Notes under the pieces: model-generated
Seen by the model: only the letters and a program-made list of their open reading frames with translations
Database searches by the model: none
Told to the model about the DNA's origin: nothing
Translations under genes and position numbers: made by a program
Shown: positions 1 through 64,000 of the stretch, piece by piece
Layout of the letters: every line of letters starts with the position of its first letter
How positions within the stretch are numbered: position 1 is the first letter of the stretch
Assembly: GCF_051622035.1 (NCBI RefSeq)
Contig: NC_135360.1
Location: 4,402,001-4,466,000 of the forward strand
From: Arctopsyche grandis
Lineage: Eukaryota; Arthropoda; Insecta; Trichoptera; Hydropsychidae
Direction of reading: 5' to 3'
DNA length: 64,000 nucleotides

Positions 1-632
1 GCATCCTCGAAAAGGATTGCTCGCAAAGATATGTTGTAACAATCGGTATGAAAATCTCAAGAGCTTAATTAAGACATTACCATTTGTTGAGAGCGTTGTT
101 GTTCTGAAGAGTTGCTGTCGAACCTGGCTCTGCTGAATTTCCGCCGAACCCCTGAGATTGACACACCGAACCCCTGGGGTTCGATCGAACCCTGGTTAAG
201 AACCACTGTTCTAATGTTAATGTACGGCATAATAGGAAAAGAGCTCAAAAACCTATTTACAATTTTTATGAATTCGTTGATGAATACTATTTGTTTCTGA
301 TTTTTTTTTTTTACGATGAAATAACATTTAATACAATTAAAGTACTAAAAAAAATATATACCTATGTATGTATGATAATTGACTTTAATAAATGTATAAA
401 TTGGTCGGTAAATATTCAATTTATGTATATGTCGATTGATTAGTATGTTTTTTATGTTAAATTAGTTCTATTGTGCAATTCACAATAAAACAATTTTTAC
501 ATGCCTCATATCGGGTTGCTTTCGCTTTTTCATCTGACGAAATTTGGGGTTTTTTTTATTATAGGTGAAAACGATGGAACGATTTTATAATTGTATAGAT
601 TGGGCATTTTAAGATTATTTACTGACCAAACT
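1..632. other. AT-rich sequence at left edge, no gene seen
   Basis: No exon with convincing coding character was found. Bases about 210-265 (GTACGGCATAATAGGAAAAG and following) match a dispersed repeat that recurs at 21857-21960, 31436-31545 and, inverted, near 44940-45000. If the VhaAC45 gene downstream has further 5' exons they must lie off the left edge or are not recognisable here. Confidence 0.5.
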
Positions 633-1015
633 GATCATTGTCTAAATGGTCAGTAACCATATACAAGGCTTGGTCAGTAATCGCACGCATGATTTGATCC
701 GTAACCACATACATGACTGGGTCAGTAATCACACACACAGGATTTGGTCAGTCACCACATACAAGACTTGTTCAGTAACCACATACAATACTTGTTCAGT
801 AACCATATACATACAATGATTGGTCAGTAAACATATACACCACTTGGTCAGTGGCCATATACACCACTTGGTCAGTAGCCATATACACGATTTGGTCAGT
901 AACAACATACAATACTTAGTAACTACATACATACAATGCTCGATCGGTAACCATATACACGACTTGGTCAGTAGCCATATACACGACTTGGTCAGTGACA
1001 ACATACACGTAACCG
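633..1015. repeat. Minisatellite, about 24-28 bp unit
   Basis: About fourteen degenerate head-to-tail copies of a unit reading roughly TTGGTCAGTAACCATATACA with variants in the last bases. Open frames seen on both strands across it arise from the repetition and are not evidence of coding. A single related TGACC/GGTCA context continues in neighbouring sequence to about 1760. Confidence 0.85.
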
Positions 1016-1914
1016 TATTTAATAATTGACCAAACTATTTAGTCGCCAAAACAATACTTTATCTACTGATACTTCATATTTAGATAAAGAAAAGATAATA
1101 AATATCGTATATCTCGAAATATGTTTACATATGCACTTGTTTTATAAAATTTGCATTACAAACTTCGCTTTGATCATTGAAAAAAATATTTGCTACTTAA
1201 AAAGCGGATGAAATGTGCATTAAAATGATAGATGAACTGTATCGGCAAAGTCTCTACTGGATTCCTTCTTTTTTACTCTTCGGCTTGCGACCTTCGACAC
1301 CTACGACCTTGGCTTCGACTCTAAGACCTGACATCATCGTTCATTATTTTTACAGTTGTCAATAGTGGAAGACTGCAACGTTGCCACTTTTTACAAAACC
1401 TCTTCTTACTTCAGAATCGATTTTGTCGTGTGACGAAGTTTGGGTTTGCCATTTTGCTCGGTTTGGTCATTGCATCTATTTTGTATTCTGATGCTAAAAT
1501 CTATTTTTTAGAATGATCGTTTCATATATTATTTTTAATGTTCCCTTTATAATGCCAACATATTGTATGCGATGCACAATACAAGATTGTTGAATGCACC
1601 GAAAATAATGCAAATTTTGAATGCACAAACATTTTTTTTAAGATACCAAAGTATTCCTCTCAATGTACAGTTAAATCGCACCCCTTCTAAAACCATCCGT
1701 TGATAAATATACACTAGATTATTATAATTACTGACCATTTATTATTATATTTAGTGACCAAAGGCATTTAAAGTCACCGACTACATACATACATGTTGAG
1801 CGTAAACCAGGCGTCGCCCAGGTCAAAATTATAAATGATATATACTGTGTAGTGTATTTAGAGAAATTAAAATTTATTCATTATTGATCATGACGATTTA
1901 TTTAAACTTTTCAG
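1016..1914. other. AT-rich sequence upstream of VhaAC45 exon, nothing recognised
   Basis: No gene, structural RNA or element with clear ends could be identified. It ends in the splice acceptor of the next feature (TTTTCAG, 1908-1914). Confidence 0.4.
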
Positions 1915-2367
1915 AGAGTGTAATCTACACGCCAAAAGATGGGGATTCGATGGTGATGTCTGCGAGAGATGTGTACGCACCGATCGGATTTTCATACTCG
2001 TGCCATCAGAATACTGTTTACCGTAGCGAAAACGGCACCGTTTCATTCACATCCCTTCAGGTAATCACACCGAGGAGACTGTTTTATCATTGTGATCGAT
2101 CTAATGTGTATTGTTTTCTAATATATACCGATGTGATGTTTGTTCGATCAGATTCAACCGTTCTTCAACGCCACTACCAATGGTCGCTTCGCTTCGTCGT
2201 ACGACTGCGTCGGAACGATGACCGTGCCGATCTGGACGGGGCTGTTCATAGTGTTCCTGCTGCTCATCATAATCATCGGGGGCGTTATAATGATGATGGA
2301 CATCAAGACGATGGATCGGTTCGACGATCCCAAGGGGAAAACTATCACCATAAACGCTGCCGAATAG
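1915..2367 (+). CDS. VhaAC45: V-type ATPase accessory subunit S1 (Ac45), last two exons
   Basis: C-terminal part of ATP6AP1/Ac45, a type I membrane protein that joins the Vo sector of the vacuolar proton pump in secretory and endolysosomal membranes and guides its assembly. Two exons are visible: 1915-2060 (acceptor TTTTCAG, donor CAG|GTAATC) and 2152-2367 (acceptor GATCAG, TAG stop); both join in phase 0. The first encodes luminal sequence with VYAPIGFSYSCHQN and an NGT glycosylation site; the second has FNATTNGR, then YDCVGTMTVPIW, a hydrophobic membrane span (about 20 residues, rich in L and I), and the cytoplasmic tail MDIKTMDRFDDPKG ending NAAE. The TMDRFDDPKG tail is diagnostic of the family. 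The earlier exons, including the signal peptide and most of the luminal domain, are not in the window, so the gene is partial at the left. The first exon begins inside a codon. Confidence 0.93.
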
Positions 2368-4091
2368 ATGAAATTTTCAATATGTATCATATTAATATTA
2401 TAAATATATATATATATATTTATTTATCGTTGAAATTATTAGTAAGAACAGATTGGCTACAAACAAACGGCAGTAAAAAAGTGTGATATCCGTCCTTCCT
2501 GTTCAACAAAATAGTGATTATATATTAAAAAAAAAAAAAGTAGTAAGATTTGTCGACGTAGACAATACACCACCGTTAGAACGAATTCAAGTTTATTATT
2601 ATTATATATATATATATATAATATTTTACGACGTTTTGAAGATAGAAAAAAAAATGTTTAATTATTTTTGTGATATAAATCGCCGAGCGTTCACGCAATA
2701 ATTGCAGGTCTATTGAATATTAAATTTTTTTATTAATTGATAAATGAAAATATACGCTATTTTTTTATATATACATACATTGACTAACATCGGCTGAATT
2801 ATTGAAAACAAGTTTGTGACTTTGGTGGTCACCCAGTTCATCGTAGATTGTAGAAATAAATGGTGCTTAATTAAACCTGTATTCTCAAAAAAGAAGAAAA
2901 AACATTAAAAAAATAATATAATAGATGTACAGTATGTGTACATACATATATATGTTGTGTGAGTGTGTGTGTGTATTATACTTTCAAATGCCGAGACTGC
3001 TAATTTTCGACTTGTTATTGAAGGATGTAAGTAGAGATGCTTAAGATAACCTGCGGCATCGATATTCGCCAGGCAAAGCTGACAGAATCGCGCGCGGTCT
3101 GCTCAGTGCAAGCGACACCACATGTTGACTTAAGCAAACGTTAATGATGCTTTCAACTTAGCTCGAGTGCGTGTTCAACTGTCATCTATTAACACAATCT
3201 CTACTGACATATCTAACTGTAACTTTGCGTCAATGGCCTGCGCGTAGAGATCGGCCAGTCTACGTTGATTTTAAAATTTGAGCCGTTTGTTGGTGGTAGA
3301 AGAAGGCGCCATTTTGTTTATTCAAATGCTGCGCCATTTTGTTTCTGTTTTCAAACGCTATTATATACTGGCTGGTTGTTGTTCTGTTTTTATACTGTCG
3401 TTGGGTGCATTTGAACAAATCAAAAAACATAGTTATTATTTAAATTTATAGCTTCGACGTGCATGTATGTATGTATGTATGGTTGGTTGGTTGGTTATTG
3501 TTAAACACACGGAGTTTTGCATTTCGTATCCGTTGTTTAGAATACTTTTTTTGTTCATATTTAGAGATTTGCACAAAATGATTATATAATATAATGTGAA
3601 ATTGTTCGCATCATAAACGCTGCTCCGTTGCGAATTATTATACATTTCGTTCGATTCTGTCGTACAACGAAGGTGTTTTTTGAACTGCGAACACTATATA
3701 GGAAAACTTTCAAGTATTATGTATAAAATAGATATTGTATTTGTAAATATGTTTATATATATATATTTATATTTTCCTTCGCCTTTTGTGCGTGCGACGG
3801 TGAAATAATTTTCACCGAATCACAAATCTACATTTGAGATTCATTCCATTGTGTGTTTTGATTTTTTTTCGTTTCATTTTTATTTGTTTCACACTTATGT
3901 ATGAATTATAATTTAATTTAAATTGTTTTATTTCGTTTGTTTTTTTATTTTTCGAAACCTGCCCACGTTTAAAATTCATCGACCGAGACAATAATGTAAA
4001 ATATTGCATGTTTTAGAGCGCATTGCCGACACTCTATATGGGACAAAGCTTTAGATTTATGGCCGACGCTTCCGTATCGGTCTTCGAAGCT
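2368..4091. other. 3' UTR and intergenic AT-rich sequence
   Basis: Probably begins with the VhaAC45 3' UTR. Contains TA-rich tracts, a GT/TG tract near 2950, a TATG/GGTT microsatellite at about 3463-3497 and an AATAAA at about 2856 that could be a poly(A) signal. No other gene was recognised. Confidence 0.4.
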
Positions 4092-4903
4092 CTTAGGGCG
4101 AAAACACACTGAGTGGTATGCAGTGGCAGCTCGTCCACATGGACTGCGGGCTGCAGCCTCCCAGTACAGTACAAATTCATGCAATTTTTGTCGTCCACAT
4201 GGGCTGCAGGCTGCAGACCTCCCAGTATAGTACACGTGTATGCTATTTTTTGTTTTCATTCGATCACCGGTTTGGTTAACGAGCTACTACTACCTAATTA
4301 ATCTCTGCAGCCCCCCCCCCCACTGCAAACCAAGGACACATGACGTCCCATACCACCAGTGGTGGCTCGTGAGATTTCGTAGTGGGGGGGGGCTGCAGAG
4401 ATTATTCAGGCTGTAGTAGCTCGTTAACCAATCCGGTGATCGAATGAAAACAAAAATAGCTTGGATATGTACTATACTGGGAGGTCTGCAGCCCCGCAGC
4501 CCACGTGGATGGCAAAAATAGCATGCATTTGTACTGTACTGGGAGGTCTGCAGCCCCGAAGCCCATGTGGATGACAAAAATAGCATGCATTTGTACTGTA
4601 CTGGGAGGACTGCAGCCCCGCAGCCCATACGGACGAGCCGCCATTGGTGTAGTTGCACGTGCAGAATGCATATGTTTGGGAGGTAGCACGTGTATGCATA
4701 TCCACATGCAACCGACAAGTTTCTCCTACATTTCTTCAAATATGGGATTCACTGTTAGCGATCACTGTCAAGCAAGGATACAATATCACCGAAAACACTC
4801 CAGGGGGTGATTTTTAGCTAGGGGTGCTGCGTTTTTTTCACATGTTTCAAAGTATATAAAAAAAAAAACACGTACCACTCAGTGTGTTTTCGTCCTTAAT
4901 AAC
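4092..4903. mobile_element. Non-autonomous DNA transposon with TIRs and large internal palindrome
   Basis: The ends are inverted repeats: GGGCGAAAACACACTGAGTG on the left (from about 4096) and its complement CACTCAGTGTGTTTTCGTCC on the right (to about 4898), both next to TTA/TTAA. No transposase is present. Inside, 4150-4305 is inversely repeated in 4395-4630, giving a long potential stem around a 90-bp centre containing a C run and a G run. Related right ends occur at 50690-51005, 58950-59250 and 62650-62855. The superfamily is not clear to me. Confidence 0.7.
4469..4655 (+). repeat. Three 62-bp tandem units inside the TIR element
   Basis: GTACTRTACTGGGAGG starts at 4469, 4531 and 4593, giving an exact 62-bp spacing. 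Each unit also carries CTGCAGCCCCG and AAAAATAGCATGC. The inverted left arm of the same element holds divergent copies. Confidence 0.8.
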
Positions 4904-5600
4904 GTGAAAAGTAAATTACATTTAAAATTGCTTATTATTATTATCACCGTCGACAACCCGCAATAGGGGGTCTTCCACACTACCACTGCCCTGCTTTGTT
5001 CTATAGACGGTGAAAACAAACTTACATATATATTCAAAGTCGAACTTTAAACACCGTCAGCATTTTTTGCGCTTATCTCATTGAATCGAACAAAAATTGA
5101 CAACGACTTCAAAGCTTTGATGTTCGTTTATTAAAAAAAAAAAAAATACTATATTTAAAGACTTCATAATAATTTATACGTTATAAAAATAACTTTGACA
5201 ATATTATATTAAAATTAAATTCACATGAAATGTATGTACATATATAATTGTGCGACGTTGGTGTTATATCGATGATGATTTATGAATAAATTTATTAAAT
5301 ATATGTGTGTCACAGTAAAAGCGAAAAATTTCGTAAATGTACACACTTACTGGTCGATGCATATGTTTGTGTGACATTTTAGTATTTAAGTATATGCTAA
5401 ATATTAAATTGTTTACTATTCCTAATAAATGTGTTCATAAACTAGACAATCCAAGGGTACATTTCGTTCGTCCGTAAACACGAACCAATCTGGACAGTGA
5501 CAGTGTACACAAAAGAACAAATTGAAAAACAAACTATGTAGTTTGTTCATGCATTAGTTCAATCGTTTGTCCCAACTACTATGTGTGTATGTATGCTTAC
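4904..5600. other. AT-rich intergenic sequence
   Basis: No gene or bounded element recognised. A short repeat reading GGAATTATAGCAATGTTGTA begins nearby at 5629 and recurs at 5952 and 12246. Confidence 0.4.
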
Positions 5601-5704
5601 CCCGGATTGCAATATTTTTAATAAACGGGAATTATAGCAATGTTGTAATGAGGCTTCCATAGGATTTCCGTTTTCCGGATTTTTCCGGATTGCAATATTT
5701 TTAA

Positions 5705-5942
5705 CACATTCAGCCCAGCGCGTGATTTCATACATTTGCCCGTGTGGCGGCACTGTCACGCGTATCGGCACCCAATTACGCGTGACAGCATTAAATCACT
5801 TTATATAATGAGTTGTCCCTAAATCTTTAGAGCTTTATAGAAATTTTAGTGTTGGGGTGCTCAATGAAGTGGAACCGTAAAATTATAGTCTGCTATAGCA
5901 CTATCCGCGTGGCCACCGGTGGTACACGCCGGGTTGAACGTG
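5705..5942. mobile_element. TTAA-flanked MITE (piggyBac-like)
   Basis: A 238-bp element with direct TTAA duplications at 5701-5704 and 5943-5946. Its ends, CACATTCAGCCCAGCGCGTG on the left and the complement of CACGTTCAACCCGGCG on the right, are imperfect inverted repeats. It sits inside a dispersed repeat whose uninterrupted form lies just upstream (ATATTTTTAATAAAC at 5613-5627), which shows the unoccupied TTAA site. Target TTAA duplication is the hallmark of piggyBac-type insertion; no transposase is encoded. Confidence 0.8.
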
Positions 5943-6603
5943 TTAATAAACAGGAATTATAGCAATGTTGTAATAAGGCTTCCATAGGATTTCCTTTTTA
6001 AATACTTTTTGACAGTTAAAAGTTTCATACAACACCTGTTGTCGCATGAAATAATTCGTGTATGAACAAACTAGTACGTTCGTGAACGAACCGGAGTGAA
6101 CACTCGGACTGTAACACATTAGTGAAAGTATAATATCATGAAAACATAGTCATCTTACATTGAAAGCACTCGTTTCATTATATTTGGAAATAATTCGTAC
6201 GTTTAGTTTGCATATGTGTACCTACTAGAAAATCAGATATATGTAATTATTTACCGATGCGGTGCAAACGATCGACAGACTGAACCACAGATTAACGACA
6301 CGTGTACCTTATGCGTGCGCACTGCTCGCACTTACACTAAGCGAAATCTACCCGAAGTCCCGACACACCTACCCCTGTATACGTTCTGTGCTTCTGATAC
6401 TTTAGTTCCGAATTTTGCCTTATTAAACTCGCTAGAAAGATCCAACTCAATTTTAATAATTGCATCTGTGCACATCGAAAGGCTACTCGTCATCTGATGT
6501 GCAATCTATCATTCGTGAAGTGGAGAATTGCGTTTAAAGTAGCCATCCAGTTAATCTGTGGTTCAGTCTGTCTGGCGCTTGTCGATCGTTTGCACCAAAC
6601 CCA
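5877..6603 (+). repeat. Duplicated 0.7-kb segment, copy 1
   Basis: Runs parallel, at high identity with small gaps, to 12172-12921 inside the P450 gene. The shared block starts in the right half of the TTAA MITE, passes through the GGAATTATAGCAATGTTGTA repeat and ends with the long-TIR MITE at 6261-6595. Confidence 0.8.
6261..6595. mobile_element. MITE with about 47-bp TIRs, copy 1
   Basis: The left end GGTGCAAACGATCGACAGAC and the right end, complement of GGTGCAAACGATCGACAAGC, are inverted repeats continuing to ACAGATTAAC. The left TIR lacks about 11 bases relative to the right TIR and to the intact copy at 12551-12913. No coding capacity. Confidence 0.75.
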
Positions 6604-6956
6604 ATTATTTACTAGTCAAAGTTTACATTTCATTGCTTTTGAATGCATTTATATTACTAAATTGTCAAGTAAGTGTATACATTTACTGCATTTATTGTAA
6701 CACATGCATATGTACGTGTGAACGATGATTATAATCGGTATTGTTATGGAAGCTTTTACGTTATGTATTTTAGTGTATAAATAATATTTAGTACAATAAA
6801 CCATTGATTAGTATGAAATGCGTATCTGAATATTTCATCAGAACTGCACGTGCACGAAAAATTGTAGTGCGATGCCTGAAACATCTTCGTCTTGTTTAGA
6901 ATTGCACGAGGGTTTAGCCGGGTTCTGAAGAACGCTGGTTAAGTGTTGGCAAATCA

Positions 6957-8537
6957 CTATTTTCTATGCGAAAGTATAATGTTGTTGCCGTCGCGTGCTC
7001 GTACTGATATATCAGTCGACAAGCGTAGGTCTCTGACCGACGGCTGATCGGCTCTGCAGCTCAATTTGAACTTTTGCAGCACTGCAACGGTCATTATCTT
7101 CACGGAGATCATCGCGTACAGCTTACCTATTATATATAAAAGTAATATTGTATATTAATATATATGTATATATAAAAGTTTATAAAGTAATAGTTACAAA
7201 ATACACTCACCGATGCAAACTCGGAGGCCCGAGCTGAACGGCACGTAGGCGTATTGCGGCCTGGACGCGACCTCCTCGGCCAGGAAGTGATCCGGATAGA
7301 ATTCTTCGGGTCGCTTCCAATATTTAGGATTTCTGTGCACGTCAAACAGTGCCATCATCACAGACACACCTTCCGGTATCTTCAAATCGTCTGAAAATGA
7401 ATCCCTTTGTGACTTTTTGGTTCGTCGTCGGACGGCTTCTAGTATGTGTAGTTTGAATACTCACCGTCTAGTTTGAATTCTTCTTTGTTGATTCTGACGA
7501 TGAACGGAGCTATCGGGAAGAGTCTGATGGTTTCTTTTATGCACCGTTCCAAAAATGTTAGTTCGGAGCACGCGGACGAATCTAAGGGTCCGCCATTTGG
7601 TCCGAGTGTCTCGTTGAATTCCTTCACCACTTGTTCCTGAAACACTTATTGTATTATTGTTTATGTTGAATGTATTGTTCTGTAATGTTATCGGTTGAGA
7701 ATAAAGGTCGTGTTTGATTTGATCGATGCCTTTTATTGAGTGCTGATTTTGGCCAACGTTACCTGGTAGTGTGGGTGCATCGCCAGCATTTTCAGACAAA
7801 AGCACGTTATCGAAGCTATGGTGTCGGAACTCTGTAAGTACATTAAAGGTATGATGTAAATAGTAATGTTCAAATTAAGTTTTAGTTATTATTTTGAATA
7901 AAAACACAAATTTTTTTTTTACTACCGCCATCTATGTATAAAATTAATGACTACCAACTGTCACCGAGATTAAAAATGTTCGGACTTGAAAAGCTTCTTA
8001 AACGATATTTTATCTCAATCGTAATGGCGGAGGATCCATTTACTTATATTGATGACCAAAATGAGCAGTATGGCAAAGTATGAAAACGATCGGATAAGAG
8101 GCAAACTTTTTCCTGAATTGTAATCGTAAGTGAAACGTAAAGGAGGTATGTAATATGTAAACACACAAGACACGTCTTCACTTGTCAACGAACCGAAAGA
8201 TTGCATATTACAAAAACGACGTTAATTCCGGGAATATCTAATAGTTTGTCTCGAGCTTTCTTCGTGACTTGTTGTATACATTTTTTATTGATCTATTGTG
8301 TGGCAGCCCTAGTGAAAAAAAAAGTATGGCAACCCTAGTGAAATTTTTCGTTGGATCGATTGCGGCTCACCAATTATGTCAGTTAAAAATATTAAAATAA
8401 TTTATTGATTAGTCAAATAACGTTTTTTTATAAATTGAAAATACGTGGCGTTGGGGCGCGCGCTTTCTACAAACGCGTGGCGATTAATAGGGCTGTATGT
8501 ATACCCGAAATCTTAATTTTGTTGCCGTTCCTTTCTT

Positions 8538-8591
<54 letters not shown>

Positions 8592-11500
8592 AGTGAATGC
8601 GACAATATATATCATCAATATATTTATTGAGTGAATGCGACAGTTGCGCCTCGACCAGATAATACCTATTTTAAATCGACAAAATCGAGGTTTCGTATTC
8701 TCCAGTTTTCTCCTCCGAAACTGGACCAATTTAAAAAAAAAATTCATCATCGTTATGAGAAAGATATTTTTTGTTTGTGAGGTTGTATTTTTTTAAAAAT
8801 CAACCGTTAAATAGACTATTCGTGTGTGTAATAAAGAGGCGATTTTATAGATGTTTGGCGGCTCCTAGCTCCTACAAAAAATAACTAATAAAAAAAAATA
8901 AAACCACAGAAACATGCCAATGGTGGATATCCATAGCATATCAAAAAATAATTTATCTAGTGCCATAATTGAGGAAGGGAGAAGTGTAATACGTTTGTAT
9001 GGACAAGGCGCTGGTGTCCAGCCCTCTTAAGTGGTTAAGATGGCTTTACTATCACTAATTTGAATAAAAGGCAAAAACTTACAGCCATGAACATAGTTAA
9101 CATTTCATCTACCATTTCTTCATCAGTGATTTTTAAGGTGTTATCATATTGGGCATTTACTAATTGTTCAATTGCAGTGCCAATTTTTTTATCATGTCCG
9201 TCTTCGTATTCAACGTCTGCCTTACCGCCATTTTTATCGCTGTAATTCGAATCTATTATCCTGTTCATTATTTCAACTTGCTTTTCATCCTTTTTCTTGT
9301 GTATAACCTAAAACAAATAAAACTGATAGATTTTATTGAAATTCCATATATAAATGCATACACAGGGGCGGCTCTTGATTTTAGAAACAGGTGGGGCACG
9401 AGGAGGCTAAAGCCCCCCCCCCCCTCTATATATTTATTTATTTCCAAAAAAAATTTACTTAATATATTTTTAGTTATATTTTATGCAAGGAAGATGACTG
9501 TTCTTAAAAAGCAAAAATGTGATAAATGAAAAGTATTTAATGATTAAATTGTCTTATCGTGATTGAAAATTTAAGCATACCTTATAAAATATAGTTGAAA
9601 TGGCGAAAAAAGTTGACGGTATCATGTATTTTTCGAATCGTGTACAGCAGGGTTTCCCAAATGTCCCTATGTTCCGAGGAACACCAGTGTTCCGTTGAAC
9701 CTGAATAGGTGTTCCGCGACAATTTGGAAAGATTTTATACACAGCAACACTTCTTATTGGATAATTCAACAAAACAAAGTAATTCAGGCAAAATTTTGTT
9801 GAAGTTTTAACATCTTTCATGGTTGATAAAAGTGCAATGAAGTTAACTTATAATGATTACAAGGCAAAAGTATTACAATTTTTAATACAAGAGATAAAAT
9901 TTCTTGATAACAAAATATAATATTGGATTTCATCTATGTAGTTGAATCTAAAAATTTTGTAAGTTTTCCTGCCTGACATGAATGCTTGAATGAATTAAAT
10001 TTTAAAATAAATCAATAAGTTTCCATAGTATTTTTAGAACACCTATATAACTTGAAAACAAGTCCTGCAATATTTTCCGAAAACTAGTTGGGACGATTCC
10101 TGGGTTCGAAATCCATTTTCTGTGACAGCTAAACCAGTAGGCTTAAACGGAAGTGGGTCTAACTCACGGCACCGAAAGTAAAGTGAAAAAGTCGAAAGGC
10201 AAAGATCGAAAATCGAAAGATCTTAAGTCGAAAAATCAAAAAAAAAAAAAGGGTGCATGGTAAACGGTATAATATATATCTGCGGCATGCGGTGAAATTA
10301 TCTCTCTTTTTGTCATACAGCCTTGTTTAATGTGCGCGCGCAGGATACGGACGGGAAATCCTGTTTCTCATGTTCCTGTTGTATCCTGCTCCCGCAAATT
10401 AAGTGAGGATGTACGACAGGGGGAGAAAGACTTTTACCGCACGCCACTGATATACATATATACTAACCGTTTTTCATATGTATGCATGATAAACGAATAT
10501 TTTCGACTTTTTCACTGTCGACTTTTTTACGGTCACCCATCAAGAAGATATGCAATTCAAGGACTTAAATCATCAAAGTCATTAAGTGCTTTATTTTTTC
10601 ACATTTTTACGTTTATTTTATATTATTGTTATTTATAAGTATTTTTATAATAGTTTTGATATATTTTTCGCATATTAAAAATACCTGTATCTATTTTTAG
10701 TTTATCATAGGGCCCAAAGCTATTTTCCAGGGCCCGAGTTTCCTCTCGGCAGCTCTGGGAATTACCCAACCTAAAAAATAAGCTAAGTGTTCCGTTAAAA
10801 TTTCCGGGTTTGCCAAGTGTTGCATTGCAGAAATAGTTTGGTAAACCCTGGTGTAGAGAATATACATATGTAGACGCCCGGGTCTGTCGTCGTATTCTGT
10901 CCGAAAGAGACCTTTACACAGCCAACTAAAAGCGACCGTCTATATACGGCAATACGGATCGTTTTTCTCTGCTTCAACTGTCACACAGTACCAGAGTAGC
11001 AGGCAAACTGAAGCTTGCAACCACGGGACCACGCAGACAATCGACTGCACCGAAATGAATTACGAACATGTTCCACTCACCGCGTGGGGACCGGGATAAA
11101 CAAAAACTTGTTGACTTTTGACGAACAATATTAAAAAATTCAGCTAAGTTAGGAGAAATGTGTGTGGGGCGAGCCGCCACTGTACATACGTAAATGTGTT
11201 GAACAGGTAAATATATGCTTACGTCAGATATGAAGGATCGTAGAATTTTCAGAGTTTTAGTTTGAACTTTTGACAAATTGGAGAAACGAAACAGAAAATC
11301 TATTTGCAGCCATGGTTTAGCCATTCTTTCAATGATAATGAAGTACATCATGTACGCCGCCTCCATAAATTCATGATTTAGAGATGCTTGAGCGTTCAAC
11401 TTAATATCCATGACAGTTTCTAAGAAGTTATTACACAATAAAGGAAATGATTTTTTTTTATATATTTATCTAATTCAAAATTACTCACCACACACTATAT

Positions 11501-14500
11501 CAATACAGCAGGGATGTAAATATTCTTCCAGTATAATTTCATTGCATACTTCACTGACTTTCATAGAAGCCATCATTTTTTCTACCAATATGTTCGCTTG
11601 TTGATGAAAAATATTACAATAGCTTTCCACGGCTTTGGTGGCTAACGTCGGCATGATGAGCTTACGATGCGCCTTCCATGTTGGTCCTAATCAATTAAAA
11701 ATCCAGAATTAAACCCGGAATATACGAGTATATTAAATATAATAGCGCTATTCTGTGTGTGTTTCAGTGTGAGATAACGCTCGTCGTACTATAATAGTCG
11801 TTTCAATTCGACATATTTAAAAACACTGCCAACTAAACGAACTTCGATTGCTAATTGTACACACTTTACAATTAGCAATCAAAGATTAACGATTCCGATT
11901 TAAATGTAATTATATGTGAAGCTCGCGAGTTGGTTAAAAATTTAAGAATCCCTTTTCTTATTGTGAAATTTAACGAAAATGATACTAAAAGACCTGTAAT
12001 AGACCGTATTACTAGATGGAATAGCACATTCGATATGTTGACTTCTTTATTGTTATGTAAATAATTTTGTTCAAAAATAGCTGAAAACAATATGGAGTAC
12101 TGTTTCCCAGAACATAAATGGATCGAAATTCATGTCATCGTTGAGGGATGCGGTGCAAACGATCGTAACGTAAAATTGTAGTCTGCTATAGCACTATCCG
12201 CGTAGCCACTGGTGGTACACGCCGGGTTGAATGTGTTAATAAACAGGAATTATAGCAATGTTGTAATGAGGCTTCCATAGGATTTCCTTTTTTAAATACT
12301 TTTTGACAGCTAAAAGTTTCATACAACACCTGTTGTCGCATGAAATAATTTGTGTATGAACAAACTAGTAAGTTCGTGAACGAACCGGAGTGAACACTCG
12401 GACTGTAACACATTAGTGAAAGTATAATATCATTAAAACATAGTCATCTTACATTGAAAGCACTCGTTGCATTATATTTGGAAAGAATTCGTACGTTTAG
12501 TTTGCATATACCTACTAGTAAATCAGATATATGTAATTATTTACCGATGGGGTGCAAACGATCGACAAGCGCCAGACAGACTGAAGCACAGATTAACGAC
12601 ACGTGTACCTTATGCGTGCGCACTGCTCGCACTTACACTAAGCGAAATCTACCCGAAGTCCCGACACACCTACCCTGTATACGTTCTGTGCTTCTGATAC
12701 TTTAGTTCCGAATTTTGCCTTATTAAACTCGCCAGAAAGATCCTACTCAATTTTAATAATTACCATTTTAATAATTGCATCTGTGCACCGATCGAAAGGT
12801 TACTCGTCATCTGATGTGCAATCTATCATTCGTGAAGTCGAGAATTGCGTTTAAAGCAGCCATCCAGTTAATCTGTGGTTCAGTCTGTCTGGCGCTTGTC
12901 GATCGTTTGCACCAAACCCATTGGCAGGATTTCTTAAAATTTACTTTGGTAACTAGCATTGAATTGTTACCGTGGGTTGCTTTCTTTTGGAAAACGGGTC
13001 ATTTCGACGTCCGGGATACGTTACCTAAAAATGGGACGGTCCCGTTTAAAACGGGACGTATGGTCACATTAACCATAACACATGCGATGATATTTAACCA
13101 TAACACTAGTATTAAATATTCTTGCCGATGATACATATGTACATAACTTCAAAACTGAAATTATATATTTGACATCTAGTCTAATATACATATGTATATG
13201 TAATTTCGAAAGGGACTTTGTATGTAAGTAAATATTGTTGGTTGGAAAGTGTTTGGGAACTTCAAAAACAAGGCAAAATTTCCATGACGACATGGGGACG
13301 GGCAATGCCGGTTTTAGGGGGGGCGGCTGGGTCGGGCGGCACCCGAGGGCGCCAAATAAGTTAGGGCGCCGAACGATGTGCCAAAGGCGCTTTAAAATTA
13401 AAAATTAGAGAACCAAAAGCCATTCAAAATTTTAGATTAGAGCGCCAAAGGCGAAAGTTCTTTCTAAGGGTGTTTAGAAAAAATTGCCCGAGGGCGCCAT
13501 CGGGTATAAGGCCGGCACTGGGGACGGGGGACGAGGGGCGCTGGGGGCGAAGGGCACCGGGGGAGCCGCCGGATTCTGGTATAATATATACATAATACAT
13601 CTATTCAATCCGGGTTCAATCCCATGAGCTGACCTCGATTGAAAATAAATTTTCTGAGTATATCTGTAGTGCTGCTGGTCAGACCTGGATATTTGTGACT
13701 CCAGGTCGATCGTTTCCTATCAGAGTTTGCCAATTTTCTCTGATTTAATTGTTGAAACGGTTCCCAGTAAAATTGGCTAAATATCCTTCCCATCTACTAT
13801 GTCACCACTATTTGAGATTGATTAATGTACAATAATATTTCTGTACAATTCATAGATGTCTCGTTAATTTGCGAGTTTTTCAGTGTCTCGTAATTCAGCG
13901 ACTTGTATAATAAAAAAAATGCTGCAATGTTTGTAACTGGCCAGGAAGGTTCATTGGGGTTACCTGTAAGGCCTTCCTGGTATATATGTAAAAAAATAAA
14001 TAAATCTAGTATATAATTTCGAAAGAGACTTTGTAAGTTTGTTGGTTGGAAATCGAAAACAAATCAGTTTCTATGACTTCTTGATGTTCATTATTTATAA
14101 TACTGATAGTGTTTTTAAGTAATAAAAAAAAATTGCTTAAAATCCGACAACCGGAAGTGGAACTTTTGTCTTGTGCAAGTTTCCATACATTTGCGCTCAA
14201 TTTGTATCAAAAAGTCATAGCTATTAGTATTTCATAATGCTGCCGGTATGTGTGAATGTGTCTGTACGGTTCAATATCGAATTTTTTTTGTGACTTTCTT
14301 ATATTCCTCAAATACACAGATAAAGTCATGGGTTGGTCACACCCGACTTTTTTTTTCGATTCAAATAAATTTAATAAAAAAAACAAATGAATATTTACTA
14401 TTAGATTCGCCATGTTTAAGCTGTTTATATTACAAATACTGAGTGAAGCCGGGTAAAACAACTAGTCTAATAAATAATTTCGAAAGAGACTTTGTATGTT

Positions 14501-15977
14501 TCGTAAAATCCGTGACGTCATCGAACAAATAAATATTCAAATAAATTTAAATAAAATAAAACTATTCAAATAAATGTAATAGAATGTTTACTATTATATT
14601 GGCCATGTTTAAGCGTTTTATATTAAAAATACTGAGTGAAGCCGGTTAAAACACACTAGTATTTAAATAAACATAACATACCTGATCCTGTTATTAAACC
14701 CTCACCAATGAATGGCTTAGCAAAATCCATAAGCGAGTCTTTTTCGATCATCTTCGTCGATTGTAAAATTCTCTGCGAAAAGAGTTACGTATCCTGTATG
14801 ATATGGATAAGTAAATTTGTATGATTTGTAAAGATAATATTCATTGATTTATACTTCAAGATGCTGAGGCTCCCTGATGAGGACGATCAACTTTGGTCCC
14901 AACCACATTTTTATCACCGGCTGTGGAAAATCTTTCAGCATCTTCCTCAGCCTGCTGAATATTTCTGTAATATCGTTAAATACATCTAATATATATTTAC
15001 GAAAGAGACTTAATATATAAGGTTTGGTTGGGAGCATCGAAAACATATCAAATTTTCGGTGCCACTTTAGTAAGCGGTCTACCTTAGCATGCGATCTACA
15101 TTTGAATCGCAGTCGACTATTTTTTTTTATTTGTATCTTAGCAACGACCTGTTTATTATATTTTATGTTTTTTATAGGGCCAACCCCAATTTAAACTAAC
15201 CTAACCTGAACCTTAAATAAATAGGCTGTTAAGATATCTTTTTTTTTTAAGTTTTATTTCATCAACAACCCTAACTTAACCTTACCTAACCTGACCCTTT
15301 AATAAATAGGTGTTGGCTGCTAAGATATCTTTTTTTTTAAGTTTTATTTCATCAACATTTTCACAAAAAAAAAAACATCTTAGCAGCCAACACCTATTTA
15401 TTTAAGGGTCAGGTTAGGTTAGGTTAGGTAAGGGTTGGCCCTATTCATTTAAGATTACGTTGTTAGGGACGGTATTATTCAGTCTCGCTGTCACACGTGA
15501 GAACTGAGACAGTGAGACCGCATATTAAAGTAAAAACGTGAAGGTAGATCGCATACTAAAGTATATATGTATGTACATATGTGAAAGTAGACCGCATACT
15601 ACAGTGGTACCAAATTTTCTATGACGACGATATCGACATCGTTGAATATTATTTTTTATTCGATTCAAATAAATTTAATAAAAAAACAAATGACTGTTTA
15701 CTATTAGATTTCGCCATGTTTAAGCTGTTTATATTACAAATACCGGGTGGAGCCGGGTAAAATCACTAGTTTCATATAAATATTGAACTTTTGCAATTAA
15801 ATGAAATGCTGACTGACCTTCTCTACGACATATGAATCGATAGGTGCATCCCAGGGGAAAAACGTTGAAAGGTCCGGGCAACTGGGATGCCCACAAATTT
15901 AGTTTCACAGTTTGAGCGCCATATTTTACAAGTAGATATCCCAGAACTGCGCAAATTGCCAGTATTTGCAGTATCAT
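6957..15977 (-). CDS. Cytochrome P450, clan 4 (CYP4-like), complete in ten exons
   Basis: Haem-thiolate monooxygenase, expected in the endoplasmic reticulum membrane. Exons in gene order: 15977-15818, 14985-14855, 14772-14682, 11686-11489, 11419-11223, 9307-9083, 7831-7763, 7636-7465, 7390-7211, 7126-6957. All have GT-AG borders, phases agree, and the total is 1593 nt or 530 aa plus stop, a usual P450 length. Landmarks: N-terminal membrane anchor (residues 1-17), LPGP hinge (33-36), C-helix WKAHR (131-135), I-helix ASSDTI (334-339), K-helix ETIR (392-395), haem loop FSSGLRVCIG (466-475) with Cys473. The CYP4-type SRPQYAYVPFSSG stretch places it in clan 4. The I-helix lacks the usual Gly and has Ala where CYP4 enzymes often have the Glu that can bond haem. 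Introns 1, 3, 5 and 6 carry many transposons. The substrate cannot be read from the sequence, and I do not assign a subfamily. Confidence 0.93.
7890..8157 (+). repeat. Dispersed repeat in P450 intron, copy 1
   Basis: Matches 63640-63912 nearly base for base, from TACTACCGCCATCTATGT through ATGGCGGAGGATCCATTTAC to GTAAAGGAGGTATGTAATA. In the other copy the block has inverted ends (AACATACCTC on the left, GAGGTATGT on the right), so it is probably a non-autonomous DNA element. Confidence 0.7.
8488..9026 (-). mobile_element. TTAA-flanked AGGGCTG element, copy 1
   Basis: A 539-bp element flanked by TTAA (8484-8487 and 9027-9030) with inverted ends TAGGGCTG and CAGCCCTC. It is homologous in opposite orientation to 21366-21855. 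It contains a TA microsatellite at 8540-8590. The TTAA duplication suggests piggyBac-type mobility. It lies in P450 intron 6. Confidence 0.8.
9363..11182. mobile_element. Probable hAT-like element in P450 intron 5
   Basis: Inverted ends CAGGGGCGGCTC (9363) and GAGCCGCCACTG (ending 11182). The 8-bp flanks TGCATACA and TACATACG agree at six of eight positions, compatible with a decayed hAT target duplication. No transposase frame was recognised inside; a copy of a second element (10153-10530) is nested in it. The boundaries rest on the ends alone. Confidence 0.45.
10153..10530. mobile_element. Degenerate copy of the GGGTCTACCTCAC hAT-like element
   Basis: Shares with 48851-49228 the left end GGGTCTAACTCACGG, the GGCAAAGATCGAAAATCGAA block and the inner GTGCGCGCGCAGGATACGG / CCTGCTCCCGCAAATTAAGT block, in which the order is inverted. 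The right end is eroded. Confidence 0.5.
12172..12921 (+). repeat. Duplicated 0.7-kb segment, copy 2
   Basis: Partner of 5877-6603, located in P450 intron 3. It retains the better-preserved MITE copy at 12551-12913. Confidence 0.8.
12551..12913. mobile_element. MITE with 47-bp TIRs, copy 2
   Basis: The left end GGTGCAAACGATCGACAAGC continues to ACAGATTAAC; the right end is its complement with one mismatch over about 47 bp. A further single end occurs at about 12151 (GGTGCAAACGATCG). No target duplication is clear. Confidence 0.8.
13180..13585 (+). mobile_element. Helitron-like family 1, 3'-truncated copy with GC-rich seed
   Basis: The 5' end TCTAATATAC followed by TAATTTCGAAAGGGACTTTG matches the other family 1 elements. 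A short GC-rich segment of G-runs follows (about 13285-13575), interrupted by a separate small element at 13303-13520. No CTAG end is visible before the SINE that starts near 13610, so the copy is truncated. Confidence 0.6.
13303..13520. mobile_element. Short hAT-like element with 8-bp TSD
   Basis: A 218-bp element with ends CAATGCCGG and CCGGCACTG, flanked on both sides by an exact 8-bp duplication GGGACGGG (13295-13302 and 13521-13528). An 8-bp duplication with CA..TG ends is typical of hAT insertion. It interrupts the GC-rich segment of the Helitron-like copy. Confidence 0.8.
13610..14004 (+). mobile_element. tRNA-derived SINE, head-truncated copy
   Basis: Starts at a B-box-like GGGTTCAATCCC (13612-13623), continues through the family body (GCTGCTGGTCAGACCTGGAT, GTTGAAACGGTTCCCAGTA, ATGTCACCACTATTTGAG) and ends with an A-rich tail before 14005. 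The same body occurs at 16826-17063, 31668-32018, 33890-34432, 42650-42908 and 48488-49420. Confidence 0.8.
14005..14465 (+). mobile_element. Helitron-like family 1 element, first of a head-to-tail pair
   Basis: 5' end TCTAGTATATAATTTCGAAA after a host A, with GAGACTTTGTAAG following; 3' end GAAGCCGGGTAAAACAACTAG. It has TC..CTAG termini, no target duplication and no coding sequence. It lies in P450 intron 3 and abuts the next element without any intervening base. Confidence 0.75.
14466..14659 (+). mobile_element. Helitron-like family 1 element, second of a head-to-tail pair
   Basis: A 194-bp copy starting TCTAATAAATAATTTCGAAA directly after the CTAG of its neighbour and ending GCCGGTTAAAACACACTAG before a host T. 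It ends only 22 bp from the donor site of P450 exon 3. Confidence 0.75.
14985..15769 (+). mobile_element. Helitron-like family 1 element filling P450 intron 1
   Basis: 5' end TCTAATATATATTTACGAAA (host A at 14984), 3' end AGCCGGGTAAAATCACTAG (host T at 15770). The 5' terminal bases, read on the minus strand as TTAGA, coincide with the acceptor of P450 exon 2 (AG at 14987-14986). The element carries an internal inverted repeat with TTAGG units. Confidence 0.75.
15175..15438. repeat. Inverted repeat with short TTAGG (telomere-type) arrays
   Basis: Two tandem copies of a segment containing CTAACCTAACCTGA and GGTGTTGGCTGCTAAGATAT are followed by an inverted copy with GGTTAGGTTAGGTTAGGTAA (about 15415-15434). 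The latter is four TTAGG units, the canonical insect telomere repeat. Confidence 0.75.
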
Positions 15978-16221
15978 ATTGAAAGTGCAAAAGTAGCGTC
16001 AAAGTGACACTAAATCTAGCTCAAGACTGCACACAGTCAATCGCAATGCAATTAACTGAATTAACTATTATAATATGCTTCGCCTCGACATCTACAACCT
16101 TCAACACTTAAAATACCATGGATTATTGTTCAATTGCTTATTTTACTTATTAATTACATTGTGTGATGTTATTGATTTGGGTGCATTAAGAACGAAGCAA
16201 GTTGAATTTTTATTGTTTTAA

Positions 16222-16798
16222 CCCATCGAGTGCTGACGTCTTTTCTGTTGAAAGTCTGTCAAGCTGAAAATTTCGCCAACATTTCCAACTAGAATTATTT
16301 AGAAATCCAATAGAGAGCAGGTATAAATATTGTAGCTAATCCAAACAAACCTTAGATAACTACCGCCGAGGATTTAGAGTTTTGTAAAGGGGTGTTTAGA
16401 CTCTCTAATATATCTTGCAAAAATATAAAATAAATAAAATCAAAGTCTATTAATGAATGTATTTTTCCAAAACTAGTTCCATCTTCTTCATTGTTGTTAA
16501 AATGTAACGCTCACAATCTAAATGCCAAGCCACAATCTTAAATACTCAGCAGTTGGGGATTTCCATCGAGAAATTCTGCTATGGTTATAAATTCAGCAAT
16601 TCTGATGTAAACCAGTATTTATAAACATTGACACGGATTACACGACCCATGTTCAATGTATATTTTTTCAATGCTACCTGGAAAGGCTCAGCGATTAGTA
16701 TATTTTTACCTACTCAAAAAACAACGCCTATCGGCGTATTTCAGGCTAATGGACTTGTTGGCAAAACGCCGATCGGCGTTAGTCAGCATTCAAAGGGT
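16222..16798. mobile_element. TTAA/CCC-ended MITE (piggyBac-like)
   Basis: The left end TTAACCCATCGAGTGCTGAC and the right end, complement of TTAAACCCTTTGAATGCTGAC in two parts, are inverted repeats; TTAA borders the element at 16218-16221 and 16799-16802 with one extra T. TTAACCC ends are characteristic of piggyBac-type elements. Near the right end a hairpin reads AAAACGCCGATCGGCGTT. A related right end occurs at about 20294-20316. Confidence 0.55.
16255..16700 (+). repeat. Dispersed repeat pair, copy 1
   Basis: Shares long stretches, including AATCCAAACAAAC, GAGTTTTGTAAAGG and GGATTACAC, with 18360-18880. It forms most of the interior of the TTAACCC element. Confidence 0.65.
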
Positions 16799-16825
16799 TT
16801 AAGACTTGTACATACATTTTTACAT

Positions 16826-17063
16826 ATTGTACATAAACCAAATCCAGATATTTGTGACAGCGGATAGGATGATTTTTACCAATTTAATTGAGGAACCGTT
16901 TCAACAATGAAATCACATAAATTAGCAAACTCTGATAAGAAACGATCGACTTGGAGTCACAAATATCCAAGTCTGACCAGCAGTATTAAAGATAAGCACG
17001 GGATCAAACCCGGTAACATCTCTGCGCTAAACATAAACACAGCCACCGAGCCATACTACTGGC
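16826..17063 (-). mobile_element. tRNA-derived SINE with both promoter boxes
   Basis: Reverse orientation. On the minus strand the head shows an A-box-like TGGCTCGGTGG (from GCCACCGAGCCA at 17042-17053) and a B-box-like GGGTTTGATCCC (about 17001-17012), followed by the family body. Confidence 0.75.
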
Positions 17064-17163
17064 TAAATGTAATCAAAATAAGTATTTTATATATATTTTT
17101 AAATTAAAAAGTATTTTTACCTTTTTTTAATTTCATACATTATATTCAAAATAATTTTAATTG

Positions 17164-17904
17164 TATGTCCATATACATACTTCGCTGGTTGAGCGAGCTC
17201 GGTGTCGTGTTGAGACAGAGAGTAATGTGCTTGGCCTCCAGATAAACCGCCCCAAAACAAAAATTATGATAATTGACCGTCACCAACAGCTGCAAAACAA
17301 CAACTCAGCTTTAAACGGTATAGAGGTGGTCGATAATTTTGTCTATCTGGGGTCACTCATATCTAACAACGGCGGCAGCGAATTGGAAATACGGCGCCGG
17401 ATTACATTAGCAAAATCGGCAATGTCACAACTAACGAAGATTTGGAAGAATAGAGCCATTACAACTGCTGTCAAAATCCATCTCGTGAAGAGTCTCGTTT
17501 TTTCTGTCTGCCTTTATGGTGTCGAGACGTGGACCATGAAGGCGGCGGATAGACGGAGAATCGATGCCTTCGAGATGTGGTCCTGGAGACGGCTATTGCG
17601 CGTGCCTTGGACCGACAAACGCACGAATGTGTCTATTCTTGAAGAATTAAAAATCAAGGATAGACTGTCAACAATATGCCTGAAACATATATTGCAGTTC
17701 TTCGGCCACATTGCACGAAGAGGTGAGGAGAGCCTGGAGCGGTTGGTTGTGATTGGTAGCGTCGAAGGCAGAAGAGCCAGAGGCAGATCCCCCGCACGCT
17801 GGACTGACCAAGTATCTGCAGCGACGGGCGCTTCCACGGTAGCAAGTCTTCGCCTGGCCGAATTTAGAACTGAATGGAGGCAGCTGGTTGACCGGACATC
17901 ATAG
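17164..17904 (+). pseudogene. RTE-type LINE reverse transcriptase, 5'-truncated fragment
   Basis: An open frame of about 247 codons, ending at TAG 17904, encodes the region after the catalytic core of an RTE-like reverse transcriptase: YLGSLISNNGG, RRRITLAKSAM, SVCLYGVETWTM, the WSWRRLLRVPWTDKRTN block, FFGHIARRG and RGRSPARWTDQV. The catalytic DD motif and the endonuclease are absent. The 3' sequence CACGATCCTCAGTGATGAGG and a terminal AATAATAATAAG repeat fit the usual RTE 3' end, so this is a 5'-truncated insertion. Confidence 0.85.
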
Positions 17905-18359
17905 TCACGATCCTCAGTGATGAGGGAACCGACAGCAATATACATATGTATTTAAAAATAATAATAAGGGGCAGGATACATCCATACAGGACCCATACCA
18001 CTCAAGGGGCCCCCGTTTCGGGACCCGACTGACCGATTTTGATATTTTATATTATTCTACATAAAAATAGATGTATTTTCATATACATGAGATTCCACTC
18101 GGCGGCCCTGTTTACATATGTATTGTATGTATAACAGTGGTTCTCATTTGAAATTTTAATGTGGTCACATAATTGACATCAGTGGACTAATCAAAATGTC
18201 CCATGGCCGTACCTGAAAACCATTGTTGTAGAATGAGGTATGAAAAATTATATCGGGGACAAATATACAAATACATATTGAATTGAATATATTAAGGGCA
18301 TGTACATACATATGTATGTATGTATTTACATAAGTAACAAGCTGTGCATATGTAAAAAA
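17905..18359. other. LINE 3' end and AT-rich intergenic sequence
   Basis: The first 70 bases are the 3' tail of the RTE fragment. The remainder holds a GGGGCCCCCGTTTCGGGACC patch near 18005 and TA/CA microsatellite-like stretches. No gene seen. Confidence 0.4.
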
Positions 18360-18880
18360 ATTCGCTCACATTTTCAATTAGAATTATTTTGACATCCAAT
18401 ATCAGGTATAAAAATTATAATTAATCCAAACAAACTATACATAAATTACTACCCAAGATAACTACCACCAGGGATTTCGAGTTTTGTAAAGGTGTGTAGA
18501 CTATCTAATATATCTGTATAATGTAATAATGTATTTTCCCAAAACTATTCATCTTACATCTTCATTGTTGTTCAAATGTAATGCTCTTAAAATTAATAAA
18601 AATCGATCGCGTGACATGTATTGGGAAAATACTGGTGCATTATAATAAGTGATGCTTCTTCTAATAATCACCTATTCAGTTCCCATGTGCAAGAAGACCA
18701 CGAAGAACAAGCCACAATCTAAAATACTCGACTATGGTTCTGCTATGGTTAGAAATTCCGGTGTAAACGAGACTTAAGCAATTGCACGGATTACACTACT
18801 CATGTTCAGTGAATTTTTTTTCAATGCTAGCTGAAAAGGCTTAGCAGGTAGTATTCCTGTTTGTTATATATGTATAAAAA
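18360..18880 (+). repeat. Dispersed repeat pair, copy 2
   Basis: Diverged partner of 16255-16700, including the shared CACGGATTACACTACTCATG and TTTCAATGCTAGCTGAAAAG region. Confidence 0.65.
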
Positions 18881-18893
18881 AATATATAACAAA

Positions 18894-19292
18894 CTAGTGG
18901 TTTTACCCGGCTTTACTCAGTATTTGTAATATAAACCGCTTAATCTTATAGTAAACATTTTATTAAATTTATTTGAATAGTTTTATTTTATATAAATTAA
19001 TTTGAATGATGTTTTTTTTATTAAATTGACTATCACGAACAAACAAACATATATACTCGAAATTATATGTATATCAGAATCCGCCCCCCCCCCCCCATTA
19101 CCTTCTCCCCCGGGGACTTCGCCTCCAGGGACTTCACCCCCGGGGCTTTCGAATCGTTTGAACCGAAAAAACATCGAATCGGCACCGATGAATCGAAAAA
19201 AAATCGAATGTGTTGTTTACGAACCAACCAACCAATTTTACATACATATATGCATAAATATAAATACAAAGTCTTTTTCGAAATTATATATG
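18894..19292 (-). mobile_element. Helitron-like family 1 element with unexpanded GC-rich segment
   Basis: The 3' end lies on the left (CTAGTGGTTTTACCCGGCTT) and the 5' end on the right (AAAGTCTTTTTCGAAATTAT, decayed TC). Bases 19082-19150 are a short C/G-rich segment with CCCCCGGGGACTTCGCCTCC in the position occupied by long GC-rich arrays in the copies at 35983 and 38376. The sequence between that segment and the 5' end (CGATTTTTTTTCGATTCATCGG on the minus strand) also matches those copies. Confidence 0.75.
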
Positions 19293-20330
19293 CCCTTAGT
19301 GATGTTCCTGTTTACTACTAATTGATACTATTACAGTGTTTTAGTGGCCAATAGCTGTGTGACGGCCAACAACTGTAACGCTAATCCTACCCGTTTTCTA
19401 TATGTATTATCAATTACTAGTGTTGTGCCCGATTAAATAGAATAGCATTGGTGTTGGCATATTAAGTTATTAAATAAAAAAAAAATTAAAAGAAATGTGT
19501 CGGTCCCGTGTTTGATCCGCACGCGGTCGATTTTTTTTCAAATACCTTTAAAAAATGGTAAAAAAATCTACCTACCTACATATAAGCAATATACATAAAA
19601 TACAAATAGTTAAATTAATTAATTAAATAAATTTTCAATAGATGGCCGTAAATGCACAGATACTTAGCGGCGTCTATTTGCCTAGAGGAAACATTGGTAG
19701 TGTTACGTATACTAAAAAGAGCCCCCGAGTAATTGCGATCGGATTAGGCCGGGTAGCGTCCTGAGAGACCGTAAGACCGGTGTAAGTGGTTTTAAAGATT
19801 AGCGACAAGCTAAGTGCATGAAAGTTAAACAATGATTGCACTTCTCATACCGTGGGAATACATATCCGAATACGTGACTATACAGTAGGTAAACAGATTA
19901 GACGTCCTGAGAGATCTACCCCTTATAAGGCGGTACGTAGGCGATATCATGTCATTCTGGACTGAGCAGTGACAGTGCGTGTATCTCCTTAATCATCAAT
20001 AAATGCTGTGAAACGACTGTTGGCCTTTTACTTAGACCCTCCACCCACCCCTACGCAACAGTAGCAAACAGTATATATATATATATAAGTTTTTTTATTT
20101 TGTTATTATATTCGTGCGTATTGTTGGCAGTGGTTTAGCTGTGACGTACATATGTATGTCTAATCGAAACGACTATTATAGTACGGTGTGCGTTATCGCA
20201 GACACACATACACACACAGAATATCGCTATTATATATATTCAATGTTTAACGCACATCGGCGCTCTTCAGGTCCATGGACATGTCGGCAAAACGCCGATC
20301 GGCATTGAAAGGGTTAATAATAACAATATT
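19293..20330 (+). repeat. Dispersed repeat R, copy interrupted by a solo LTR
   Basis: Matches 25510-26260 and, in part, 63403-64000. Shared landmarks are AGTGATGTTCCTGTTTACTA, GTGGCCAATAGCT, ACTAGTGTTG.GCCCGAT, GTGTCGGTCCCGTG and AACATTGGTAGCAAACA, the last split by the LTR at 19701-20060. It includes a B-box-like GTTTGATCC but no convincing A box, so its class is open. Confidence 0.75.
19701..20060 (+). mobile_element. Solo LTR, 360 bp, with 4-bp target duplication
   Basis: Begins TGTTACGTATAC and ends CTACGCAACA, so TGTT..AACA short inverted ends. GTAG flanks both sides (19697-19700 and 20061-20064). The uninterrupted repeat at 25926-25955 reads AACATTGGTAGCAAACA with one GTAG, proving the insertion. 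Inside are a TATA-like CTTATAAGG (about 19921-19929) and AATAAATGCTGTG near 20000. No internal retrotransposon region remains, as expected after LTR-LTR recombination. Confidence 0.9.
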
Positions 20331-20400
20331 GTTTTTCTGTTTAAAAAGTGAAGTAAGAAGAGGCTAATAAAAAATACTGTTAATCTACAATGTCTATTGC

Positions 20401-20766
20401 CTATTTGTCATTAATTTGTACATTTACCCCCATATTCCTTGAGATCTGGAAAAAAGCATCATCATTAGAATCATCTATTTTTAATCTTAGTATAATTATT
20501 ATCGATACCACGTTCTCCTTGTCAGGTTGAGTTGACGGAATTACCTTGATCTCGTATAGGAAACCAGTTTGTTCCATTGAAGATTTCCCCAACGAATGAA
20601 TGCACTTTACAAATAGCAAGTGGAAAATCAACGTAGAATTTGCTATCGTCTTCGCAAGACACAATTGTGTCGCGTTATCGTCGATCGTAAAAAGTGACAC
20701 ATGACACATGTCACCTTTGCACCTGTCCAATATTTTGAATGGGTATATAAAGCGATTATGGAACAA
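20401..20766 (-). other. Unassigned open frame overlapping the promoter
   Basis: A 121-codon open frame without an ATG at its start (TTG), ending in QINDK. It overlaps the TATA box of the secreted protein gene on the other strand. Its composition is not obviously coding and no family is recognised; it could be a 3' exon of an unknown gene or chance. Confidence 0.2.
20744..20752 (+). promoter_or_regulatory. TATA box of the small secreted protein gene
   Basis: TATATAAAG lies 51 bp before the ATG at 20795. An initiator-like GGTTAGTC starts about 30 bp downstream, the usual TATA-to-start distance. Confidence 0.65.
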
Positions 20767-20794
20767 TGAAAGGTTAGTCTAGCGAAGTTTAAAA

Positions 20795-22310
20795 ATGTCC
20801 CGCATACTTCTAATATGCTTCGTTTGCATTCATCTTGCGATTGCTTTCGATTATTTAACGGTTTGGTTAATATTTTATTCGATACATTTTATTCGATACA
20901 TACATTGACATTAACATTTCTGTTCGAACGGCACAAATCTTTGACCCACTTTTATTGGATTGATTTTATGCACAGCTTCCGATGACAATATAATATTTTA
21001 TCGAAATTTGAGTCCACTTCACTCCTTTTCTTGCCTATTAAGTTATTTACATAGTCTTCGAATCATTAAAGACATTCAACGAAAGCCATGTTGGATAAAT
21101 AGCACATATCTGTTTACTTGGCTACCAATTCAATTGATCAAAATACAGTACTCACATTTTTTACTTGTTTTCCACTGTTCAAAGGAACGAAAATGAAACT
21201 GTATTGATTTTGATTTTTAAATGTTTTTTATTACTATTAAATTATGTTCACAATACATATTATATTTATTTTAATAGCTACTGATCTACTGATCATATTC
21301 TATTTTTCAATTTTAATTTAATTTTGTTAGTAATCATAGTACATATTATATTATTCTAATGTTAAGAGGGCTGGACACCAGCGCCTTGTCCATACAAACG
21401 TATTACACTTCTCCCTTCCTCAATTATGGCACTAGAGAAATTATTTTTTACTATGCTATGGATATCTACCATTGGCATGCATCTGTGCTTTTATTTTTTT
21501 GATTAGTTATTTTTTATAGGAGCTAGAAGCCGCCAAACATCTATAAAATCGCCTCTTTTTTACACCCACGAAAATAATCCAGCGTGCTTATTTAACGGTC
21601 GATTTAAAAAAAAATACGCGCACAGGTGCATAGAAAATATCTTTCTCATATCGATGATGAAATTTTTTTTTAAATTGGTCCAGTTTCGGAGGAGAAAATT
21701 GGAGAATACGAAACCTCGATTTTGTCGATTTAAAATACGTATTAGCTGGTCGAAGCGCAACTATCGTATTCACTCAATATATACATTCACTCAATATACA
21801 TATATATCGAAGAAAGGAACGGCAACATAATTAAGGTTTCGGGTGTACAGCCCTCTTAATGTACAGCATAATAGGAAGAAGAGCTTAAAAACCTGTGTTT
21901 ACAATTCTTATAAATGCTCATAATACATCTAATCCATAATATTAATCAAAGACTCTATATGAAACTTTGTAAAACTGTGTAACTCAAAAGTTTTTACACT
22001 TTTATTTACTAATTATATGTATCTATTTGAACAGGTGAATGGTACAAACAATGGTACAAAGTCATCTGATTTATTGAAGAACAATAGCCCAGAAGCAAAG
22101 TTAAACAGAAAACATATCCAGAATTTAATTGAAAGAGGTAATTTCGAGGAAGTTCGAAGATTCAAAAGGGATGCCAACATTGGTCAGAGGAAGCAATGGA
22201 ATCTTTTGGATGATTTGGTGGATGCTATTAGGAGGATAGTTGATATTGTTGGACTTGGAGATAATGTTAGCGGTCCTAATGTTGATTATGTTAATGGCAC
22301 GCCTTCCTAA
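20795..22310 (+). CDS. Small secreted protein of unknown function (113 aa)
   Basis: Two exons, 20795-20860 and 22035-22310, joined in phase 0. Exon 1 encodes a clear signal peptide (MSRILLICFVCIHLAIA, likely cleaved before FDY). The mature part starts with two N-glycosylation motifs (NGT, NGT), is rich in charged residues, has basic sites RRFKR followed by DANIGQRK, and then a likely amphipathic helix (NLLDDLVDAIRRIVDIVG) before a short tail. There are no cysteines after the signal peptide. The acceptor (GAACAG) has a good pyrimidine tract; the donor ACG|GTTTGG is weak, the main doubt in the model. A TATA box and a poly(A) signal bracket it. I recognise no family; a host-defence or propeptide-type secreted factor is possible but only inferred. 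Confidence 0.65.
21200..21960 (+). repeat. Dispersed repeat H, interrupted by a TTAA element
   Basis: The outer parts (21200-21365 and 21856-21960) are continuous with the uninterrupted copy at 31275-31545, sharing ACTGATCTACTGATCAT and TGTACAGCATAATAGGAA. Confidence 0.75.
21366..21855 (+). mobile_element. TTAA-flanked GAGGGCTG element, copy 2
   Basis: A 490-bp element with ends GAGGGCTG and CAGCCCTC, flanked by TTAA (21362-21365 and 21856-21859). The copy of the host repeat near 31436 (ATTTTAATGTACAGC) shows the unoccupied TTAA. Homologous to 8488-9026 in the other orientation. It lies in the intron of the secreted protein gene. Confidence 0.85.
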
Positions 22311-22335
22311 TGTTGCGTAATAATATTATAATACG

Positions 22336-22341
22336 AATAAA
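22336..22341 (+). terminator. Poly(A) signal of the secreted protein gene
   Basis: AATAAA 26 bp after the TAA stop at 22308-22310. Confidence 0.6.
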
Positions 22342-22394
22342 TGTTTCTCTTCATTAAATTATTTTAAATTTTGAAATTTATTTTAATTACAATA

Positions 22395-22400
22395 TACATA

Positions 22401-22437
<37 letters not shown>

Positions 22438-22765
22438 GAATGTCTGTCTGTCTAGTTTAGGCTCCTAGACCACTGAACCGATTACGATGGAACTTTTAGG
22501 ATTTGTTTTATGCATGTCCGGGAAGCGTACTGTGATAAAAAGAAACCTCTTAATAATAATATTCATAATTACAATTTTACCGATGTGAAAGTTTGAATCG
22601 CCATTGTGTAGTCAAGGAAATGTGTTCGTTGGTAACCACGTTACCAGTTGGTTTATGACGACACAGCTTTGAAGAGACGTTATTTGAGATCCAACCATCC
22701 CTTGAAACGGGAACGGGAATTGCATGCCTTATTCTGGCATTGAAACGCATGCCGGGTTCAGCTAG
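22395..22765 (+). mobile_element. Helitron-like family 2 element, copy A
   Basis: After a TA tract, the family start AAAATTGAATGTCTGTCTGT; the body includes GAACCGATTACGATGGAAC and CATGTCCGGGAAGCGTACTG; the 3' end is GCATGCCGGGTTCAGCTAG followed by T. The exact 5' base is blurred by the TA tract. Confidence 0.7.
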
Positions 22766-23337
22766 TTCATATATAAATCATCTTAAATCATATTTTCCCT
22801 TTTGCAAAAAATTATATATTAATTTAAATAGAAAAAGCTCAGTTTTAGCAACTAGCAAGTAGGTTCGGTATCGCCTTAACCAAAATTAGTTCCTTATAAT
22901 AACATACAATATCCAGTCACTTCGGCCTGGGCGACGCTTGGTATCTGCCAGTTGTATATTATATTATATGTATATGTAATGCGCATTGCCAAGAATATTG
23001 GAACGACGTGTTTTCCTATAATAAAACCAATATAGCTCGTCTGTACCGGTTTAGACCAAGAGTGAACAAAGTCCACTGGAAAAAATAAATATCAAAAGCC
23101 AGATATTAATAATCTTAATACCGATCGGTGTTAAGATTATTAATATTTTTTCGAATATAATTTTTATAATATATTTTTCTCTTTGTATACAGGTCATAAC
23201 AAAAAGTTGCGGCGTTTTAAAATGAAAATATTATTATTCTTTATATACATATGTAGTATGTGTGTATCATCATCATCTTCATCCACTGCTGAATGGTGGG
23301 TGGCTTATAATATAATATACAACTGGCAGTATATGAA
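22766..23337. other. AT-rich intergenic sequence
   Basis: Contains a 35-bp near-perfect palindrome at about 23110-23144 around ACCGATCGGT and no recognisable gene. Confidence 0.4.
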
Positions 23338-23711
23338 CTAGCTGAACTCGGCATGCGTTGCAATGTCAGAATAAGGCATGTAATTCCCGTTTCAAGTGAT
23401 GGTTGGAGCTCAAATAACGTCTCTTCAAGGGTGAAAGTCTCTTCAAACCAACTAGTATCGTGGTTACCAACAAACACATTTCCTTGACTACACAATGGCG
23501 TTCCAAACTTTCGCGTCGGTAAAATCGTAATTACGAATATATGTACTTATTAAGAGGTTTTTTCCCGTTTTTTTTCACAGTAAGCTTCCCGGACATGCAT
23601 ACAACAAATCCTGAAAGTTTCATCGTAATCGGTTGAGTGGTTTAGTAGCCTATATGAAGACAGACAAACAAACAGATATTCAATTTTATATACATACATA
23701 TAATATATAGA
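23338..23711 (-). mobile_element. Helitron-like family 2 element, copy B
   Basis: Reverse orientation: 3' end CTAGCTGAACTCGGCATGC on the left, 5' end at 23711 reading TCTATATATTATATG on the minus strand after a host A. The body matches copies A and C. Confidence 0.75.
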
Positions 23712-24052
23712 TTATAACTATTCAATCTACATATGTAGGTTAAATATTTTAGAAGAAGTAACGAACTTTTTTTTAATTTACCGGTAATTACCAGTATACC
23801 GATAGTAGGAAAAGTCATGTACCGTTTACCGGTTTATGAGATTTGACGGAAAATTGCAAAACCCTTGTGGTAGTTTTCTCACTTACAATCTCGTAATATA
23901 TATTTTTGACTTTTTTTAAAATGTTGTTATGAAGACATAATTTATTATTATTATAATCATTTTAGTGATATTAAGATTAAAAAATTAGAACTTCTGTTTT
24001 ATTAAAAATCAAAAATGTATGAGTTTCCACATAATATCACATATGTATCTAC
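23712..24052. other. AT-rich sequence, no gene
   Basis: Holds a short stretch of TTACCGGTAATTACC / ACCGTTTACCGG, related in wording to the element at 59586-60205, but with no clear boundaries. Confidence 0.3.
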
Positions 24053-24793
24053 CAGTGGCGTACGGTGACTTTTCAACCGGGGGATGCTGTCCAAAAAACG
24101 ATCAAAAAAACCGATGTCATATATATTAAAATGATATGTTTTCGTTTTTGAATGAATTGGTGTGAGTATTGGGCTCTTAACAATAATCTCTTTTTCATTG
24201 TATGTATGTATGTATGGTAGAGAAGCAAATGTCCTTTTTAGTACATTTTTAATTAAACAGTTGCAATTATTATTAATAACGACGACAAATCCACTTGCAT
24301 TGTTACTTTGGCTAGCCATATTTAGAGCGATAATAAATTATAATTTATGACGTAATAAATTACAATAAAATAATAGAAGTAAATATCTTAGGACGTAACG
24401 CACGAAATATCAAACAACGAATCAAGCGAAATGTTCATACATAAGCAAAAGGAGATTTTGCTTCTAGCGCACAGCTTCAGCAAGTGTTGCGCGAGCGAGA
24501 CGACTGTAGAGTCGTCTCACTCATGCGCATACGCAAATCTATTGCGCATGCGCAAAAGATCCAGAGCAAAGGTCCGCATCCAAAGTTACGTGCTCTTCAA
24601 CGGGGATGCTCGTTTATGTCAATTTTGGATCAGACAAAAGATCGTATATATCATATTCACGTAATTAATAATATATGAAAGAGAAACAAAACTACAATAA
24701 AAGGAATTCAGAAAATAAACGGTATGAAAATATTTTTGACATAGATTTTAAGGGATGCGCCGCATCCACAGCATCAATGGACGGCACGCCACT
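24053..24793. mobile_element. Probable hAT-like element
   Basis: Inverted ends CAGTGGCGTACGGTGAC and GGCACGCCACTG; CAGTGGCG ends are typical of hAT. The 8-bp flanks do not match, so the call rests on the ends. A GC-richer part with CGCATGCGC near 24510-24560 is inside. Confidence 0.5.
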
Positions 24794-25183
24794 GTTACAG
24801 TCTACATATGTTATTAATAGTTCTGTTTTTAATGTTCAACTATTAATATGTGATATTGTCACAGGCGCAGTGGGGAAAAAGATATTTGTGTTCAAAAATA
24901 CTTGGTCTTTTTGTAATGACCCTGTATATAGTCGATATATTTATTTGCGTTGGCGGCCTGGTGGTTGACAGCTAATTTGCTGTTGAATGGTGCACCATTC
25001 CATCCTCATTCACCATTAAATTAAATATGAAGTGGTTTCCCATCAGTGGGGCTTCGCCATCGACGAACTTCTTCTCGTCGGGAGAGGGTTGGAATTGAAG
25101 ATTTTCCAACAGCGTAGGATAAATGTGTTCATAACAGGGGGAAGAATTCTAATGCGATTATTCTATTTTTAATCATTTTCATT
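24794..25183. other. Intergenic sequence before the cuticle gene 3' end
   Basis: No gene recognised. GGGCTTCGCCATCGACGAAC near 25050 is GC-richer than its surroundings. Confidence 0.3.
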
Positions 25184-25189
25184 TTTATT
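25184..25189 (-). terminator. Poly(A) signal of the cuticular protein gene
   Basis: AATAAA on the minus strand, 67 bp beyond the stop codon. Confidence 0.6.
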
Positions 25190-25255
25190 GAACACATCAT
25201 ACATACAATATCATACAAAATAAGAATAACGATTTACATACAATAATGAGTATAT

Positions 25256-28200
25256 TTAACCTTTGAATTCAAAGTTGTATCCACCCCCGAAACTGTGAGG
25301 TGCACTTCCTTGATCGTCATTGGGTTCTGCTCCGATCTGTCAATTCATATTATTAAATAAGTAAATATATGTATACAATACAATCAAATGAGCTTTGGAC
25401 ATGCAGTGCATTCGAAACGTTGCAGTTGTTGGCCAGTGAACATACATTTATAAGCCACTTGGATTTGAAAGTTGAAAAATAAGAACTCTGCGATAATACT
25501 GAAGACCTTTTATGCCCATAGTGATGTTCCTGTTTACTACTAATTGATACTATTACAGTGTTTTAGTGGCCAATAGCTCTGTGACGGCCAACAACTGAAA
25601 CGCTAATCCTACCCGTTGTTTATATGTATTATTAATTACTAGTGTTGCGCCCGATGAAATATCATCGCATGGGTGTTGGCATATTAAGTTAATAAATAAA
25701 TAAAAAATAAAAGAAATGTGTCGGCTCTGTGTTCGATCCGCACGTGGTCGAATTTTTTTCACATACCTTTTAAATATATTTAATTTAATATTTGTATTTA
25801 ATTGTTTAATATGAAAAAAATGGTAAAAACTACCTATCTACCTACATATAAACAATATAAAAGACCAATAGAAAAATTAATTAATTAAATAAATTTTCAA
25901 TAGATGGCGCTAAATGCTCACTTGCCTAGGAGGAACATTGGTAGCAAACAATATATATATATATAAGTTTTTTTCTTTCGTTATTACATTCGTACATTTT
26001 GTTGGCAGTGTTGTAACTGTGACGCTCAAACATATGTATGTCGAATCGAAACGACTATTATAGTACGGCGAGCGTTATCTCAGATACACGGACAGATAGA
26101 CAGACAGACAGACACACAGAATAGCGATATTATATAAATATATATATAACTAGTGTTGTATGTCGAATCGCAACGACTATACGTCGAGCGTTATCGCAGA
26201 TACACACACAGACACGCCAAATTGCTATATTATATATATTATAATATAACGTAACTCGAATGAATCGATTAAAATATTAAATCTCTTAGCCTCTCCAACA
26301 ACCAAAGCATGCATCTTCGGTCCATGGGTTTAATCCTATATCGCCCACTTATTATATTACGTATGTATGAGGTAAAATGTCCCAAGTGGTTCTCCTTCAA
26401 AGGGTAATTTTCTAGTGCACTTTGTACAAAATGTTACATTCTTTGTATTTCAATGGAAAACGGTAGCATTACGTGACAGCTATTTCCAACCTTTTTTCAA
26501 ATTCTGAGAAGTCGACCGTGCAATTATTGTGTGGACTCGAATGCACTTCCTAAACACGTACATCAACTATTATGCACAATGACAATGTACATAATAAAAC
26601 TTCAAGGTTCGAATCTACTTTGTTGCATTTACATAAATACTACTACATTTAGCGGTAAACGGCCAATTTTGCAATCGTACACGACAATCGAGAATCTGAC
26701 ACTCATTACTAAAGGGCGGACCGGAAACGTGCTTTTTCCAGGAATCAGGGCGTTTTGGGTCTATTTACAAAGCTAGAGTGCAAAAAAAAGGTTTTTCATA
26801 AAATTGAACAAAGAACAGCCAACAATTAACAATGAACGGCACGCTTCCGGTCCAACCTCTACTCATTGGCGTGAAAGTTCGCGTGGATGACTCTCTGTGG
26901 GTGGAATTTTCAAGTACCACACATTCCGTGTTTGAAATTTTTGTGACGTGTGCGAGATCACCATGTGCGAAACTGTCACCGAATCGCATAAAGGTCTATT
27001 CATATCTGGCCAGCACGAACCGGCAACTGCACGAAACCTACAAGTACGGACTATGTATATGAATGCGCATGCGCGAATTGAGTATGAATGTGTCCATATA
27101 GAATGAACCAAAGAATACTGTCCGTACTTGGAGGTTCGGTGCAGTTGCCGGTTCGTGCCGGTCTGGTATGAATAGACCTTTAACAGTACGCCAAAATATT
27201 TGAGTATTTGGAAATTTGGATACCTAGTGTTTTTGAAGAACTGAAGGAAAATTTTGACCGAATGGACACTTGGCCGAACGGATATTAAGCTGACGGACTT
27301 TTGGCCAAACTAATACTTGGTCAATTGTGTATTGAAATTACTCACTGAAAACAGATACATTATTCAGAAATCACCTCAACCCCATTAAAAATTTAAATTT
27401 TTGATAAATTTAAACAATAAAAAATTTCATTTGGCCGAATGTCCTAGTAGGTCTAGTGTCCATTCAGCCAATAGTCCGTCAATCGGAATCCATATATGTA
27501 GATTACACATCAATTTAGATTTTAGTCTTGATTGAGTCCATTTTTGTGTCAAATTTTAAGTCTACCTAACATATGTAGATTTAGGTTTTATAATGTATGA
27601 TTTTACCAGAAAAAACTTTTTGATTATACGAAACGCCATCAGAAAATTAATATTATGAATTGTTATTAAATAGATTTGGCTGATATTTATAAATGCGTTA
27701 TCAGAATACTAGGGACGAATATTAAATATAACCTCTCATGATTTATTGTCAAAAACCATCCTCCAATCAATGTATAATTTGAATTTCCACTTCTTATTTT
27801 GATTTTTAGAATTTAGACACAAATACTAACCGGTCTTCCGTCTTCTTGGTATTTTCTGTAGTTGACATTATGCCTCTGTTCTACATTATATAACATGGGT
27901 CGTCCTCCTTGTTTTCCTTGACCTCCCTGTCCTCCTTGTCCTCCCTGCTGTTGGAAATATTGACTCTAAAATCAAATAGCAACATTAAAATGTGTTGTAA
28001 TGTGTGTATTCTATATTGAAATGTATAGTTTACTTGTTGCTTAGGTTGTTGTTTGATGGGGGTGGTGTAACGTTGATTTTCTTGCTGCTGTTGATACTTT
28101 GGAGACGGTTGTTGATAACGTTGATTGCGATTGTCTTCTTGTTGATAGTTTTCACTGTCGGTTTTGTAGATTCCTTTCTTTTGATTCGGCTCTGGTTGTT

Positions 28201-29977
28201 TGTAATCTTTCCTGTATTCTGGGGGTTGGTATTCTGGAATTGGTTCTACCGGTTCCGGTTGACGCGGGATGTGATCACCTTCTAAAATCTGAAAGTGTAC
28301 GACCCAGTTGATAAGGTTGTGAAATTCATATTTGTATGCAACGAAATTGCATAAAAAAAGAGCGAATTTCCGCAAAAGTGAAATATGTTGTAGTTCGGTG
28401 AAATTTCAATATTGCTAACAGTCGGAACGAGCGAGAAAAGCGTGCTTGGATTCGGTTCAAGTGAAAATGTTTCACATTCCGACTGATCATCGAAGCGTTG
28501 AGAAACCAATAAACGTTTTTACAAATTTATTATGATATAACGCCGATATTCTCACACGAACGTATCATACTATTTAATTGCTTTGTTTTTTATTCGATAT
28601 TACGTTATGCGTTCTATTTATTTATTATTACGTCAAGTCGTGACAGTTTTAATTATCAATAGTTAAAAATAGCATTATGCAGAAAAAAAGTAACAATAGG
28701 AAAGTAAGATTTTCCACTAGCACGGGACGCGTGTGACTTCAATTTTTAAAGAAGAAATTCAATATATTAAATTCTCCCAGAGTACGAGCTAAATGCTTTG
28801 TCTTTGTCTAACACGTTATATTAAATACGAAAGAGAGAGATGCAAAAAGATTCACTTATATTAGATCGCATTACGGATATAGTACCGTCACAACTGAATA
28901 TAATAATTGATAAACGTACATTTAAAATGATAATAAGGTACGTATTTAAGATTTTTCAAACATTTTAATGCAAATATAAATTTTGATAAATTAAACATAC
29001 AAAATTTGCAATACTATTAAGAAATATTTACTTATTTAATTTTTTAAGTTGTATTAGCATTGCATCAAGGAAGCGATGAGTTCTAATACGCACATATTAT
29101 TTTTTACGTACAGTCATTACAATAAAAACATACATTTTTTACAACAATTAAAACTTAATTTAAATAAGTTCTTATTGTTTTTGAATTTGTTTTAATTCGT
29201 CCACTTTTAGATTAACTCTCGACGATTCTTGTTTATTAATTTGAATTATTCAAGATTATCCATTTCTATCACTCAATGATATAGGTTTTTCATTCCAAAT
29301 TGACCCTTTTTCATTTAAAATTGACCATTATTCATTTCAAATTGAGCTTTTTTCATTTCAAATTAAACCCTTTTCATTTCAAATTGACCCTTTTTCATTT
29401 ATAATTGATATTGAATTGTATATTGAGTATATTTTACATTTGAAGTGCCTTTGATATTTTCGCGAAGGTTACCGAACCCTAATCCGCATTGTACATACCT
29501 TGAATCCGTCTTTCCCTGCCATGTACTTGACGAATATAGTTTTTCCGTTGGGATCTATGTATTGGTAAGCTCCTGTCCTAGTACCATCAGGAGCTATTGA
29601 TTCGCCTTGTTTCAGACCGTTATCCGCTGCGAATATATAGTTGAAAACTCCATCTATCACAAATGAAAACAAGTATTAAATTTGCAATATCAAAAACAAT
29701 GATTATTTATGTTTTCTCATTTACCATTGCTCAGGCCTTGTTTGTGGGTCAATATAGCCGAAGGAGGAGCCCTAGGTGCATCCTATAAAATATTACAAAG
29801 GTCATACCTATCCAAAAGTGTTAAATAGTGTACAAAATCTTGACTTACAGGCTCGCTGTATTGTGTTGATTGTCTATTATCGTTTTGATTTTGAAATGTC
29901 TGTGGTCCGTAATATCCATCATCTCTGACGCAGAGCGCTCCCGAAACTATGCTCAGAATGAAAAGTGTTGGCAGCAT
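25256..29977 (-). CDS. Cuticular protein with Rebers-Riddiford domain (RR-1-like), six exons
   Basis: Secreted structural protein of the cuticle that binds chitin. Exons: 29977-29849, 29782-29725, 29653-29499, 28288-28034, 27965-27831, 25336-25256; all splice sites are GT-AG, phases agree, total 813 nt or 270 aa. Residues 1-16 are a signal peptide (MLPTLFILSIVSGALC). The RR domain covers about residues 67-122: YIFAADNG, GESIAPDGTRTGAYQYIDPNG, VKYMAGKDGF, then the typical LEGDHIP. The rest is low-complexity: a P/E/Y segment, a Q-rich block (YQQQQENQRY), a GGQ repeat (QQGGQGGQGGQGKQGG), and a Gly-rich C terminus SFGGGYNFEFKG. The domain class is closer to RR-1 than RR-2 by its spacing, which is a judgement by eye. 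The 2.5-kb last intron holds repeat R and a MITE; the 1.2-kb intron 3 holds a tandem repeat. Confidence 0.94.
25510..26260 (+). repeat. Dispersed repeat R, uninterrupted copy
   Basis: Colinear with 19293-20330 minus the solo LTR. It carries the unoccupied LTR target at 25941-25944 (GTAG within AACATTGGTAGCAAAC). Contains CAGACAGA-type microsatellites near 26100. Located in the last intron of the cuticle gene. Confidence 0.75.
26989..27182. mobile_element. MITE with about 60-bp inverted arms
   Basis: AAAGGTCTATTCATA at the left is inverted at the right (TATGAATAGACCTTT), and the arms continue through GCACGAACCGGCAACTGCAC to AAGTACGGA. The central 70 bp include CGCATGCGCG. Lies in the cuticle gene's last intron. 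Confidence 0.8.
29286..29408 (+). repeat. Tandem repeat, about 21-23 bp unit
   Basis: Six degenerate copies of TTTTCATTTCAAATTGACCC in the third intron of the cuticle gene. Confidence 0.8.
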
Positions 29978-30062
29978 TTTCTTTAAATCAAATACTATAA
30001 TACAATATTGTCAAATTTGAACCGTTGTCAGATGTGAAATTGAGGAAAGTGTGGGTAGAATG

Positions 30063-30072
30063 CTTTTATATA
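30063..30072 (-). promoter_or_regulatory. TATA box of the cuticular protein gene
   Basis: TATATAAAAG on the minus strand about 90 bp upstream of the ATG at 29977. TCCTCAATTTC about 30 bp downstream is a plausible initiator. Confidence 0.6.
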
Positions 30073-30079
30073 AAACTTT

Positions 30080-31274
30080 TATATGTGTAAACTAGTGAAC
30101 CCCACCAAGTATTGCTCGGTGGCAACGGTTCGTTAGGTGTAATTGCGTAATTCAGGGATATTCATCATCGGGCCTCAATAAATAATCAATTGACAAAAAA
30201 ATCATTTTTGTGTGATTAATCAAGTCATTCGGATTTTATTGCGGAATTGTAAATTGCCTCGATAATTTATGATTAATAATTAAATGGAATATTCTTAATT
30301 TAATAGTTTAACATGTCTGCCAAACTTAACACACCATTGAACGATATATGGTCGTTATGACACGACTTTTCGGTCTTGCATAGTCTAGTCAAGACCGAGT
30401 GACTTTTTATAATCGTCGTCTATGCCCGCTTATTATATCATTCATTGTGTATGAAAATGATAGGACGTGAACAACACGACTTGCTTGACTTTTTATTATA
30501 CATTGAATTGAGTTCCCTAGAGAATTGCACAAAAAAATGGTTGAAATAGTACAGTTTTATGGGATTTTTTAAAATTACTTTGACTATAAATACAATATTA
30601 CAATTATTGATCTAAGCTAATATAATATGTATATACATACATAGGATGGAAGGATTCAATAAATATACTATGTACATATAATAAAAGTCGAAGTCCAAAC
30701 TTCAGTTAAAATTTTCAATGTCTTCTAGCATAAAATGGCTAAAAATAAATTACAATGAAAAGAAAATTTAAAAAAATAAATAAAGGAATTTTTTAAAAAT
30801 ACTATTTAAAAAGTTGACATGTGAAAAAATCGATGTATTAAAAGTTCCCAAAAAGGGACAGGAAGATGTTTTTTTTATTTTTATTTCGCGATGGTTTATT
30901 TTATCTCAATATACAGTTGTTAAAGGGGGTTTATTAAATAGTATTTTTCAATGATTTCAAAATATAAAGTTTTTACAATTATTGGTTGCTTATTTATGTA
31001 GATTCAATGAACATACATACAACTATTTTACAGTTGTTGATTAAAAAGTCTTTTCCAATGATTTAAAAATATAAAGTTTTTGCAATAATTGGTCGCTTAT
31101 ATATGTAGATTCAATGTACATACATACAACTACTTTTTTCTATTCATTTTACATATAATCTGCCCAATAGATTGAGTAAAATAGTCTTCGTAAGATATAA
31201 AATTTTTGTCACACAGTAGAAAAATCACTGCGCTCTTCATACTCTTGTCCCGAGTCTACATACAATATGGAGAT
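30080..31274. other. AT-rich intergenic sequence upstream of the cuticle gene
   Basis: No gene recognised. A short repeat (ATATAAAGTTTTTACAATTATTGG and following) occurs twice, near 30963 and 31070. Cuticle regulatory sites may be here but none can be named from the sequence. Confidence 0.4.
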
Positions 31275-31545
31275 ACATATATATTTTTTTGATTTTTAAG
31301 TGCTTTTTATTATTACTAAATTATATTCACAATACATCTTATATCTATTTTAATAGCTACTGATCTACTGATCATTTTCTATTTTACAATTTTAATTTAT
31401 TTTTTTTATTAATCACATTATTATATTATTATAATTTTAATGTACAGCATAATAGGAAAAATAACTCAAAAACCTATTTACAATTCTTATAAATGCTCAT
31501 AATACATGCAATACATAATATTAATTAAAGACTCTCTAAAGTCTA
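31275..31545 (+). repeat. Dispersed repeat H, uninterrupted copy
   Basis: Shares ACTGATCTACTGATCAT and AATGTACAGCATAATAGGAA with 21200-21960 and, inverted, with 44935-45135. Gives the empty site for the TTAA element at 21366-21855. Confidence 0.75.
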
Positions 31546-31667
31546 TGATCTAAAGCCCTTGCTTTATATATACATATATTATGTATTATATGTTTTCTAC
31601 CATTGCTGAATGCGCTACAAATTTGGTAGCTGAAATGTACCAAATCACCTATGAACGGGTATAGTAG

Positions 31668-32018
31668 ATGTATTATGTGGTTGGACTTTAGTCTAGCGTG
31701 GAGAGGTCGCCGGGTTCGATCCCGTGAGTTGACCCTCGATTGAAAAGAATTTATTCTGAGTTATCTATAATGCTGCTGGTCAGACTTGGATATTTGTGAC
31801 TCCAAGTCGATCGTTACCTATCAGAGATTGTCAATTTTTCTGATTTCTTTGTTGAAACGGTTCCTCCATTCAAAATTGGTTAAAACCTCATCCTATCCAC
31901 TATGTCACCACTATTTGGGTATGATTTATGTACAAAATTCATAGATGCCTCGTTAATTTCGAGTTTTTAGTGACTTATGTAATAAAAATGCTGCATTGTT
32001 TGCAACGTTCCCATTTCC
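31668..32018 (+). mobile_element. tRNA-derived SINE
   Basis: Head with CGCCGGGTTCGATCCCGTG, a near-perfect tRNA B box (GGTTCGATCCC, 31714-31724), preceded by a tRNA-like GGTTGGACTTTAGTC. Body GCTGCTGGTCAGACTTGGAT, then ATGTCACCACTATTTGGG, ending with TAATAAAAATGCTGCATTG. Provides the uninterrupted TCACCACT site for the hAT-like insertion at 48851. Confidence 0.8.
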
Positions 32019-33405
32019 CAAGAAAAAGTGTTAACTTTTTTCAATTACTATTATCCTACAAAGCTAGAGAGCAAAAAAAAGGTTGACAATAGAAATTGAC
32101 AATAGTACACCCTTTATTTAGGGCAAAAACATCCTGACCGCCTTTCCTTACTTATCGCCATAAAATTACAAAACAATTTGAACTGCCAAAAAGCAAACTT
32201 GCCGTTTTGTAGACTCATTAAAATTTATAATAATATTATAATACATATATTTATATTATTTATTATATAATGTAATGAATGCCTTTCATTTTGAGTTTTT
32301 TGCTTTTTAATAAAAAAAAATTCGTATATAATATTTGCCGATGTAAAATCGTGCGAATCCCTCCCCCAAGCCCCTCTTATTCATTCAAACACACAGCGGA
32401 GCCAGCAAATTTATGAATTCCACGGAATTTTCCCATGCTTCGTTCTACATTCCACATTCTATGGCAGTCCATTATATTGAAGTGGCGAGGAATGCGGCCG
32501 CATTCCGATAGGACTCTGAACGTGACGATGAAGATCGGAAGACGCCTAAATGGGTACCCCAAACTCCGATCCTCAGACCACAAAAATATTTTTATGGCGG
32601 TGTATACCGCGTGCATATGTGAGTACACATACATATGATATTGTAAAAGGTGAATTAGATACTAAAAGGCTTAAATTTCGTATAAGTGTTCGTTTTATAT
32701 AATATCGGAGTTGCAGTATTATAAGTTGGCTTGAGTGCTAAGTGTGTTCTGGGCGTTTTCCTATTGGTCAATTTCCGCAATCGAATGTTCTCGTTTCTGT
32801 TCTTGTATGAAGTTTCTGGAACAGCTAAATGGGTTGCTCAAGGCATTAAGTCAACATAATTTTCGGTAGGGTTTTTTTACGTTTTTGAGATATAATTCAA
32901 AATTTGAGAATCACACTTGTGGACGATGATTGAATTTTATATGGCCTTTCTCTATGTACGTGCCTGCGAATTTCTTTTTCGCTCGCACTCGCTATCGTCG
33001 AGATACGTCTATCCTACTTTCTCCCTTTATACGAGATAAATGGAGTTAAGTATGCGAAGGAAATAGAATTGACTTGTGCGCCGCTTTTTTATTTTTCTTT
33101 ATTTACTCTCTAAGCCATAAAAATATCTTTTCATATAGTATGAACGTACAAAAATGACTAAAATGATGTATGAAGGGACACGTGGTACAAATCAATGAGA
33201 TTCGTTTGACGCTTTAAACTACATATGTACATATGTTTATTACTCGATGTGCCGTAACGAAATATCGCTTGGTCGCGACGCTACGCAGCACACCAACTTA
33301 AACATGCCAACTCAACCAAGCGTGCCAACTTGAATCACTTATACGTAATTTAATTTCGAATCCAAAATATAGGTACGTCAAAATATGTACATATTTTATT
33401 TTAAA
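32019..33405. other. Intergenic sequence, no gene recognised
   Basis: Contains AGCTAGAGAGCAAAAAAAAGG at about 32062, a motif seen also near 26772, 47693 and 47858 (the last inverted), probably the end of another small element. Nothing else identified. Confidence 0.35.
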
Positions 33406-33857
33406 CTAGCTGAACCCGGCATGCAATGCAATGCCACAATAACGCGTACAATTCCCGTTCCTGTTCTCGTTCCCTTTCCCGTTCCCGTTCTCGTTCCCGT
33501 TCCTCATTCCATTCAATTTTATATATAGGTAGAGATATATTTGTTGACGTGGGCCATCCGCTGTGTGCTTGTGGTACAGCCCTGAATTGTCAGTACATTC
33601 GAGTGCAAGGTAGGCGTGGCGCGATTATTGTCACACTCACGGCGTGATGCGTTGAAGGCGGGATAGCTTTACTTTCGCGCCAGTAAAATCGTAATTACGA
33701 ATATTATTATTAAGAGATTTTTTCCCGTTTTTTTTTTCACAGTAATCTTCCCGGACATGCATACAACAAATCCTGAAAGTTCCATCGTAATCGGTTCAGT
33801 TGTTTAGGAGCCTATACGAGACACACACACACAGACATTCAATTTTATATATATAGA
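33406..33857 (-). mobile_element. Helitron-like family 2 element, copy C
   Basis: Reverse orientation: CTAGCTGAACCCGGCATGC at left, 5' end TCTATATATATAAAATTG on the minus strand at 33857 after a host A. An insert of TTCCCG/TTCTCG hexamers (about 33450-33505) distinguishes it from copies A and B. Confidence 0.75.
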
Positions 33858-33889
33858 TAACTCCAATGCACCTTCCTAGACAATTTATT

Positions 33890-34432
33890 AAAAACATTGC
33901 AGCATTTTTATTACATAAATCGCTGTATTTCGAGAGCCTGAAGAACACGAAATTAACAATTAATTAATCCATAGAGACATCTATGGATTTATACACAGTT
34001 TTTTACATATTGTACATAAACCAGATTCAGATATTTGTGACATAGTGGGTGGGATGAATTTTGCTAATTTAATGGAGGAACCGTTTTAACAATGATATCA
34101 GATAAATTGGCAAACTCTGATAAAAAACGATCGACTTGGAGTCACAAATATCAGATTTTGCCAATTTTATCTGATCATTGTTGAAACGGTTCCTTAAAAT
34201 TGGCAAAAAAAAATCATCCTACCTGCTGCATCACAAATCTTCTGTATTATGTATGTACAATTTGTAAAATCCATAGATGTCTCAATGGATTAATTCTTTA
34301 ATTAATTAATTAATTAATTGTTAATTTTCATGTTCTTCAGCTTCTCGAAACACAGCTGCATTGTATGTAATTAATGGTCCACAAGGCAAGTCTTCCTGTC
34401 AAGCCTTCCTGGTATATATGTATGTAAAATAA
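33890..34432. mobile_element. Head-to-head SINE pair forming a long palindrome
   Basis: 33890-34155 is the SINE body in reverse orientation and 34156-34432 the same body forwards, both missing the tRNA head. The centre reads GGAGTCACAAATATC followed by AGATTTTGCCAATTTTATC. The arms are about 230-260 bp at good identity. Confidence 0.8.
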
Positions 34433-35982
34433 AAAAAAAATAAAAAAAAATCAGTTAGGATTATTATTAATATTTGAAATACCATATAGGACTAACTGGT
34501 TTTTCAACATAGTTTCATTTGCCAAACATGTTTAATTGCTTGGTTACGAAGCCTCAAATGCTGTAAATCAAACGGCGTGATGAACCGTAAATAACTATTA
34601 CGAATTTTCAGAAGAGGTTCTGCGCAGAGATTGCCATCTGTCTTGCTGTAAGCATGCGCTGACAGTCTGCCTTCTTGCTGCCCCATCCCATGTTCACATC
34701 CCTCCCCCACCCCTCTTTGAGCATCCATTGTCCTCACCCCATTCGCGAAGAGACGATAATTTGAGTGGTATTGCCACGTCTAATCAAATTTTATTGCCGC
34801 TTAATTTGCTTCACTCTTAAAATGGACGCCCAATTCATCACTTCGATTCATAAGGGATCTTTTAAAATATATTCATTTTTTTTATTTCCGTCCGCTATCG
34901 TTTGAATGAACTACACGCGATTGAAAATTTTGCGATACGTTCAATTCGATTATTCAATAAATAAATGCACCAATCATAAGCATGGAAACTGTAGACGCAT
35001 TTCGCCGATTGGTTCAACAAAAAAATAATATCATTTGAAAATTAATTAGGTACATATATTACATTTTTTACATCAAATCTTGATTTGTTCCATGGACTGG
35101 GGATCAAAATGTACTCCGAAGTTAATTAGAGCTTATAAAAGATTATGAATCTTACAGATATTCTTAACCTTTTTTAGTTTATTGAACTTATTTTGAATTT
35201 AAGCATAAAAAAAACAAATTAATTGAAATCTTAGTGGCGTACTCTCAAATTTTTAGGGATTATTATTACTTGAAATATTGTGAGGACTGTAGGATTATAG
35301 CTCAACTTGTGCTATCCCGAATCAAGATTAGTGATCTCTTCTATTTCACAATAATACACAAGTCGTACGATGGCATCATCACGCTCCTGTACAACATGCA
35401 AAGCCATATAACCTCGACTCAATTCAACTCTTCCAGAAGATGATTTCATCACTCGATCGTACACCGATCAACCTTGAGGCACACCTGCACACTGACCTGA
35501 CCTCCATGGCCGTGGATACTTCATATGATCTCGTCACCAGTGGTGTAGTGCTAAATTTTGAGGTGCCAGTACGCTCGATTTTGCCAATATTTAAATGTGC
35601 TAAAGACACATCTGGTGCCTCACATAAAGCCTGGTGGTATCCTTGATCCTGACAGCATTTTGTCATCGAGTTTGGGTGAAAAATATTGCAAAAGTGGTAA
35701 AACTTTTCGAAAAAATAAAAATTTTATACTATTTTGATTTTTGAAATTTTTATGGCGGGTTGCGTACCGGTGCCGATAAAAGGTGGCGGGATGCCGTACC
35801 GGTGCGTACCGGCTATTCTACAACCCTGCTCGTCACCCGGAGACAAGGGATTACCTCGAGCGCCGAAATCAGGATGACATCACTCAACCAGTATATAGGT
35901 ATAATCCAGAGTAGCAGACTCAGATGCCAGTTCATCCCACCCTTCCGCTGAAGTGGGCAACTAGCTCACTTCCCCGCGAATA
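34433..35982. other. Intergenic sequence with short unassigned open frames
   Basis: A GC-richer part at about 35330-35530 and another at 35760-35950 contain short open frames (for example 35440-35646 on the plus strand) with no recognised family. They may be remnants of an old retroelement; I see no motif that proves it. Confidence 0.3.
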
Positions 35983-36157
35983 TCTAATCTATAATTTGGA
36001 AAGAGACTTTGTATGTAAATATCCTTGGTCGTCGTCGTCGTCGTCTTCGTCGTCGTCGTCGTCGTCCGTAGATCGGTGACGTCATCGAACACGTGATTCG
36101 ATTTTTTTTTTTTTTCGATCCATGGGCGCCGATTTGTTTTTTTCGATTCAATGGATT

Positions 36158-37080
36158 CACCCCCGCGGGGGCGCAAAGCGAGTAGTTTCATGGGGCCCCG
36201 CCAGGGGCGCCACAAGGGGCGCAGCCCCGTGGGGCTCAAAAGGGGGCGCCACAAGGGGCGCAGCCCAGTGGGGCCCCGAAGGGGGCCCGGGGGGCCCAGC
36301 CTCATGGGGCGCAGCCCCATGGGGCTCAAAAGGGGGCGCCACAAGGGGCGCAGCCCCGTGGGGCCCAGCCTCATGGGGCGCAGCCCCATGGGGCTCAAAA
36401 GGGGGCGCCACAAGGGGCACAGCCCCGTGGGGCCCCGAAGGGGGCCCGGGGGGCCCAGCCTCATGGGGCGCAGCCTCATGAGGCTCAAAAGGGGGCGCCA
36501 CAAGGGGCGCAGCCCCGTGGGGCCCCGAAGGGGGCCCGGGGGGCCCAGCCTCATGGGGCGCAGCCCCATGGGGCTCAAAAGGGGGCGCCACAAGGGGCGC
36601 AGCCCCGTGGGGCCCCGAAGGGGGCCCGGGGGGCCCAGCCTCATGGGGCGCAGCCCCATGGGGCTCAAAAGGGGGCGCCACGAGGGGCGCAGCCCCGTGG
36701 GGCCCCGGGGGGGCCCAGCCTCATGGGGCGCAGCCCCATGGGGCTCAAAAGGGGGCGCCACAAGGGGCGCAGCCCCGTGGGGCCCCGAAGGGGGCCCGGG
36801 GGGCCCAGCCTCATGGGGCGCAGCCCCATGGGGCTCAAAAGGGGGCGCCACAAGGGGCGCAGCCCCGTGGGGGCCCGGGGGGCCTAGCCTCATGGGGCGC
36901 AGCCCCATGGGGCTCAAAAGGGGGTGCCACAAGGGGCGCAGCCCCGTGAAGCCCCGAAGGGGGCGCGGGGGGCCCAGCCTCATGGGGCGTAGCCCCATGG
37001 GGCTCAAAAGGGGGCGCCACAAGGGGCGCAGCCCCGTGGGGCCCCGTAGGGGGCCCGGGGGGCCCAGCCTCATGGGGCGC
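36158..37080 (+). repeat. GC-rich minisatellite, 90-bp unit (array A, copy 1)
   Basis: About ten units starting CAGCCTCATGGGGCGCAG, most spaced exactly 90 bp (for example 36546 and 36636), a few shortened. Units include GGCGCCACAAGGGGCGCAGC and GGGCCCGGGGGGCCC. Ninety is a multiple of three and the unit has no stops in several frames, which creates long open frames on both strands. Confidence 0.95.
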
Positions 37081-37920
37081 AAGCCCTAATAGGCATTAAC
37101 TAAGGGGGGCGAAGCCCTAGACGGCAATTAATCATGGGGGCGCGGAGGGGCGAAGCCCTAAAAGGCAACTGATCATGGGGGCGAAGCCTTAGACGGCATT
37201 TAATCATGGGGGCGCGGAGGGGCGAAGCCCTAAAAGGCATTAACTAAGGGGGGCGAAGCCCTAAACGGCAATTAATCTTGGGGGCGCGGGGGGCGAAGCC
37301 CTAAAAGGCAACTGATCATGGGGGCGAAGCCTTAGACGGCATTTAATCATGGGGGCGCGGAGGGGCGAAGCCCTAAAAGGCATTAACTAAGGGGGGCGAA
37401 GCCCTAAACGGCAATTAATCTTGGGGGCGCGGGGGGCGAAGCCCTAAAAGGCAACTGATCATGGGGGCGAAGCCTTAGACGGCATTTAATCATGGGGGCG
37501 CGGAGGGGCGAAGCCCTAAAAGGCATTAACTAAGGGGGGCGAAGCCCTAAACGGCAATTAATCTTGGGGGCGTGGGGGGCGAAGCCCTAAAAGGCAACTG
37601 ATCATGGGAGCGAAGCCTTAGACGGCATTTAATCATGGGGGCGCGGAGGGGCGAAGCCCTAAAAGGCATTAACTAAGGGGGGCGAAGCCCTAAACGGCAA
37701 TTAATCTTGGGGGCGCGGGGGGCGAAGCCCTAAAAGGCATTAACTAGGGGGGGCGAAGCCCTAGACGGCATTTAATCATGGGGGTGCGGAGGGGCGAAGC
37801 CCTAAAAGGCATTAACTAAGGGGGGCGAAGCCCTAAACGGCAATTGCTCATGGGGCGTGGAGGGGCGAAGCCCTAGAAGGCAAAGGCTCAGGGGGGCGCC
37901 GAGGGCGAAGCCCTAGAAGG
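37081..37920 (+). repeat. GC-rich minisatellite, 143-bp unit (array B, copy 1)
   Basis: GGCATTAACTAAGGGGGGCG recurs at 37236, 37379 and 37522, a 143-bp period. The unit is itself built from about four diverged 36-bp sub-units ending GCGAAGCCCTAAAAGGCA. The phrase GCGAAGCC also occurs in the element's 3' end (GAGCGAAGCCGGG), hinting that the array grew from the terminus. Confidence 0.95.
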
Positions 37921-38118
37921 CAAAAAAAAATTTTGATTTTTTTTTTTTGATTTTTTAAAAAATTTTTTTTGATTTTTTTTTTTATTTTTTTTTTTATTTT
38001 TTTTTTTTTGATTTTTTTTTTATTTTTTTTTTATTTTTTTTTTTGATTTTTTTTTATTTTTTTTTTATTTTTTTTTTTAAATTTTTTAATTTTTTTTTAA
38101 TTTTTTTTTTTTTTTAAT
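37921..38118 (+). repeat. T-rich tract (copy 1)
   Basis: About 200 bp of T runs broken by GA or A, placed between array B and the element's conserved 3' end. Confidence 0.9.
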
Positions 38119-38187
38119 TAAATTAGCTTAGTCATGTTTAAGCGGTTTATATTATAAACACTGAGCGAAGCCGGGTAATACAGCTAG

Positions 38188-38375
38188 TATATACTATACT
38201 TGTTATAAACTTGTATACTGAATATAAATATATGATCCTTTTAAAAAACCCAATCGAATTTCCAAAGACCGGGATACTGGTTATATACTTTCTCGCGTCC
38301 TAAATTGGTGACCTCGTCAAAGAACATCACACCTTCGCTGCAATGTAAAGGACCAAAGTAATAATAATATCGCTA
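38188..38375. other. 188-bp spacer between the two GC-rich elements
   Basis: Unique AT-rich sequence without repeats of the array type; shows that the two elements are separate insertions or were separated after duplication. Confidence 0.6.
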
Positions 38376-38552
38376 TCTAATCTATAATTTGGAAAGAGAC
38401 TTTGTATGTAAATATCCTTGGTCGTCGTCGTCGTCGTCTTCGTCGTCTTCGTCGTCTTCGTCCGTAGATCGGTGACGTCATCGAACACGTGATTCGATTT
38501 TTTTTTTTTTTCGATCCATGGGCGCCGATTTTTTTTTTCGTTTCAATGGATT

Positions 38553-39595
38553 CACCCCCGCGGGGGCGCAAGGCGAGTAGCTTCATGGGGCCCCGCCAGG
38601 GGCGCCACAAGGGGCGCAGCCCCGTGGGGCCCCAGCCTCATGGGGCGCAGCCCCATGGGGATCAAAAGGGGGCGCCACAAGGGGCGCAGCCCCGTGGGGC
38701 CCAGCCTCATGGGGCGCAGCCCCATGGGGCTCAAAAGGGGGTGCCACAAGGGGCGCAGCCCCGTGAAGCCCCGAAGGGGGCGCGGGGGGCCCAGCCTCAT
38801 GGGGCGCAGCCCCATGGGGCTCAAAAGGGGGCGCCACAAGGGGCGCAGCCCCGTGGGGCCCCGTGGGGCCCCGAAGGGGGCCCGGGGGGCCCAGCCTCAT
38901 GGGGCGCAGCCCCATGAGGCTCAAAAGGGGGCGCCACAAGGGGCGCAGCCCCGTGGGGCCCCGAAGGGGGCCCGGGGGGCCCAGCCTCATGGGGCGCAGC
39001 CCCATGGGGCTCAAAAGGGGGCGCCACAAGGGGCGCAGCCCCGTGGGGCCCCGAAGGGGGCCCGGGGGGCTCAGCCTCATGGGGCGCAGCCCCATGGGGC
39101 TCAAAAGGGGGTGCCACAAGGGGCGCAGCCCCGTGAGGCCCCGAAGGGGGCGCGGGGGGCCCAGCCTCATGGGGCGCAGCCCCATGGGGCTCAAAAAGGG
39201 GCGCCACAAGGGGCGCAGCCCCGTGGGGCCCCGAAGGGGGCCCGGGGGGCTCAGCCTCATGGGGCGCAGCCCCATGGGGCTCAAAAGGGGGTGCAGCCCC
39301 GTGGGGCCCCGAAGGGGGCCCGGGGGGCCCAGCCTCATGGGGCGCAGCCCCATGGGGCTCAAAAGGGGGCGCCACAAGGGGCCCAGCCCCGTGGGGCCCC
39401 GAAGGGGGCCCGGGGGGCCCAGCCTCATGGGGCGCAGCCCCATGGGGCTCAAAAGGGGGCGCCACAAGGGGCGCAGCCCCGTGGAGCCCCGAAGGGGGCC
39501 CGGGGGGCCCAGCCTCATGGGGCGCAGCCCCATGGGGCTCAAAAGGGGGCGCCACAAGGGGCGCAGCCCCGTGGGGCCCAGCCTCATGGGGCGCA
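38553..39595 (+). repeat. GC-rich minisatellite, 90-bp unit (array A, copy 2)
   Basis: About twelve units of the same 90-bp sequence as copy 1, with some shared variants (for example GGGGGTGCCAC and CGTGAAGCCCC), showing that the arrays are related by descent and not just by convergence. Confidence 0.95.
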
Positions 39596-40435
39596 AGCCC
39601 TAATAGGCATTAACTAAGGGGGGCGAAGCCCTAGACGGCAATTAATCATGGGGGCGCGGAGGGGCGAAGCCCTAAAAGGCAACTGATCATGGGGGCGAAG
39701 CCTTAGACGGCATTTAATCATGGGGGCGCGGAGGGGCGAAGCCCTAAAAGGCATTAACTAAGGGGGGCGAAGCCCTAAACGGCAATTAATCTTGGGGGCG
39801 CGGGGGGCGAAGCCCTAAAAGGCAACTGATCATGGGGGCGAAGCCTTAGACGGCATTTAATCATGGGGGCGCGGAGGGGCGAAGCCCTAAAAGGCATTAA
39901 CTAAGGGGGGCGAAGCCCTAAACGGCAATTAATCTTGGGGGCGCGGGGGGCGAAGCCCTAAAAGGCAACTGATCATGGGGGCGAAGCCTTAGACGGCATT
40001 TAATCATGGGGGCGCGGAGGGGCGAAGCCCTAAAAGGCATTAACTAAGGGGGGCGAAGCCCTAAACGGCAATTAATCTTGGGGGCGCGGGGGGCGAAGCC
40101 CTAAAAGGCAACTGATCATGGGGGCGAAGCCTTAGACGGCATTTAATCATGGGGGCGCGGAGGGGCGAAGCCCTAAAAGGCATTAACTAAGGGGGGCGAA
40201 GCCCTAAACGGCAATTAATCTTGGGGGCGCGGGGGGCGAAGCCCTAAAAGGCATTAACTAAGGGGGGCGAAGCCCTAGACGGCATTTAATCATGGGGGTG
40301 CGGAGGGGCGAAGCCCTAAAAGGCATTAACTAAGGGGGGCGAAGCCCTAAACGGCAATTGCTCATGGGGCGTGGAGGGGCGAAGCCCTAGAAGGCAAAGG
40401 CTCAGGGGGGCGCCGAGGGCGAAGCCCTAGAAGGC
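39596..40435 (+). repeat. GC-rich minisatellite, 143-bp unit (array B, copy 2)
   Basis: Same order of unit variants as array B of copy 1, ending in the identical AAAGGCTCAGGGGGGCGCCG segment. Confidence 0.95.
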
Positions 40436-40674
40436 AAAAAAAAATTTTGATTTTTTTTTTTTGATTTTTTAAAAAATTTTTTTTTAATTTTTTTATTATT
40501 TTTTTTAATTTTTTTTTTAATTTTTTTTTTTGATTTTTTTTTTATTTTTTTTTTATTTTTTTTTTTAATTTTTAAATTTTTTTTTAATTTTTTTTTTTTT
40601 TTAATTAAATTAGCTTAGTCATGTTTAAGCGGTTTATATTATAAACACTGAGCGAAGCCGGGTAATACAGCTAG

Positions 40675-42394
40675 TACTAATATAAGCAATTCCCCTCTCT
40701 ATAACACGGCATATATTTCCATGTCATATAACACGGCATATATTAATAAATCGTGTAGTGTGTAAAGGGGTATGTATTTACATTAGGCTGAGGGAAAAAT
40801 GCAAAATTTTCGATTTCCTACGATGAACTTAATATCAAGGGAAGTTTCAATAGAAAGTTTCATCGATTTTAAAGAATGTACTGTGCCTCCAATCTATCGA
40901 TTTATTTCAACAAGTATTACTAAATCAATTCCATTATTTTTTTAGTATCTGAGATTTTCCCTTCACCAAATTCTTAAATACCATTTTTCCTTCCTTACCT
41001 CCCACTAACCATAGCCTTCCTTCCACCCGGAATAATAAACTATGAATTTCATTCAATATATTATTTAAAAAAAAATCGAATAAAAATGATACGAATGAGA
41101 TCAAGTAATACCTTAATACCCTTGTTGTAGGAAACATGTTATATGAGGGATGCTGCATGTGTTGTTCATTGTACTTATGTACATAGGTATGACTCGTAAA
41201 TTGTGGTCGGCTCATTTTAATCCCAGTTTCGGTAATGGACGAGCGTCTACATAATTCGGGTCCAATAAGTGTCAATATTGAAAAATATTGCGCAAATATA
41301 ATGGTTTCGTTTATAGGACGATAAAAGGTTAATAATGGGCTAAGGGATTTTTGGCCTATTATGGTACTACTTTTGTAGCACTCGAGCATCTGAAGCACTC
41401 TTTGCGAAAGTCTTATTTTTAAGGGTTAACGTGGCAACACTCGACCTCCCCTACACCTCCCCTACCCTTCGTAGCAGCTATGGTGAGTAGTAGAGGTAGT
41501 GGAACCCCCCATTCAACCATAGTACAAGCCAGCAAAGGTGTCTATAGTCACACCCTCCCCTCTATTAGAGGTTGTTTATGTACATATTTATTTATCGCTT
41601 CTTACTTAGAAGTGTCGAATGTCTTTATTCCATTTTTGGTATTTGCTTACTTGTGTCTTGTGTGGATGGAATAATGAATATTCCAAGTCCAAATTTCAAA
41701 TTAAAAAAAAAATGCTTTTTATCAACGCGTTTTGATGGTCAGAAGCAAAAGAAAGCAAAGTAGATAACACTGAGCAGCAAAAAAAAAATACCGGGGCGGA
41801 AATTAATCCACTGGATTCGAATTTGACAATGATTTTTTTTTTGTGGATTAATAACAAAAATTCGTTTATTTTATCGAGGTAAGCCAGTTATCCATAGAAT
41901 TTTTGAAGAATAGTCGAAATATGATTTTTCTAATTGGAATTTTATTTAATTCTCATATAAAGACAATTTAATATATTATGCCTATTAATTCAATTCAGAT
42001 TCGTGTAAATACGAGTAAATAATAGTACGAGATTTTAGCTCGCAATTTTACCGATTTAAAATTTAGCACACTTCTAATTAACCCTTTTAAACGAAAACAA
42101 AAAATAGTGTGTCCAGAACACTATCCCAATAAACATGTTTCAATAGAAAATACTCTTAACAGTGGGAAAAAAAGAGTATTAACAGTGGGAAAAAATCCCA
42201 AGTGAAAATACGTACTTTTGATTTTTGATTTAAACTGGACGACTACTTAGAGAGATTTGAAAGCTGAAAAGTTCTACAAATGAAAGATAAAATACCCGAT
42301 TATAGATTTCAATATTCATTTTGAACAGGAAATTGAAATAGATTTTGATAGATCAACCGAACAACACCAAGATATAGAAAAATCTCGCGATTTA
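40675..42394. other. Intergenic sequence, no gene recognised
   Basis: AT-rich. A 154-codon open frame on the minus strand (40934-41398) has no recognisable domain and is doubtful. Short repeats around ATAACACGGCATATAT occur at 40701-40745. Confidence 0.35.
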
Positions 42395-42600
42395 AAAAAC
42401 ACGAATTAATGTGCGCGCGCAGAATACGGGAGGAAAAGCCTGTTCCTCTTGTTCCTGTTGTACCCTGCTCGCGCAAATTAAATGAGTATGTACCGTTTAC
42501 CATGCACCCTTTTTTTTGATCTTTCGACTTAAGATCTTTCGATTTTCAATCTTTGCCTTCCGATATTTGTGTTTTCTGTAATTTAACATTCTGGCTCGTC
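42395..42600. mobile_element. Partial copy of the GGGTCTACCTCAC hAT-like element
   Basis: Contains the inner block GTGCGCGCGCAGAATACGGG to GCTCGCGCAAATTAAATGAG and the sub-terminal CGACTTAAGATCTTTCGATT and GCCTTCCGATATTTGTG; the ends are eroded. Confidence 0.6.
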
Positions 42601-42649
42601 ACGTAGCTCATACGTATGTATGTTATATATAATAAATTTTGAAATCATA

Positions 42650-42908
42650 TTCAAATAGTTGTGACATAGCGGATAGGATGGTTTTTGCCAAATTGATGAA
42701 GAAACCGCTTCAACAATGAAATCATATAAATTGGCAAACTCCGATAGGAAACGATCGACTTGGAGTCACAAATATCCAAGTCTGACCAGCAGCATTAAAG
42801 ATTATACGGGGAATAAATTATTTTCAATCGAGGTCAGCTTATGGTACCGAACCCGGTGACTAGTCGGTGCTTAGTATCAACGTAACCATCGAGCCACGCT
42901 GCTGGATT
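42650..42908 (-). mobile_element. tRNA-derived SINE
   Basis: On the minus strand the head reads CGTGGCTCGATGGTTACG (A-box-like TGGCTCGATGG) and later CCGGGTTCGGTACC (B-box-like), then the family body. Best-preserved head in the window together with 31668-32018. Confidence 0.8.
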
Positions 42909-44109
42909 TTGTTATTGTTAACTTACATAGTATAAAAACATTTTTTTGCTTGTATTGTTATTTGAGATTGTCGTAATGTATGTATGTATATCCTATGTAG
43001 AGTCAGCGATAGTGGGCAGATTTTTAGACGGTGCTCATTTTTTATTAAGCGCACGAATGCGTTCACCCCGTTACTAGTAGACAATCAATGAAAAAAAATT
43101 ACAGAGCCGTTTGTGACTGTATATATCTCTCATATGTGCTCGAGTTTTCAACTCATCATCTATATTTTTTAACGTATCTAAGGATATTTGTGAATGTGTG
43201 TGTAACGTATTGGGTGGCGCAAGAAGAATGAAACTGAAATGTGAGAGGGTGGTGAGAGTTTGAAAATGGAGATGTGGGCGGGAGGCTTAGGTCTGGGTGT
43301 TTTACCCCTCCATCTCAGCTATCCACAAGTGGGGAGGCGACAGGAGGTGTAGGAGGGTGGAGTCGGTTAAGGGTGGTGGTGGCAAGGGTGGTGGTGATGG
43401 TGGGTTCTACATTTCAACCTTGGCTCGTATCTATATAAAAAGTGGATTCAACAAGTGTCTCGCGTATGCACATACAAATTGCGGAGAATTTAATTTTACG
43501 GCAACGGTAATACCGTTACAACTGCCACCCACGAATTAGTACACTTTTTACGTCATCGTGTGGAACAATGGTAATGGAATAAATGATTCGCCAGTTTCTC
43601 AAATGTATGTGTATATTTTTTGTCATTCCAGGAGGACTATTCTGGAAACTTGTGCGAATGGGAAAATATCCCTATTATTTTATTTTTTATTTTTTATTTA
43701 TAGTTTTGGACCTTTGTGGCATTTCAGGAAGAACCTAATACGCCACAATGGCCTTCATTTGATGAATAAACAAAGATTAAATAAAATAAAACAAGTAAAA
43801 AAATAAAATAAAAAGAAAAAAGCAAAAGCAGAAAAATATGATAATATAAAATAAAAAAGTAACAAAAGAAAAGTAATCCATCAGAAAAAAAAATTAACAA
43901 AAGTGTAAAAATCAAAAATAAAATCCATAAATCCCATTCTAAGTTTCACATTGAACAAAATAAAAGGAGAAATTAAAATAAAATAAAACAAAATATAAAT
44001 AAAAAATAAATCACAGCGAGGCCCGAATGGAAGAGAGTAGATTAAGATTCCACTCATACATCACATTCAAATTGAAAATAATGATGAGCGCAGCTTACCA
44101 GACTTTTAC
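42909..44109. other. Intergenic sequence, no gene recognised
   Basis: Includes a G-rich stretch with GGTGGTGGTGG (about 43365-43405) and an A-rich AAATAAAATAAA tract (43770-44020). Confidence 0.35.
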
Positions 44110-44394
44110 TTACTCACCTAGGTGGAAAATATCGCATTCAGGCACAGCAGCAACGATTTCACTGAGAAGTCGAATAGCTCTTGGTATTGGAGCCATTCGA
44201 AAAAGAACTGTGCGAGCAGGAGGTACTACCATCAAATGATGATGTCTACCACGCACATGGTTATTAGGGACATAAAGTCCCAACTGTTCCAGCAACAACG
44301 GGCATGACGTATTACCACGTAGTATCTGGAGAACGAAACGAATTAATGAGAAGTTTCTCCGAAGTTCAAGGGAATTATACCCAAGCATGCCCAA
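44110..44394 (-). pseudogene. LINE reverse transcriptase C-terminal fragment (Jockey/R1-like)
   Basis: A 94-codon frame ending at TAA 44110 encodes SLELRRNFSLIRFVLQILRG, CPLLLEQLGLYVP, VVPPART and PIPRAIRLLSEI, which follows the layout of the segment after the thumb in Jockey/R1-type reverse transcriptases (RR..L, P.LL, VP..R, RT, SP..R....N). The catalytic part is absent. The exact clade is uncertain. Confidence 0.6.
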
Positions 44395-44488
44395 AGGGAA
44401 AGCAGTAGGATAGATATATGGGTAGTTCCCATACTATTTCTTATATAGAAAACGAAGAAATGCTTTTTACTCTTTTTCGATAATAATA

Positions 44489-44635
44489 TACTCACTTAAT
44501 TTGCGCGAGCAGGATACAACAGGAACAAGAGGAACAGGCTTTTCCTCCCGTATTCTGCGCGCGCACATTAATACGGGAGGAATAGCCTGTTCCTCTTGTT
44601 CCTGTTGTATCTTGCTCGCGCAAATTAAGTGAGTA
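44489..44635. repeat. Long hairpin inside a hAT-like element remnant
   Basis: Arms of about 60 bp: TACTCACTTAATTTGCGCGA at the left is mirrored by CGCAAATTAAGTGAGTA at the right, continuing through GGAACAAGAGGAACAGGC. The centre holds CTGCGCGCGCACATTAA. The sequence to 44725 (GCCTTCCGATATTTGCG) belongs to the same element family as 48851-49228. Confidence 0.85.
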
Positions 44636-44934
44636 TGTACCGTTTACCATGCACCTTTTTTTTTTTTTTTTGCCTTCCGATATTTGCGTTTTCAGGCGTT
44701 TCACATTCGGGCCCGTGATGGAGACCGATCTACTACATATAATATCATGTGTAGATTGAAATGCGAATATATGTATTTGTACATGCAATACATGTATGTA
44801 CATACGTTCAATTACTGTCCACCCTTTTATAGCGCGGAGGATTGGTTCGGGAAAAAGCGTAAAAAGTGTAAAAGAAGGAAAGAAAATAAAAAATCCAAAA
44901 CTGATACTATAAGAGTGTTGTAATATACATATGT

Positions 44935-45135
44935 GATTTTAAATAGGTTTTTGAGCTCTTTTTCCTATTATGCTGTAGATTAACATTAGAATAATATAAT
45001 ACTATGATTACTAACCAAATTAAATTAAATTGTAAAAGAGAAAATGACCAGTAGATCAGTAGCTATTAAAATAGATATAAGATGTATTGTGAACATAATT
45101 TCGTAATAATAAAAGCATTTAAAAATCAAAATCAA
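44935..45135 (-). repeat. Dispersed repeat H, inverted copy
   Basis: Reverse complement of part of 31275-31545 (TTTTTGAGCTCTTTTTCCTATTATGCTGTA and TGACCAGTAGATCAGTAGCT in + orientation). Confidence 0.7.
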
Positions 45136-45425
45136 AATATGTGTTTTTTACAATTTCATGTTTTTCATTTTTTTTTCTTTTTTGATCTAGCGCGTTATTA
45201 GAAGGATTAATTACAACGTTTTCGTAGAGTTCAGCATTTATATTGTACAAAAATGATTGATAAAGTAGAGGATGTCAAAAAAAAATTATCTGGCCAAGTT
45301 TTATTAGGTTAAACGACAGCCATTTATTTTGTCAGTTTTACAATCTACAATTTCCAAATTTCATCTCAAATGAATGCTAGTATTTTTTTATTTTAAAAGC
45401 GCTTATGTTGCATTTGTACGGAGCC

Positions 45426-45538
45426 AATTGTTAAGACATTCCACTAAGCCAAGCCAATATTGGTTCCGAGTAATGTCTCGGAACGCCTATTTACACGAAA
45501 CAATGATTGGCTTGGCTTAGTGGAATGTTTTAACAATT
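45426..45538. repeat. Short MITE or hairpin with 33-bp arms
   Basis: AATTGTTAAGACATTCCACT at the left continues to AAGCCAAGCCAAT (to 45458) and is mirrored at 45506-45538 (ATTGGCTTGGCTTAGTGGAA and on). The loop is about 47 bp. No coding. Confidence 0.85.
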
Positions 45539-46019
45539 TACTTTGTGTAAATGCAGCAAATTTTATTTCTACATTTCAATATCATCAATTACATAAAATA
45601 GTGAAATATTCAGTTTTAGATATATTTCTACTGTTTTTATTATTTTTTAATCTTTTCAATCCAAAAACATGTCTATAGTGTTTTATATTGTTTGGTTAAG
45701 ATTCTTCAAAACTTCACATAAATTACAGAATCGTTGTTAAATTTTTTGATTTGTGCACTCTAAAAGACGTCTTTCGATTATTTTTAAAGGGTATACTTGA
45801 TAAATGAACCAATGTAAATATGATTTTCATTTATGAAAATATCTGATAAAAGGGGAGGAAGGTAGAAAGAAAGCTCGTTAGGGATTTAATTACGCTTATC
45901 AGTCCGGGTAATATATATCCCAGTTGACTGATGATTTTCGAGGGTTGAGAATATGAGGGTGGATTTCGAGGGGAGGGATCGGAGGATGGGTAGGGATCGA
46001 GGGTCGGGGGTAGTGCGTG

Positions 46020-46139
46020 TCGCCCCCTAGATAGGCGCGCAGGTCCAGAAGCTGGGCGAGAGCGATCCCGGTCTTCAGTCCACGGTGGAGAGCGACACGG
46101 CCAGGACGACGGCCACATCCAGCTCGCCGTCGCGCCAAG
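46020..46139 (+). promoter_or_regulatory. Candidate 5' non-coding exon of VMAT in a GC-rich island
   Basis: A 120-bp GC-rich block in AT-rich surroundings ends CGCGCCAAG|GTAACA, a fair donor site. The coding exon at 48205 is preceded by an acceptor (TTTATAG, to 48195) and GCGGGCGTC before the ATG, so an upstream exon is required. An in-frame TAG inside the block means it would be untranslated in the VMAT frame. A 95-codon frame on the opposite strand is an alternative reading. No direct evidence joins the two exons. Confidence 0.3.
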
Positions 46140-48195
46140 GTAACATCACCCAACACCATACGAGGATATGCTCGCACAAGCGCCACTTACGACCTGCTCC
46201 AACTCAGACAATGCCCACGTACAAATTTGTGTTTACAAATGGCGGCCGTTTCGAATGTGGCCGCTTTGCACGTTCCGTTTTCAAAAATGATTCTCGACCA
46301 TCGTCTTACTCGCCATCGTATCTTACGCAGTTTGCGTGGTTTCTGTTGCATGTGAATATTACGCAGTTACGCAGAGTCGTAACGGGAACGTTTTGAAAAG
46401 GCGCCATGAGTTGCCGCGAAATACCTGTTGCACGCCTGCAATGTTTTATCGGTCCGTATTATAAATTTTGCGCGTCGACTAGGCGAATGAAACGTATGAA
46501 GCGCGTAGGAGAAACTTATACGCTAAATTGAAAAATCGCAAGCAACGCGCTGATTGGTCTTAACGCGTGAGGCCTTCACTGATTGGTCAGATTAAATAAT
46601 AATTAAATTTAATTGTTTTTTTTACACTGATATTTTGTTACACATGAAAATTGTTCTGATCTACATACACACATACTTAAGTATTGTTTTATAATGTAAT
46701 TTTTGCGATTTGATACGATTTCGCAATGCATGTTAGCATATGTACTATCAATTGCCAATATTATACATTTGTACAGTATTATTTAGGATCATTTTATGAT
46801 ATCTAGCCGTCGCCCTTATTGTTCAAATGCGCTGTAACCATATATCGGTATATTTAATACAACACGTGTTTATTAGCGCAATTTTCGCGTTTCAATCTAT
46901 TCAAATTCATATATATTTCAAAATAAGTAGTACACGAATTATGATAATTTCACAATTTTTTTATACTTGAGCCTTTTAAAACATGGTAGAGCCTTTTTAC
47001 AGAATTGTTGTATTATGTAGCTTTGGTTCCGAATTTTATTGTTCCGAAAATTGTATGATTTGAAATCAATGGTGAAATCAACCGTTTATTCACGATTCAA
47101 TGATTTTTTGAACTTAATCTATTTAACATATTTCGATTGCTAAAATTAATTGTTAATAGTTACGCAATCCATTAAAACTCATGCATGAAATTAATGTTAA
47201 CTTCAAACGTTGTTCATTCTAAAGAATGATAGATTTTATCAATATTCAAAAATCGTCCTCTCGTATCACATAATAATACGGATATAAATCGGTTCCGTCT
47301 TACTATCTATTCAATATATTTATTGCTATATCTGGAGGAGAATGGCCTGAATTAAATTCAAAAAATGTAATTTTCGTTGAAAAATGAGAACTTCTAGTAA
47401 ATTAAATAATTTACTACTAATTAAAAAAGCTACAGTTTTGATTGTTGGCATGCCAAAATATTATTCGATATTTTAGATTTAAAAAAAAGATTCTAAAATG
47501 AATTTTAAAAATTCGATATTTAAAAATTATTCTTCATTAAACGTGCATATCATCGATATTTAGATCAATTGCCGCCATTTTGACTGGGCTGAAAATTTGA
47601 GAGTTGAGAAATTAAAAAAAAACTTTTTTTAATTTATAACCAGAGATAGGCGCGAAATGCGCTGAAACGGGATCCTATTGCTAATTTCTATTGTTAACCT
47701 TTTTTTGCTCTCTAGAGAGCAAATTTATATTAAAAATATAAATTGACAAATGAAACCCATTTATTTCGAGCTGGCACATCCTAGGGCCGCTCACTGATTA
47801 TAATTATAACTAAGCTTCGGCAAAATCCCTCCGCACCATTGTTCATTTTTATGGTAAACCTTTTTTTTTGCTCTTTAGTTTTGTAGTTTGACCTATTTCC
47901 TGGATAAAAGCCCCAAAACTCCGAATTTTTGTTCAAAAAACATGATTCCGCGCCTATCTCTAATTATAACAATGATTATATCTAAAAGTTTTGAAGGTAG
48001 CGGGAAACCACCAACGAAGAAAAGTCATTCCCATCCTAACTATGTACCTATGTGTATGTACATGATTCATAGTGAAAATGTTCATGGTGTATTCTCTACA
48101 CTGTAGATACGACAGACAATTAAAAAAAAAACACTAAATACAAATATTACTGTATTTTTTTTATGTTGAAATTATTAAATTTTATATATTTATAG
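46140..48195. other. AT-rich sequence, probable first intron or upstream of VMAT
   Basis: No gene recognised. CCTTTTTTTGCTCTCTAGAG (47699) and CCTTTTTTTTTGCTCTTTAG (47860) are ends of a small unclassified element. Confidence 0.35.
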
Positions 48196-48204
48196 GCGGG
48201 CGTC

Positions 48205-51200
48205 ATGGCCGGGGGCGGCAGGCTGCAGGCCTGGCGCGAAAGCCGCCGCCTGGTGCTGGCCATCGTCGCCGTGGCCCTGCTGCTCGACAACATGCTGCTC
48301 ACCACCGTCGGTAAGTTTTGTACACTTCTCACATAAACAAGACTAACAAAAATAGCTGCCAATCAGTCTTGAATTCAAGTTCTTGAAATACCTACTACCT
48401 ACTACTTTACCACGACGATAAATTGTCCAACTAATTGCAAAGATTTGACATGAATATAATATTCCAATCGCAATTTAAACTAACGACTGAGAGGTCCCGG
48501 ATTGGAGTCCCGGTGGAGCCTCGATTGAAAAAAATCATTCATTGTATGATTTGAAGTACTTCGGCGATGCTGCTGGTCAGATTTGAATAATCGTGACACC
48601 AAGTCGATTGTCTCCTATCAGAGTTTGTCAATTTATCCGATTCAACTTTTGAAACCGTTCCTCAAAAACCGGCTAACGATTGAAAATAATTTATTCCGAG
48701 TATTTTCTATAATGCTGCTGGTCAGACTTGGATATTTGTGACTCCAGGTCGACCGTTTCCTATTAGAGTTTTCGAATTTATCTGATTTCATTGTTGAAAC
48801 GGTTCCGGATTACATTGGCTAAAAACCTTCCTACCTACTATGTCACCACTGGGTCTACCTCACGGGACTGAAAGTGAAACGCCCGAAAACGCAAATATCG
48901 GAAGGCAAAGATCGAAAATCAAAAGATCTTAAGTCAAAAGATAAAAAAGGGTCTCTCCCCCCGTCGTACATACTCACTTAATTTGCGCGAGTAGGATACA
49001 ACAGGAACAAGAGGAACAGGCTTTTCCTCCCGTATTCTGCGCGCGCACATTAAACAAGGCTGTTTGACAAAAAGAGAGATAATTTCACCGCATATTATAT
49101 ATACATAGTACCGTTTACCATCCACCCTTTTTTTTATCTTTCGACTTAAGATCTTTCGATTTTCGATCTTTGCCTTCCGATATTTGCGTTTTCGGGTGTT
49201 TCACTTTCGGTCCCGTGAGGGAGACTGGTCACCACTATATGATTATATACACTATGATTAATGTACAATAAAAAAATATGTAGAAATTCATAGATGTCTC
49301 GTTAATATCGAGTTGTCAGTGTCTGGTAAGTCAGCGACTTATGTAATAAAAATTCTGCATTGTTTGTACTTGAAGGAAGGCGCATTGGGATTTACCTGTT
49401 AGGCCATCCTGGTATATTTGTCATATACGCGTCACTGTGACCAGACATATAAGCATAATACAAATACTATATATAAGAAAATAAGCGAGACGTCTATGTA
49501 TGTTATAGATAATACATTTTGAAATCATATTCAAATAGTGGTGACATAGTGGTTTTTGTAATTTTGATTTTGGAACCGCTTCAACAATGAAATCAGATAA
49601 ATTGGCAAACTCTGGAAATGAAACGATTGGGTTTTTTTATCATACATAGTTAAAAAAAGGTCTGCTCTGAAACACTCACACTTACTGAATTGATTAAGCC
49701 GAGCAACTGTGTTCTAGATTGTTCCATGCATTCTGTTAATCGTTTGAAATGGTCTTTATATGTACACCAGGGAACATTACCACCCTACATTATTATGGCT
49801 GGTCGTAAAACGGACGATGGAAAACCACTAAAGAAGCATCCCAACGGGACGCCAATGCGATTTTCTCTGTAAGAATGAACGAGCGATGTGGAAGTAAAGT
49901 AGTGAACCAATTGTACGGTCTCGTTCAGAGTTGTACAAAAGGTTTCGACGGAAAAAATCCACTCCAGAAGCCAACCAACTATATAGTGGCAAAAGTTTTA
50001 CTCACGGCCATTACACTTTGACCCATTCTTTCTACAAGGGAAAGGAACCACTTTCTACATAATCAACAGAGGAGGATAACTCTGAGAGACAATTAGTAAA
50101 AGTATTATCTTAAGATGCTCGACTATAAACCACGAAAAGTTTATTTTTTCAGGTGCAGAATCTTAGAAATAATGGTATGTATGCAATCGCTAAATATAAT
50201 AGCAAAAACACCGGCTGTCTTATTATTTGACAATGAGTTAATTGAAAAAAAATCACATAACGATTTTTTGACGGGCGGGAATGTCACTGAACTAACAGAA
50301 AAGGCTTGTAAAAAGATACACAGCAGAGTATATGCCAAACCAAATAAAAGCTTTTAATAAAATTAAAAAAATTGAAAGGTACCAATGCCGGGTGTCTCGA
50401 CAAAACCGCCCGGGACAAAATTGTCGAGACAAAATTGCTTGGACAAAAAAGTGCATCGACAAAATCGCGCAACGCATATTTAAACCAATATAAGCAAGTA
50501 AATAAATACAAAAACAAGTAATAGAAATATTAAAAATAGGTCTAAATGTATAAGAAAAATCCAATTGAACACAGCAATGAACACAATTTTTGCTGATCTT
50601 TCGATATTACTTTAAACTTAGGACATATAATTATTTTTATATCTATTCTTGTTATTCAAGTTTCAATAAAGTGTGAATTACTTTAAAAGTACACTTCAAA
50701 TATGGGAATCACTGTCAAATCTATGTCAATAAAAGGAAAATATATCACCGAAAACATTCCAGGATTTGTTATTTGCCGCGTATGTGCAAAATTATCTAAA
50801 AAAAAAACACGTGCCGCGTACCAATCTGTGTGTCTGCGCCCTTACGGCTGCAAACACACTGAATTGAACGGCATGGCCGCATTGTTGACCTCCTGTGGTG
50901 AAAAATCATCTCACACCGCAGGGGTGTTAGCGTGTTAGCGTTTTTTTTACACGTGCAAAACTATATGAAAATAAAAACACGTGCCACTCTGTGTGTATTT
51001 GCCGTAAATTAATACATTAGGTGGAAATAAACCAATTCGTTAGATATTTCTACCGCAAAAAACATGTTTCGATTATTTAAAAGGAAATACATATATATGT
51101 TTTTCGAACATTCCTTCATGAAAAAAAGTCACCGTGTAAAAGTTTAAAGCCATCGAGCTACTCTGAATTCATTAAACGTTGTAATAAATTGCAATTTCTT

Positions 51201-54200
51201 GATGGACTTGGTGTAATCTTCTCGTAGATGGAAACTTTTGATTGGAAATCATAATTGGCGACGGCAACTAATCGAATTTGGCGGAGGCAAATTAAGTTAA
51301 ATTCAATATCGCACAAAATGGCGAGTTTTCGTCGCCCGTGTAGCTCTCCTGTGCATTTCGTAAAATAATAAAATCATTTCATAATTGCATTAAATTCTCA
51401 ATTAAAATTATCATTACAGTAGATCTAATATAAGCTGGGATCGAAAAAATTAAACGATTATGATCTCGAAGATGGACACTTAAATTTAAATTTATATAGT
51501 TTGTATGTTAATTAAATGTATATGTTTAATCAAAGTGCTTACTTCTGTTCGTCCATGAGCATACTAGTTTGTTCATACATGAACTATTGGTTTTATTGCA
51601 GGTGCTAACAGTCAAAAGCTATCTGACCTGGCGTCACATATAACTTTTCGCTGTCAAAACCTTTGAGTTTTTAATGGGAAATCTTACGGAAACCGCATTA
51701 TAACGTTGCTATAATTCCCATTTCCACTAATATTAAAAATACTGCAGCCCATACATACATTGAGGATGGAAAAAACGATTGATACTTAAACTAATAATAG
51801 TTCATCATAAACAAAAGCTAGTTCGCTTGTCAATTTTATTATTTTTTGTACACTATGACTGGCCAGGTTGATTCGTATATGAACTATGTTTACAAACGAA
51901 TCAAAATGAACTTGGACTGTCACATATTTGTATGTATTTTTTCTAGATAAATAAAACCAAACAATATAAATCACGGGTGTAGGCAGGGGGGCTATGGGGA
52001 CTATATTAAAAAATATTGCATATTTAGAAATATAACATAAAATCAAATTTACCTCGGGTGAAATTCTTTTCAATAAATAGACACTTAAAGAAGTATGAAA
52101 ACGTAAACTTGTTTTTGATAATTCGCAATATAAATCATAAACGCTTTGTATAAATCCGTATAAAAGAACCGCAGTAGTATTTTTTTTTTTTGGAAAAAAT
52201 AACATGATTAATAAATTTGATAATTTGAGAATTTACTGTATTTATATTCATTTTAAATGTGCCGAAGATCATGCAACTAATATGTATGTATGTAATAATG
52301 TTCTACTCTAGTTCTTCCCAAATTCTAGGAACAAAAAACAGCTCATAGCAAGTTTATTTTTTTCTTTTGAAAAAAAAAACGCTTGGATGGGGGGGGGGGT
52401 TAATCTGCGTTTCAGCCCCCCCCCCTCCTAAAAAATACTGGTATCATTTAGATTCTTTTCGCGCACCGATCTTTGATTATTTGTCCTTTTTGCCAAACTA
52501 TATATGTGACTGTTTCCAATACCTAATAGTTTTACGACTTCTTTGGAATTCTCCATATTATTGGAGCATCTGTTTGTCTAGTTATTTCCATTCTTTCTTT
52601 ACCGAGATTAAGGAATAAATTAAATTTTTATATTTTAGACTATATCTAATCCTGAGTTGAATCCATTTTTAATTGATATATGTATTATACAATATATATG
52701 TGTGTGTACGAATAGCAGTGGAGATTCGGAATTAATCGAGAAGCTTTTAAATTGTAAGCTGTCAGTGGCGTGAGTAATTAGGCGAGCGGCTGCCGAGATT
52801 AATTAAATCGCGAGCCGCCCCTGTTTCAATGGAGGACGATGACAGAAGTCCTTCAGCCGCATCAATAAAAATCAATTCGCTCGTATGCTATTTAAACACA
52901 TACATACATAGATGTATTATACGGGTGTATTGATTGAGCATCCCTGCCCATGTGGAAAGATAGGAGGGTAAAGTTAGTACGTATCGTGAAAATAAAAATG
53001 CAAAATTATTTAAAATAGAGTAAATAAAAAGTAGTGCGCGAACGCTACTGAATTTATACGGCGCAAGAGATCGGGCCGAAACAATATCTTTTATGGGCAG
53101 GTCGGAATATAAAACAGCTCTCGAAAATCCAATACAATTCGAAAGCAATTCTGCTATCTGGATTTATCTAAAATAAAGTTCGTTTGACGATTTCATGTTG
53201 CCCGTTGGTGAATGTGCGTATTCGGTGATTGTGTTTTTTATGTTTCCGATTTGGAAGCGTTTTCAGCTACATAACGAGCTCGTTATATACCGTGCAAATT
53301 TTAGTAGATAAATACGCAAGCACCAAACCTAAAAAGTAAAAACCGTGAGTATTTGTTGTCGTTGACAAATATTATTCGGGAATGGGTTCATAAACCGAAT
53401 TTAGTTGGCCATAATGTGACTTGTCATGGCACTATGGCATAGACACGACAAACACATTCATATCTTACGCCTGCAAGCTTCACTGAAATTTAAATCGCAG
53501 CTGTACTTTATTGTTTTACACGCCCTAAAAAACTTGACCCTTAAAGCCCTCAACATGAGGCCACCCCCCCCCCCCCCCAACGAACACAGTCTAAGATACC
53601 CTTTTGTCATAGAGTTATTTTATTTATCGGCAATATCAATTATTATAACCAACCTGGAAATTATTGCTTATTACTTGAGTAATACTTATGTGGACGCAAA
53701 TTCAGAGTCACTCATGAGGAGGCATACACAGCCACTGCAGGAGTACCGCAGGGAAACGTGATAGAACCTATCCTGTACCTGATATACACTGCTGACATCC
53801 CAACAAGCAACGAGACATTCATTGAAACATTTGCCGATGACATGGTCATTATGTCATCGAGCGAGTCTCAAGTGGAGGCAGTTGAACGCTTGCAGCATGC
53901 ATTAAACAAAATCAACAAATTGACCAAGGATTGGGAGATAGAACTATACGAGCTTAAATCAATCCAAGTCACATTTACACTGCGACGAAATGATATGAAC
54001 TTTCAGACTTTCATCAGCGGGGTACAAATTCCAAAGGCTAATTCAGAAAAATATTTAGGACTGCATCTCGACTCAATGCTACACGCTACACGGAGGCATC
54101 ATATCAAGAAAAAAATAGACCATATTCGAATCAAACAGAGATAGATGTACTGGTTAATAAAAAGACACTCTAAATTAGAGAAAATAAGAATATACCAGGA

Positions 54201-57200
54201 CATTTTGAAGCCAATATGGCCGTATGGCATACAACTGTGAGGATGCTGCAGTCCATTCAATATCCAATATGTGCAAAGATGTCAAAATCAGTTTCTGAGG
54301 ATCATCACTGATGCATATCGCTTTTTTACAAACGAAAAAATCCACTAGGACTTCAAAATCCAAATTGTAGGAGAGATTATCCGAGGATGCGCCGGGAGGC
54401 ACGAGGTGAGACTACACCGTCACCTAGTAGCTTTGCAGTTGCTGGGCACAACTCACCAGCAGAGTCATTGGTAATGATTTATCGGAAATTGATAAGATAG
54501 CACCAAAGAAAAGAGAAAATAATTATCATCTCAATGCTTGCGTACATGACAAAATTTTAGCCATTTTGCGTTTAAATATGACTTTTTAGCATTTTTACTG
54601 TTCATGTGAAGAGATATACATATGCATATATGTATGTACATACATACATATGTAGATTTCCATATCGCTCGCACACACGATGATATCAGAGTGCCTACGC
54701 TTCGTTGAGTCCGCGTTACCCTCTTCAAGGGGGCCTGTCACTCGCAAACCAACCCATGGGGTTGGGTATGGAGGTTCAGAGGGACATGGAGTGCTGGTTG
54801 GAAAACTAGGAACCACCCCGATTTCCCATTCCCGTCTCTAATTAGCCGACCGTGTGTCCGCATTTACATTTATCGGTCACATTTCTAACTTTATTCGAGT
54901 CGCCACACCTCTGGTAGCGTCCCTTTCGCGGTAACGATCTCCCTAATGAGATGAAAGTCTTCTTCCCCCTGTTCCCCGCCCCGCTCGGCTTTTTTGGCGG
55001 GAATCTAGGTCAGCGTGAACTGCGGTGCAAAATATTATACGTTTCATCTGACGGGGAAAGAGTCTTTTATCTTTTTCTGGCCAATGTGCATACTATTCAT
55101 ATTTATATCTCGCGATGCAACGGGTAAAATACATGGCGCTCGAGAGGAAAGTATGGTGCAGGGGTCTTCAAAGCCCGATCCTTAGTATGGTTTGGGTGTT
55201 TATTTGTGTTTAATAATTATATTCGATGTGTGCAAGAGATGAGCTGAAAATATGGTGAAAGCGGTAGGAAATTGAATGGCGACCCGTATCACGATTGCCA
55301 GTTCAAACACGGTTGCCAGTTCTAATTCGTTGGGGATTCTCAAAGATATAGCAATTATATATTTAATTAGAAATTCGTTCAGATATACATATATATTGAA
55401 ATTCTTATATAATTAATTAATAGAAGTACCAGAAATTAAGCAAAATTTTATACTTTTGAATGTGCTTTCATTAATGAAGGCAAGAGGGTTTTGCTATTGT
55501 TAACTTCGAACACTTCCTTTGGACATTGTGGGAACAGTGTATTGTTATTTGCTATTGCCATAATGACCATCCAAAGTCTAGTCTTAGATGGACTCCGTGA
55601 GTCGAAACAATTTTTCAATCGCAGAGATAAGTCTGGACCCAAGATTTAACAAAAATAATCTCTGGTTACGAAATTAGTTGTAGCGAGAGATGCTACGACT
55701 GATCATAAATAAATAAATAACGAGATATATTTCTGTTTTCTGTCGCAGTACCCATAATTCCTGAGTTTCTGTACGACATCCGTCATCCTGATGCTCCTCT
55801 CAGTGGACCGGTGATGCAAGAAGTCACCACGACCCTTACACCACCATGCGTATGTCCTGGAACGCTTAACATAACTACCAACACCAATGAAACTAATACT
55901 GGTAAGTTTGATATTGATTTTTGAAGACATCAATAATTTTCCTATTGAAGGATCTAACCTCCTATGTTTTGTTCCTAAAATTGTATTATATATGTATGTA
56001 TCTTCTATCTACGTACATATAAATTAATTGGCTGTCCTGTATCTTCATCTAAATCCAAAGGATTTTACCCATTAATTACACAATAGTAAAAAATAAAATT
56101 ACCGTGTGAGTCCACGATTGTGCTATTATTCGGAAATTAATATATTAAGCCATAAACAATCCATACATCAGACAATTGGTGTAATTCTTCCACATTTTAT
56201 TTCAGTTTTTAATTATTAAAACTCATTAGAATTGTCTTGTATTATTTTCGCAATAAAACGAGGGAAGCTAACGGGATAGCTCGGGAACTTTGTGAGACAA
56301 AAAATTTTTGGGGCGTAGAATTTAATGTCAAGCACAAAGACAAAGTTTTATGAAAAGAAAACGATTCGTCTTCCAGCTAAAAATGATGTAATATTATATA
56401 AAATGTTGGTGTTGGTTACTATTAGGCTTCCTTTTGAAAGACTTTTCTTTGAAAATTTTCCCTCAGCAGTCAACGTGACAGCGCTGGAGCAAATGAGGCA
56501 CAAGGAGCTGGTCGAGGAAACCGTCGAAGTAGGAATGATGTTCGCGTCCAAGGCTTTCGTCCAACTTTTGGCCAATCCCATCGTAGGGCCTTTGACACAC
56601 AAGTAAATGATCTTTTTAAAAATAAATATTATATGTATTTTGGTACAGTCAATGGAGGCCCGCTCGTAGAGCTTCTAATTTGAATGCATACAATTTTTGA
56701 GTCTCATTGGATCAATCATAAGATAATGCGACTCAAACAACGTTTGAAAAAATGATTTTCAAATTCGGTACTGCTAGACTTGAGCCTCAAATGTTAAAGA
56801 AAAGGTTCTTGAAAATAAAATAAAAACGTTTTTATTTTTCAGGATCGGATATAGCGTTCCCATGTTTACCGGATTCATCATCATGTTCTTGTCAACTTTA
56901 AGTAAGCTTTATTTTATTATGATTTGGTGTGTGGTTTGAGGGAAAACATAAAAAACCACATTTCATTACGTACTTTATCTTAGATAATTCATCAATAATG
57001 TAATTTTCACGTCTTTACACTCTGTACGGTTCCACCAATAAATCGCCAACCGTATTGTAATGTGGAGTTTGAATGATCTGCGCTCGTCAGCCAGTGGGTG
57101 ATCAGCACTCATCGTCCAATCAGTGATCAGGACTCAACGGCTTATGAGCGAACAGTGCTCAACAGCCAACGAGGTCTTATGACTACATAATTGACTAATA

Positions 57201-60200
57201 GCTCTCATTGCGTTGAGTATGAAAGGCCAGCGGATTGCTCTACTTGGTCATTCGAAGCTGGTTGTCTGGGATATGAGCAATTATCTTCTTCTACCACTGT
57301 CATTCACTTCGATCTGGAAACCATTCTTCACGTCCACACAATATTGTCTGAACAAATTCATTTTAGAGATTCAATATTGCAATTGCATGGACATTTAGAA
57401 CGGCCAAAGTTGTTCGAGAATTTGTGATAGTTGTATAGCGATTTTAGTTCAATTTTCCTGTCTTAGATATCATTGCTTTATATATTTCTATCAAATAAAT
57501 AATATAAAAATAGATCCTTTATCAAAATTTAAGGCAAGTACTACCATCCACTGCATGTATGAACCGCATGCCAATAGTACTTAAATTATATTTTAAACAC
57601 ATCTATGTACATCATTTGTATACAATTTTTTTATAGTATTTGCCTTCGGTCGATCCTATGGAGTTTTGTTTATGGCTAGAGCTCTGCAAGGCATAGGTTC
57701 TTCCTGCTCTTCAGTTTCAGGAATGGGAATGCTCGCTGAAAGATATCCAGATGATAAGGTATAGGAATAGCACATTGTGTGCACACACATATGTGCAGAA
57801 AAATATAACTTTGGATTTTTCAGGAACGAGGAAACGCCATGGGAATAGCACTTGGTGGTTTGGCTCTTGGAGTACTCATCGGTCCTCCATTCGGCGGAGT
57901 CATGTATGAATTCGTCGGAAAATCTGCTCCATTTCTTATTCTATCAGCTCTTGCTCTGGGTGATGGATGTGAGTCTGTCACGTTACAAATTTAAATCTGT
58001 TACTTTTGGAGTGTCTGTAGCTGAACTGATGATACTTTCAGTACTCCAACTGTTGATGCTTCAACCAACTGTCGTCCGTCAAGAGAGTGACCCGCCTTCA
58101 CTGAAAGCCTTGGTTATGGACCCGTATATTCTGATCGCCGCCGGTAGTATATACTGAAATGAAGCTCGTATTCGATTTGATTACGAGTATTATAAAGTAA
58201 ATGTTAAACTTTAGGTGCTATAACTTTTGCAAACATGGGAATCGCAATGCTCGAGCCATCTCTGCCTATCTGGATGATGGACACGATGGGAGCAGGACGT
58301 TGGAAACAAGGGGTGACGTTTTTACCGGCGAGCATAAGTTATCTGATAGGTCAAACGAGTTTTTTTTATGATTTATGTCGATTGTGTTCTTGAATTTGTT
58401 TGTCTTAAAATGTTATGATAAAATACAGGTACGAATCTTTTCGGTCCACTCGGTCATCGAATGGGACGTTGGCTGGCCGCCTGCATAGGTCTTTTGATTA
58501 TAGGAGTCTGCTTGATATGTGTAAGGACTATAAAGTGTAATTTTTTAAAGGTTTGGGGATTGAACTCGTATCGAGAAGGACTAGCGTCAATTTTTTATTA
58601 TAATTTTTATCATAATTACATGCAAAGCGTCTCTGTGGCAAATAAAATTTCTAAATTCATGCACAGACATTAAAATCAATCTGGATTTTATTATTATTTA
58701 TATTGAAATTAGCATATGTTTTTTAAATATAGGTATTATATCATTTATAATAAAATAATGACATAAACCCTTCAGAATAAAGGTACTTAATAAATAGTCA
58801 GAAGAACCCAAGTACTCTATCGAGCACAGATTGAAGACTGCCTATACAATATGTAAATATGTATGTACATACATATGTAGTTGATTACAACGCGGAATAT
58901 GAACTAGGGAACACGGACGACAATTTGTCGTTCAACAGTTCTGTCGCAAGCTTTAGGGCGAAAACACACTGAATCGAAAGGCTCGGGAACGTTCTTGGAC
59001 TCCCGTGGTGAGAAAATTCGCAGGGGCTTTTTTTTCGACAAGTTTCTCCTACATTTCTTCAAATATGGGAATCACTTTAAAACCGTTATCGATCACCTTA
59101 AAACCTATGTCAATACAAGGATTTCTGTCTGGGTGTCATAGCATAGATTATGCGTGCTAGCGCTTTTTTTACATGTGCAAAACTATCTAAAATGAAACTA
59201 ATATAAACCTTGTAAAAACACGTGCCACGTGCCTCTGTGTGTCTGCACCCGACAGGCTGCTAGCGCGACATTTTGTCGCGAGACTTTTCTGTCTTAGCTC
59301 ATATCAGAAAAAATACTACATTTATTATATTGTGAGAGAATTTTAAAAGGAAAGCTTCGATAACATGTTCGAAAAACTGACAAACCCCGAAAACTTTCAC
59401 CCGAGTGATTGTCATTGTCGCGAGACATTAAGTTCCGGGGCTATACATATGTAAAGTGGAGTGCCGTTCATATATACAGCTCTGGACCTTAATGTCTCGC
59501 AACAACGAGACAAAACGGTGTTCATGTGCCTGAGATTCATTATATAAATAAACACGGATATGAGACACAATGGCTTAGTTGCATGCAGGGATTGCAATTT
59601 ACCGTCAAATTTCATAAACCATTAAATGGTTAATGATTTTTCCTACTACCTGTACATATATCAGTATTTACCGGTAAATTTCGTGGATTAAATAACTGTA
59701 TGTGGTTACTTTTCCTAAAAACATCAAATTAAATTGAATAGTAAATAATTAAAAATAAGTCTCGGTTAAATTATGTCATATAAATGCATTGATGTAAATT
59801 CGTAGCAGTAAATAATTTTTTTATAATATTTTTGCCAATCATATTTATTTATTTAAAGTTTGGAACATTTGAAAGTTTCGATCATATTATTGAAAAAATC
59901 GATGCCGAACTAAGAAAAATCATCTGATCAATCTTATTACGATTTGGTTGATCTGTGTTGCCATTGAATTTATCGATTTAAAATTGCCACTGAAATTACT
60001 GAAATTTTTTGAAATTTGAAACTTGAAATTTGAAAATTACTGAAAATAAACATATTCCAGACAACCCAATCCACAATACGCCATTTGCATCGATTCGCAT
60101 ATTTACTTAATTCACAATAAATAGTTTCCGGTAAATTTTAAAATTTACCGGTATTTACTGATGTAGAAAATTTAATCATTTACCGGTAAATCGGTATTGC

Positions 60201-62460
60201 AATGCCTATACTGTCCAATAACAAATTGTCTCATGCTGCGTTATTCCACCTTCTACACAACAACGAGTCAATCTCCGAACTTTAATTTTTCCATTAGTGT
60301 GACATTATAAGACATAACATAAACCACAAACTTTACACAGATCCCAATGGCGACATCTATTAATCACTTGATCGTGCCGAACGCCGGTCTCGGCTTCGCC
60401 ATCGGCATGGTAGACTCGTCAATGATGCCCGAACTAGGATATTTGGTGGACATTCGACACAGTGCCGTTTACGGATCGGTTTACGCCATCGGTGACATTG
60501 CTTTTTGCTTGGGATTTGCAGTCGGTTAGTATTTTGACTGTTTGGCATATATGTTATGATAGTGTGTGCTTGACGCTGACCCTAGCTGTGCATCTCGCTT
60601 CTAAACCGACATTTACAATGTAACACTGCGCAGTAAGCAGTGGCGGACTGGCCATACAAGCGTACATGCCCGATGGCATGTGGGCCCCACTATCCGTTAG
60701 AAAATATGGGCCCTCAGTAAAATTAAATAACTTTTTAATTTAACTATTTCACGTGTGTAAAAATTTATAGGATATTGCACTTTGGGACCTAGAGTTTGGG
60801 TATTTCAACAAAACAAATTTCTTACGATATACGCAAACAACTAATGCCTGCTTTAACAGCCCAAGGATCGGTTAACTTTTTTTATTAGGCTCGATTTCTT
60901 TTTTTTTTTTTATTTCGCCATTTCCAACCTCAATATTATGCATATACCAATACCTATGTAACAACTACCTACTGAAATAAAAATGGGAATAAACAAATTT
61001 CCCTGAATAATATAAACTGAATTGCTTAAAACAATTTTGATAGGACGATTCATCATCAACCAGCGATTTAAATTTACTTCATACATACTTTCAAAATAAC
61101 ATTTGATTATACTTCGACGATATAGTAAGATTTAAATACACAATTTGAAACAGTTTCCGAATATTAAATCTATTCCTAATCTAGACAAATCCATGTATAT
61201 AGAAACATAGGATAGGGGCCCCCTCCCCAAAATCCTGATTTTCGATTAACATTAATTGAAAATATTATGCATTTTTTGTTTTCAGGGACGTAATTTGGGG
61301 GGCACTCGCCCCCCTAAATTAAGGAATAGTGTGAATTTAGAAAATATTATGGATTTAATGATTAATGAGATACTATGGATCTATGAATACTGCGTTTATT
61401 TCTTATGTACATATGCTACTTTTGGGTAACTAATAAAATAATCGCTGCTATGTGCTTTGAAAAAAAAAGATTTTATTATTTTGAAGCAAGTATATTTTGG
61501 TTTTTAAGTGGTATGCCATTAGTAACATTCTTAGAAATTGTTCATCCCATGGAGCGAATCGTTAGAAAGGTCCCCTTTACTTTATTTTGTCTCAAAAACA
61601 GATGTGTATTGTTTATTTTTCCGAATGTTCGTATATTTTTTGATATAGTGATACATTTTGATGGTCGATTTTTGTTAACCATGTGAAGATTTTTGGAAAA
61701 AAATTTTCGCCTGCGGCGCTTTTTTGGCTTTTTGCATAATATTTTTTTATAATTATTTTTTCAAAAATAAGATTAATTTTTTCATATTTTATATTTTCCA
61801 TTTTTATTCCGATATAAAAAAGATTTTTTGAAAAAAAATTCAATTTGACTAGTCTTTGCCTGCCCCCCCAAGAAAAAGCTGAAATGACGTCCCTGATTGT
61901 TTTCTACCGAAAGTAAAAGCCGCTTTTATGCCTCATTCTTTTATTATGCATTCTATTAACCTAGTTAAAGGGTTAAAAAGAAATATACAATGTAATTTAT
62001 GGATCTATTTTGCTTTTGCCATTTTTCTTGTGCCTAAATTTGTTTATTCCCATTTTTGAAAATTTTATTTATTTTTTGTCCTTGATTTTTAGCGTGATGG
62101 AAAGAAAAAAATTTTGTTATATGGGGGGGGGGGGACAAATTTTTTTAATCCTGGGTGGGGGCCCCCTTTGACTCCTGGCATGCACTGATTTCAGTCCCAG
62201 TCCGCCACTGGCAGTAAGTTAAGAAATGAATATCGCATGCTTTTGTGAGCATTCTGGGCGCCGTTTGGTTATGTGCATAATTTGGGATTTGTTCCATTTG
62301 TTGAAAGTTCGGGTGTGGTGTTTCAGGTCCGGCGATGTCTGGAACTCTCGTCAACACTATCGGCTTTGAATGGATGCTGTTCGGAATTGCGATTCTAAAC
62401 TTTTTATATGCGCCTCTACTGTGTTTTCTGCGAGCCCCTCCGACCAAAGAAGAGAAAAAG
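48205..62460 (+). CDS. VMAT: Vesicular monoamine transporter (SLC18A family), eleven coding exons, 3' partial
   Basis: Proton antiporter of the major facilitator superfamily that loads dopamine, serotonin, octopamine or tyramine into synaptic vesicles. Exons: 48205-48310, 55749-55901, 56467-56602, 56843-56901, 57637-57758, 57824-57968, 58042-58143, 58215-58349, 58429-58520, 60341-60524, 62327-62460. All are GT-AG with matching phases; 1368 nt, 456 codons. Membrane span 1 contains [16 protein letters not shown] with Asp28, which binds the amine in the family. The luminal loop has N-glycosylation sites at residues 76, 82 and 89. Further signatures are [45 protein letters not shown], and [18 protein letters not shown] with Asp387. 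The last seen exon ends KEEKK in phase 0; the cytoplasmic tail and stop lie beyond the window. The first intron (7.4 kb) is full of repeats and introns 9 and 10 carry hAT-like elements. VAChT is the nearest alternative, less likely on these motifs. Confidence 0.94.
48488..48665 (+). mobile_element. tRNA-derived SINE, 3'-truncated copy
   Basis: Starts near the head (GTCCCGGTGGAGCCTCGATTG) and stops at TTGAAACCGTTCCTC, directly followed by a second copy. Confidence 0.65.
48667..49420 (+). mobile_element. tRNA-derived SINE, copy split by a hAT-like insertion
   Basis: Body from CGATTGAAAATAATTTATTC; broken at TCACCACT (48843-48850) and resumed at 49237 with TATGATTAATGTACAA, ending AAGGCGCATTGGGATTTACC and CCTGGTATATTT. 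Confidence 0.75.
48851..49228. mobile_element. hAT-like non-autonomous element with 8-bp TSD
   Basis: Flanked by exact TCACCACT duplications (48843-48850, 49229-49236). Long imperfect inverted ends: GGGTCTACCTCACGGGACTG and, in reverse, CCAGTCTCCCTCACGGGACC, both continuing AAAGTGAAAC and GCAAATATCGGAAGGCAAAG. The intact target is visible in the SINE at 31904-31911. The interior holds the GCGCGCGCAC/GGAACAAGAGGAAC block shared with 10153, 42395 and 44489. Confidence 0.88.
49500..49625 (-). mobile_element. SINE fragment
   Basis: Reverse-oriented body fragment containing GTGGTGACATAGTGG and CAACAATGAAATCAGATAAA. Confidence 0.6.
49680..50360 (+). pseudogene. Unassigned decayed coding remnants
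   Basis: Short frames with protein-like text, such as [21 protein letters not shown] (49690-49872, in parts) and, in another frame, [18 protein letters not shown] near 50156-50210, interrupted by stops. They resemble fragments of an old mobile-element gene, but I recognise no family. Confidence 0.25.
50690..51005. repeat. Remnant of the AAACACACTGAGTGG-type TIR element
   Basis: Shares TCAAATATGGGAATCACTGT and ATATCACCGAAAACATTCCAGG with 4738-4805, and ends GTGCCACTCTGTGTGTATTT like the right TIR of that element. Confidence 0.65.
51006..53685. other. VMAT intron 1, AT-rich, no further gene seen
   Basis: Contains G-run and C-run patches at 52389-52430 and a C run at 53564-53578. A GC-richer patch at 52740-52870 has CAGTGGCGTGAG and GAGCCGCCCCTG, which look like hAT ends very close together. 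Nothing else is named. Confidence 0.35.
53690..54480 (+). pseudogene. Jockey-type LINE reverse transcriptase, degenerate fragment
   Basis: Encodes [10 protein letters not shown] (frame of 53736), [13 protein letters not shown], the catalytic FADD at about 53830, the [13 protein letters not shown] region, then after a stop [16 protein letters not shown], and after another stop the FLRIITDA and [10 protein letters not shown] region. Order and motifs fit Jockey. Several stop codons make it inactive. It lies in VMAT intron 1. Confidence 0.8.
54481..55748. other. VMAT intron 1, distal part
   Basis: No gene or bounded element recognised. 54700-55030 is less AT-rich (GGGGCGGGGAACAGGGGG on the minus strand) and could be an old element or regulatory sequence. 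Confidence 0.3.
58950..59250. repeat. Short copy of the AAACACACTGA-type TIR element
   Basis: Left end TTTAGGGCGAAAACACACTG (58950) and inner TTCTTCAAATATGGGAATCA match 4092-4903; right side GTGCCTCTGTGTGTCTGCAC is a decayed TIR. In VMAT intron 9. Confidence 0.65.
59586..60205. mobile_element. Possible hAT-like element in VMAT intron 9
   Basis: Inverted ends CAGGGATTGCAATTTACCG (59586) and CGGTATTGCAATGCC (about 60190-60205), with inner TTACCGGTAAAT repeated inversely. No clear target duplication. Confidence 0.4.
60638..62210. mobile_element. hAT-like element in VMAT intron 10
   Basis: A 1573-bp element with inverted ends CAGTGGCGGACTGG and CCAGTCCGCCACTG, flanked by an exact 8-bp duplication GCAGTAAG (60630-60637, 62211-62218). 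No transposase recognised. A second hAT-like element is nested at 61283-61895. Confidence 0.9.
61283..61895. mobile_element. Nested hAT-like element
   Basis: A 613-bp element with ends CAGGGACGTAATTT and, inverted, CAGGGACGTCATTT. The 8-bp flanks TTTGTTTT and ATTGTTTT agree at seven of eight. Contains a 93-codon open frame without recognised domain. Confidence 0.8.
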
Positions 62461-62649
62461 GTTTGTAGACATTCATTATATGCAACTCCTTTCTTTTCAC
62501 TATGTACTATGGGGGTAGCCGGTAGGGCGAGTGAGACGACTGTGTTGGTAATGCACAACTATTTATTTCGACGGCTGAGAAGGAAGTGATTGCTTCCCAC
62601 GAAGCGCTGGTCGAGTCGATGGTTTTACCCAGTACTTCGGAATTGTCAC

Positions 62650-62855
62650 AGTATTCACAGTTTCTCCCACATTTCTTTAAATATGGGATTCACCGTTATC
62701 GATTACTGTCAAGCACGGATAAAATATCACCGAAAACACTCCAGGGGGGTGATTTTTGGAACTGTGTACCATGTATATGGGTCTGCGTTTTTTCGCATCT
62801 TTAAAAGTATCTTAAAAAAAAAAACGTCCCACTCAATGTGTTTTTGCCTTTAGTG
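62650..62855. repeat. Right-end fragment of the TIR element family
   Basis: Shares AAATATGGGATTCACCGTTA, ATATCACCGAAAACACTCCA and GTCCCACTCAATGTGTTTTT with 4735-4905. Confidence 0.7.
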
Positions 62856-63402
62856 TATTCATCCAACGTCTTCTTAGTGTTCCAGGTTTTTACAAGCCTC
62901 TTATAAGTTTGCTTTCGTAAAAGATGGAGCTAAAATTCCTACAGTCTTCAAATCGTTTTGAAACTTTGCCATTTTGCGCGGTTTGGTCAACGAGGGATAT
63001 TTAATTTTCCGTATGCTTACACTGGCCATCTTTTCAAAATTCTCAGCCACGTAACAATGTGCGCTCTCGTTGTGTATAAAAGATCGTATGCATATGTACA
63101 TACATACTGTGTTCTTGTCAACTAACACTGTCAAATCACCCACCTCTTCCCTCATTTTCAGTTCGGAAGTTTCACTTCTACAGCGCGTGACCTCACACAT
63201 ATTACAATATCGTAGTCAATGATCCCAATGGAGATAAATCTGAACCTCAAGTGTTTGAAATGTGTGGTTAACACAATTATTGGTTTCAAATAAATTCTGG
63301 TGTGAATTTCATTTTCACTACAAATATTCACATAACTATACAATAATTTCAGTGTCTATTTCTGTTGCACATACTACATATGTATGTGTGTCATTATAAA
63401 CA
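62856..63402. other. Sequence after the last VMAT exon seen, no exon found
   Basis: Searched for the VMAT C-terminal exon (expected to read something like V-R-Y-V); none was found, so it probably lies to the right of the window. Confidence 0.4.
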
Positions 63403-64000
63403 TACTAGTGTTGTACCCGATAAAACATTATCACATGGGTGTTGGCATATTGTTATTAAATAAAAAAAAATTAAAAGAAATGTGTCGGTCATGTGATTTG
63501 CACGCGGTCGAATTTTTTTCAAATGCCTTTTTAATATATTTAATTTAATATTTATATTTAATTGTTTAATATGAAAAAAAATGGTAAAAAAAAAGTTTTT
63601 TAAAAACATACCTCTTCTATAATTTGTATATAAAATTATTATTTTGAATAAAAACAATAATTTTATTTTACTACCGCCATCTATGTTTAAAACTAATAAA
63701 CAAACGATGGATAAACGTCAAAGACTATCTCGCCGGGCAGATATCAAACGCGTCTTACACGATATTTTTGCACCATCGTAGTGGCGGAGGATCCATTTAC
63801 TTATATTGATGACCAAAATGAGCAATATGGCAAAGTATGAAAACGATCGGATAAGAGGCAAACTTTTTCCTGAATTGTAATCGTAAGTGAAACGTAAAGG
63901 AGGTATGTAATAAAAACTACCCCACCTACCTATATATGAACAATATAAAACACCAATAGAAAAATTAATTAATTAATTAAATAAATTTTCAATAGATGGC
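63403..64000 (+). repeat. Dispersed repeat R, copy at right edge with an insertion
   Basis: Starts ACTAGTGTTGTACCCGATAA like 19419 and 25637, is interrupted at about 63595-63912 and resumes with CTACCCCACCTACCTATATA to TTTTCAATAGATGGC at the edge. Confidence 0.7.
63595..63912 (+). mobile_element. Insertion in repeat R, related to 7890-8157
   Basis: Inverted ends AGTTTTTTAAAAACATACCTC and, in reverse from the right, AGTTTTTATTACATACCTCC, in parts. The comparison with 25837-25860 (GGTAAAAACTACC) shows the uninterrupted site. Confidence 0.65.

Follow-up and report, generated by a model that had tools for sequence, protein, structure and literature searches.

Two copies of a genome-wide, non-autonomous Helitron family with paired GC-rich mini-hairpin arrays in Arctopsyche grandis

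Two array-bearing elements and their neighbours

The window (the whole 64,000 nt stretch of DNA that was analysed) contains two neighbouring elements on the + strand, copies A and B, each running from TC to CTAG and each carrying a 90-bp array, a 143-bp array and a T-rich tract. This layout had been described in a first-pass annotation and is confirmed here, with exact ends and unrelated flanks for both copies. Related elements of several kinds lie elsewhere in the window. The features are as follows.

13180..13590, +: related element with a GGGGGCGAAGGGC-like stretch and no recognised 3′ end
14005..14465, +: short related element without an array; its CTAG end abuts the next element
14466..14659, +: short related element; its TC begins directly after the CTAG of the preceding element
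14985..15769, +: short related element with ends of the same type
18894..19293, −: member of an older related family, with a degraded 5′ TC of its own and three 15-bp hairpin units rich in GC
35983..38187, +: copy A, complete non-autonomous element, TC...CTAG, at a site between A and T
35983..36200, +: copy A, 5′ terminal region (TCTAATCTATAATTTGGAAAGAGACTTTGTATG..., GTC microsatellite, T-rich, GGATTC)
36209..37073, +: copy A, 90-bp array (TRF, which calls the array to ~37086)
37074..37914, +: copy A, array junction, then 143-bp array (TRF: 37074-37898)
37921..38115, +: copy A, T-rich tract
38116..38187, +: copy A, 3′ terminal region, terminating in GAGCGAAGCCGGGTAATACAGCTAG
38188..38375, no strand: spacer of 188 bp between A and B, outside both elements
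38376..40674, +: copy B, complete element, TC...CTAG, at a site between A and T
38599..39587, +: copy B, 90-bp array (TRF), with whole-unit gains and losses relative to A
39588..40428, +: copy B, 143-bp array (TRF: 39588-40412), co-linear with that of copy A
40435..40600, +: copy B, T-rich tract

The 90-bp array of copy A is made up of subunits of ~39 and ~51 bp, most of which contain one GGGGCGCAGCCCC hairpin. Its 143-bp array consists of subunits of 31, 40, 31 and 41 bp, each with a GCGAAGCC hairpin core, and the junction between the two arrays falls within the hairpin motif (GGGGCGCAAGCCC). The 5′ terminal region can be aligned with the older related family. GC content is 0.59 in A and 0.61 in B as against 0.352 in the window outside both, in agreement with the GC-rich contrast noted earlier. 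The G-quadruplex potential proposed alongside it was not borne out, as the bases that fall within a strict motif (four runs of at least 3 G, loops of 1–7) number 0 in A and 35 in B. The arrays contain long open frames, in several frames and on both strands, which were taken as composition. Rfam and tRNA scans of the window returned nothing, and viral-contig pattern scans gave no match.

End-to-end alignment of A and B gives 32 substitutions and 219 gap columns. The 143-bp arrays are equally long in the two copies (TRF), and unit variants common to both sets of arrays occur in the same order, which supports descent from one ancestral array. Similarity between the copies begins and ends within a few bases of the termini; thus, the flanks have not been duplicated.

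Copy number, target site and movement

The first 25 bases of the 5′ end are present in 977 exact copies in the 475.7 Mb genome (reversed control, 0), and the 90/143 array junction in 744. For 73 of the 77 listed junctions a 5′ end lies on the same strand within 3.5 kb upstream, in one case at 3,490 bp, so that the arrays are mostly found together with the termini. Within the window and 24 fetched loci, A precedes 21 of the 24 5′ ends that are not directly after a CTAG; of the three others, those at L027 and L064 begin 2 and 5 bases downstream of a CTAG, and that at L061 is preceded by C. T follows all 16 3′ ends that do not abut another element. The canonical Helitron ends (5′ TC and 3′ CTRR) are present in the array family, and the flanking bases, including those of A and B themselves, appear to conform to canonical insertion between A and T with no target duplication, in support of the Helitron assignment. 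Of the 16–20 nt palindrome that canonical Helitrons have ~11 bp from the 3′ end, the array family shows the GC-GAA-GC core, with a weak predicted hairpin when folded as DNA (−0.5 kcal/mol); the hairpin of a relative reaches −2.7 kcal/mol, with 37 of 200 shuffles folding as well. Copies A and B belong to a non-autonomous canonical Helitron family that is spread through the genome and has been recently active. Copies of one mobile element thereby account for several hundred GC-rich islands scattered over an AT-rich genome.

Copy A differs from an element on another contig (L013_1) by 0 substitutions and 23 gap columns over 2.2 kb; thus, the arrays move with the element. Further near-identical pairs are found at different sites, namely L024_1/L025_1 (0 substitutions, 10 gap columns), L009_1/L010_1 (1 and 1), L015_1/L016_1 (1 and 0) and L023_1/L026_1 (3 and 0). 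Judged by these comparisons, the arrays are located inside the elements and are transposed faithfully. Within the compared set an element on C3 is the nearest relative of A, and the nearest relatives of B are elements on C4 (L014_1; 35 substitutions, 112 gap columns) and C1 (L062_1; 6 substitutions, 169 gap columns). GC-rich repeats are hard to assemble, and A and B are neighbours on one strand, which could point to an assembly artefact or one local segmental duplication. However, with similarity stopping at the termini, different nearest relatives for A and B elsewhere, and the same structure on many contigs, such an origin is next to incredible.

It is highly probable that A and B are independent insertions of a non-autonomous canonical Helitron family moved in trans, with arrays that are resident and have expanded in place. 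Each copy would have entered an A|T target through mobilization by a rolling-circle (RepHel) transposase, and between recent rounds the array would have been copied almost unchanged. Transposase searches gave 16 Helitron_like_N and 22 PIF1 matches. The stretches read around the Helitron_like_N matches are broken or Helentron-like, and no partner of the array family (a RepHel gene with the family's ends) was seen around these 16 matches in the parts of the flanks that were read.

Mini-hairpin units and the origin of the arrays

GCGNAGC mini-hairpins, in a single orientation, form the framework of both arrays. The window contains 97 instances of this unit core, where 100 dinucleotide shuffles give an expectation of 9.6 (maximum 21), and 88 of the 97 are inside A and B, all on the + strand. 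Forward and reverse counts are 1,380 and 0 in 34 elements and 378 and 1 in ten further elements, a total of 1,758 against 1 in 44. Oligonucleotides of the form d(GCGNAGC) form GNA loops with two or more G-C pairs, and GCGAAGC has a melting temperature as high as 78 °C (PMC4686876). The mini-hairpins of Hirao and Yoshizawa, as cited in that paper, have the same seven-base core as the array units; these were studied as oligonucleotides, whereas here the core is the repeat unit of a transposon.

Variation is lower in hairpin columns than in other columns, both in the 90-bp unit (0.9 % against 2.5 %; 1 of 89 rotated masks as low) and in the 143-bp unit (2.5 % against 6.9 %; 4 of 142), though the base make-up of the two column classes differs and the lower variability therefore need not mean selection. 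On both strands the 90-bp unit gives a better fold than its shuffles do (z −2.9 and −2.3), and half of the 143-bp unit (71 nt) folds no better than shuffles on either (z 0.79 and 0.5); thus, no strand-specific claim is made from energies. Aligned with each other, the 143-bp and 90-bp units do not clearly exceed chance (54 of 500 shuffles score as well), and it is the shared hairpin and the junction on which a single origin for both arrays depends.

Twelve sampled copies of the older related family contain a 15-bp GC-rich repeat of the GAA mini-hairpin, with one to seven units per copy as counted by eye. The array start aligns with this minisatellite at the same internal position, and the arrays therefore most likely grew in place from a short hairpin minisatellite. 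The ancestral element would have carried a short GC-rich minisatellite with the GAA mini-hairpin as its unit (GGGGGCGAAGKCCCC, DNA core GC-GNA-G), and its expansion in the array lineage would have given rise to the 90-bp and 143-bp arrays, mostly with one mini-hairpin per subunit and on one strand. Gains and losses of whole subunits, presumably through slippage or unequal exchange, would generate the differences in array length; hairpins, if formed on the displaced strand in the cell, would favour both processes. The series of hairpin units, from one in older relatives to ~80 in the longest element read, presents a transposon that grows satellite-like arrays internally.

The arrays would accordingly be resident parts of the family and not cargo acquired at the A/B locus, where the first-pass annotation had them captured twice. 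Read-through past the 3′ end, by which a host minisatellite could have been acquired and then carried, has been shown for Helraiser (PMC4778049), and 4 of the 77 listed junctions are without an exact 5′ end upstream. However, one of these four sits 464 bp upstream of the junction of an abutting element (at 20957924), the older related family has a smaller minisatellite with the same hairpin core at the aligned position, and a single junction type occurs in all 744 exact places. Capture is very improbable in light of this, and two separate events are likewise unsupported. A DNA search for a non-Helitron source locus with the 90-bp unit, of a kind that skips common words, returned nothing. The size and composition of the arrays do look unusual for a TC...CTAG Helitron; none with a comparable array is described in the excerpts of papers returned by a literature search.

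The older relatives raise another possibility. A second 5′-end-like sequence is found right after the GC-rich repeat in 12 of 12 sampled relatives and in 0 of 2,400 base-shuffled loci, and a degenerate example is present within 18894..19293 (−). This places the repeat at the expected position of an inner 3′ end, and the seed may have been the 3′ terminal hairpin (GCGAAGCCGGG) at the inner end of a head-to-tail dimer that lost its inner CTAG, with the large arrays descending from it; the GCGAAG core and the strand are the same. However, no second 5′ end is present in the array family itself, and the 143-bp unit matches the 3′ end no better than shuffles do (388 of 1,000 for its own family, 76 of 1,000 for a relative). 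An alignment-based origin of the array unit in the 3′ end was rejected on this count, and an amplified terminator, retained solely as a rival, is doubtful.

Head-to-tail stacks and known Helitron systems

There are 166 exact CTAG|TC head-to-tail junctions for the 977 exact 5′ ends, and neighbouring elements are mostly different from one another. In these respects the stacks depart from the tandem Helitrons of plants and bats and of Fusarium and Metarhizium (PMC5148889), with which they share the head-to-tail arrangement. New elements landing beside resident family elements would produce such junctions. Rolling-circle multimers, or recombination between copies or circles, could do so without separate insertions: Helraiser circles have exact TC/CTAG junctions and tandem arrays are cited from plants and bats (PMC4778049, PMC5876387), L061_2 and L061_3 are mutually nearest, and L012_2 and L017_1 carry [90][143][90][143] arrays. 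The L061 pair is opposite to the general trend, however, as copies that lie side by side mostly resemble each other no more than distant copies do (11 adjacent pairs against all pairs: median identity 0.978 against 0.983, gap columns 674 against 542.5). L024_1 and L025_1 are almost identical as elements, yet their downstream arrays differ, as do their upstream tails (last 500 bases), and young elements are found abutting unlike older elements. Multimers were therefore rejected as the general origin of the stacks, for which multimers or recombination are an unlikely source.

Insertion beside resident elements may also have a preferred side. Ten exact junctions are upstream of a related older 5′ end and 2 are downstream of a related older 3′ end, the genome totals of these ends being 4,864 and 5,151. 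With up to one mismatch there are 33 matches upstream of a related 5′ end, of which 12 ending in TTTGG and 2 beginning with GTAAAACAGCTAG were excluded to leave 19; the 8 matches on the 3′ side are reduced to 4 by exclusion of 4 with TCTAATATATAATTTGG, or to 3 when one that carries an additional change is also left out. One-sided binomial p values are 0.015 for exact matches, 0.0003–0.0008 for those kept and 0.00003 for all, for patterns picked after a few such junctions had been seen in fetched loci. A rule that the 5′-most element is the youngest is not claimed, because the first loci were chosen by the similarity of one element to A and because the upstream partial copy at L014 deviates from the usual 3′ end sequence.

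A broader and rather unlikely proposal is that the arrays are the multiplied GAA terminator hairpin of a head-to-tail dimer, retained on the mobilised strand as a strand-specific hairpin track that influences the place at which rolling-circle transfer pauses or ends, with the transposase nick at a resident 5′ end doubling as a landing site for new copies. If true, elements would stack just upstream of existing ones. The many stacks offer material for asking whether Helitrons target the nicks at resident copies; for the tandem Helitrons of Fusarium and Metarhizium, integration in or close to another copy's 5′ end has been considered (PMC5148889).

The array family is a striking variant of a known transposon type. 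Canonical Helitrons (Helitron1), such as the non-autonomous Hel-2 of Lepidoptera (PMC4344730) and Helraiser, which is autonomous (PMC4778049), have the same 5′ TC, 3′ CTAG and A|T target, as well as hairpin-like sequence near the 3′ end, and Hel-2 has a microsatellite and internal tandem repeats (PMC4344730). In contrast to these, the elements here are ~60 % GC and carry two consecutive GC-rich mini-hairpin arrays that amount to ~0.5–3 kb. Central tandem repeats and the spread of dispersed arrays are shared with HINE, DINE-1 and oyster Cg_HINE, and Helentron-associated elements exceptionally have two consecutive repeat clusters (PMC4067079, PMC7492417). However, Helentron-associated elements are marked by subterminal inverted repeats and by targets that are T-rich or TT, whereas TC...CTAG ends and an A|T target are found here. 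The array family thus spreads arrays as Helentrons and HINEs do, but by target and ends it is not a member of that group. A GAA loop is also present in the 5′ hairpins of FoHeli1 and FoHeli2 (PMC5148889).

Copies A and B and their genome-wide family

Two non-autonomous TC...CTAG Helitron elements, copies A and B, are located in the window:

35983–38187, + strand: copy A, beginning with TC and ending with CTAG, preceded by A and followed by T
38376–40674, + strand: copy B, beginning with TC and ending with CTAG, preceded by A and followed by T

Similarity between A and B stops at the termini, and the 188 bp spacer and the outer flanks are unrelated in the window comparison; thus, the copies represent two insertions. 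In 5′ to 3′ order, both contain a GTC microsatellite within the 5′ region, then the 90 bp array, the 143 bp array, a T-rich tract, and finally a 3′ region terminating in GAGCGAAGCCGGGTAATACAGCTAG. The 143 bp arrays of A and B are co-linear and of equal length, while the 90 bp arrays differ by whole subunits.

Within the genome (475.7 Mb, 189 contigs), the element's opening 25 bases have 977 exact matches (reversed control, 0) and the 90/143 bp array junction has 744 (control, 0). Locations refer to the first ~100 matches of each exact search (5′ ends; junctions). The 100 listed 5′ ends span 27 Mb of contig C1. Of the 77 junctions in that stretch, 73 lie no more than 3.5 kb downstream of a 5′ end on the same strand, the distance being 3,490 bp in one case. 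Median length is 2.1 kb in 33 measured elements, which for 977 copies gives a rough estimate of ~2 Mb of family DNA. By its ends and target, the array family is a canonical Helitron.

Movement, target site and stacking

The arrays travel with the element. A first sample comprised 20 loci of 7 kb picked by similarity to copy A, namely the best 20 of 40 scored matches to its 5′ end with the window excluded, and provided 31 array elements for comparison with A and B. A later sample, picked for stacking, comprised stretches from three more C1 clusters, together with the upstream portion of a previously sampled cluster. Five element pairs at different sites are near-identical across both arrays: A and L013_1 on contig C3 (0 substitutions, 23 gap columns), L024_1 and L025_1 (0 and 10), L009_1 and L010_1 (1 and 1), L015_1 and L016_1 (1 and 0), and L023_1 and L026_1 (3 and 0). 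In elements L012_2 and L017_1 the arrays run 90-143-90-143, an arrangement suggestive of recombination between two arrays. Locus L064 holds two long neighbouring elements with many unlisted subunit variants, possibly a divergent subfamily.

Across the window and 24 loci, allowing no more than one substitution in the first 25 bases gives 49 5′ ends. CTAG directly precedes 25 of these, and A precedes 21 of the other 24; the remaining three start 2 and 5 bases after CTAG (L027 and L064) or are preceded by C (L061). Of 47 exact 3′ ends in the same set, 16 have no abutting element, and T follows all 16.

The exact junction CAGCTAG/TCTAATC... occurs 166 times in the genome, against 977 exact 5′ ends (17 %). 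For the 100 5′ ends listed, a neighbour within 5 kb lies on the same strand in 44 cases and on the opposite strand in 2 (~2 % expected), and 20 of 28 same-strand neighbour pairs abut exactly. Eleven adjacent pairs in the first sample are no more similar than other pairs, and one of six further adjacent pairs in the later clusters is mutual-nearest. In exact matches, an array-family element abuts the upstream side of a related, older 5′ end 10 times (4,864 such ends in the genome) and the downstream side of a related, older 3′ end twice (5,151 such ends; p 0.015). These counts could be inflated if a single composite had spread as one unit. The related ends are probably older than the array family, since identity among their copies is lower. 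Stacked or 5′-end Helitron insertions are likewise reported from Fusarium and relatives (PMC5148889).

Hairpin units and the origin of the arrays

GCGNAGC, described as an unusually stable DNA mini-hairpin (PMC4686876), forms the centre of most subunits in both arrays, with the core form GGGGCGCAGCCCC in the 90 bp array and GGGGCGAAGCC in the 143 bp array; the junction between the arrays sits within the motif. In 34 elements (including the 224 bp element L017_3) the forward motif is counted 1,380 times and the reverse motif 0 times; ten more elements add 378 forward and 1 reverse. These counts represent few independent events, not thousands, because tandem units share orientation. Among the distinct arrays of 43 elements (34 per array type), variation in hairpin columns is 0.9 % against 2.5 % in other columns of the 90 bp unit, and 2.5 % against 6.9 % in the 143 bp unit. 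Masks rotated along the unit are as low in 1 of 89 and 4 of 142 cases, respectively. Base composition and homogenisation could contribute to the lower variation. Alignment of the 90 bp with the 143 bp unit is not clearly beyond chance (54 of 500 shuffles equally good).

An older related family carries, at the position aligned with the array, a GC-rich repeat of 15 bp units that share the GCGAAG core. From 969 first-look candidates 40 were scored, the query and 39 other places, the latter with 76–87 % identity; the start resembles copy A. In 12 copies the repeat has one to seven units, counted by eye, and their first 480 bases contain 27 forward GCGAAG motifs and a single reverse one, terminal motif included. 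Given this same-core repeat at the aligned position, in-place growth of the arrays from a 15 bp-type repeat is better supported than capture. The older copies also look like fused head-to-tail dimers, as a second 5′-end-like sequence follows the repeat in 12 of 12 (0 of 2,400 base-shuffled loci). A rival, less likely reading is that the 15 bp repeat began as the inner 3′ hairpin of a dimer; against this, the array unit aligns with the 3′ end no better than shuffles do, and the array family is without a second 5′ end.

HINE (oyster) and DINE-1 (Drosophila) elements have central arrays as in the array family, but a different target (PMC7492417, PMC4067079). Internal tandem repeats are reported for the TC..CTAG Helitron Hel-2 (PMC4344730), and 5′ hairpins also with a GAA loop for FoHeli1 and FoHeli2 (PMC5148889). 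Among the titles and abstract openings listed by searches of a library with few subscription journals, none dealt with comparably sized mini-hairpin arrays in a TC..CTAG Helitron.

Candidate autonomous partners and other features of the window

Profile searches of the genome for the rolling-circle transposase (RepHel) gave 16 matches to Helitron_like_N and 22 to PIF1, several being copies of one repeated locus; no array-family ends were found in the stretches scanned around Helitron_like_N matches. A RepHel locus on contig C13 (L034 and L045, 5356500 to ~5364200) appears Helentron-like, because Rep and helicase are accompanied by endonuclease-like and protease-like (Ulp1-type) frames, judged by eye. 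In the first two frames of this locus, Pfam identified DUF6570 and Helitron_like_N. At C3:20695959–20738225, RepHel-like matches, some of them containing stop codons, recur up to four times at an exact 9,032 bp period and mark tandem copies of a decayed element of the autonomous type.

Other repeats and fragments are present in the window:

647–1007: 24 bp minisatellite, ~15 copies
4121–4650: 61/62 bp repeats, oriented either way, in an extended and imperfect inverted arrangement
17161–17904 and 53683–54144: candidate reverse-transcriptase fragments of non-LTR elements, frames judged by eye
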